From a virus, in the IMG/VR virus record IMGVR_UViG_3300028920_000182, positions 1 through 34,139 of that record: 34,139 nucleotides of DNA, one strand, 5' to 3'. The notes under the pieces are model-generated. The model had not been told where the DNA came from, made no database searches, and worked only from the letters and a program-made list of their open reading frames with translations. This document shows, one piece after another, positions 1 to 34,139 of the stretch; the first letter of the stretch is position 1, and the number at the start of each line of letters is the position of its first letter. The translations under genes were made by a program, and so were the position numbers.

Positions 1-294
1 ATTGTTGTAAGGTAAATGAATAGCAAACATTGTGTCCTTTGTTGCTTTGCGTTTTTCTTTTGGTATTGATAGGAATGCAAAAGTGCCAGCACTTGCACAA
101 ATTCCATCAAATGTTATACTTACGTTTGTTTGTTTTGCTAAATAGTTGTAAATTCGCCACGCTTCATCAACGTAACCGCCATAAGTGGAAACTACAAACT
201 CAATTTCTTCCGATGCATTAGCTTTCACTATGCCCATAATTTCGGCAAGTGTTATTTCGAAGCCAATATCTCCATTAAGAATTATTTTTTGCAT
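1..294 (-). CDS. ClpP-like head maturation protease (N-terminal part)
   Basis: The 98 visible residues are the N-terminal part of a ClpP/crotonase-fold serine protease; the rest lies beyond the left edge. Visible marks are the glycine-rich oxyanion-hole strand STYGGYVDEAW (about residues 36-46), the candidate nucleophile Ser69 in GICASAGT and the candidate catalytic His93 in FAIHLP. In tailed phages such proteases trim scaffold or capsid precursors during head assembly, so this gene probably opens the head module. The ATG is preceded by a TATATTTG promoter box with a 14-base leader. Family assignment is confident; the head role is inferred from phage context. Confidence 0.85.
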   Translation of the reverse strand, partial: MQKIILNGDIGFEITLAEIMGIVKANASEEIEFVVSTYGGYVDEAWRIYNYLAKQTNVSITFDGICASAGTFAFLSIPKEKRKATKDTMFAIHLPYNN

Positions 295-308
295 AATAAA
301 TTTTTATG

Positions 309-316
309 CAAATATA
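309..316 (-). promoter_or_regulatory. Bacteroidota -7 box for the ClpP-like gene
   Basis: On the minus strand the bases read TATATTTG, a match to TAnnTTTG, 14 bases before the ATG at 294. No TTTG -33 element is seen at the usual distance, so this may be weak or activator-dependent. It lies in the only spacer (295-350) between the glycosyltransferase cassette and the protease gene. Confidence 0.5.
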
Positions 317-350
317 AAACGAGTTTAAAAATAAATTAGTTGCACGATAT

Positions 351-563
351 TTACACTATCGTTTTTACCTTAACTATTATATTTCTAATTCTGTAATAAT
401 GTTTTTCGTCTAACCCTATCTTGTCGCATATTTCCCAATGGTCTAATCCAACTACTTTTAAAGCATTATATTTTTCTATTACTTGAAAATAATATAATAA
501 TGTGCCTATTTTATGTTTGCTTAATCCAGCATTTGCTAATTTATCAATTATATCTTTGCTCAT
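351..563 (-). CDS. Small helix-rich protein, possibly HTH
   Basis: This 70-residue protein is not recognised. It is basic and helix-rich; the sequence around ALKVVGLDHWEICDKIGLDEKHYYRIRNII looks like a compact helix-turn-helix, but that is a visual impression only. It follows the 265-residue glycosyltransferase gene by 13 bases and probably shares its transcript, so it could regulate or simply accompany that cassette. The start has an A/T-rich leader and no Shine-Dalgarno sequence. Confidence 0.6.
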   Translation of the reverse strand: MSKDIIDKLANAGLSKHKIGTLLYYFQVIEKYNALKVVGLDHWEICDKIGLDEKHYYRIRNIIVKVKTIV

Positions 564-576
564 AATAAATATTTTT

Positions 577-1374
577 CTAAGTAAAATGTTTTATTACTTT
601 TTCTACTTTATGATTTTTAACTATTTTATGTATTTCAGTAAATTCTTTTTCTTCTAAATAATGGACTTTCATATAACTTCTTGGCAAGAAATCTTTTGAC
701 CTCAACACACCTAAATGTATGCCGTGATGTGGTCTGTAATATAATTCATTCCCGTCTGTTATTTCTTTTTCCAATCCATTAAATCCTAAACCTATTCTTA
801 TTAATTCGTAAAGTATATGTTCGTTTCTTATATTTTCTATTTTTGGCAATTCAATTAAATATAATAAATTGGTTTCAATAGCTCTGTTAATTACTTTGTC
901 CATTTTTTCAAAATATTCCTTACATTTGATAAAATGAAGTCCTGTCATCTGTTTTCCATTTGGTCTTATTCCATTCGAGAATGGAAGTCCAATGTTATCA
1001 CAATGCTTTAAATGGCTTTCAGCAATGATTTCTTTTTCTTTATACATTAAAAAATCAATATCGCCTATATATGCAAAATCAAATCCTGTAAAATGTTCTT
1101 TTGGAAGTAAAAATCTTGTGGTCTTTTTAAATTGACTTTCAATTATTGGCATTTCCTTTTTATAGTTTATCAAACTAAAATTTTCAACAATTTTAAAATT
1201 TCTATTTACTAAAATATTCAATGCTTCTTTTACTCGTTTTGGAACTTTTTTCTCTGTGAAAATCTTAACAAAAGCATTAGGTTGTGTTTCCAATACTGAA
1301 TAGATATAATATGGAATATCTTCATAATATATATCATCTCCAAAAACATAAGTTGTAAATAATATCTTATACAT
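577..1374 (-). CDS. GT-A-fold glycosyltransferase-like protein
   Basis: The 265-residue protein looks like a nucleotide-diphospho-sugar transferase of the GT-A fold. The N-terminus (MYKILFTTYVFGDD) resembles the first Rossmann strand, and FAYIGDIDFLM near residue 105 carries a DxD motif (DID) of the kind that binds the metal and sugar nucleotide. A late His/Tyr-rich stretch (YYRPHHGIHLGVLR, about residues 216-229) could be acceptor-site sequence. Its ATG overlaps the end of the 813-residue glycosyltransferase by 8 bases, so the two are translationally coupled and probably act on the same glycan. Substrate and sugar cannot be told from sequence. Confidence 0.7.
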   Translation of the reverse strand: MYKILFTTYVFGDDIYYEDIPYYIYSVLETQPNAFVKIFTEKKVPKRVKEALNILVNRNFKIVENFSLINYKKEMPIIESQFKKTTRFLLPKEHFTGFDFAYIGDIDFLMYKEKEIIAESHLKHCDNIGLPFSNGIRPNGKQMTGLHFIKCKEYFEKMDKVINRAIETNLLYLIELPKIENIRNEHILYELIRIGLGFNGLEKEITDGNELYYRPHHGIHLGVLRSKDFLPRSYMKVHYLEEKEFTEIHKIVKNHKVEKVIKHFT

Positions 1375-3808
1375 ATAGCCAAAAATTAGTTACTTTATTC
1401 ATATAATCAAAAACCTCATCTGCTATAATATTGCAGTCTTCATCTCTTTTTTTATATTCTAAATTTATTGCTTTCACAATATCTTCAATAGTTTTATATT
1501 TAATTGTGTTTGGTAGTGAGTTTGGATTGTGAATTACTCTACGCCCCATAAGTCCCATTTCTATTATCGTATTACTGAGCCCATCTTTTGGGGTTAATCT
1601 TAATCCAACAAAACACTTCTTATAGAACTCTTGTATTTCTTCTTGTGAATATTGACCATTTGTGGTTCTAATAATTTCAAATCTTGTTCTTTTTTGTATT
1701 TCAGTGAGTAGTTCTTCGCCATACTTAACACCTTTGCCATAAAAATAAATACATTCTGCGTCTTTTTTAGAATATACATTCTTAATTAATGGTGCTGGAC
1801 ATATAGGTATGTATTCGCTCTCTAACCCATACGTTAATAAACGTTCTTTTACATTTGAAGATATGGCTATAATACGATGCTTAATCAAGTCATCAGTATA
1901 TTGCTTATAGCAACGCCCAAAATAATCGACATCACTCCCAGCAAATAATATTACGGCTTTCCCCTTGTGATTCTTTACACGTTCGTAATCCTCAGCTCTG
2001 TAAAACCCAAAAAATAAAGTCGCTTTATTTTCTTTTTGATAACTCTTTAATTTAAATTTATCTTTCATCCTTTTTTGAAATCCTAAAAGAGTTACACTTG
2101 TCGCTATTTGGCTTACTCTTTGTATCTTATCGTCTATGTTATTCAATACAAAATCAAATCCTGTATATTTATCAGCCCATTCTTTATTTATTTGTCCAAT
2201 TTTGATTAATTCTTTTTTAGATAGTTTTAATAACTCTTGTAGTTTTTCTTTGGCATTGGCTTCATTTACTAAAATGACTGGTGCTTTTGGTAGTTTTTTA
2301 TTTCCAACTAAATTGCCACTTGCTAAAACAACTGCTCCTAATTTCATTGCTTCCAATCCACTCTTGCCAATACCTCCTGAATATCCTTCTATTTTCATTT
2401 GCTCTGCTCTTGACTTGTTTATTATCTGGTCAATAAATATCATTGCCTCTGCTTTTTTCTCAACACATTTATCCCACGCCAAACCGCTTAATACATCTAA
2501 TTTAATATTCAACTCTTTGCATAATTTTCTAATTATAGAAGTTCCTTTTTCATCTGTATCTACTTTCAGCCCTGCGGAGTGGCATACCTTAATTTCTTTT
2601 TTAGTTTCCATTTCATGCACTGGCAAATATTGATAATATAAATCATATTCTTTTATGAAGTCAGCTTTAAAATCTAAACAATCAGGCATAAATAAATACT
2701 TAACATCTTTGCACTTTTTAAGTTCGGTGTTAATTCTGTCATTATTTAAATATCTATCTTTAAAATACCAGTGGTCTGTAATTAAAAATGTTACTTTGTA
2801 ATCCGCTAATTTCTTTTTAATCTTGTCTAAAATCGGAAGCAAGTATTGAACACCCTTTGCTCCAAATAATAGTAGTTCTTTTGCATTTTTTAAATAGTCA
2901 AGTGTTTCTTCTTTATTATCTACGTAAGTAATAAAGTCATAAAACATTTTATCAAAATCCTCACGCCTACGATTATACATAATTGTCTTTGCATTCATAT
3001 AATTGGCAATAAATGAAACACCTGCATACGAGCTGTCTAAGCTCCAAATGACACGCCCATTATTGTATCCTTTTATTTTTTTATCAAAAATTTCTGGTTC
3101 TTCTTTTGTTTCTACAATTACTAATTTTTCTTCTGTTGGCAAAATTGATTTCACTGCATTAAAAGGTAATTTGTTTCCAATAACACTCTCAACACCCTCG
3201 TGTATTAATAGACTTGGAAATATGTTTTGCGTGTGTCCCCCAGCGTGCATATACCTTTCTGACATATAATAACCTACACCGCTTCCATTTTTGAAGTCAA
3301 AATCAGAAGGAATAGGTTTAACTTCCCACTCCATACGTTCAAAAAACGCTCTATTGCATACAAAGTTACAATCAATTTTATTCAAATGATGTAGTTTATA
3401 CCGCCCAAAGTCCATATTTGGAGCCGTTTTGTAATACATTAATCGGTGTGCCTCAACGCAAAATGTATTTAATACTTCAATTTTGTTGCTTGTGGCTAAT
3501 ATTATACTTGTTAAATTCCAATAATCAGCCGTTGGGATTGTATCATCATTAAGAAAATGCACCAAATCAAATGTTTTTTCTTTTAATATTTGCCAAATAT
3601 CGTTATATAAAGCCCACAATAACTGCTTGCCGTGTGGTTTTGAATAGTTATACCAACTGAATTTATAGTCTTGTAAATGTTCTTTGCATTTGCTGTAATC
3701 AGAACCGCACCCGTCTTGGAATATTAAAACCTCGCAATCCTTTGGAATAGTCTTTAATACTTTTAAAAGTAATTCGGGACGCTTATATGTCGGAATGCAT
3801 ACTATCAT
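1367..3808 (-). CDS. Multidomain glycosyltransferase (GT2 plus two GT-B-like parts)
   Basis: This 813-residue protein begins with a family 2-like GT-A domain (MIVCIPTYKRPELLLKVL at residues 1-18; NDD metal-site motif near residue 88). The central part (about 245-540) looks GT-B-like, with GGIGKSGLEAMKLGAVVLASG resembling the nucleotide-sugar site of GT4-type enzymes. The C-terminal third (about 590-813) has a second such motif, LTPKDGLSNTIIEMGLMGRRVI. Three transferase-like units in one chain suggest assembly of a short glycan. No signal peptide or membrane segment is obvious, so it should be cytoplasmic. A promoter within the end of the tape measure gene drives it. GT2 is confident; the two GT-B calls rest on motifs. 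Confidence 0.8.
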   Translation of the reverse strand: MIVCIPTYKRPELLLKVLKTIPKDCEVLIFQDGCGSDYSKCKEHLQDYKFSWYNYSKPHGKQLLWALYNDIWQILKEKTFDLVHFLNDDTIPTADYWNLTSIILATSNKIEVLNTFCVEAHRLMYYKTAPNMDFGRYKLHHLNKIDCNFVCNRAFFERMEWEVKPIPSDFDFKNGSGVGYYMSERYMHAGGHTQNIFPSLLIHEGVESVIGNKLPFNAVKSILPTEEKLVIVETKEEPEIFDKKIKGYNNGRVIWSLDSSYAGVSFIANYMNAKTIMYNRRREDFDKMFYDFITYVDNKEETLDYLKNAKELLLFGAKGVQYLLPILDKIKKKLADYKVTFLITDHWYFKDRYLNNDRINTELKKCKDVKYLFMPDCLDFKADFIKEYDLYYQYLPVHEMETKKEIKVCHSAGLKVDTDEKGTSIIRKLCKELNIKLDVLSGLAWDKCVEKKAEAMIFIDQIINKSRAEQMKIEGYSGGIGKSGLEAMKLGAVVLASGNLVGNKKLPKAPVILVNEANAKEKLQELLKLSKKELIKIGQINKEWADKYTGFDFVLNNIDDKIQRVSQIATSVTLLGFQKRMKDKFKLKSYQKENKATLFFGFYRAEDYERVKNHKGKAVILFAGSDVDYFGRCYKQYTDDLIKHRIIAISSNVKERLLTYGLESEYIPICPAPLIKNVYSKKDAECIYFYGKGVKYGEELLTEIQKRTRFEIIRTTNGQYSQEEIQEFYKKCFVGLRLTPKDGLSNTIIEMGLMGRRVIHNPNSLPNTIKYKTIEDIVKAINLEYKKRDEDCNIIADEVFDYMNKVTNFWLYV

Positions 3809-3812
3809 TTTG

Positions 3813-3843
3813 CAAATTTAATTAAATTTTATATAATACCAAT
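3813..3843 (-). promoter_or_regulatory. Promoter of the glycosyltransferase cassette
   Basis: The minus strand reads ATTG, 19 bases, TAAATTTG, close to the Bacteroidota consensus. It straddles the stop codon of the tape measure gene. Only four bases (CAAA) separate the -7 box from the ATG at 3808, so the mRNA could be leaderless. The cassette can therefore be expressed separately from the tail operon. Confidence 0.6.
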
Positions 3844-6612
3844 ACTTTTATTATAATTATTTTCAACTAATTTATTACTCATTTCTTCAACCATTACAAT
3901 TGGTGCTGGCATTTCTTTTATTGCATTTACCAGCATTCTATTAGTTTCAATTTGTGTTTCTGCCTTTATAGTTTCGTTTGCACTAACTACACTTCCAATA
4001 GTTCCACCTGTTGCCATAATAGGCACTCCTCCTCCTGCTTGATTTATTGCTGATAACTCTCGTGGAAACATTGCTACTGAACGTTTGTTTATTATTGCTT
4101 CTCCTCTTTCTGCCTCAATAAGTGTGCCACCCTGTGAGTGTGGCTTTCCTCCTACCATCATTCCTTTTTCTGCCTTTGAAACTTTTGTCAGTTTTGCTTT
4201 GGCAACTCCAAATGCGGCAGTTACTGCTGCTATTTTTATTGCACTTGTTACTATATTCATTGGAAATGGCTTTGACGATTCACTTGAAACGCTTTCAAAT
4301 AAAGCAGAAATTAATCCCATCATTATTCTTTTTTCAATACTATCTAATAACATTGCCAATGTATGCCTAAAAAATTTACCTATGCTTTTATCTGCCCCTG
4401 ACATCATTTGTGCAAATAAATCTCCCATTCCTTGTGCTAATGCTACTGCTTCGTTAATTTGTTCCTCTTTTAATCGTTTTTCTTCTTCTATTGTTGCTTT
4501 GGTGTCATCTGCTACTTTTTGATTTAACTTAATTTTATTATCTGCGACTAAATTATCATATTCCATTTGCTTCTCAGCAATATCAAGTCCATTGGCTTCC
4601 ATTATTGCCATTTCACCTAACATTTCAGCTTGCTTAATTTTTAATAATTGTGCTTGATATTCTTCCTCCGATGTAATCTTTTTGCCTAAATATTCAGTTT
4701 GGTTTGCATACGCTTGTTTTAATAATAACTCTTCTTCACTTATTCCATTTTTGAAAAATGTCATTCCTGCTTCATATTCTTTTTGTTTCAAGTCCTCAAC
4801 AGATTTTTCATATTCAATCTTTAACGATAACAACTCATTGTTTTTTTGTCTTTCAGCGTTGGTGTATTCTTTTGAAGCAACTTTTAGTGATTTTTTTTCA
4901 AATTCCCAAGTATCATTAATCTGTTTTACTTTTAAATTGTATTTTTCTTCATCGCTTTTGGATATTAATAAATTATATTCTGTAATTAATTGCAATTCTT
5001 CAAGAGCCAAATCTATACTCTTTTGTTTGGCTTCATTGTATTTGTCTCTTTTTTCTTTTTCTTCTGCTAAATATTGGTTTTGCACATTTAAACGTTGCTC
5101 CCCTAATGTTTTCATTTGCATATTAAATTCTCTTTCAGCAACTTCCTTTTCTCCAAGTATTTTCATACCTAAATCTCTTTGTTCATCTGATATCGTATTT
5201 TGCTTTTTAGCATAATACATCGCTTGCTGTGTTGCTTTATCTAATCTTTTTATATCTTCTTGTAGTAATGCTTCGTTAAAATGTTTGTTTCTGACAACTT
5301 GGTCTCCAACTATCATTTGAGTATATGATATATATTTTTCATCAGCTCTCATTTTTGCTTCCAATTTTTGTGCTTCGTGCAATTTTTGTTGATATTCAAC
5401 ACTACCAAACATCTTTTTAAATTCTTCTATTGTTAAATTATGATTTGCTTTCAATGATTGTTCTTCATTAGCAATACTCTCATCTATTAATTTTTGTCTT
5501 GTATTTAATTTCTGTATTTCTAATTTTTCTATTTCTTCTAATGCCTTTTTTCTTACTTCTTTACTATTTAATTTATTGTATAATAATTCTTTTTCTGATG
5601 CTATTTGCCTATCTATTACTTTAATTTGATATTCTTCTGCTCTTTGCTTGTCTTGTATTAAATCTAACATCTCTGCATATCTCTTGCCTTCTTCATACGC
5701 TGTTCGCATATTACTTAATAAATTACTCCAATCTCCATTTGCCACACTTCTGAAAAAAGCATTCGTTGCTTCTTTTCCACCATTCATAACTTCTTTTATT
5801 GTGTCCCCAAATGCTTGTGAATTTTCCTTCATTTTGTCAAAAGCACCCATTAATAACTTGCCAGCACCAACAACCAATCCTAATGTCCCTGCAAATTTCA
5901 TTAATTGACCGCCTACATTCTTTATTGCTCCTCCCGCCTGTCCCATTACTGTCGGATAGTTCCCTACATTCCTTTGATTGTTTCCTATTGAGGTGTCTAA
6001 ATCTTTTATTTCTGTATCTAAGCTATTGATGTTTTTTAACATCTCTTGCCCTATTGGACTTTTTCGCTCCTCGTCTGTCATTGATTTATATTCGTTTTTC
6101 AATTTAGATAATGCCAAACTCATTTCCTTCATTGATGTTGGTATTGCTTCTTGCTCTTTTAGTAAAAGTTTATTTTGTGCTGTTAGATTTGATACTTCTA
6201 ATTTGTTTTTATCTATCTTTTGAGTGTTTTCTGCTACCTGTTCGCTATATTTTTGAAAGGAAATCTCGCCAGCATCATACGACTTTTTTAATAACTTATT
6301 TTCTGCTGTTAGATTTGAATTTGCTAATTTTAACCTTACTATGCTTTCGGTATTTTGCTTTATTGTTTTATCGGCTTTTAGCATTGCCTTATCTCTTGCT
6401 TGGTCTGAATGAGTGTATTCCTTAACTCCTTTTGTAAGCAATTTAATTTCTTTTTCTGTTGCTTTAATTCCCTTATTCAACTCCTCAAACTTCTTTGAAC
6501 CTTTGGCTGTGCCTTCAAGTTCTTTATTCTGTTTTTCCAACAAGTCTTTTAATTCTTTAATCGTTTTTGCTGACTTGCCAGCATCTATTTCTATGGTTAT
6601 TATTTCTTTCAT
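3829..6612 (-). CDS. Tail tape measure protein
   Basis: At 927 residues this is the longest gene here. The first ~210 residues are heptad-like coiled coil. A glycine-rich hydrophobic stretch follows near residues 225-260 (GGQLMKFAGTLGLVVGAGKLL), then a long charged helical region. The C-terminus has the tape-measure signature GGKPHSQGGTLIEAERGEAIINKRS, with glycine-rich turns around it. In siphophages this protein sets tail length; at about 0.15 nm per residue the tail would be near 140 nm. It follows the 627-residue tail protein after a 53-base spacer and is followed by the glycosyltransferase cassette. No tail-assembly-chaperone frameshift gene was recognised upstream. Confidence 0.9.
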   Translation of the reverse strand: MKEIITIEIDAGKSAKTIKELKDLLEKQNKELEGTAKGSKKFEELNKGIKATEKEIKLLTKGVKEYTHSDQARDKAMLKADKTIKQNTESIVRLKLANSNLTAENKLLKKSYDAGEISFQKYSEQVAENTQKIDKNKLEVSNLTAQNKLLLKEQEAIPTSMKEMSLALSKLKNEYKSMTDEERKSPIGQEMLKNINSLDTEIKDLDTSIGNNQRNVGNYPTVMGQAGGAIKNVGGQLMKFAGTLGLVVGAGKLLMGAFDKMKENSQAFGDTIKEVMNGGKEATNAFFRSVANGDWSNLLSNMRTAYEEGKRYAEMLDLIQDKQRAEEYQIKVIDRQIASEKELLYNKLNSKEVRKKALEEIEKLEIQKLNTRQKLIDESIANEEQSLKANHNLTIEEFKKMFGSVEYQQKLHEAQKLEAKMRADEKYISYTQMIVGDQVVRNKHFNEALLQEDIKRLDKATQQAMYYAKKQNTISDEQRDLGMKILGEKEVAEREFNMQMKTLGEQRLNVQNQYLAEEKEKRDKYNEAKQKSIDLALEELQLITEYNLLISKSDEEKYNLKVKQINDTWEFEKKSLKVASKEYTNAERQKNNELLSLKIEYEKSVEDLKQKEYEAGMTFFKNGISEEELLLKQAYANQTEYLGKKITSEEEYQAQLLKIKQAEMLGEMAIMEANGLDIAEKQMEYDNLVADNKIKLNQKVADDTKATIEEEKRLKEEQINEAVALAQGMGDLFAQMMSGADKSIGKFFRHTLAMLLDSIEKRIMMGLISALFESVSSESSKPFPMNIVTSAIKIAAVTAAFGVAKAKLTKVSKAEKGMMVGGKPHSQGGTLIEAERGEAIINKRSVAMFPRELSAINQAGGGVPIMATGGTIGSVVSANETIKAETQIETNRMLVNAIKEMPAPIVMVEEMSNKLVENNYNKSIGII

Positions 6613-6665
6613 AATCGTATTGCTTCAATGGTTGATAATTCATTTTCACTTGTAAAGTTTATTTT

Positions 6666-8549
6666 CTAAATAAAAAAATAAGCATTCAGTTGTCTTATAT
6701 AAACAGGTGTTAATTGCTCACGAATTAAGTCGCTTGTATTTAGATGTGCTACAATAGTATATTTTCTGTATCTATCGAACATAGAAACAAAATCTGTATA
6801 ATATCTTTCAGCTAAAAACGTCCAATCTAAATTAAAATTTTGATAATCTGTAAACCAAACATAATTTATATCTGTAACATTTACATCTGCAAGTCCATCT
6901 GTTATTGTAATTTGGTCAATTGTCTTTCGTTCAAATAAAAGGAAACGTGGTTTTAATTTCTCCCATTTTGCAGACTTCTCACTAATCAATGGCACTCTAC
7001 ATATCTCAAAAGCATTGCCCCCCTCTGTAAAGTCCTCTTGTAGCGTTCCTGCTGTTATATCTTTTAATATTATCGTTTCCTGTGGCAATGGTTGTTTATC
7101 CACTTCTACATTATACCCGCCATAGTTTTCATCTATATCTTTGTCATTGGTGTATTGAAAAAGATTATTCCTGCCATACACTCCATATATATCAGTAATT
7201 TCATAACTTACAAATTTAGAACTCCAATCGTCTGCAAGATTTAAATTTTTATATATTTGATTGAAATAATTAAGTATAAATTTCTCATTAAGGAAATCAA
7301 AATCTAATATAAAACCTTTTTTCTGAATTAATGATTTAATAAATTCTAACGCTGTAATATTTGGCAATAATTGTGTGCTATCAAATTCGCCGTCAAATTG
7401 AACATAAGATTTATTTAAAACTACATCTCCTGTTGTATAATGAGCAAACCTACCTAATCTATCTAATAAAACAACCCCACAAGATATAACAACGTAAAAT
7501 GAAATTTTAATCATTATTTTATCAGTAGTATCTATTGCAACTCCTTCTGCTTTTAAATTAACATCATTAATTTCATAAAGCCCGTCCATATTTGTTGTTA
7601 ATCCTGTTTCATTTAGTATTTCCCATTTTGCTAATTCTGTTTCAGCACCTACTGCATCTACTTTATACAATCTAACTCTTATTGATGTTATTGTTAAATC
7701 ATTTTCTTCAAGTTTATTATTGTAATATGATTGACATCTATACCCAAATTTATAATTTACATCAATATCGTAATTGCCTAAATCATTTACTTTTATTTCG
7801 TCTGTCCCATTCAAGTATCCATCTCCTGTTACAGATGTAAATTCATCATAAGAACTATCTGCAATCTCAATTATCGGGTGGTCTGAAACATTCTTTTGAT
7901 TTGTTGATGCTGTATTTATTGCTTCTATTTTTTTTATATCAATATTATTATTACTAATCAACGGCATACACATACTATCAATCAACTCATCATCTGCGAA
8001 GTCCCCTGTTATTGTTATTCCTGTTTCATCTTCAATAAGTTCAATTATCTTGCGTGCTTTGATTGCTGGAACTAATCTTTTTGCATTTATTTTATTTGAA
8101 GTTATAAACTCATCTTCTTCCCATACATCTGTATTAGCAAACATAAAAAATACATCTTCTGTTTCACAACTCTTTACTATCTCGGTTAAATTCCATTCTA
8201 TATTTAAAGTTTCATCTATTAACTCATTAATTTTTAGTTCTTTTAAAACATTTTGAAGTAAAATTGCTCCAAAATATACTTTTAAATGAACTTCTTTGTC
8301 AGTGAATTTTAACAATCTAACATCACCATTGGTTACAAGTTTAATTCCATTATAAAAATAATTACAAGTAATAGCTGAGTTCCATATATCAGAGTCCTCG
8401 TGGTATTTTTCTGTTTTATCAATGATTATAGTGCCAGACATACCTGCTCTTTTGTCATTCAAATTGTTTAATTCATTTGATATAAAGGAAAGCGGTATCG
8501 TTATCTCGGCTTCTGTTAGTTCATTATTTAGATATAATTTACCTTTCAT
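6666..8549 (-). CDS. Tail-tip or baseplate-hub-like structural protein
   Basis: This 627-residue, beta-rich, acidic protein begins MKGKLYLNNELTEAEITIPLSF and has a long mid-section of alternating hydrophobic strands. It resembles large tail-associated proteins seen beside tape measure genes in Bacteroidota siphophages, but no catalytic motif is visible. It overlaps the preceding 157-residue gene by 11 bases. Being directly upstream of the tape measure gene, it is likely part of the tail tip or hub. A portal was considered and rejected because the protein is strand-rich and lacks the helical portal layout. Structural role is fairly secure, exact role is not. Confidence 0.65.
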   Translation of the reverse strand: MKGKLYLNNELTEAEITIPLSFISNELNNLNDKRAGMSGTIIIDKTEKYHEDSDIWNSAITCNYFYNGIKLVTNGDVRLLKFTDKEVHLKVYFGAILLQNVLKELKINELIDETLNIEWNLTEIVKSCETEDVFFMFANTDVWEEDEFITSNKINAKRLVPAIKARKIIELIEDETGITITGDFADDELIDSMCMPLISNNNIDIKKIEAINTASTNQKNVSDHPIIEIADSSYDEFTSVTGDGYLNGTDEIKVNDLGNYDIDVNYKFGYRCQSYYNNKLEENDLTITSIRVRLYKVDAVGAETELAKWEILNETGLTTNMDGLYEINDVNLKAEGVAIDTTDKIMIKISFYVVISCGVVLLDRLGRFAHYTTGDVVLNKSYVQFDGEFDSTQLLPNITALEFIKSLIQKKGFILDFDFLNEKFILNYFNQIYKNLNLADDWSSKFVSYEITDIYGVYGRNNLFQYTNDKDIDENYGGYNVEVDKQPLPQETIILKDITAGTLQEDFTEGGNAFEICRVPLISEKSAKWEKLKPRFLLFERKTIDQITITDGLADVNVTDINYVWFTDYQNFNLDWTFLAERYYTDFVSMFDRYRKYTIVAHLNTSDLIREQLTPVYIRQLNAYFFI

Positions 8550-9012
8550 TGCTTGGGTATTTTATTTTAATAGTTAATTTTCCATAATCGGCTGTGTTTT
8601 TTAAATTCCAATTTGACAACTCAATATCTACTTTTACAAATGAAGTCAAGTCATCATTGTCATCTAATATTTCAACACATTCACTTCTTAACATTTGTCT
8701 AAAGCCCTCTGCGTTTATTTTCTCAAAGGTGGTATTTGCTATTAATACTTTGTTATATCTTTTTTCAGTTACTACCAACTTGTCGCCATACCTTATATTT
8801 TCAAGTGGTTTTTCATAAGAATTAATGGTCTGCACTTCTGGGCTTTCATTTACTTCTTTGTCAAATAGCCACTGGTCAACACCACCCAAATCATTTTTCC
8901 AACGAAGAAAAATAGGGTCTGCGTATTGACAACACTCAATCTTAATGTCAAGTTCTTCTGTTCTAACGCCTAAAATATAGGCTTCTGGTAAAAGGTCTGT
9001 TATATCACTCAT
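8539..9012 (-). CDS. Tail structural protein with FLRWKNDLGG motif
   Basis: The 157-residue protein has near its N-terminus CCQYADPIFLRWKNDLGGVDQWLF. Such an 'L-x-W/Y-x-N-x-LGG-x-D' stretch is a feature I associate with larger tail proteins of Bacteroidota phages, where it lies C-terminal to a strand-rich region. The rest is beta-rich (IKIKYPS at the end). It lies 15 bases after the 372-residue protein and overlaps the 627-residue gene, consistent with one tail-tip assembly unit. It may represent a split-off domain of its upstream neighbour. Confidence 0.6.
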   Translation of the reverse strand: MSDITDLLPEAYILGVRTEELDIKIECCQYADPIFLRWKNDLGGVDQWLFDKEVNESPEVQTINSYEKPLENIRYGDKLVVTEKRYNKVLIANTTFEKINAEGFRQMLRSECVEILDDNDDLTSFVKVDIELSNWNLKNTADYGKLTIKIKYPSNER

Positions 9013-9027
9013 ATAATTTATTTTTTA

Positions 9028-10146
9028 TTATGCTGGATTTGCTTCAGGTAAAATAGGGTCAGGGTCTGGTGGAACAATAGTTCCCGAACCAACTCCATAA
9101 CCACACGCCACATAATCGCATTCTACATAATTAACTTCTACATAACAATTATCTTCACAATCATTTTCACTTATTGAAAGTTGAATTGAAAAATATTCAT
9201 CTGTGCAAGTCGGCTCATCTATGTTTAAGTTTTGAAGTCCAAAGTTATTAGCGTTTTGAAGTGCAATCGTTTCGCTGTCCCTTGTTACCTTGTTAATATT
9301 TTTATATTTCTGTATCTTGTTTAATTGAAGTGTATTATTTATGAATAAGTAATGTGCGAAATAACTCAAAGTAAATGGAAAACCAACAAAGAATTTAGGT
9401 TCTGCAAAAGCTGTTAAGAATTTAGTATCTCTACTGAAACTCATTTCATATTGCTCCATAATGTTATTGTAAATCAATCTCGGTGGTTGCAAAGCTGAAT
9501 AAAGATATTGCCAATAACTTGAAGCTGTTAGCCAAGACCCTTCGTAATCCTTCCAAACTTCCCTGTATTGAATATAAAACAACCCGCTATTGCTCAAATC
9601 CTGCGTTATCGGGTAGTCATAATCTATTTGGTTAATCTTAGAACAGATATTTCTTAATGCACTTGAAATATTAATCGTTACAAGTCCTGTGCTGTCTGGT
9701 GTGCCTAATAGATAATGTTCATATTCGGTATAATTTACATAGCCATAAAACAATTTAACTTGCACCTCATAATTTTTTCTATCTATTGCTACATTCACAA
9801 AGCCACCCGAAGTATCTGAAATATAATCAATATCAACATCAATATAATTAACCCCATCAGTTCCTATTCCTATATCAGTTATTGTCCCACTATCTGCATA
9901 CACACCTGAACTCAAATAAACACTTGAACCAAGTGAAAATGTTATTAATCCTAATGATTTAATTCTGCAATAACTTGAACCATTATCAGTTACGGTATAT
10001 ACTGAAATATCTTTACGTTGAAATTCAAACATTGTAGGATTGCGAATTGCGTTTAATGTTAGAGCAAAGTCATCTATCAAAATGCTTTCCGTTGGAATTG
10101 ACAACTGAACTAATATCTCGGGCTTTGTTATTATTTGGATTGCCAT
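9028..10146 (-). CDS. Tail structural protein
   Basis: This 372-residue protein is beta-rich and has many Tyr, Asn and Ser residues, as virion proteins often do. It contains paired-strand stretches (VQVKLFYGYVNYTEYEHY, near residue 130) and a C-terminal region rich in Cys (about residues 310-355), ending in a Pro/Asp-rich tail (PPDPDPILPEANPA). It lies between the neck-type protein and the tail-tip genes, overlapping the former by 16 bases. It might be a tail tube, distal tail or fibre-like component; position alone does not decide. No enzyme motif is seen. Confidence 0.6.
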   Translation of the reverse strand: MAIQIITKPEILVQLSIPTESILIDDFALTLNAIRNPTMFEFQRKDISVYTVTDNGSSYCRIKSLGLITFSLGSSVYLSSGVYADSGTITDIGIGTDGVNYIDVDIDYISDTSGGFVNVAIDRKNYEVQVKLFYGYVNYTEYEHYLLGTPDSTGLVTINISSALRNICSKINQIDYDYPITQDLSNSGLFYIQYREVWKDYEGSWLTASSYWQYLYSALQPPRLIYNNIMEQYEMSFSRDTKFLTAFAEPKFFVGFPFTLSYFAHYLFINNTLQLNKIQKYKNINKVTRDSETIALQNANNFGLQNLNIDEPTCTDEYFSIQLSISENDCEDNCYVEVNYVECDYVACGYGVGSGTIVPPDPDPILPEANPA

Positions 10147-10613
10147 TGTTTAAATATTTTATTAATTTCTAATTTTTCCTCTTCCATAAATTGCTTAGCT
10201 ATTTCAGTTGTCATCTTTTGCATTTCTTCATCGCTGAAAACACTTGACACTGGTTTTACAAATCCATTAAACGTGTGTCCTGTCCTGTATTGAAATGAAC
10301 CGCTTTCAGCTATTTTCCTACATACTAAATAAGCAAATGAACGTCTGCGAGCTTCACTCTCAAAACTTATACCTTTGTCTATTGACCATTGATAAATAAC
10401 ATTTGAAGGAGGAACGCCACCAGCACCTCTCCCTCTGTCAAGATATTCAACGTGGTCTGCTCCATATACAACTAATTTAGTTGGTGTCGCTTCATAACCA
10501 AACTCTTTTAAAGTTTCGCCACTTGCCTTTTGTCCTGCTTCAATGTGAAACTTCTTCAACTTACTTACAAAGTCATTGCCATATTTCTCTAATGTAGGTT
10601 GAAAGTTTAACAT
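10131..10613 (-). CDS. HK97 gp10-like neck / tail-completion protein
   Basis: The 160-residue protein has the layout of the HK97 gp10-like family: an N-terminal helix, a central LDRGRGAGGVPPSNVIYQWSIDKGI segment (residues ~58-82, Gly-rich turn, PP, then a Trp-containing helix), a helix with R-R-x-FAYLVCRKIAESG, and a C-terminal amphipathic helix. These proteins sit at the head-tail junction. Overlaps of 7 and 16 bases with the flanking genes indicate translational coupling. Family call rests on the visible motif order. Confidence 0.7.
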   Translation of the reverse strand: MLNFQPTLEKYGNDFVSKLKKFHIEAGQKASGETLKEFGYEATPTKLVVYGADHVEYLDRGRGAGGVPPSNVIYQWSIDKGISFESEARRRSFAYLVCRKIAESGSFQYRTGHTFNGFVKPVSSVFSDEEMQKMTTEIAKQFMEEEKLEINKIFKQWQSK

Positions 10614-11062
10614 AAGTCATCTAAATTTAATACTTTAATTTTCATTTCACACGTTACACCTGCAACAAAATCAGTGAACATCTGTAATTGTGGTGTTTCA
10701 GTTACTTTGATTTGCCAAGTCTCGTTAGTTCTGAACGTTTTTACATTATTAACTGAATAATCTCTTAACGCTTTGATAAAAGTGTATAACTTCGCTTTCA
10801 TCTCTTGCACGTGTCCATCGTTTGTCGCACTAACAGGATTTAAATAATCTTTTTGTTCTAATGATTTTAACATTGCAAAACTCAAATCTATTGTCCTGAA
10901 CTGGCTCTCATTTGGAAAATCTAAATAATTCTCAACAATGTTAAACATAAAGACGGCTGGGTATGTCGCATTTAAAGATTTATAGTTTTGCAACCAGCCC
11001 TCGCCATAATAAAACGACAACTCTAAGTCATCGCATATTCCTTTGATAATACTATAATACAT
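10607..11062 (-). CDS. Possible tail terminator protein
   Basis: This 151-residue alpha/beta protein lies just upstream of the gp10-like gene. It ends in a strand-rich segment (FTDFVAGVTCEMKIKVLNLDDLC) like those seen in small tail-completion proteins of Bacteroidota phages. No catalytic residues stand out. Overlap of 11 bases with the 169-residue gene and 7 bases with the gp10-like gene places it in the structural operon. Role is inferred from position and size. Confidence 0.5.
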   Translation of the reverse strand: MYYSIIKGICDDLELSFYYGEGWLQNYKSLNATYPAVFMFNIVENYLDFPNESQFRTIDLSFAMLKSLEQKDYLNPVSATNDGHVQEMKAKLYTFIKALRDYSVNNVKTFRTNETWQIKVTETPQLQMFTDFVAGVTCEMKIKVLNLDDLC

Positions 11063-11561
11063 TTTGTTTCATTTTTATGTAAGTAGAATAATTTACATCT
11101 AATTCTTTTTTTACCATTAAGACAAAGTCATATAATTTCATTTTCTTAACCGCCTCGTGTTTTGTAATATCTCCTTTGGCTATTATATCAATAAGTGAAA
11201 TCCAAGAATAGTCATCTTGCAAAGATACACTCGCTTTGTCAGGTATTCTAAACTTATCACCAATCTCTTTAATCTTATTTAAAAATTTTTCCATTTGCTC
11301 AATATATGATTTTGCAGTTTTTAAAATTAAATACGATTTGCAAATATATAACTTTTTTTTTGAAATGCAAGAAAAATTATTAATTAATTCACAAGAAAAA
11401 TAATAATTAGCATAATTAGTGCCGTTGATAAACAGCTCAACAGAACACTCGCCAATGTCTTCAGGTGCTTCGTTAAACATTATCTCGCCTTTGAATTCGG
11501 ATAGTTCATTGCACCTTAATAATGGTTGTATTTCAAAAAATGGCTTATCGTTTATTTTCAT
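11052..11561 (-). CDS. Hypothetical protein of the structural operon
   Basis: The 169-residue protein is not recognised. Its first half is strand-rich with several Cys residues (C17, C39, C57), and its second half is helical (residues ~85-165, ending MVKKELDVNYSTYIKMKQNVL). The gene overlaps both neighbours by 4 to 11 bases. A head-tail connector or an assembly factor is possible from position only. Confidence 0.55.
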   Translation of the reverse strand: MKINDKPFFEIQPLLRCNELSEFKGEIMFNEAPEDIGECSVELFINGTNYANYYFSCELINNFSCISKKKLYICKSYLILKTAKSYIEQMEKFLNKIKEIGDKFRIPDKASVSLQDDYSWISLIDIIAKGDITKHEAVKKMKLYDFVLMVKKELDVNYSTYIKMKQNVL

Positions 11562-11950
11562 AGTTTATTAAATAAACATATTTGTATTTTATCTTTTAAT
11601 CCAACATAATCTATTTCACATTCAATTTTTTGACTTTTTAAGTTATGATTAATATGTTTAGTAATTATTTCAAATAATTCATTTGCTTGATTTTTTGCTA
11701 ACGCCTCTTTTATTGGAAAATTTGACATTTCTGCAATTTTTTTTTGTCTTTTTTTCTCAAAATATTCTTTTATTGGATTTTCAAACTCTGGAATATATGG
11801 AATTTCTATTTCTTTCGTTCCACTCCAAACTTGTTCGCATGATGCTTTTATAGATTTTTTCATCATTATCTTTTCTTTTTCTTCCAACCAAATTTGTGCT
11901 TGTGCTTCTAATTTGTCAATCCTTTTTTCTAATTCTTCAATTTTATTCAT
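11558..11950 (-). CDS. Hypothetical coiled-coil protein after TerL
   Basis: The 130-residue protein begins with a heptad-type coiled coil (KIEELEKRIDKLEAQAQIWLEEKEK, residues 3-27), followed by a charged middle and a short beta-like end. It lies two bases after the terminase large subunit, where many phages carry the portal gene, but it is far too small to be one. Function unknown; it might assist packaging or head-tail joining. Confidence 0.55.
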   Translation of the reverse strand: MNKIEELEKRIDKLEAQAQIWLEEKEKIMMKKSIKASCEQVWSGTKEIEIPYIPEFENPIKEYFEKKRQKKIAEMSNFPIKEALAKNQANELFEIITKHINHNLKSQKIECEIDYVGLKDKIQICLFNKL

Positions 11951-11952
11951 AT

Positions 11953-13137
11953 TTAATTATATTTTTGTTTATAACTTTGGTGCATACTTTCACCTGCTAA
12001 TTGGCTTTTTATTCCAACACTTGAACTTCTATCCTCAATGGCATAGCGTGTTGCGTCGACGCTGTGGTCTTCTCCACAAAACTTACCTGTAAATTGTCCT
12101 TGCTTATTTAATTCGTGTGTCAATTCTCTAAACTCTTTAATTACATTAATTGAGTTCTTTGTTATGTGTATCTTTTTACCTTGTAAATAACTAATTCCAG
12201 CAGATACAGAACCAGCTCGTTTCTTTGCTTGATAAACATTAACTCCATTAGCGAGTAATTCAGTAATCATTCTGCGGTCTTCACTATCTGCGTAAATTCT
12301 GCTATTATTATGTTCTTTGACTTTGTTAATTAATTCCAATGTGTTTAATCCACTACGATAAAACATTTCTTCAATATAAATATTGTCATCATAATCTGCG
12401 ACTTTAACCATACAACTCGGTGCTACATATCCAAAGTCAAGTCCATACGTAAATTTAGCGTCTGTTGGAAAGTCATCAATAAGTATTATCTGCTCGGGAC
12501 TGAAAACAACACCCTCACTGCTCCCATATTCGCAATCAATATGTATCTTTTTAAAATTCTTATCTTTGGAAGCTCTTAACTTAATCCTCTCAACTTCATA
12601 ACTCGGCAAATATGGATTGTCTAAGTAATTTGATTTAATTACTATATTGTCTTTGTAAAATTCCAACCAGTCCTCTAACCAAAACTTACGTGTCGGATTA
12701 AAGTCGGCAAGTATTATCTCGCTACGTCTTGCCAATTCGTCCCATACATCTTTTTTCAATGAATTTACCTCGTTGCCATAAAGTAAATAACGCCTTGCTC
12801 CAAGTGCTTTGTCTATCCTATCGGCAGAAAAAAACTCAATTATAGAACCATTTGGAAAACTAAAAAATGATTTACTTAAATTAAATGGTATGTTTCCTGT
12901 CAATTCCATACTTTCCAAAATGGTCTTTGCATATCTAATTACTCCAATATCTAAATGTGGTTTGCTCTCAGATACAATAGTGAATATTTTATTCTTTTGC
13001 TTTATTGCTAAATAGATAATAAATATCATTGTGTCAAACGTTTTCGAACTTCCACTTCCCCCCTTATGAATTATGCAGTTTTTACCACTTTCAAAAGCAT
13101 TATTTGTCTTGACAAATATATTAGCCGTGTTTAACAT
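11953..13137 (-). CDS. terL: Terminase large subunit
   Basis: The 394-residue protein is a PBSX/Terminase_3-type packaging motor. Walker A is GGSGSSKT (residues 26-33); the acidic residue of RRYLLYGNEVNSL is the likely Walker B/catalytic Glu of the ATPase. The C-terminal RNase H-like nuclease shows its three acidic motifs: YGLDFGY (Asp), IYADSEDRRM (Asp) and EDHSVDATRYAIED near the end. It cuts concatemeric DNA and pumps it into the prohead through the portal. It overlaps the small subunit by 7 bases. Length is normal for the family. Confidence 0.95.
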   Translation of the reverse strand: MLNTANIFVKTNNAFESGKNCIIHKGGSGSSKTFDTMIFIIYLAIKQKNKIFTIVSESKPHLDIGVIRYAKTILESMELTGNIPFNLSKSFFSFPNGSIIEFFSADRIDKALGARRYLLYGNEVNSLKKDVWDELARRSEIILADFNPTRKFWLEDWLEFYKDNIVIKSNYLDNPYLPSYEVERIKLRASKDKNFKKIHIDCEYGSSEGVVFSPEQIILIDDFPTDAKFTYGLDFGYVAPSCMVKVADYDDNIYIEEMFYRSGLNTLELINKVKEHNNSRIYADSEDRRMITELLANGVNVYQAKKRAGSVSAGISYLQGKKIHITKNSINVIKEFRELTHELNKQGQFTGKFCGEDHSVDATRYAIEDRSSSVGIKSQLAGESMHQSYKQKYN

Positions 13138-13490
13138 TTTGGAGTGTTGATTTGAACTTTAATCTCTTTGTCATCTGTGTCGTTATTCTTAACCATTGAC
13201 AACGCTTCTAATTCTTGTTTGTTAGAACAGAGTTTATATAGTGCTATTTGTGCTGAGAAGTTATTGTCTTTATACCATTTGCCTCTTAGGTTGTTCTTAA
13301 TAGCAATTTTGTTTTTTTCAATCTTATCTTTTAATTCGTTGTATTCGTTGCAGTCAATAGGAAAGTGTCTGTAAAAAGTAGTCTTGTCGCAAGGAAGCAT
13401 TGCCACTATATCCTCAATGAAAATAATCATTGAACTTTTAGTAACGATGTCCAATGCTTCATTAAACAATTTTTTCTTATCATATGCCAT
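13131..13490 (-). CDS. terS: Terminase small subunit-like DNA-binding protein
   Basis: The 119-residue protein sits directly upstream of terL and overlaps it by 7 bases. Residues 24-42 (FIEDIVAMLPCDKTTFYRHF) resemble a helix-turn-helix with a TetR-like 'TTFYRHF' recognition helix. Helices follow (LKDKIEKNKIAIKNNLRGKW) that could mediate ring assembly. Small subunits recognise the packaging site. The start has a strong promoter whose -7 box is only seven bases away. Role is well supported by position and the HTH. Confidence 0.75.
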   Translation of the reverse strand: MAYDKKKLFNEALDIVTKSSMIIFIEDIVAMLPCDKTTFYRHFPIDCNEYNELKDKIEKNKIAIKNNLRGKWYKDNNFSAQIALYKLCSNKQELEALSMVKNNDTDDKEIKVQINTPKC

Positions 13491-13497
13491 AATTCTG

Positions 13498-13528
13498 CAA
13501 AGATAATCATTTTTAATTAAATAACAAA
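13498..13528 (-). promoter_or_regulatory. Promoter of the terminase/tail operon
   Basis: The minus strand reads TTTG, exactly 19 bases, TATCTTTG: a perfect match to the Bacteroidota housekeeping consensus. The ATG of terS lies seven bases downstream of the -7 box, so the transcript should start at or just before the ATG. It is the only clear promoter before the 10-kb block of overlapping packaging and tail genes. Confidence 0.8.
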
Positions 13529-13554
13529 ATTAATTTATTTTTTTCGCAATTTTA

Positions 13555-13603
13555 ACGGCTCTTTAACTCTTTATTAGTGCAATTAAAACTGCACTAATGC
13601 CGT
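13555..13603 (-). other. Stem-loop below the 106-residue gene
   Basis: ATTAGTGCA (13573-13581) and TGCACTAAT (13590-13598) form a perfect 9-bp stem with an 8-base loop. ACGGC (13555-13559) and GCCGT (13599-13603) can extend it with a bulge. No U-run follows on the minus strand, so a classical intrinsic terminator is doubtful. It lies between the 106-residue gene and the terminase promoter. Confidence 0.6.
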
Positions 13604-13604
13604 A

Positions 13605-13963
13605 GTTGGCAGCAATATTAAGACTGTCGTAAAATTCGTTCATATTCCTTTTCTTCGGATTCATTAATTATTAAGGGTAAACAATAGTGCCGTGATATTG
13701 GTTTGCCATGTATACAGTATGCTTGTTTACCTAATCGCATCGTTTTTAATGTCTTATATTTAGTTGGAATTTGAACACCCTTTTCCCATTGCTCATCTCC
13801 ACTTGTATTGCCAAGCCACACCTCTCCTTTTTTTAATTCATGAGAGCATGAGGTATGTTTATAGGCATCCTCAGTAAAATATTTTTCGGTTATCCACTCA
13901 TAACCCGGACGAGCAACAATTTTATCACATTCACACATAATTTCTAAAAATACTGCTGCCAAC
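13605..13963. repeat. 10-bp inverted repeat bracketing one gene
   Basis: GTTGGCAGCA at 13605-13614 and its exact reverse complement TGCTGCCAAC at 13954-13963 flank the 106-residue gene, one at its stop codon and one 15 bases before its ATG. The arrangement resembles an inserted gene cassette, but no transposase or integrase is present. Confidence 0.6.
13618..13938 (-). CDS. Hypothetical protein in IR-flanked cassette
   Basis: I place the start at the ATG at 13938 (106 residues), because it follows the A-rich AAATT leader typical of this region; a longer TTG-started reading to 13965 would run through the flanking inverted repeat. The protein has dispersed Cys/His residues (CECDK, SCSHELKKGEVW, YCIHGKP, RHYC) that could bind zinc, and a basic middle. 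No family recognised. It has fewer Asn/Lys-rich AT codons than its neighbours and lies between structured non-coding stretches, suggesting acquisition as a unit. Confidence 0.65.
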   Translation of the reverse strand: MCECDKIVARPGYEWITEKYFTEDAYKHTSCSHELKKGEVWLGNTSGDEQWEKGVQIPTKYKTLKTMRLGKQAYCIHGKPISRHYCLPLIINESEEKEYERILRQS

Positions 13964-13965
13964 AA

Positions 13966-14045
13966 TCAATAAACCCAATGCAGCAAGGCAGCGTTTTGCT
14001 TCGTTTATAGTGCAGTGGGTTGCTGCACTGTGTTTATTTTTACCG
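13966..14045. repeat. Structured spacer with nested inverted repeats
   Basis: AGTGCAG (14009-14015) and CTGCACT (14023-14029) form a perfect 7-bp stem; AACCCA (13972-13977) pairs with TGGGTT (14016-14021), and GGCAGC motifs recur. The stems share bases, so alternative folds are possible. The same AGTGCA/TGCACT core occurs in the stem at 13573-13598, on the other side of the 106-residue gene. No U-run for a terminator is present. Confidence 0.5.
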
Positions 14046-14273
14046 TTATTTCTTATACGTATCAACAACAAACGTAACATTCCCTTCAAGTCCTTTTAAC
14101 ATCTGAAACTTCAATTGCTCTTTGCCCTGATAGTCTGTTAATAACTCTTTGTTGTCAGCTATAAACTGATTAAAGTCTGCAATACTTATTACTCCGCCAC
14201 CGATTACAAAGTCGGGTGCTTTTTCGTGTTTCTTAAATGTTCTTATTCCTGAAATGTAAATTTTTTCTACCAT
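14046..14273 (-). CDS. Hypothetical protein
   Basis: The 75-residue protein is not recognised. It starts with a predicted strand (MVEKIYISGIRTF), has a glycine-rich turn (DFVIGGGVISIADF) and ends with another strand (VTFVVDTYKK), so it should be a small alpha/beta domain. It follows the 79-residue gene by three bases, in the operon served by the promoter at 14544-14575, and is the last gene before the structured spacer. Confidence 0.6.
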   Translation of the reverse strand: MVEKIYISGIRTFKKHEKAPDFVIGGGVISIADFNQFIADNKELLTDYQGKEQLKFQMLKGLEGNVTFVVDTYKK

Positions 14274-14276
14274 AAT

Positions 14277-14516
14277 TTAATTTATTGATTTGTAAATTTT
14301 TTCTCCATTAACTAACGAAACTTTTGCTGGCGGAAATGTCCTTATAGAAGATGTGCCTAATATTTCATTTTTAAAAGAAACCCAAGATTTGTAAACCAGC
14401 GTTCCATTTTGTAAATAGTTTTTTAATTTTTTGTTTTCAATTCGTTGTTTTTCTTTATACTCTTTAAAAGGCATCTCTTTGGGTCTTTTAATAATAAAGT
14501 TTAATAAATTTTCCAT
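14277..14516 (-). CDS. Hypothetical basic protein
   Basis: This 79-residue, Lys-rich protein has a charged N-terminal half (KRPKEMPFKEYKEKQRIENKKLKNYLQNG) and a C-terminal half with Pro and short strands. No family recognised. It is the first gene downstream of a consensus promoter and shares a transcript with the 75-residue gene three bases after it. Confidence 0.6.
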   Translation of the reverse strand: MENLLNFIIKRPKEMPFKEYKEKQRIENKKLKNYLQNGTLVYKSWVSFKNEILGTSSIRTFPPAKVSLVNGEKIYKSIN

Positions 14517-14543
14517 ATTTGATTTTTATTTTAATTGTTTCTA

Positions 14544-14575
14544 CAAAAGTAATAATTCTTTTTTAATCCACCAAA
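14544..14575 (-). promoter_or_regulatory. Consensus Bacteroidota promoter
   Basis: The minus strand reads TTTG, 20 bases, TACTTTTG, followed by a leader of 27 bases with the A-rich ATAAAAATCAAATATG start context of the 79-residue gene. It lies just after the stop codon of the zinc-ribbon gene and would drive 14516-14046. Confidence 0.65.
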
Positions 14576-14581
14576 TTTAAT

Positions 14582-14734
14582 TTAAAGTTTTTTGAATTTA
14601 TCTTTAACAAATCTACAATATTCACAGAAATATTTGTTTTCTTTTGGGTTCATTGGTTTGATCAACTCTTTCATTTCTCTCCCACACTTCGGACATATAT
14701 TGTCCTGCTTTATTAGTTTTGGTTTCATTTTCAT
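14582..14734 (-). CDS. Small zinc-ribbon protein
   Basis: I choose the ATG at 14734 (50 residues), since the leader AACAAATAATATG precedes it; a reading extended to 14806 would run through a repeated leader and the neighbouring ORF. Two CxxC knuckles are visible, CPKC at residues 14-17 and CEYC at 37-40, the standard four-ligand zinc ribbon, in a Lys-rich chain. It could bind nucleic acid or a protein; nothing more specific can be said. Confidence 0.7.
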   Translation of the reverse strand: MKMKPKLIKQDNICPKCGREMKELIKPMNPKENKYFCEYCRFVKDKFKKL

Positions 14735-14765
14735 ATTATTTGTTTTAATTGTTTTTATTTCATAG

Positions 14766-14915
14766 TTAGCGAACATACCTTGCGTGAGCTTGGCAGAAAG
14801 TCCCAAACTCTGTTCGAATTATTACGCTTGGGTGGCATCCACATACATCGCATTTAGCAAGGTACGATTCGCTAACATCGGCTATATAACCAATGCTTCG
14901 TTTATCGCTTCTATA
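14766..14915 (-). pseudogene. Zinc-binding ORF without a usual start codon
   Basis: An open frame of 49 codons ending at TAA 14766-14768 encodes YLAKCDVCGCHPSVI followed by RTEFGTFCQAHARYVR. CxxC, a further Cys and FGTFC-x-x-H strongly resemble a real zinc-finger protein of phages. Yet there is no ATG, GTG or TTG in frame after the upstream TGA; only ATT/ATA codons occur. It is therefore either 5'-broken, started at a rare codon, or separated by one lost or gained base from the 40-residue ORF just upstream. An imperfect inverted repeat (GTTAGCGAA...TACCTTGC at one end, its complement at the other) brackets the frame. Confidence 0.5.
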
Positions 14916-15004
14916 TCACTTAGTTCAATGGCGTAGTTGCATTTATTCAACCCTGCTGCATCTATTTTGCTTTTCAGCATTTTCAAACATTCTGTTGGTG
15001 TCAT
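14882..15004 (-). CDS. Very small hypothetical protein (40 residues)
   Basis: Reading from the ATG at 15004 gives MTPTECLKMLKSKIDAAGL, then an acidic end (IELSDIEAINEALVI) and TAG at 14882-14884. The leader AACAATTAAAATATAAAGAT resembles those of its neighbours. It is helical and not recognised. The zinc-binding frame downstream overlaps its 3' end in the -1 frame, so the pair could once have been one gene. Confidence 0.5.
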   Translation of the reverse strand: MTPTECLKMLKSKIDAAGLNKCNYAIELSDIEAINEALVI

Positions 15005-15022
15005 ATCTTTATATTTTAATTG

Positions 15023-15250
15023 TTAAATTGCATTTTTGCCGCCACATAATTCATTGAGTTGTTTATATAATTTTATTCCAGTTTCATACCATTTTAATTG
15101 TTCTTTTATTGCATTTATTTTAATTTTCTTTATTCTTGATGCAGAATTTCCCCATTCTTTCAGTTGCTCATCATTACCTATGCAAAATTCTTTACAACCT
15201 ATTTTATCATATAACTCTATATAAATTTTTTCTAATTCTTTTTTTATCAT
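15023..15250 (-). CDS. Hypothetical helical protein
   Basis: The 75-residue Lys/Glu-rich protein has two amphipathic helices (residues 1-30 and 40-68) and two cysteines near residues 19-23 (CKEFC) plus one near the end. No family recognised. It begins after a 32-base leader that repeats almost exactly ahead of the zinc-ribbon gene at 14734. Confidence 0.6.
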   Translation of the reverse strand: MIKKELEKIYIELYDKIGCKEFCIGNDEQLKEWGNSASRIKKIKINAIKEQLKWYETGIKLYKQLNELCGGKNAI

Positions 15251-15282
15251 ATCTTCATTTGTTTATTGTTTTTATTTCGTAG

Positions 15283-15498
15283 TTAAAAATCACTATATAT
15301 ACATTTGTAATTATATCCTAACTTATCTATAAAGTGCAATACAAATGATACTACCTTATTCTCTGCTACTATCATCAGAAATTTGCCTCCTATCTTGCCT
15401 TCTATTCCATATTCTTTTTCTTTGTATGCTTCGTTATTAAGAGTTATTTCGTATATCTCTCCGTAATTGTATATTTCTCCTTCTTTGAATTTATTCAT
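15283..15498 (-). CDS. Hypothetical small beta-rich protein
   Basis: The 71-residue protein reads as alternating strands (GEIYNYGEIYEITL, KFLMIVAENKVVSFVLHF), possibly a small beta-barrel. Its TAA stop is part of the repeated leader of the next gene. No relatives recognised; the start follows an A-rich leader without Shine-Dalgarno sequence. Confidence 0.6.
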   Translation of the reverse strand: MNKFKEGEIYNYGEIYEITLNNEAYKEKEYGIEGKIGGKFLMIVAENKVVSFVLHFIDKLGYNYKCIYSDF

Positions 15499-15525
15499 AT
15501 TATTTTATTTTTAATTTATTTTTAA

Positions 15526-15735
15526 TTATTTAATAATTTCATCATTCCAGTTTATTTTACAAATATATTTCCTGCAATGAGGACAATATAATTGATACAT
15601 ATAACTTGCATCAGACCTCTCATTTGATATGAGTTGTAATTCGTTATTACAACAAGGTATAACATTTTCCAATAATTTATATAAATCTTTACTAATTTCT
15701 TGTTTTGTTTTGTAATGTTTTATTATATTTTTCAT
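15526..15735 (-). CDS. Small zinc-ribbon protein
   Basis: The 69-residue protein has an N-terminal Lys-rich helix and two cysteine pairs, CC at residues 28-29 (VIPCCNNELQL) and CPHC at 51-54 followed by C59 (YCPHCRKYICKINW). This fits a metal-binding ribbon. It belongs to the run of small zinc proteins in this part of the genome. Role unknown, perhaps modulation of host transcription, as small phage zinc proteins sometimes do; that is a guess. Confidence 0.65.
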   Translation of the reverse strand: MKNIIKHYKTKQEISKDLYKLLENVIPCCNNELQLISNERSDASYMYQLYCPHCRKYICKINWNDEIIK

Positions 15736-15790
15736 AATTTTTATTTTTAATTGTTAAATAATTGTTTATATTTAGTAGTTAGCGGTAATA

Positions 15791-16024
15791 CTACGAATGT
15801 GCTTCAAAAACTTGATTATCTCTTAATCGTATTTGCTCTCTTATCTTTTCGGCTAATTCTTCCACTTCATCAGAATAAAAACAAATTACAGTTCCGTCAT
15901 CCTTCTTTAGTGCTATCGGTAAGGCGTTTGCGTATGTGTCAAACAGTTTCTTAAATAGTTCTTTTCTGTGGCTGTCATTTAAAATAGCCTCTCTTTGTTT
16001 TTGATAATATTTTTGGTATTTCAT
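15791..16024 (-). CDS. Hypothetical helical protein
   Basis: The 77-residue protein has a basic N-terminal helix (MKYQKYYQKQREAILNDSHRKELFKKLF), a short central strand (TVICFYSDE) and a charged C-terminal helix (EVEELAEKIREQIRLRDNQ). Not recognised. It is 49 bases downstream of the lysozyme-like gene and probably in its operon. Confidence 0.6.
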   Translation of the reverse strand: MKYQKYYQKQREAILNDSHRKELFKKLFDTYANALPIALKKDDGTVICFYSDEVEELAEKIREQIRLRDNQVFEAHS

Positions 16025-16073
16025 TCTATTTATATTTTGTTGTTAATAATCGCACTGGTTATAGCCGTAGCCG

Positions 16074-16622
16074 TTAATATTTAAAAAACATATTTATCTC
16101 AAACTCACACCTTTCATTTACCTTAATGTGAGGTTTTTTGTTGAATTTATTTATCTCGCTCCACTCCTTGAATATACCTACTGGATTATTAGCAAGTATC
16201 TCATTGTGTAGTTCTGATGTTACTACGTTTCTTCTCCCCCACCTGTAACTCAATAATCCTATTGCATAACATTTGTTATCTGAGAGTTTGTATAACTCTC
16301 TCGCAAATTCAACTTCTAAATTAAATAATTCAATTAGCTTCTTGTCTGCATTTTTTTTACTAATTGTTGCTAAACTATCGTTAGTAAGAAATCCATAACC
16401 TACATACCATTTACCTTTTTCTTTGTAAGCTTTGGATTCAAATGTATCGTATTTTTTAATATGAGAGATACAAGCATAATAATCGGTGCTGTCTATTATT
16501 TCTTGCTTAATAGGGCGAATAGGTGGTTTGTTATTATATTTATTTGAAATAAAAATTGATAAAATCAAAAAATTTACTAAAATTAAAATGATTAATGTTA
16601 TTGTTTCTGTTTTTACTTTCAT
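16074..16622 (-). CDS. GH24 lysozyme-like protein with altered active site
   Basis: The 182-residue protein has an N-terminal membrane anchor (residues 7-25, hydrophobic, after a short basic start), then a region that aligns by eye with phage GH24 lysozymes: IKKYDTFESKAYKEKGKWYVGYGF (residues 55-78), a central helix pair, SYRWGRR (125-131) and the C-terminal HIKVNERCEFEINMF, which matches the usual R-x2-E-x3-L/F end helix. Where active GH24 enzymes have Glu, Asp and Thr, this one appears to have Asp59, Glu68 and Tyr73. It might be a SAR-type endolysin, or an inactive wall-binding or exclusion protein. An M15 endolysin lies elsewhere in the window. Confidence 0.7.
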   Translation of the reverse strand: MKVKTETITLIILILVNFLILSIFISNKYNNKPPIRPIKQEIIDSTDYYACISHIKKYDTFESKAYKEKGKWYVGYGFLTNDSLATISKKNADKKLIELFNLEVEFARELYKLSDNKCYAIGLLSYRWGRRNVVTSELHNEILANNPVGIFKEWSEINKFNKKPHIKVNERCEFEINMFFKY

Positions 16623-16626
16623 AATT

Positions 16627-17103
16627 TTATTTGGTTTTATATTCTTTTTCTAACATTGTAGATAATAAATTTGCAAATTCTTCTCCAATAAATTCTGTAA
16701 ATGTCATATAAGATTTATTATAATCTTTTGCATTTACAAATTCTGATATTAATAAATCAATTTTATTTGTTATTATTTTTTTATTTTTAACAATATGGTC
16801 TCTTGCAATATCAATATAATTATTGGGCAAATTATACGTTTTTAAACTTTTTATTAAAGCAAGTGTCTTTTTTTGCATTTCTTTTGCTAATTCATCTTTG
16901 TCAAAATCTTTTATATGCTCTTGAACTGCTAATAATGCACCTCGCATTAAATAAAAGTCGTAATTATCTTTATAGTGTGGATTTTTACTTCCTAAATGAG
17001 TTTCAAAATATCTATAAGCTACATTTTTTGCAACATCTTTTAATTCTTCTTCTGATAAGTATTTTTCTAATATTTCTAAATCTTTGATTTCTTCTTTTTT
17101 CAT
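16627..17103 (-). CDS. Hypothetical helical protein
   Basis: The 158-residue protein is almost entirely alpha-helical by inspection, acidic at the N-terminus (MKKEEIKDLEILEKYLSEEE) and Lys-rich at the end. It precedes the lysozyme-like gene by four bases, so both are co-translated. No domain recognised. Confidence 0.6.
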   Translation of the reverse strand: MKKEEIKDLEILEKYLSEEELKDVAKNVAYRYFETHLGSKNPHYKDNYDFYLMRGALLAVQEHIKDFDKDELAKEMQKKTLALIKSLKTYNLPNNYIDIARDHIVKNKKIITNKIDLLISEFVNAKDYNKSYMTFTEFIGEEFANLLSTMLEKEYKTK

Positions 17104-17166
17104 TTTTATATTGTTTAGTTGTTAAATAATTGTTTTTCAAATTTTGCACGTTTTGTCATTCCGATA

Positions 17167-17400
17167 TTAATTTTTTAAGTAATTTTTAACAATAGTTATA
17201 ATATTAATTTGTCCTGTATAAAATAAATTATCTTTTTTATTTGCAACTTCTTCTAACTCTTTTAAATGGCTTAAGCATAAATCAATTCTCGGTTGTTGGT
17301 TTTTTAATGAATTTATTTGCTTGTATAACTCATTGTTTTTTTCTTCTAAAATATCATTTGCTTCTTGTAGTTCTTCTAATTTGGTTTTTTGGTTTTCCAT
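17167..17400 (-). CDS. Hypothetical coiled-coil protein
   Basis: The first 45 of 77 residues form a clear coiled coil (KLEELQEANDILEEKNNELY and on), followed by a short helical tail. Such small coiled coils are common in Bacteroidota phages; no function can be assigned. It starts four bases after the 106-residue gene. Confidence 0.6.
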   Translation of the reverse strand: MENQKTKLEELQEANDILEEKNNELYKQINSLKNQQPRIDLCLSHLKELEEVANKKDNLFYTGQINIITIVKNYLKN

Positions 17401-17404
17401 TGGT

Positions 17405-17725
17405 TTATCTATTATATTGATTTATAAAATTGTGAAAATTGTCTTCCATTTCTTCTTGCTGTTCTATTGTTAGATATTTATTACTATTTCTTTTTTTAAT
17501 AAAAAATTCATGCAAAAGATTTTCAAACTGTTCTGGATAATCAGCAAGAACCCTTTCTTTTATATGTGTATGATTTATTGGCATTTCAATAAGTGCATCA
17601 AATACTTCATCGCAATTTAATAATTTAGTAACGTTTTTAGCATTCTCAGCACTTATTTCAAAAAAATCTTCTTCAATATCTAACTTTAACCCTTTGTTGT
17701 AATACTCTACTTTTAATAATTCCAT
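17405..17725 (-). CDS. Hypothetical protein
   Basis: The 106-residue acidic protein begins with strands (MELLKVEYYNKGLKLDIEEDFFEI) and then becomes helical, with a Lys/Asn-rich, Gln/Glu-rich C-terminus (YLTIEQQEEMEDNFHNFINQ). No family recognised. Four bases separate it from the neighbours on both sides, indicating one operon from 18726 down to 17167. Confidence 0.6.
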   Translation of the reverse strand: MELLKVEYYNKGLKLDIEEDFFEISAENAKNVTKLLNCDEVFDALIEMPINHTHIKERVLADYPEQFENLLHEFFIKKRNSNKYLTIEQQEEMEDNFHNFINQYNR

Positions 17726-17729
17726 AATA

Positions 17730-17915
17730 TTATTTATTTTTAAGTTTTTGTATTAATTTAAATATTCTATAATTTATTCTAATATGAAAATTATCCCAAG
17801 GGGCTTTTTTCCCAATAGTTAGATAATAACCATTTTCATATTCAATTGTTTCAATTATTATTTTTTTCATATCTTTATTATTATGTTTAAAACTATTTTT
17901 AATCTGGTATTTCAT
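17730..17915 (-). CDS. Small basic hypothetical protein
   Basis: The 61-residue basic protein may start at Met1 or at the internal Met16 (MKKIIIETIEYENGYYLTIG), which would give a 46-residue product in better keeping with neighbours beginning MKK. Met1 overlaps the upstream gene by 17 bases. The core is strand-rich with a Lys-rich C-terminal helix. Function unknown. Confidence 0.55.
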   Translation of the reverse strand: MKYQIKNSFKHNNKDMKKIIIETIEYENGYYLTIGKKAPWDNFHIRINYRIFKLIQKLKNK

Positions 17916-18210
17916 TATTTAAATTATGATTTTTCTCTCCTGATAATAATTCAGCATTTGAATAATCAATGTATATTTTTGTATGTGGATTGTGATTTTC
18001 TAATAAATATCTAATTGCTGGTTCTACTGCCTTATCAAAAGAATTTATATTAAAAATATTATTCAAATATTTTTTCAATCTTATTGCGGTTTCTTCATCT
18101 GCCATTTTAAAATAATCTTTTGCTTCTGGATTAATTCCCGTAAAAGAAATTCCAAATTCTGTAGGATTAGTTGAATGTTCTTCGCTTGTTGTTACTATTA
18201 ATTTTTTCAT
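17899..18210 (-). CDS. Hypothetical protein
   Basis: The 103-residue protein starts with a strand (MKKLIVTTSE), followed by mixed alpha/beta sequence. The start lies within the AAACAAATAAAATTATG leader that is repeated through this region. Its ATG overlaps the stop of the 100-residue gene (ATGA). No family recognised. Confidence 0.6.
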   Translation of the reverse strand: MKKLIVTTSEEHSTNPTEFGISFTGINPEAKDYFKMADEETAIRLKKYLNNIFNINSFDKAVEPAIRYLLENHNPHTKIYIDYSNAELLSGEKNHNLNNEIPD

Positions 18211-18509
18211 AATTTTATTTGTTTAATTAAGTTAATTAATTCATCTTTATTCTCTTCATCTATAAATGGTAGAGAAATAAAATCTACTTTATTAAAATCT
18301 GATTTCTTTATATAGTTAAAAAAACAACTCCAACTACAAAAATCAACATTAATAGATTTTTTATTAGTTTTTTTGTAATAAATTGTTGCTTCTAATTTTT
18401 TTAGCCTTGTAAATTCTTTTTGGCATAAATCACAACCATAAACTTCATTCTCTACAACTCTTTTTTGTTTTACCAAAACTTCCTTATAAACTGCTTTTTT
18501 TATTATCAT
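18207..18509 (-). CDS. Putative zinc-binding protein
   Basis: The 100-residue protein has CDLC at residues 26-29 and C58/C62 in DFCSWSC, a spacing suited to a treble-clef zinc finger with SWSCFF resembling MYM/TRASH-type or HNH-adjacent knuckles. Flanking sequence is Lys-rich. Its final residues KQIKL and stop are encoded within the leader motif of the next gene, so that the leader doubles as coding sequence. Function unknown. Confidence 0.65.
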   Translation of the reverse strand: MIIKKAVYKEVLVKQKRVVENEVYGCDLCQKEFTRLKKLEATIYYKKTNKKSINVDFCSWSCFFNYIKKSDFNKVDFISLPFIDEENKDELINLIKQIKL

Positions 18510-18513
18510 AATT

Positions 18514-18726
18514 TTATTTGTTTTTGTTATCTAAATAGAATACCAATGGAACTAATACTGAGATACAGCTTGATACACCCATAAAGAATAGCACTATCTC
18601 TTTGCTAAAATCACTCCAATAGCATACATTTAAATTACAATTACATAAAGCACCACCTAAATATAATATTAAAGTGCAAATATTAATTGTAATAAATATT
18701 AATAATAATTCTAAATGTTTTTTCAT
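18514..18726 (-). CDS. Small membrane protein, two TM segments
   Basis: The 70-residue protein has two hydrophobic spans, residues 7-26 (LLLIFITINICTLILYLGGA) and 45-64, separated by a Cys-containing loop (CNCNLNVC). It ends with a short charged tail (DNKNK). Holin-like topology is possible, but it lies among early-type genes and not in the lysis module, so an accessory membrane or exclusion role is equally likely. Confidence 0.6.
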   Translation of the reverse strand: MKKHLELLLIFITINICTLILYLGGALCNCNLNVCYWSDFSKEIVLFFMGVSSCISVLVPLVFYLDNKNK

Positions 18727-18739
18727 AATTTTATTTTTT

Positions 18740-19462
18740 TTATATAGTTTTTAAAAATTTATATAGTTCCTTATTCCATCTTGCATCATCTAATGCATTA
18801 TGCTCATTTGTTTGTTTTGGATAATCTAAATTATTTGACATATTATTTATAAAGTTTTTTCCACCATTTTTAATATATTCTTCTTTTTTAAGATTATATA
18901 TTCTATCAGATTCTTGTTTTAAATCTTTACAATACATAGGAAATCCTTTTGGAAGGTCTTTCATATACCCAAATAACCAACAGAATACTACCCAATCATA
19001 ATCAGCATAATATGCATAAAATTCTGGATTTAATGATTTATCATTAATTTCATATCTTTTAGCTTCTTGTAAAGTAGATAATCCAAATAGATTATTACTT
19101 TTTCCATATATAAATTCAACAATCTCTTCTGCTATTTGTTTATTAGGTTTTCCAAATTTATTAATAAGTTTTTTAAGATTGCAATATGTAAATTTAGGTT
19201 TAAAAAATCCATGATTAGTATAATAAAATCCTTCAAATATAGATTTAAGAACATTTTCTCTAATCCAATAATTTTTAATACCATTAACTAAATCGTATCT
19301 ATTCCAAGCTTCTTTAAGATTAAATTCTTTAGAAATTGCATAATATTCTCTACCTTCTTCATTCACTATTCCAATACTTATTAAATCTATAGTTGGTTTT
19401 GTTTTACTAAATAAAGTATTTTGGTTTCCTTCTAAAAATTCTGTATCTAAAAAATATTTCAT
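18740..19462 (-). CDS. DEDDh 3'-5' exonuclease (Rv2179c/RNase T-like)
   Basis: The 240-residue protein shows all four acidic motifs of a DEDDh exonuclease: FLDTEF (Asp6, Glu8), YADYDW (Asp154 or Asp156) and HNALDDA (His221, Asp226). The early IDLISIGIV strand and NEEGREYYAIS stretch match the family of Rv2179c-like 3'-5' exoribonucleases. It might trim host or phage RNA or single-stranded DNA ends. An AAACAAATAAAATTATG leader precedes the start. Confidence 0.85.
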   Translation of the reverse strand: MKYFLDTEFLEGNQNTLFSKTKPTIDLISIGIVNEEGREYYAISKEFNLKEAWNRYDLVNGIKNYWIRENVLKSIFEGFYYTNHGFFKPKFTYCNLKKLINKFGKPNKQIAEEIVEFIYGKSNNLFGLSTLQEAKRYEINDKSLNPEFYAYYADYDWVVFCWLFGYMKDLPKGFPMYCKDLKQESDRIYNLKKEEYIKNGGKNFINNMSNNLDYPKQTNEHNALDDARWNKELYKFLKTI

Positions 19463-19466
19463 AATT

Positions 19467-19613
19467 TTATTTGTTTAATCTTTTTTCTAATTCATTTAAT
19501 AATTTTCTTGCCTTAGCACAATTATCAGATTCATCTCCGTGAAGTGTTTGCTCCATATTAGATAATATTTCATCTATTTCTTCTAATCTTGCTATAATTT
19601 CTATTGTTTCCAT
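19467..19613 (-). CDS. Small coiled-coil protein (48 residues)
   Basis: The ATG at 19613 has the leader AACAAATAAAATA. The product begins METIEIIARLEEIDEILSNM and ends KLLNELEKRLNK, an acidic helical hairpin with one Cys. It stops four bases before the exonuclease start region and follows the 64-residue gene by four bases, fitting the operon. No family recognised; too short for routine ORF lists. Confidence 0.6.
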   Translation of the reverse strand: METIEIIARLEEIDEILSNMEQTLHGDESDNCAKARKLLNELEKRLNK

Positions 19614-19617
19614 TATT

Positions 19618-19812
19618 TTATTTGTTTTTAATTACTTTAATAATTTTTCTAAAATCAATTAAATCTTGTCCGTAATTAGCATAAACGCCAAAACATTTTT
19701 CTTGTTTATCAATCATTGCTATTTTAGCAGATTCTATTTTGTTTTTGTATTTCCAATAAATAGTATCTCCTGCTTTTAAATTTAGTAATTCTTCTTCTGT
19801 TATTGTTTTCAT
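19618..19812 (-). CDS. Hypothetical beta-rich protein
   Basis: The 64-residue protein has a 'LNLKAGDTIYWKYKNKIESAKI' core that looks like a small SH3-like barrel, as in several phage accessory proteins. No named family is certain. It begins at the common AATAAAATTATG leader and ends four bases before the next gene. Confidence 0.6.
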   Translation of the reverse strand: MKTITEEELLNLKAGDTIYWKYKNKIESAKIAMIDKQEKCFGVYANYGQDLIDFRKIIKVIKNK

Positions 19813-19816
19813 AATT

Positions 19817-20134
19817 TTATTTTGTTAATATTAATACTAAAATTGCCACAAAGATAATAAAAAAAAATATTATCCATCTAACTAATTTTCTAAATTTCTT
19901 GTAATATATTTGTTCTTGTTGAAAATATTCTTTTTTTGAATTTTCTGTTTCTGCAAGATTTTGTAAATTAAGATAATCATTCTTAAATATTTGTTTTTGT
20001 TCAGCACAATAAGTATTTTCTTTTTTTAATTCTTTAATAGAAAAAACTTTATCTTTACAATATACATACGTCAAATTTTGTGCTTTTAAATTAGAACAAT
20101 TTTGACATTGTTCGTAAATATTATTTGTTTTCAT
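19817..20134 (-). CDS. Membrane-anchored zinc-finger-like protein
   Basis: The 105-residue protein begins with CQNCSNLK (Cys10, Cys13), with C26 and C43 further on that could complete a metal site. It ends with a hydrophobic span, residues 87-103 (WIIFFFIIFVAILVLIL), giving a C-tail-anchored topology with a charged coiled-coil middle. It is the first gene after an operator/promoter module and probably leads an operon extending to the lysozyme-like gene. Function unknown. Confidence 0.65.
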   Translation of the reverse strand: MKTNNIYEQCQNCSNLKAQNLTYVYCKDKVFSIKELKKENTYCAEQKQIFKNDYLNLQNLAETENSKKEYFQQEQIYYKKFRKLVRWIIFFFIIFVAILVLILTK

Positions 20135-20152
20135 ATAATTTTGTTAATTTAT

Positions 20153-20232
20153 TTTACAAAAATAGTTATTTATTTAATTCATTTTATTTTATAATCTTGT
20201 AATATTACATAATTTTAATTGATATTTGTCAA
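20153..20232 (-). promoter_or_regulatory. Early promoter/operator module, copy 1
   Basis: On the minus strand, operator TTGACAAATATCAA (20219-20232) is followed after nine bases by TGTAAT (20204-20209), and about 50 bases further by the -7 box TATTTTTG (20157-20164). The operator overlaps the last codon of the gene upstream. No good -33 element is visible, so an activator may be needed. It would drive genes from 20134 leftwards. Confidence 0.6.
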
Positions 20233-20573
20233 TGTTTTGTATTTTGCATTTCATTTTTTAAATAACTTATCTGGGTCCTGATAATATCTAATATTGAATA
20301 ACCAGCTTTAATTACATATCTTAATTTATACAAGAGAGGATAAGCCACTTCTGCTGAATTAACTGCTCTATTTACATTCAGTTTTTTTTCTGTTGTCAAA
20401 ACATAAACATACTTTTCAAAGTTATTGTGCTGTCTTGTTTTCTCCTCTGATAGCCAATACAATATTGCTGATATTTGTTGTGCCAAATATACTAATGTCG
20501 TTCCGTCGGACAATTGTGTCTCCTGATACTCTTCAATTAAATCATTTAATTTTGATATGTTTTTTTCTATCAT
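20229..20573 (-). CDS. Hypothetical helical protein of the replication block
   Basis: The 114-residue protein is helical (residues 1-20, 26-50, 62-110) with no cysteine. It follows the VRR-NUC gene by 13 bases. It is similar in size and style to small unnamed proteins near replication genes in Bacteroidota phages. Its final codons overlap the operator of the next promoter. Confidence 0.6.
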   Translation of the reverse strand: MIEKNISKLNDLIEEYQETQLSDGTTLVYLAQQISAILYWLSEEKTRQHNNFEKYVYVLTTEKKLNVNRAVNSAEVAYPLLYKLRYVIKAGYSILDIIRTQISYLKNEMQNTKH

Positions 20574-20586
20574 ACTAATATTTTTT

Positions 20587-20937
20587 TTAATAAAACAAAT
20601 ATTTTTTAATTATTTTTTCAAAGTCATCAAACGAATAACAAACTTCACACATATACCCATTTTGTCTAAACAATTCCATTTGATATATTTGGTTTTCTGT
20701 TGGTTTGTTCTTGCCAAATTTCATTTCAATAAATAAACCTGAATATGTTTTTGTTGGTTTTGCAAACATTAAATCAGGAACTCCACTTAAAACCCCTTCT
20801 CTTTTTAGCTTAATAGCAACTTGCAAATTTCTTTTTCCTCCATTTGGTATTGCAAATAGTAAATTTGAATATTGAGGATATTGATAACGAAACCATTTTA
20901 TACATTCACATTGTAGTTTATGTTCTAAGTTTTTCAT
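20587..20937 (-). CDS. VRR-NUC domain nuclease
   Basis: The 116-residue protein is a complete VRR-NUC domain. It shows the motif order of the family: HKLQCECIKWFRYQYP, IPNGGKRN, LKREGVLSGVPDLMFAKP (catalytic Asp after the Val-Pro), then LFIEMKFGKNKPTENQ (Glu-x-Lys) and a final helix. Such minimal phage nucleases are thought to resolve branched DNA. It sits three bases downstream of the DnaB gene. Confident at family level. Confidence 0.85.
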   Translation of the reverse strand: MKNLEHKLQCECIKWFRYQYPQYSNLLFAIPNGGKRNLQVAIKLKREGVLSGVPDLMFAKPTKTYSGLFIEMKFGKNKPTENQIYQMELFRQNGYMCEVCYSFDDFEKIIKKYLFY

Positions 20938-20940
20938 ATT

Positions 20941-22254
20941 CTAAAAATTTAAATTATTGCCAAAATTGGCTATTTGATAATCGTGTTCCATTTTTACAAA
21001 TCCTGTTGAACCTTCTCTATATTTTGCTATATCTATCTCTATTTCTTTATTATTAAAATCTTTGGAATAATAAGCATCTCTATATAAAAATATAATAATA
21101 TCAGCATCTTGCTCTAACTCCCCACTATCTCGCAAATCACTCAATATTGGTCGCTTATTTCCTCTTGTTTCAGGTGCTCTGCTTAACTGATGTAATGCTA
21201 TTATTGGAATATCACACCTCTTAGCAAGTCCTTTTAAGCTATGACTTATGTTTCCAAGTTCTATATTTCTACTATCTTTATTTGGAAGTTTTATTAATCC
21301 TAAATAATCTATTATTACATAATCAGGTTTTTGCATTATTGTAAGTGTTTCAATTTCTGCAATACTTAACCCTGATTTATCTTCAATTTTTAAATTCCAA
21401 TTTGATATTTCTCTAATTACTTTTAATAATTTTTCTTCTTCTCCTTTATATAATTGACCTGTTCTGTATCTTTTATTGTCAATTTCTGCTTCTGCAATTA
21501 TTATTCTTGATGTCAATTTGTTTTTTGTCATCTCTAAACTTATAATAAGTCCTTTTTTATTATCTTTACTATAATTCCTTGCTATTTGTAAAGCAAATGA
21601 TGTCTTACCCATTGATGGCCTCGCCGCTAATAATATCAAATCTCCTCTCTCTATTATTAAATTGTCTGACAAATCACTCATTTTTAAATCATATTCGTTT
21701 TTTATTTCTTGCTTTTTCTTTTTATAGTATGTTTCTACATTTAACAATAATAAATCTGTAAATGATAACGACTTTGTATTTATTCCTAAATATTTGGAAG
21801 TAATATTATCAATTTCATTTTTCATAAATTCAACTTCTTCTGTAATATTAATTTCTGCTGATAATCTTTGCTCCTGTAATTTATTAAATTCGTTTAATTT
21901 TCTTTTAAGATATTTTTCTAATATTAATTTTGCATAATCTCTAATAGCAGTAGATGTTAATATTCCTGTTGTTAATTTATTTACAAATAAAACACCACCT
22001 GCTTTTTCTAATAAATTTTTATTTCTTAAATGTTCTACAAGCGTTAATATATCAATGTGTAATTTATTGTTAAACATATAAGATATTTCAGTGTATAATA
22101 TTTGATGTTTTTCTTCATAAAACATTTCAGTAGTTAATATATCATTTACGTTAATAAAGCTGTTCTGGTCTGATATTATCATTCCAATTAATTTATTTTC
22201 TATATTACTTGTATCTATTTGATAAATTTCATTATCTAATGTTATTGTTTCCAT
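20941..22254 (-). CDS. dnaB: Replicative DNA helicase (DnaB-like)
   Basis: The 437-residue protein has an N-terminal DnaB-N helical domain (residues ~1-110) and the RecA-like helicase core. Walker A is ARPSMGKTSF (211-220); Walker B is the DYVIIDYLGLI strand; LHQLSRAPETR and LSDLRDSGELEQDADIIIFLYRD are the H3/H4 motifs with the arginine finger region. It should unwind DNA at phage forks as a hexamer. The upstream DUF1376-type protein may load it. Length is typical of the family. Confidence 0.93.
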   Translation of the reverse strand: METITLDNEIYQIDTSNIENKLIGMIISDQNSFINVNDILTTEMFYEEKHQILYTEISYMFNNKLHIDILTLVEHLRNKNLLEKAGGVLFVNKLTTGILTSTAIRDYAKLILEKYLKRKLNEFNKLQEQRLSAEINITEEVEFMKNEIDNITSKYLGINTKSLSFTDLLLLNVETYYKKKKQEIKNEYDLKMSDLSDNLIIERGDLILLAARPSMGKTSFALQIARNYSKDNKKGLIISLEMTKNKLTSRIIIAEAEIDNKRYRTGQLYKGEEEKLLKVIREISNWNLKIEDKSGLSIAEIETLTIMQKPDYVIIDYLGLIKLPNKDSRNIELGNISHSLKGLAKRCDIPIIALHQLSRAPETRGNKRPILSDLRDSGELEQDADIIIFLYRDAYYSKDFNNKEIEIDIAKYREGSTGFVKMEHDYQIANFGNNLNF

Positions 22255-22256
22255 AA

Positions 22257-22991
22257 TTAATTTAATTGTCTGTTACGAATTGGTTCGTTATTTTGCTTAT
22301 CTGCTATTATTTCGTCATTCCAGCTTTTGTTGTTTAAAAAGGTCTCTGGATTTTTCCTAAATTTTTTATCAGGTTGAGATAATTTATATTTAGGTATGTA
22401 TTTTATTATATCTTCTCTTTCAATATCTTTTAGTTTTTTCCATTTATTAATTAGTTTTTCTTTGTTACCTATTTTTTTATCATATAAATTCCAAAAAATA
22501 TCAAACTCTATATTTATATTTTTATTTATAATTACATCTTCATTTTCATATTCATTTTCATATTCAGAGTTTGCTTTAATATTTGCTTGAGCAAAATTTT
22601 TATTTTTATTCATTGTTTTTTTACCACCTTTTGAACCTGATATTGCTCTTGTATTACTTAGTAAATTGTCCTTAACCATACGTTTTTGAATTAACAAATC
22701 TTCTTCAATTATTAACACATTTTCATCTATTAACTCTGTTAAACACCTTTCAATTAATTGCAATTCATAAGGTAAATGTTTAGCAAGTTTTATAGCAAAA
22801 TTTTTTATTTGCTTATCAGTTTGCTTATCTTTTTGCTTAAGCAAAATTGTTCCATATTGTTCTGATTTATGCATTATACACATTAAACGAATATATACAC
22901 CAGTAGCTTCTGCTGAACATTCAATTAATTTCTCATCCGTTAGAAAATCCTGAACATATAAAGGAATGTATGGTTGATTTCTTAACGCCAT
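22257..22991 (-). CDS. DUF1376-type replication protein, possible helicase loader
   Basis: The 244-residue protein opens PYIPLYVQDFLTDEKLIECSAEATGVYIRLM, a DUF1376-like winged-helix start found in phage replication initiators. A Glu/Asn-rich linker (~residues 140-165) joins it to a C-terminal helical region with FDIFWNLYDKKIGNKEKLINKWKKL and FRKNPETFLNNKSWNDEI, recalling DnaD/DnaT-type domains. Adjacent to dnaB by two bases, it probably loads or recruits the helicase. It overlaps the GIY-YIG-like gene by 10 bases. Confidence 0.75.
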   Translation of the reverse strand: MALRNQPYIPLYVQDFLTDEKLIECSAEATGVYIRLMCIMHKSEQYGTILLKQKDKQTDKQIKNFAIKLAKHLPYELQLIERCLTELIDENVLIIEEDLLIQKRMVKDNLLSNTRAISGSKGGKKTMNKNKNFAQANIKANSEYENEYENEDVIINKNINIEFDIFWNLYDKKIGNKEKLINKWKKLKDIEREDIIKYIPKYKLSQPDKKFRKNPETFLNNKSWNDEIIADKQNNEPIRNRQLN

Positions 22992-23329
22992 GATATTAAC
23001 ATATTTTCGGTTATATAATCAAATTCATTTATTAAATTATTTAAAAGTGTTTTATATATATTTATATTTATATTTTTAAAACACTCTGTATATCCTCCAA
23101 ATTTTATTTTAGGAATATATTGTTTAAAATTTGTTTGTAATATTTTTTCTGTATTTAAACAATTTTCCCAAGTCATTCCATACACCATAAGAACTATCTC
23201 AACTGAATATCCAAATTTCATTATTTGATAAAATCTGCAATATTTATGAACAGATGTTCCTATTTTAAAAAATTCTTCATTTTCATTAAATACCCTTATT
23301 AAATAAAGGTTCATTTTTTTGTAATTCAT
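22982..23329 (-). CDS. GIY-YIG superfamily nuclease-like protein
   Basis: The 115-residue protein (start at Met1 or Met6) has the T5orf172/MUG113 pattern: LYLIRVFNENEEFFKIGTS (the Y-x-I...KIG pair), an Arg (CRFYQIM), and a conserved Glu in NTEKILQTNFKQYIPK, followed by GGYTECF. Many such proteins are homing or repair nucleases; short ones like this may be accessory. It lies at the head of the replication operon and overlaps the DUF1376 gene. Confidence 0.7.
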   Translation of the reverse strand: MNYKKMNLYLIRVFNENEEFFKIGTSVHKYCRFYQIMKFGYSVEIVLMVYGMTWENCLNTEKILQTNFKQYIPKIKFGGYTECFKNININIYKTLLNNLINEFDYITENMLISWR

Positions 23330-23444
23330 GTCCGATGTCTCCTATAAATCCAAAGAGAAAAGGGAGCTGAGACAGGCGGACAACCTTGAAAGCCCCCCAA
23401 TCAGTTTGGAATATTTTTAATAAATAATTTTTAATTTTAATCAT
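23286..23444 (-). CDS. Leader ORF overlapping the GIY-YIG gene
   Basis: From the ATG at 23444 the frame gives 52 residues, MIKIKNYLLKIFQTDWGAF, then a hydrophobic LPFLFGFIGDIGHEL stretch. It is the first frame after the promoter at 23466-23496 and overlaps the next gene by 44 bases. The ATG lies at the foot of a 9-bp hairpin, so translation could be controlled. The middle of the frame is unusually GC-rich for this genome, so conservation of a leader RNA may explain it instead of coding. Confidence 0.4.
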   Translation of the reverse strand: MIKIKNYLLKIFQTDWGAFKVVRLSQLPFLFGFIGDIGHELQKNEPLFNKGI

Positions 23445-23452
23445 TGTCCGCC
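23375..23452 (-). promoter_or_regulatory. Long-range hairpin in the replication-operon leader
   Basis: GGCGGACAA (minus strand, 23444-23452) pairs perfectly with TTGTCCGCC (23375-23383), closing a 60-base loop that holds the GC-rich CCAAACTGATTGGGGGG stretch. The stem starts within about 15 bases of the expected transcription start and includes the first base of the ATG of the 52-residue ORF. It may be an RNA switch or a protein-binding leader. Confidence 0.5.
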
Positions 23453-23465
23453 ATTTAATATTTTG

Positions 23466-23496
23466 CAAATATACACATTATTTTTTAATAAACAAG
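23466..23496 (-). promoter_or_regulatory. Promoter of the replication operon
   Basis: The minus strand reads CTTG, 19 bases, TATATTTG, a good match to the Bacteroidota consensus. It lies in a non-coding stretch just before the hairpin leader and should drive the GIY-YIG-like gene, the DUF1376 gene, dnaB, the VRR-NUC gene and the 114-residue gene. Confidence 0.7.
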
Positions 23497-23505
23497 AAAA
23501 AGTTA

Positions 23506-23598
23506 TTAACATTTTTTAAAAACTTTGTTAATAATTCCATCAAACCACAAAAGCAGTTCAAATATCATTTTTGATAAATATAATTTAATTGTTTTCAT
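23506..23598 (-). CDS. Possible micro-protein (30 residues)
   Basis: From the ATG at 23598 (leader AACAAAATAACTT, as ahead of other genes here) the frame encodes MKTIKLYLSKMIFELLLWFD and a short basic end with Cys. It would be an amphipathic or membrane-active peptide. It fills the otherwise empty space between the 82-residue gene and the replication promoter. Only the leader supports it. Confidence 0.4.
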   Translation of the reverse strand: MKTIKLYLSKMIFELLLWFDGIINKVFKKC

Positions 23599-23609
23599 AA
23601 GTTATTTTG

Positions 23610-23858
23610 TTAATAATTTTTAATTTTATTTTCAATTTCTTTAATTTCATCTTCTAATAATGATTTAATGAATTTATGTATTAAAGTATATATTTTATTA
23701 TCTCTGGAATTTTGACGAAAATAAAGTTCTTCTCTATTATGTTCGCTAATTAATATTATTCCATCTCTTTTTATTTTATTAAATTTTTCTAATTCAATTT
23801 TTTTTGCACGTAATAAATTCATTAAGTCGCATATTTCTTGTGCTTCATGTTTTTTCAT
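23610..23858 (-). CDS. Hypothetical helical protein
   Basis: The 82-residue Lys/Glu-rich protein is helical except for a short strand (GIILISEHNREELYFRQ). The C-terminal helix has heptad character (LLEDEIKEIENKIKN). It overlaps the 115-residue gene upstream by ATGA. Not recognised. Confidence 0.6.
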   Translation of the reverse strand: MKKHEAQEICDLMNLLRAKKIELEKFNKIKRDGIILISEHNREELYFRQNSRDNKIYTLIHKFIKSLLEDEIKEIENKIKNY

Positions 23859-24202
23859 AATTTTACTTTTTTATTGGTTTTTAAATTTTTATATCTCACT
23901 CCTTTTATATACGAATTATAATTGATGTCTTGCAGTTCTTCAAATGGAGTTGAAAGTAACATTTCATTCTCAATACTATCCTCTTGCCATTGTATAATCA
24001 GACCTTTTTTCGCTTTGGAGTTTAAATCTAAGATAATATCGGATAGATTAAAGTAATATTGCTCGTTAAAACAAGCAATTTCCCCGACCTTATCGCCTAA
24101 CCAAAAATAATCTTCAATTCCTTGCTTATTGCAAAACAACTTTACGTATTTATTGCATATTGTTTCATATTCTGTGTTTAGTTTTTTTAATTCTTTTTTC
24201 AT
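23855..24202 (-). CDS. Hypothetical protein
   Basis: The 115-residue protein has an N-terminal helix (KKELKKLNTEYETICNKYVKLFC) and a middle with DYFWLGDKVGEIACFNEQYYFNLSDIILDLNSKA, a pattern I associate with unnamed proteins of Bacteroidota phages. GLIIQWQEDSIE could be a binding loop. Preceded by AAACAAATAAAATTATG. Function unknown. Confidence 0.6.
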   Translation of the reverse strand: MKKELKKLNTEYETICNKYVKLFCNKQGIEDYFWLGDKVGEIACFNEQYYFNLSDIILDLNSKAKKGLIIQWQEDSIENEMLLSTPFEELQDINYNSYIKGVRYKNLKTNKKVKL

Positions 24203-24237
24203 AATTTTATTTGTTTTTGCTAAATTACTAATTTTTA

Positions 24238-24444
24238 TTATTCATTAGTTACTTTTGAAGTTGTATTATTACACGTTTTGAGTTGATTTTTATCAATGTT
24301 TTTAATTTCTTCCAGTCGCTCCTGTAACTCCTCAATCAACTTGACACTCTTTTTTGTGTTCTTTGTTGATAGTTTTATTATCATTAATTCGTAATATTCT
24401 TTTAACTCTGTATTTGTTATTTCTTCCTGTTTTTCTGTTATCAT
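24238..24444 (-). CDS. Hypothetical coiled-coil protein
   Basis: The 68-residue protein is a single charged helix or coiled coil (residues 5-50) with a Thr/Asn-rich tail. It follows the 91-residue zinc-ribbon gene by 11 bases. A TTGATTTTTATCAA sequence within the gene resembles the operator of the early modules but lacks their promoter part. Function unknown. Confidence 0.55.
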   Translation of the reverse strand: MITEKQEEITNTELKEYYELMIIKLSTKNTKKSVKLIEELQERLEEIKNIDKNQLKTCNNTTSKVTNE

Positions 24445-24455
24445 TTTGTTGTTTA

Positions 24456-24731
24456 TTAAGTTATTTTAAATTCATCATACTCAAATTGACACTCTTCACA
24501 ATGCCAAATATTCAATCCTTTGTCAAATTTCACATCTTTATTTCCGCAGAAATAACATTTTTTAGATGCTTCCATTTTTTCTTTAATCAGTTTGATATAT
24601 TCGTTTTGCACCTTTTCTCCTGTATAAAAGAATTCAGTTATTATTGTAAATATGTAGCGTTCCTTTGCAGTTGTGAAACAATCTCGGTTGTTTATACAGA
24701 AGTCTAATATGTTTTTAGTTACTTTTTTCAT
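24456..24731 (-). CDS. Zinc-ribbon protein
   Basis: The 91-residue protein has helices at the N-terminus and a C-terminal zinc ribbon: CYFCGNKDVKFD (Cys59/Cys62) and WHCEECQFEYDEF (Cys77/Cys80). It lies three bases after the methyltransferase gene and is probably coupled to it. It could be a DNA-binding partner, but nothing proves that. Confidence 0.7.
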   Translation of the reverse strand: MKKVTKNILDFCINNRDCFTTAKERYIFTIITEFFYTGEKVQNEYIKLIKEKMEASKKCYFCGNKDVKFDKGLNIWHCEECQFEYDEFKIT

Positions 24732-24734
24732 AAG

Positions 24735-25391
24735 TTAAAAATTTAAAGTTTGTTGTGAAATATTATTTTCAATCCTGTTTATTGCTTTTTCAATGTATTC
24801 CTTGTCTATTTCTATTGCTGTTAAGTGTAAGTTCATTTTGTCAAGTTCGTTCGCTTTATGAACTGCTAATGCTATTGAGCCACTTCCAAAATGAGTGTCT
24901 AATATCTTTGCGTTTTCAATTGTATACCTGTTTAAAATCCAACTATATAATTCACGTGGTTTTTGTGTAGGGTGTATTTTGTTTTTATCTTCTACATTTA
25001 TATGTAGTTTATTGTAAATTTTCGCAGGTACTTTGCAATTAGTCCAAGCCATTTCACACATAGCAAAACTAAAATCTTCTGCATTACTTTTTTGCCATAT
25101 TATAAAATACTCGCTTGTAGGTAATTTAAAATTATTTGCACCCCAAATTATTTGGTTTTTGCTTATTCTAAAAAGTTGCTCAAAATATTCAGTAGTTGGC
25201 TTTTCATTGTTCCATTGTCCATTTTCGCTTCCGTGTTTATTTACATGGCTTCCACCTTTTTTAAATCTTTCTAATCCATACGGCGGGTCGCAAATACAAA
25301 TATCGTAAAACTTATCAGGCGTTTGTTTCATCAATTCCATACAATCGCCTAAATACAAGTCTAAAAAGTCCTGTGTATATACTTTTTTCAT
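24735..25391 (-). CDS. DNA methyltransferase (beta-class layout)
   Basis: The 218-residue protein carries the catalytic DPPYG (residues 35-39, N6-adenine or N4-cytosine type) before the SAM-binding DTHFGSGSIALA (165-176), the motif order of beta-class enzymes, with HPTQKP at 140-145 between. No restriction gene is adjacent, so it is an orphan methylase that may protect phage DNA or mark it. Its ATG overlaps the stop of the 73-residue gene (ATGA). Target site unknown. Confidence 0.9.
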   Translation of the reverse strand: MKKVYTQDFLDLYLGDCMELMKQTPDKFYDICICDPPYGLERFKKGGSHVNKHGSENGQWNNEKPTTEYFEQLFRISKNQIIWGANNFKLPTSEYFIIWQKSNAEDFSFAMCEMAWTNCKVPAKIYNKLHINVEDKNKIHPTQKPRELYSWILNRYTIENAKILDTHFGSGSIALAVHKANELDKMNLHLTAIEIDKEYIEKAINRIENNISQQTLNF

Positions 25392-25609
25392 AAGTTAATT
25401 ATTATTTGTCGTTCATTTTTTAATCTTGCAGAGCATACTTTATAAGCAACGTGCTTATTCCTTTTGAGCCATTTTTCAGCGTTCTCTTTTGTGAAGTTAG
25501 AGGCGTTAATAACGGCGTTTAATTCATCATAGGTGCAGTCTTGCCGACCTCTACCCATTGACATCAACCTTTGGCGATGTTCTGCTATTTTTTTGAGTAG
25601 TTTATTCAT
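25388..25609 (-). CDS. Small basic protein coupled to the methyltransferase
   Basis: I use the ATG at 25609, which overlaps the TAA of the zinc-ribbon gene upstream; a longer reading to 25669 would lie inside that gene. The 73-residue product has a helix (NKLLKKIAEHRQRL), a Gly-rich turn (MSMGRGRQDC) and TYDELNAVINASNFTKENAEKWLKRNKH, which looks like a helix-turn-helix. It ends within the methyltransferase start. A DNA-binding role is plausible but unproven. Confidence 0.65.
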   Translation of the reverse strand: MNKLLKKIAEHRQRLMSMGRGRQDCTYDELNAVINASNFTKENAEKWLKRNKHVAYKVCSARLKNERQIIINL

Positions 25610-25757
25610 CTCTAAATTCATTTGGCTGGTCTTCCCATTGACACTCTGGACATCCTTCTTCAAATTCAAATACTTCGCCTACATAACCACAAATACTACA
25701 TTTTTTCTCATCGTGCCTTGCTAATTCTCTTTGTAAATCATAATCAAATACTTCCAT
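25602..25757 (-). CDS. Small zinc-ribbon protein (51 residues)
   Basis: The ATG at 25757 follows an A-rich leader, two bases after the 132-residue gene. The product, MEVFDYDLQRELARHDEKK, continues with CSIC (20-23) and CPEC (36-39), a rubredoxin-like zinc ribbon rich in acidic residues. It overlaps the 73-residue gene and would be missed in lists with a 60-residue cut-off. Confidence 0.7.
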   Translation of the reverse strand: MEVFDYDLQRELARHDEKKCSICGYVGEVFEFEEGCPECQWEDQPNEFRDE

Positions 25758-25759
25758 AA

Positions 25760-26158
25760 TTATTTAATTTTTAAATATTGGTTTTTATTAATATCAAAAT
25801 TTTGTTCCTTTTTCCATACGTCGTTCATCTGTTCAAAATGTAAATTACACAACATCATTCCTCCACAATACCAAGCTCCAACTTCTTTACTGAAATAAAC
25901 TTTTTCTTCTTTGTGTTGTGTAGCATCTCTAACACAAGTATAAATCAATGTGTCGCCGTCTTTTATTTCATTTCCATCTACATCTCTAAAACCTGTTATT
26001 TCTCTTACATTTCTGTATTCTTTTAACTTTACTTTGTAATTATTATAAATTTTATCTACTACATTGTGTTGTAATAACTTTAAACGTATTTCACGCTCCG
26101 AAAGTTCTTTGTCTAATATATTTGCTTCAACCAGCAAATCGTATAAATATTTATTCAT
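25760..26158 (-). CDS. YopX-like hypothetical protein
   Basis: The 132-residue protein has a helical first third and a strand-rich part containing TGFRDVDGNEIKDGDTLIYT, like the 'F-x-D-x-x-G-x-E-I-x-x-G-D' turn of YopX-type phage proteins, followed by strands (EEKVYFSKEVGAWYCGG). YopX proteins have no firmly known role. It overlaps the exonuclease gene by 8 bases. Confidence 0.6.
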   Translation of the reverse strand: MNKYLYDLLVEANILDKELSEREIRLKLLQHNVVDKIYNNYKVKLKEYRNVREITGFRDVDGNEIKDGDTLIYTCVRDATQHKEEKVYFSKEVGAWYCGGMMLCNLHFEQMNDVWKKEQNFDINKNQYLKIK

Positions 26159-27053
26159 TTTTATTTATTTTTAAATTATTAATTGGTTCTATCGTATTCA
26201 TAAATTCTCTGCACAATTTTAAACATTCGTTTCGTTGTTCTATTCTTATTTTGTCAAATGGATGATTAACTAAATGAACTCTTTCCTCTTTTGGTATTTC
26301 AACAAAATCTTTAAACCATTCTATATGCACAATAGCACTCTGATTACAAAAATTCTCTAATCCTTCTCTTGTAAAGATATGATTACACACTAATTCTTTC
26401 ACTTCTTCTCTTTTATCCTCTCTTACATCTCCTTCTATGTTTAGTATATTGGAATAAAAATCAGTTCTTTTTAATTCTCGTTCTACCAAATCAAAAGGCG
26501 TATCTACTAAAACAAAAGCTAATAAGCTATGTTTAACGTTCCATAAGTCCATATAACAATCTAATTGCCTGAAATAATATTCGTGTTTCTTTTCCAATAG
26601 GTGAGCATTGAAAGTGTTAAAATCAAAAGTGCTTTTAATGTCTATAATAATTTCAGCTTTAATATCTCTTTTGCCTTTTACCCATTCATTTTCTTTTGTC
26701 TCTGGGTCATAAGTCAATAAACTTCCTAAAACTTCACTTAATAAATCTCTACCTTCTTTTTCAACTCTTAATCCTTTTTCAAAATATTTATTTCGTAAAG
26801 TGGTTTTTCTTCCATATTTTTCATTAAACACTATTTGAGTGCATAAGTTTTTAGCAGTTTCTGTTAATTTGTAAATCTTACTTTCATTCAATTTATTCTC
26901 CAAAGAGTGCCAATCCTTCTCCTGTTTGTCGGTTAATTTTTCTTTATTCCTGTATGCTTCAAGCGTTTCTGTTTGTCTTTCTGTTAAAGGTTTTGGGACA
27001 CTTACTAAATCTCCCTGATAATGACTCCTAAATTTATATTTATCAAATTTCAT
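26151..27053 (-). CDS. PD-(D/E)XK exonuclease, recombination type
   Basis: The 300-residue protein has a YqaJ/RecB-like nuclease layout: a helical Glu motif (GLRVEKEGRDLLSEVLG, near residue 95), a KGKRDIKAE strand with the catalytic Asp, IIIDIKST with the D-x-K pair, and the RQLDCYMDLWNVKHSLLAFVLVD helix-strand with the conserved Gln. It probably chews 5' strands to leave single strands for the RecT-like protein encoded two genes upstream. Family is well supported; substrate is inferred. Confidence 0.75.
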   Translation of the reverse strand: MKFDKYKFRSHYQGDLVSVPKPLTERQTETLEAYRNKEKLTDKQEKDWHSLENKLNESKIYKLTETAKNLCTQIVFNEKYGRKTTLRNKYFEKGLRVEKEGRDLLSEVLGSLLTYDPETKENEWVKGKRDIKAEIIIDIKSTFDFNTFNAHLLEKKHEYYFRQLDCYMDLWNVKHSLLAFVLVDTPFDLVERELKRTDFYSNILNIEGDVREDKREEVKELVCNHIFTREGLENFCNQSAIVHIEWFKDFVEIPKEERVHLVNHPFDKIRIEQRNECLKLCREFMNTIEPINNLKINKNE

Positions 27054-27090
27054 AATTATATTTTATTTAGTTATTAATTCCATTACTATT

Positions 27091-27471
27091 CTAACGTTTG
27101 CCAAAATAATATTTATCTTTAAATTTATAAAATTCTTCTTTTACAGATTTAATATGTTCTATATTATGCATTATATCTCTATGATTTTTTATAGAATCAT
27201 GATAAAGCTCTAAAAAATCTTCAAAAGTTATTTTATGTTCATAAAAAATAAACTGTTCATAATATTCGTCATTAGGATGTGTATATCTTTTGTTTGTTTC
27301 TACAAAACTTATTAACTTTGAACATAATTTAACTTTTACTCCCACATAAGTTGTTTTCTTAGACAATTCATATTCAGATTCTGCAATTAGTTTTTCATAT
27401 TCTCTAATTACCATCTTTGGATTTTTTCTAGCAGTGCTTCTGCTAAAATTTACATATTTAAAATTTTTCAT
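27091..27471 (-). CDS. Hypothetical protein between RecT and exonuclease
   Basis: The 126-residue basic, helical protein has no recognised motif. It separates the RecT-like gene (nine bases upstream) from the exonuclease gene (37 bases downstream), so it may belong to the recombination set. The common AATAAAATTATG leader precedes the start. A role as an accessory factor is a guess. Confidence 0.6.
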   Translation of the reverse strand: MKNFKYVNFSRSTARKNPKMVIREYEKLIAESEYELSKKTTYVGVKVKLCSKLISFVETNKRYTHPNDEYYEQFIFYEHKITFEDFLELYHDSIKNHRDIMHNIEHIKSVKEEFYKFKDKYYFGKR

Positions 27472-27480
27472 AATTTTATT

Positions 27481-28254
27481 TTATTTAGTTTCTAATTCTG
27501 TTCTTTTTAATTTAAATAAATCTTGGCAATCGTTTTGTAAATTTTCGCCTAATGTTTTCCATAAATTCATTAATTCTACTCCTGTTTTAATAGATTTTAA
27601 TTTTACTTTTACATCTTCTATTGTTAATTTAGGTTTTTCCAAAACGTTGTCCATTCCTTCATCATCAACTTCTTGTATATCAGCAAACTCATCCTCAAAA
27701 TGAAATTTTAGGTTTTTACGAAGCAAAGTTTTTTTATACAATTCCTGCCACCAGTCATTATAAAGATACTTCATATTTGAAAGTTCTTTATGTTTGTCTA
27801 ATTCTTCCTTTGCCATTGTGGTTTGAAATTCTCCTCTTCCTGCTATTCTTACTATACAATATCCGCCAATCAGGGTTTCTAATTTCTTACCAAATGGATT
27901 AGCTATTGTATGATTATATATTACTTTGCCGTTTTCTTTTTTTATTTCAAAATCATCTCCACTAAATACTAAATCTAAATCTATAATAGCATTTGGATAA
28001 TTTTTCAAAAGTCGGTTTTTATATACAATATAATCAAATGTTAAACCTCTTTGTGTGAGAGTGGCGTGTTTGCCGTCTAATGTAACACCCAATCTTTTTA
28101 AATCAGACACCACTTTATCAAAATAAGCTACGTCTTTACTCCATAGCCATTTGTTTATATATTCTCGTTGTTTGTTTTGCTTAGAAGCAATTTCAATGAT
28201 TACATTAATAAAATCTTTTCCATATTTGCTAATAATTTTTTTTAAGTTTTCCAT
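27481..28254 (-). CDS. recT: RecT-family single-strand annealing protein
   Basis: The 257-residue protein has the core of the RecT family: LVFSGDDFEIKKENGKVIYNHTIANPFG (about residues 95-122), the GGYCIVRIAGRGEFQTTMAKEELDKHKELS stretch and the Trp-containing DWWQELYKKTLL helix, then an acidic C-terminus. It should bind single-stranded DNA and anneal complementary strands, working with the PD-(D/E)XK exonuclease. It is the second gene of the operon led by the 74-residue protein. Confidence 0.85.
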   Translation of the reverse strand: MENLKKIISKYGKDFINVIIEIASKQNKQREYINKWLWSKDVAYFDKVVSDLKRLGVTLDGKHATLTQRGLTFDYIVYKNRLLKNYPNAIIDLDLVFSGDDFEIKKENGKVIYNHTIANPFGKKLETLIGGYCIVRIAGRGEFQTTMAKEELDKHKELSNMKYLYNDWWQELYKKTLLRKNLKFHFEDEFADIQEVDDEGMDNVLEKPKLTIEDVKVKLKSIKTGVELMNLWKTLGENLQNDCQDLFKLKRTELETK

Positions 28255-28260
28255 AATTTT

Positions 28261-28485
28261 TTATTTTTTAATTTCTAATTTAAATAATATATCATATTTT
28301 TTCAATGGACACCATTCTGGTATCACATATCCTTTTTCTTCAACAAAAGGTATCATATCTTTTTTATTCATATCTCTTTTTTCTAAAATAGATTTTAATT
28401 CGCAAAGATTTATGTTAGTAATTTCTGTGTGAAAATGACAAAAATTACACACTCCATCATTTATTATTATTTTTTTAGTTTCCAT
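28261..28485 (-). CDS. Hypothetical Cys/His protein leading the RecT operon
   Basis: The 74-residue protein has VCNFCHFH (Cys13, Cys16, His18) and a later PEWCPLKK (Cys59), a pattern that could hold a metal ion. It is the first gene after promoter/operator module copy 2. The linkage to recT suggests an early function. Not recognised otherwise. Confidence 0.6.
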   Translation of the reverse strand: METKKIIINDGVCNFCHFHTEITNINLCELKSILEKRDMNKKDMIPFVEEKGYVIPEWCPLKKYDILFKLEIKK

Positions 28486-28503
28486 AATTTTAATTGTTTT
28501 TTT

Positions 28504-28583
28504 ATTACAAAATTAATACTTTTTTTGCTTGTTTTGAACTTTTTATGTTTTATTATTACAATAAAATAGTTGATATTTATCAA
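28504..28583 (-). promoter_or_regulatory. Early promoter/operator module, copy 2
   Basis: On the minus strand, TTGATAAATATCAA (28570-28583, perfect 6-2-6 palindrome) precedes TGTAAT (28555-28560) by nine bases. The -7 box TAATTTTG is at 28508-28515. Spacing between the conserved parts equals that of copies 1 and 3 to within one base. It drives the RecT/exonuclease operon. Confidence 0.7.
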
Positions 28584-28596
28584 TCGTTAATTAATT

Positions 28597-29178
28597 TTAA
28601 TTTATTTTATAATTGCATTTTGTGGATATAAATATTTTATTTATCTTTGCAAAAATATTAGTTATAACTGCCTTTATTTTGAAAGGCAAAAATAACATTT
28701 TAGGAGGAGCTTCTCGTTCCTCCATTTTTTTAAAATCACTCCATTTTGCAAATCCATATTTAAAATCACTGGTTGTTTCTTTTTTGTTTAAAGTCCAAAA
28801 ACAACTACTGCAATTTCCCCAGTGGTTAGAATATCTTATAACACCTTCTTTTGTGTAAAAGTATTTTGAAGATATTTCGTCATAATCTATAACTCTAAAT
28901 CCTTCATTGCCATTACGTCCTTGAAAACGTTTTAAAACAGTGTATGTTTGCAGTGTATCTGCGTCAGTTATTTTAGTAATATCATCTCCATTGCTATAAT
29001 TATCATCTAAAATATAATGTTCTTGGAATATTTGCCAATCCCAAATTATAAAAGAGCCGTAAGATATAAAATCAGGTTCTCTTGTTTCTTTAAAGTTTTT
29101 AATTTCTTTGAAATTAACTTTTGTTTTAATAAAAAAAATATCTTTATTTATTTTGCTGTTTATTTTTATTGTTTTCAT
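28597..29178 (-). CDS. Hypothetical early protein with C-terminal basic tail
   Basis: The 193-residue protein has a middle part with VIRYSNHWGNCSSCFWTLNKKE and YGFAKWSDFKKM, a combination with conserved-looking Trp, His and Cys residues that I associate with unnamed early genes of Bacteroidota phages. The C-terminus is hydrophobic and basic (FKIKAVITNIFAKINKIFIS). A possible metal site is H118/C121/C124. Not assignable to a named family. It follows the 79-residue gene by nine bases, in the operon of module copy 3. Confidence 0.6.
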   Translation of the reverse strand: MKTIKINSKINKDIFFIKTKVNFKEIKNFKETREPDFISYGSFIIWDWQIFQEHYILDDNYSNGDDITKITDADTLQTYTVLKRFQGRNGNEGFRVIDYDEISSKYFYTKEGVIRYSNHWGNCSSCFWTLNKKETTSDFKYGFAKWSDFKKMEEREAPPKMLFLPFKIKAVITNIFAKINKIFISTKCNYKIN

Positions 29179-29187
29179 ATTTTTATT

Positions 29188-29427
29188 TTAAATTGTTAAT
29201 TTAAAAATATCATTTGTTGTTTTTTCAATAATTAAATCTAAAAACATCTGTTGTCCAGCAGTTGCACCATCAGAATTACAAGGTGCTTTTTCCCAATCTT
29301 TTTCTGCTTCGCAAAGAATTTGTTTTACTTCTTCATTATCATTAATATTAAGTTTTTCAGCAATTTCTAATGCTGATGTTGAATTTGAAAAAAATTCAAT
29401 AATTAAATTTTCAATTTTTGTTTTCAT
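29188..29427 (-). CDS. Hypothetical small acidic protein
   Basis: The 79-residue acidic protein is helical, with ALEIAEKLNINDNEEVKQIL recalling a small HTH-like helix pair and a NSDGATAGQQMFLDLIIEK stretch. Not recognised. It is the first gene behind promoter/operator module copy 3, so it may be one of the earliest expressed. Confidence 0.6.
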   Translation of the reverse strand: MKTKIENLIIEFFSNSTSALEIAEKLNINDNEEVKQILCEAEKDWEKAPCNSDGATAGQQMFLDLIIEKTTNDIFKLTI

Positions 29428-29450
29428 AATTTTGTTTTTTAATTGTTTAT

Positions 29451-29531
29451 ATTACAAAGATACGACACTTTTTGATACATTTTACATTTTTACACCTCTA
29501 TTATTACAACTAAATGATTGATATTTATCAA
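29451..29531 (-). promoter_or_regulatory. Early promoter/operator module, copy 3
   Basis: TTGATAAATATCAA (29518-29531), nine bases, TGTAAT (29503-29508), then about 40 bases to the -7 box TATCTTTG (29455-29462) and a short A-rich leader to the ATG at 29427. A 34-base stretch covering operator and TGTAAT matches copy 2 at about 30 positions. No -33 element is evident. Confidence 0.75.
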
Positions 29532-29715
29532 TGTTTTTAATATTATGTTAAATAGAAAACAAAAAAAGTGCTTCATTTTGTTTATTTAATTTTTAAATTT
29601 AAGTTTTTAATCATTATAAATACAGAATTTTACCCTGAATATTAGCATTTATTTGAAATTAACAAATAAGCATTAATATAAAAAGTTGATTTTGTTTTTT
29701 AATACCCACAAAACC
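29532..29715. other. AT-rich non-coding stretch
   Basis: No convincing gene here. It holds only weak short repeats, such as TTATTTG/CAAATAA near 29650-29670, and a 28-codon minus-strand frame that runs into the operator. A run AAAACAAAA...TTTTGTTT near 29561-29585 could form a weak U-rich hairpin that ends transcription from the 70-residue ORF. Confidence 0.4.
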
Positions 29716-29928
29716 TTAGCCAATCTCCGACACAATACCCTGTAAATTGCATTCATTAATACCACTATATTCAGTGCGAACACCGTTCAGGTCTCTTGTT
29801 GTCATCTGCAAGACAGAGCAGGAGGTTATGATATTAATATATTCGTTTTGACCTATCCGTTTTATTTGACTTATTTGGTATAATAAGCAAGGAGATAAAA
29901 CCCGAACCGAAGACCTTTTTGTTTCCAT
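29716..29928 (-). CDS. Isolated 70-residue ORF of unknown nature
   Basis: This frame starts METKRSSVRVLSPCLLYQIS and ends SGINECNLQGIVSEIG. It stands alone in a region otherwise without genes, has a more balanced base composition than neighbours and has a TAATTTTG box four bases before the ATG. It may encode a leaderless-mRNA protein, or the region may be a structured non-coding RNA: short stems such as CUUAUU/AAUAAG and GUG-UUCG-CAC can be drawn. No family recognised. Confidence 0.45.
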   Translation of the reverse strand: METKRSSVRVLSPCLLYQISQIKRIGQNEYINIITSCSVLQMTTRDLNGVRTEYSGINECNLQGIVSEIG

Positions 29929-29932
29929 ACTG

Positions 29933-29940
29933 CAAAATTA
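29933..29940 (-). promoter_or_regulatory. -7 box ahead of the isolated ORF
   Basis: The minus strand reads TAATTTTG followed by CAGT and the ATG at 29928. The -33 element is poor. If used, transcription would begin at or inside the start codon. Confidence 0.4.
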
Positions 29941-29958
29941 ATTTAAGTATTTTAAACT

Positions 29959-30102
29959 ATCCGATTTTATCCGTTTATAGTCGTTTAAATTTATCTAATC
30001 GGCTACGCTTACAATATTACTATGATTGCTCAAATATCATAAATTAGTCAATTAATTATCCGATTAAGTTTTTTTAAACGTTTAATTTTTTCTAATCGGC
30101 TA
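29959..30102. repeat. Two ~45-base direct repeats with internal dyads
   Basis: Copy A (29959-30005) and copy B (30058-30102) both begin ATCCGATT and end TCTAATCGGCTA, so each has CCGATT/AATCGG arms. The inner ends CGTTTAA(A/T)TTT(A/T)TCTAATCGG share 22 of 24 bases. Spacing start to start is about 99 bases. The region is non-coding, between the late terminator and the isolated ORF; replication origin, packaging or recombinase site are all possible. Confidence 0.65.
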
Positions 30103-30139
30103 TTGTGTCGTTATAGTTGCGTTTCCGTGTATATTCAAT

Positions 30140-30171
30140 AAAAAAAGTGCCACTAAATTAATAGCGACACT
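30140..30171 (-). terminator. Intrinsic terminator of the lysis operon
   Basis: On the minus strand AGTGTCGCTA (30162-30171) pairs with TAGTGGCACT (30146-30155) over ten positions, two of them G-U, with loop TTAATT and a following run of T (30140-30146). It lies 48 bases after the stop of the spanin-like gene and is the clearest terminator in the window. Confidence 0.85.
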
Positions 30172-30218
30172 CTAAACAACTAAAATATGAAAACACAAAT
30201 ATAATACTTTTTTCTAAA

Positions 30219-30620
30219 TTACAATAAAAAACTTAAAATTAATAAAATAATACTAACACCGCCAACTATTTTTGTTTTTTTCTTCTCTTTAGACACGTCT
30301 TTTTCTAATTTTTCTATATATTTATTAGAATTGTTGTTTATTTTTTCCAAAGTGTTATATTGATTTGTCAAGCCAATTATTGCTTTGTCTTGAATTTGAT
30401 AATTCATATTGCAGTCCTCTAATACATAAGTCAAACTATCTACATTCTCTATCAATATTTGGTTTTCTGTTATTAATTTTGCAACTTCTTTTTTTAAATC
30501 ATAAGTGTCTATAATAACTGTATCTCCATTAATTACTACTTTTTTTTGAAAGATACCATTTTGTGATGAACACGTCAAGGTCATTATTAGTATAATTGTC
30601 AATAATTTTAATTTTTTCAT
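30219..30620 (-). CDS. Lipoprotein with C-terminal TM (spanin-like)
   Basis: The 133-residue protein starts with a signal peptide and a likely lipidation cysteine, MKKLKLLTIILIMTLTC (Cys17). A long periplasmic coiled-coil region follows (residues ~42-112, heptads of Leu/Ile), and a C-terminal membrane span, VGGVSIILLILSFLL (119-133). That is the topology of unimolecular spanins, which link outer and inner membranes and fuse them at lysis. The gene overlaps the 112-residue gene by 92 bases in another frame, as in Rz/Rz1 pairs. It is the last gene before the terminator. Confidence 0.65.
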   Translation of the reverse strand: MKKLKLLTIILIMTLTCSSQNGIFQKKVVINGDTVIIDTYDLKKEVAKLITENQILIENVDSLTYVLEDCNMNYQIQDKAIIGLTNQYNTLEKINNNSNKYIEKLEKDVSKEKKKTKIVGGVSIILLILSFLL

Positions 30621-30867
30621 TTGTTATATTTTTATAATAATTATTTATTTCTGTTGGAGCTACTAATTTCACGCTGTCTAAATATTTCATTAAACTATCT
30701 GTGTATTGTTTTTGCTCTTTTAAGACACTATACAAGCTGTCTTGCTGGTTATTAATGTTCATTACTTCTACTTCGTTAGTGTTCCTAAACGTAAGTATTA
30801 ATATTGATAATAATAACAATAAAATAAGCAAGTTATATGTCCATCTAATATTCCCACCTTTCTCCAT
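30529..30867 (-). CDS. Rz-like inner-membrane spanin candidate
   Basis: The 112-residue protein has an N-terminal membrane anchor (residues 10-26, YNLLILLLLLSILILTF) and a periplasmic helical part (residues 40-100). This is Rz (i-spanin) topology. It begins inside the M15 peptidase gene (overlap 23 bases) and its end overlaps the lipoprotein gene. Membrane topology and gene position support the call; sequence alone does not. Confidence 0.6.
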   Translation of the reverse strand: MEKGGNIRWTYNLLILLLLLSILILTFRNTNEVEVMNINNQQDSLYSVLKEQKQYTDSLMKYLDSVKLVAPTEINNYYKNITNEKIKIIDNYTNNDLDVFITKWYLSKKSSN

Positions 30868-31381
30868 AACCTCTCCTTATATGTTCTGATGTTGCTGTTC
30901 TAAAATCTATATGAATAAACCTCCATTTTCTGCCTTTGCTATAATCTAATTTTCTTGCTAACCCACCCATATACCTTACTTCATTCCCGTCTATATGGTC
31001 ATATAATACCGACATTGTATTGTCATATATTTTGTTGTCTATTATTCCTGTCAATCTTATATCACTTGCAATCTTTACGCAGTGTTGAGATTTACCACTT
31101 CTTTTTTTTAATTTTTCATATTTCAAGCATCTAAAACCTGATGTTATCTGAATACCTATTTTATTAGTTTTCATTTCTTTATTTATCCAATCTCTTAACA
31201 TCTGCAAGTAATTGGCATTCATTTCTACTAATTGGAGAAATGTTTTAAAATCTTGCTCTGATAAATCATTAAGATATTCCCAATTCATATCAGCACCAAT
31301 AGTTCCTATTGCTGTGCCTTCAATAAATTCGTATAATCTAAAATTCTTTGCTATTTTATAATCTTCAATACGCTTTTTCAT
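30845..31381 (-). CDS. M15-family peptidase, endolysin candidate
   Basis: The 178-residue protein is a Peptidase_M15_3-type metallopeptidase. QITSGFRCLKY (~residues 78-88) begins the core; SQHCVKIASD supplies His100 and Asp107, and RFIHIDF supplies His157, matching the zinc ligands of D-Ala-D-Ala carboxypeptidase/L-Ala-D-Glu endopeptidases. It cuts peptidoglycan peptides and should release phage. The holin-like protein is encoded upstream and spanin-like genes directly downstream. No signal peptide, so a holin must let it out. Confidence 0.85.
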   Translation of the reverse strand: MKKRIEDYKIAKNFRLYEFIEGTAIGTIGADMNWEYLNDLSEQDFKTFLQLVEMNANYLQMLRDWINKEMKTNKIGIQITSGFRCLKYEKLKKRSGKSQHCVKIASDIRLTGIIDNKIYDNTMSVLYDHIDGNEVRYMGGLARKLDYSKGRKWRFIHIDFRTATSEHIRRGYGERWEY

Positions 31382-31384
31382 ATT

Positions 31385-31516
31385 TCAAAGTTTGTATTCG
31401 TTAATATCATTTATTTCTTTTTCAATTTGTTCTTCTACTTCTTCTAAATCCAAAAGTGTTAATTTTTTTTCTTCTTTGTGAAACCATTTTCTTATTATGC
31501 TTAATATATATATCAT
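31385..31516 (-). CDS. Small helical protein of the lysis module (43 residues)
   Basis: From the ATG at 31516 the frame reads MIYILSIIRKWFHKEEKKLT and an acidic coiled-coil-like end (LLDLEEVEEQIEKEINDINEYKL). A short hydrophobic N-terminus followed by a charged tail could make a membrane-associated peptide. It overlaps the lipoprotein gene stop (ATGA) and ends four bases before the M15 gene. Confidence 0.6.
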   Translation of the reverse strand: MIYILSIIRKWFHKEEKKLTLLDLEEVEEQIEKEINDINEYKL

Positions 31517-31701
31517 CCTTTTATTTTAATTTTATTATATTTGTTTTTTTCTGGTTTATACATTTTTTCATTTTCCTTCTCGTTTGGAATTACTACTCCA
31601 TTTTTGTTCCTTCTCTTTTTTTCTTTTGCAATTTCTCTCTCTAAGTTGAAAGAACAAGATATTGATAAGAATAATAATAACACCAGCTGTAACCATTTCA
31701 T
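31513..31701 (-). CDS. Small lipoprotein
   Basis: The 62-residue protein has a signal peptide with lipobox-like end, MKWLQLVLLLFLSISC (Cys16), and a Lys/Glu/Asn-rich mature part. It could be an o-spanin-type or exclusion lipoprotein. It follows the 79-residue gene directly and overlaps the 43-residue gene by four bases. Confidence 0.65.
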   Translation of the reverse strand: MKWLQLVLLLFLSISCSFNLEREIAKEKKRRNKNGVVIPNEKENEKMYKPEKNKYNKIKIKG

Positions 31702-31941
31702 TTATTTTGTTTCAGTAAATGGAGAATCAGTTTTACAAGTTGTTGTAAAAGGGTCAAAATTTGGATTTGTAGTTTTATTATTGTCATAAGTAGGATAATA
31801 CTGATAAGTTATTTTTGGAATTATAGTATATTCCTTCCAATTTTCTCCTAATAATTCTTGCAATCCTTTATACAATTCTTCTGACTTAATATTTTCTTCA
31901 ATTTGAATGGTTTTTGCCTTTGTGTCAATTGTTATATTCAT
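31702..31941 (-). CDS. Hypothetical protein in the lysis module
   Basis: The 79-residue protein begins with strands MNITIDTKAKTIQIEE and then a helix ELYKGLQELLGENWKEYTII, a layout I associate with unnamed phage proteins of Bacteroidota. The C-terminus is Thr/Asn/Pro-rich and ends DSPFTETK. A TATATTTG box lies at 31973-31980, at the end of the holin-like gene. Function unknown. Confidence 0.6.
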   Translation of the reverse strand: MNITIDTKAKTIQIEENIKSEELYKGLQELLGENWKEYTIIPKITYQYYPTYDNNKTTNPNFDPFTTTCKTDSPFTETK

Positions 31942-31972
31942 AATTTTTTATTGTTTAATGATTAATATTTTG

Positions 31973-31980
31973 CAAATATA
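31973..31980 (-). promoter_or_regulatory. Possible internal promoter box
   Basis: TATATTTG on the minus strand, about 31 bases before the ATG at 31941, without a clear -33 element. In such AT-rich DNA chance matches occur, so this is tentative. Confidence 0.3.
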
Positions 31981-31985
31981 ATAAA

Positions 31986-32165
31986 TTATTTAGTATTGTT
32001 TTTTTTATTATAAATATCTACTGCTGATTGTCCTCCAATATATATAACAGATACCATACCATACCATTGTATTAGTTCAGCACTAAAATCATTTTTATAT
32101 ATAGCAAATAGAACAATAAATGTCCATATCAGCCACGACCATAATTTTCTACTTTTTAATTTCAT
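31986..32165 (-). CDS. Holin-like protein (59 residues)
   Basis: The ATG at 32165 overlaps the stop of the next upstream gene. The product has a basic start (MKLKSRK), a first membrane span LWSWLIWTFIVLFAIY, a short polar turn, a second weaker span WYGMVSVIYIGGQSAVDIY and a charged tail (NKKNNTK). Size, topology and position among lysis genes fit a small phage holin that would release the M15 endolysin. It is one residue too short for common ORF cut-offs. Confidence 0.65.
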   Translation of the reverse strand: MKLKSRKLWSWLIWTFIVLFAIYKNDFSAELIQWYGMVSVIYIGGQSAVDIYNKKNNTK

Positions 32166-32494
32166 AATAAATTAATTATATATTCATAACCTTTTGTTGC
32201 AATTACTATTCCAATAATGATAATAATAAATATTGTCAATTTCCAATATTTAGAAAAAAACCTTACAAACTCTGTTTGATTTACAACATCATCTATCGGA
32301 CATATCTCTTGTCTTGTTTTTATTTTAGCCACTGAACCATTCAAAGTGATAAAATGTTTATTTATTTCTTCTAAATTATTAGTAGTTCTTTCCATAAACT
32401 TATCTAAATTTCCTTCTATTCGCTTTTGATTACTTGCAATAAGTTTTTGATGCTCTGCAATAAAATTTAAAATTTGGTTTTCTTGTTTTTCCAT
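32162..32494 (-). CDS. XhlA-like coiled-coil protein with C-terminal TM
   Basis: The 110-residue protein has an N-terminal helical coiled coil (residues ~1-60) and a C-terminal membrane span, YWKLTIFIIIIIGIVIATKGYEYIINLL (83-110). Haemolysin XhlA-type proteins of phages have this arrangement and act with a holin. Its stop overlaps the holin-like ATG (ATGA), so the pair is translationally coupled. The call rests on topology. Confidence 0.55.
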   Translation of the reverse strand: MEKQENQILNFIAEHQKLIASNQKRIEGNLDKFMERTTNNLEEINKHFITLNGSVAKIKTRQEICPIDDVVNQTEFVRFFSKYWKLTIFIIIIIGIVIATKGYEYIINLL

Positions 32495-32496
32495 AG

Positions 32497-32829
32497 TTAT
32501 TTAATTGAGTTTAGACAATGGTTTTTTCCTAAGATTAATACTAATATTTTTCCTGTTATCTTTAATGTTTTGGACTTGTAATTCTTGCCTAATACTTTTG
32601 AAATAGTATCTCCTCGTTTTCCAAATTGATACTTACTACTGCTTTGAATTAATACTTTATTCCATAGTGTTTTAAATTCCTCATTGCCAAATATATCAAT
32701 ATGAAGTGCTGTTTTTTTCAAATATCCATTTATGGTTTTCCAATAAAAGCCATACTCAAATAACACTACAATAAAGTTAATTATTGATATTGGAATAAAC
32801 AAAATACAAGCTACTATATATAATATCAT
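32497..32829 (-). CDS. Phage membrane protein
   Basis: I start at the ATG at 32829, which overlaps the stop of the 167-residue gene; a longer frame to 32853 lies within that gene. The 110-residue product has one or two N-terminal spans (MILYIVACILFIPISIINFIVVLF) and a polar part with FGNEEFKTLWNKVLIQ and FGKRGDTISKVLGKN, ending HCLNSIK. I associate this pattern with unnamed Bacteroidota phage genes next to lysis genes. Role unknown. Confidence 0.65.
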   Translation of the reverse strand: MILYIVACILFIPISIINFIVVLFEYGFYWKTINGYLKKTALHIDIFGNEEFKTLWNKVLIQSSSKYQFGKRGDTISKVLGKNYKSKTLKITGKILVLILGKNHCLNSIK

Positions 32830-33329
32830 TCTCCATCCTCCACTACTACCCATCTGTCGTCTTGCAATTCTAAATGATAACCTGTTTTACAATTAATATT
32901 AGTATTATAGCTCTCTAACAAAAACTTATGTTCTGCTAATATATAATTTACATAATTATATACATTTCCATATTCTCTATGTGTATCTATTCCCATTTGT
33001 TTTCTATAAACTGCTATTTCAGGATAATCTTCAAGCATTCGTAAGCATTCATCATTTACTTGAACTATTTGTATTAAACAAGCTTCATCGTGCCATAAAT
33101 CTGCTGGTGGAGTGTTATTGAAGTCATCAACTGCTCTTTGAAGATAATTTGTTTCTATTATATTATCAATGGTTTCCTGTGTTGGCGTAGCAAAATATTC
33201 AGTGCATTCAACACTGGTAAGCCATTTTGCATAACTGAAAACACCTGTATCACAAGTAATTTCTATTTGATAGAAAATTTCTTTTTTATCTTCATTTGGT
33301 TCAAATCTCGTGTAAGTGTAATTTATCAT
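32826..33329 (-). CDS. Hypothetical protein next to the fibre gene
   Basis: The 167-residue acidic protein has a Trp/Tyr-rich beginning (YAKWLTSVECTEYF), a central helical part and a C-terminal strand region GYHLELQDDRWVVVEDGE. No motif is recognised. It sits directly downstream of the tail fibre gene, where fibre-assembly chaperones are often found; that is only positional. Confidence 0.55.
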   Translation of the reverse strand: MINYTYTRFEPNEDKKEIFYQIEITCDTGVFSYAKWLTSVECTEYFATPTQETIDNIIETNYLQRAVDDFNNTPPADLWHDEACLIQIVQVNDECLRMLEDYPEIAVYRKQMGIDTHREYGNVYNYVNYILAEHKFLLESYNTNINCKTGYHLELQDDRWVVVEDGE

Positions 33330-33353
33330 AATTTTATATTTTTAATTTTTCTA

Positions 33354-33383
33354 CAAAGTTAATTAATTTTATTTACAACCAAC
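33354..33383 (-). promoter_or_regulatory. Promoter of the lysis module
   Basis: The minus strand reads GTTG, 18 bases, TAACTTTG, then a 24-base A/T-rich leader to the ATG at 33329. The -33 part lies in the last codons of the fibre gene, where GTTG is repeated at three spacings. It would make the lysis module independent of the fibre transcript. Confidence 0.55.
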
Positions 33384-34139
33384 CAACTGGAATGTCCCCG
33401 TAATTGTCTAAACTTGTTAAACTATTTCCTGCTCCATTCCAACAATCAGTTGTTGTTGGAGTTCCTGTGCCATAAGTGCAATCCCATAATGCTGGTGCTG
33501 TCCCTTGTGTTCCAGTGAATGAAGTTCTTAAAAAGCAATTTGCAAAATTTACACTTTGATTTAAAAATCTTGTTGCTTCATCGCCTGTTGAATAGAATAT
33601 CTCACTATTTTGTTGAAGTTTAACACAAAATCTAAATGTATAATTGAAATTTGTACATTTTGTATTATATTTGAATAAATTTGCAGGAACTGTTGCTAAT
33701 AGCGAGCATACATTAAATGTTTGTGCAAATGTCGTAACCTCTGTATTATATCTGAATATATCTGTCGGCAATGATGCTAATTTTGAACAAGTTGTAAATC
33801 CCATATAAAATGACGTAACCGCTGTATTATATCTGAATATATCTGTCGGCAATGATACTATATTTGTACAACTTTGAAAAATATTATCAAATTTACTAAC
33901 ACTAACATTATATTTAAAAATATCAGAAGTAACTGATGTTAATCCAGTACAACTTTTAAATGTTGAAGTAAAATCTGTTACTGCTGTATTGTATCTAAAT
34001 AAATCAGCATCTAATGTCGAAAGTATTATTCCAGTACAACCCTCAAATGTAGATTTGAATTTTGTTACATTAACATTATATTTAAAAATGTTTTTATGTA
34101 TTGTTGATATTCCTGTGCAATTAAGAAATGTTAAAGTAA
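33373..34139 (-). CDS. Tail-fibre-like protein with BspA/DUF285 repeats (C-terminal part)
   Basis: The frame is open to the right edge, so the N-terminus is missing; 254 residues are visible. Six or more repeats of ~27 residues follow the pattern F-K/R-Y-N-x-x-V-T-x-F-x(3)-F-x(2)-C-x(2)-L-x(3)-PTDI, typical of BspA-like surface-protein repeats. The last ~75 residues form a distinct Gly/Thr/Trp-rich tip (WDCTYGTG, PVGWL at the end). Such repeats usually mediate binding, so this is probably the receptor-binding fibre. Two repeat units are nearly identical in DNA sequence. Confidence 0.75.
   Translation of the reverse strand, partial: TLTFLNCTGISTIHKNIFKYNVNVTKFKSTFEGCTGIILSTLDADLFRYNTAVTDFTSTFKSCTGLTSVTSDIFKYNVSVSKFDNIFQSCTNIVSLPTDIFRYNTAVTSFYMGFTTCSKLASLPTDIFRYNTEVTTFAQTFNVCSLLATVPANLFKYNTKCTNFNYTFRFCVKLQQNSEIFYSTGDEATRFLNQSVNFANCFLRTSFTGTQGTAPALWDCTYGTGTPTTTDCWNGAGNSLTSLDNYGDIPVGWL
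33732..33855. repeat. Near-identical 43-base direct repeat in the fibre gene
   Basis: The stretches 33732-33774 and 33813-33855 differ at one base and are 81 bases (27 codons) apart, matching the protein repeat length. Recombination between them would add or remove one repeat in frame. Confidence 0.85.

Follow-up and report, generated by a model that had tools for sequence, protein, structure and literature searches.

A tandem-dyad candidate promoter module recurs in front of genes in a Bacteroidota-type phage and in six other phage contigs

The late promoters served by P2 Ogr, P4 delta and 186 B combine a one-sided core box with a dyad placed a set distance upstream and a polymerase-recruiting activator in a multi-copy regulon, with Ogr sites reading TGT-N12-ACA and centred near -55. 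Operators of the 434/lambda type are, as is generally known, dyads of 14 bp whose neighbours are separated by about 8 bp. The FNR box of promoters activated by the Crp/Fnr family (class I/III) has the consensus TTGATnnnnATCAA (PMC1274295), and in Bacteroides the Crp/Fnr-type master activator BT4338 recognises the consensus wwwTATGTTnTAnAACATAwww (PMC6989115). Core promoters read by Bacteroidota sigma-ABfr have the form TTTG / TAnnTTTG; among 241 probable promoters of F. johnsoniae the -7 motif TAHHTTTG is strong and the -33 motif "much less evident", and the -7 box spans T-12 to G-5 relative to the transcription start (PMC6847099).

The window analysed here is the full length of an IMG/VR record (34,139 nt, linear, 27.6% G+C), with nearly all of its genes on the minus strand. 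It is a phage of Bacteroidota-type bacteria: the closest relatives of its terminase belong to Flavobacterium and Bacteroides phages, those of its exonuclease to Riemerella, Leeuwenhoekiella and Flavobacterium phages, and the TAnnTTTG boxes between its genes are of the Bacteroidota type. The contig is incomplete, since both of its ends fall within genes. Single-sequence scans of IMG/VR with RecT, DnaB and terminase gave no near relatives of the window, and an alignment of the exonuclease led to L011–L090, of which those checked (G001–G006) lack the module described below.

Four copies of this module, built on the dyad TTGAYAAAWATCAA, are present in the window, all on the minus strand and starting at 29531, 28583, 24296 and 20232. 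The original prediction had described three copies, all of which lie where it placed them (TTGATAAATATCAA twice and TTGACAAATATCAA, minus strand), but it missed the fourth at 24283–24296. TGTAAT starts exactly nine nucleotides past the dyad in four of four copies, as had been claimed, and the -7 box starts at +54/+55 from the dyad in all four; TAnnTTTG is exact in the three copies for which it had been predicted, and is replaced by TAATTTAG at 24296. The elements are as follows.

29518..29531, minus strand: module A dyad 1, TTGATAAATATCAA; centre predicted at about -74.5
29496..29509, minus strand: module A second element, TTGTAATAATAGAG, a degenerate TTGTA-N4-TACAA
29455..29462, minus strand: module A -7 box, TATCTTTG
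28570..28583, minus strand: module B dyad 1, TTGATAAATATCAA; centre predicted at about -73.5
28548..28561, minus strand: module B second element, TTGTAATAATAAAA
28508..28515, minus strand: module B -7 box, TAATTTTG
24283..24296, minus strand: module C dyad 1, TTGATAAAAATCAA; overlaps the 3' end of ORF 24238–24444; centre predicted at about -74.5
24261..24274, minus strand: module C second element, GTGTAATAATACAA
24220..24227, minus strand: module C -7 box, TAATTTAG, a variant also found in the G008 modules
20219..20232, minus strand: module D dyad 1, TTGACAAATATCAA; centre predicted at about -73.5
20197..20210, minus strand: module D second element, ATGTAATATTACAA, containing the perfect dyad TGTAATATTACA
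20157..20164, minus strand: module D -7 box, TATTTTTG

The second element, too, has the character of a dyad (TGTA-N4-TACA), and the perfect 12-mer of this form occurs only at 20198–20209 and 24262–24273 in the 34 kb, both times within a module. The centres of the first and second dyads are 22 bp apart, which puts TTG and CAA half-sites on the same helix face at intervals of 11 bp; by the F. johnsoniae start-site rule the two centres would lie at about -74 and -52 from the starts, which are predicted to fall near 29450, 28503, 24215 and 20152. TTG and TTTG are absent from the 26 nt 5' of the -7 box in all four modules, in agreement with the earlier statement that -33 elements are missing. The pairing of TGTAAT elements 51–52 bases apart, also proposed earlier, is a coincidence: the downstream TGTAAT arises where TAAT follows the final two bases of the -7 box, and is found only at 28583 and 29531 (two of four copies). 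By eye, ordinary TTG-N19-TAnnTTTG promoters, unlike the four modules, were seen at 13505 (terminase genes) and 23473 (replication genes).

Simulating the window 1000 times under a Markov-1 model gave, per window, an expected 0.021 strict dyads and 0.000 modules, against four actual occurrences of each, and the chance expectation for module copies in the window is below 0.05. Four of the five TTGA-N6-TCAA sites in the window are modules, and a position weight matrix derived from other phages alone ranks the four sites first to fourth in the window. Mean pairwise identity among the four copies is 93% for the dyad, 81% for the second element and 79% for the -7 box, versus 33–58% for flanks and spacers; conservation limited to these three pieces argues against a single recent duplication and implies that the pieces are held by selection. 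The module stands in several copies before genes and is rare elsewhere, as in a phage activator regulon, and there is good support for the idea that the repeated promoter/regulatory modules make up a small regulon.

The genes behind the modules (all minus strand) are listed below.

29188..29427, minus strand: first gene after module A; 79 aa, no assigned function, low-confidence three-helix model
28597..29178, minus strand: second gene after module A; 193 aa, phrog_6629 (unknown function)
26151..28485, minus strand: start of the operon after module B; 74-aa protein, RecT (27481–28254), 126-aa protein, exonuclease (26151–27053)
23855..24202, minus strand: gene after module C; 115 aa, phrog_35741 (unknown)
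19817..20134, minus strand: first gene after module D; 105 aa, no assigned function

Each module thus precedes genes, as predicted, but recombination genes, which had been assigned to the separate operons, stand behind 28583 only, in an operon that runs on towards a methyltransferase; the other three begin with small genes that have no assigned function. Module C leads to two small proteins, and module D to small proteins followed further along by an RNase H/exonuclease-like protein. The replication genes (20941–22991) appear to have the separate ordinary promoter at 23473. The model of the 105-aa product is of low confidence. Immediately 5' of many start codons in the window lies a leader, AAACAAATAAAATTATG (e.g. 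18211–18224, 19463–19476 and 24203–24216), and 15 of 63 window genes have a ATAAAATT or AAAATTATG core before the start, similar to the Kozak-like starts described for Flavobacterium.

The layout recurs in other phage contigs. A first scan of IMG/VR, in which the dyad could be followed by a -7 box anywhere between 40 and 68, yielded two contigs with repeated intergenic copies amid chance matches; both showed the order TTGAYAWRTVTCAW, N8, NNNATAWRTVTCAW, with the -7 box placed at +54 to +56. A second scan used the tandem dyads only, with the -7 box left out of the pattern; among its 28 non-redundant matches a -7 box lay at +53 to +56 in 12 of 19 intergenic cases versus none of nine in coding DNA (Fisher p = 0.003, with some matches coming from related phages). 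The original observation is real and extends further than first described. Altogether 19 modules were found in seven contigs (window, 4; G007, 3; G008, 4; G010, 3; G011, 1; G012, 1; G013, 3), with one to four pattern matches per carrier versus 0.01–0.05 expected. The six other IMG/VR contigs have the dyad TTGAYAWRTVTCAW, a dyad or half-dyad 22 bp further on, the -7 box at +53 to +56, a leader and a start codon. Dyad-to-dyad spacing in the modules is 22 bp, with one case of 21 bp, and the start codon usually lies 18–30 nt past the predicted transcription start. The centre dinucleotide has the same orientation in nearly all copies, and the 19 modules point uniformly towards genes. The second element agrees in position but differs in sequence, being TGTA-N4-TACA in the window versus ATAAATnTCA in the other carriers.

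The carriers, which reach 45% G+C, are fragments with very different gene content. As a single metagenome yielded G007, G008 and G010, which also have genes in common, the number of independent lineages is about four or five. One G013 module stands after a terminase gene, which makes the label "early", previously given to the module, unsafe for the class. The module is absent from 23 named Bacteroidota phages, implying that the factor is not used by all phages of the phylum, and we found no published report of such a module in open-access papers. Strict pattern scans and one loose scan gave chance-like matches within genes; the sole match of the strict pattern in genome_contigs (candidate division SR1) lies within an ORF, and the group L212/L224/L234/L248/L250/L259 was rejected as module carriers because the matching stretch is conserved coding sequence.

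The module most likely represents an activator-dependent class of promoter, and it can be compared with the systems described above. The dyad core is identical to that of Crp/Fnr sites, its position falls in the class I range and its centre is AT-rich: TTGAT-N4-ATCAA is exact at 28583 and 29531, carries C for T in one half-site at 20232, and has exact arms at 24296, and in the 19 modules dyad 1 keeps its helically phased distance of +53 to +56 before the -7 box. The modules differ from Crp/Fnr promoters in having two abutting sites 22 bp apart as standard, a Bacteroidota -7 box and a phage location, and dyad 1 differs from the BT4338 consensus. With sigma-ABfr promoters they have in common the -7 box and its distance to the start codon, although the four window modules lack a -33 element and have the upstream tandem dyads in addition. 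The P2, P4 and 186 late promoters resemble the modules in their one-sided core, fixed-distance upstream dyad and multiple copies, with an activator that is putative in the modules; however, the module dyads read TTGA-N6-TCAA (about -74) and TGTA-N4-TACA (about -52) instead of TGT-N12-ACA, and we identified no zinc-finger Ogr-type gene here. The dyad length and spacing of 434/lambda-type operators are matched, but the half-site differs, the site lies upstream of the core promoter without overlapping it, and no XRE protein was detected.

The genes behind the modules are probably switched on by an activator, which could be a bacterial protein exploited by the phages. Each module would be a promoter that depends on this activator and is recognised by the primary sigma factor of the Bacteroidota host. 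One dimer of a DNA-binding protein would sit on the strong dyad (TTGAYA-N2-TRTCAA, centre at about -74). A second dimer would bind the weaker site, a dyad or half-dyad lying 22 bp further downstream at about -52, two turns away on the same helix face; jointly, the two dimers would recruit RNA polymerase to the TAnnTTTG box without a -33 element. The four window copies would thereby be co-regulated, with the same layout in the six other contigs. The fixed distance to the -7 box, the two-turn site spacing and the uniform orientation argue for an activator acting through RNA polymerase, and we hold action through activation as such to be likely. A factor binding the palindrome, as originally proposed, gains support from the same spacing in other phages, but the reason then offered, the missing -33 element, is weak evidence for activation, since -33 motifs are hardly evident in Flavobacterium promoters generally (PMC6847099). 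Taken whole, the model of a host Crp/Fnr-kind activator on tandem dyads recruiting polymerase to a -7-only promoter is the one we lean towards. A host Crp/Fnr-kind regulator is the most likely candidate because the dyad equals a Crp/Fnr-type box and the diverse carriers have no detectable common regulator gene; host origin, judged by itself, is a tentative assignment.

A search for Crp-type helix-turn-helix (HTH) domains (PF13545, HTH_Crp_2) found none in the window or in any carrier, and the XRE type (PF01381, HTH_3) was likewise missing from the window and not above cut-off in any carrier. All-against-all protein comparison of window and carriers gave no common regulator family, the common genes being generic only (VRR-type nuclease, helicase, primosomal protein, methyltransferase, exonuclease, terminase and tail protein). 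These results favour a host factor without amounting to proof; a phage regulator gene may be missing from the data, since all carriers are fragments. The earlier remark that no regulator is annotated accordingly holds for these two domains in the window, but has to be read against the incomplete contig and the weak HTH-like fold at 29188–29427. Several carriers encode small proteins whose HTH resembles DnaA domain IV (Bac_DnaA_C; e.g. L272 19476–19868 and L286 1422–1889), with members of one family in G007, G008, G010, G011, G012 and G014 and a similar domain in G013; none was found in the window.

A phage-encoded activator is the main rival of a host activator, although we consider it unlikely. 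It might be an unrecognised small protein, such as the 79-aa product of 29188–29427, or be encoded in the missing part of the contig, both ends of which are cut within genes; either possibility would make the module a switch for middle genes of the phage. The model of the 79-aa protein has three short helices in HTH-like order, at low confidence (pLDDT 65), and Foldseek matched nothing meaningful to it. That the second element varies between phages is as expected from co-evolution of regulator and site, and the 23 named phages without the module also suit a phage-specific protein, whereas the missing common regulator family and the HTH_Crp_2 and HTH_3 results speak against a phage-encoded protein. 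The XRE result also counts against a reading that we regard as distinctly improbable, in which the dyads are cooperative repressor operators of 434/lambda type, 14 bp long and 8 bp apart, keeping the operons off until induction or relief in infection. By analogy with what is generally known of cooperative repressor arrays, the 22-bp period and the tandem arrays (three dyads in G008, five in G015) could be taken that way, yet sites that keep a fixed distance from the core promoter, 5' of it at about -80 to -45, suit recruitment better than blocking.

Regular 22-bp spacing of multi-copy dyads, as at G015, would also suit iteron- or centromere-like arrays serving replication, partition or packaging, with promoter proximity incidental; such a role is very improbable, as it leaves the +53 to +56 distance and the uniform orientation in 19 modules without a reason. 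The AT-rich composition of the window, in which single dyads with two or three mismatches are common, might be thought to generate the pattern by chance, a reading to which we give practically no credence: it is refuted by the expectation of 0.000 modules, the recurrence in phages of up to 45% G+C and the contrast between intergenic and coding matches.

Returning to the host Crp/Fnr-kind activator, distantly related Bacteroidota phages could conceivably have converged on tandem Fnr-type boxes (22 bp apart, about -74/-52, with a -7-only core), ceding operon control to a host Crp/Fnr regulator; we put this forward as a speculative and rather doubtful extension. If it were true, infection timing would track the metabolic or redox state of the host, and a host regulator as the factor would connect the expression of phage genes with the physiology of their hosts in a major phylum of bacteria. 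Gene timing in Bacteroidota phages is little known, and a promoter class found across several lineages offers a direct handle in the form of one dyad for pull-down, one testable spacing and one predicted operon list.

Further features were seen in individual contigs. In a 117-kb phage contig, five TTGAYA-type dyads stand in tandem in an intergenic stretch, spaced about 22 bp apart (L306 7359–7460; G015 45358–45459), possibly an operator or activator array for the same factor. Most modules of G007, G008 and G010 (L270, L272 and L299) have an extra palindrome, GTATATAC, between the second dyad and the -7 box, which the window modules lack. In the window, genes for 265-aa and 813-aa glycosyltransferase-like proteins (577–3808) adjoin the tail genes, the PHROG match of the larger being weak, and 33373–34139 consists of 81-bp tandem repeats encoding a surface-type repeat protein with "FKYNT" motifs that is broken off at the contig end.
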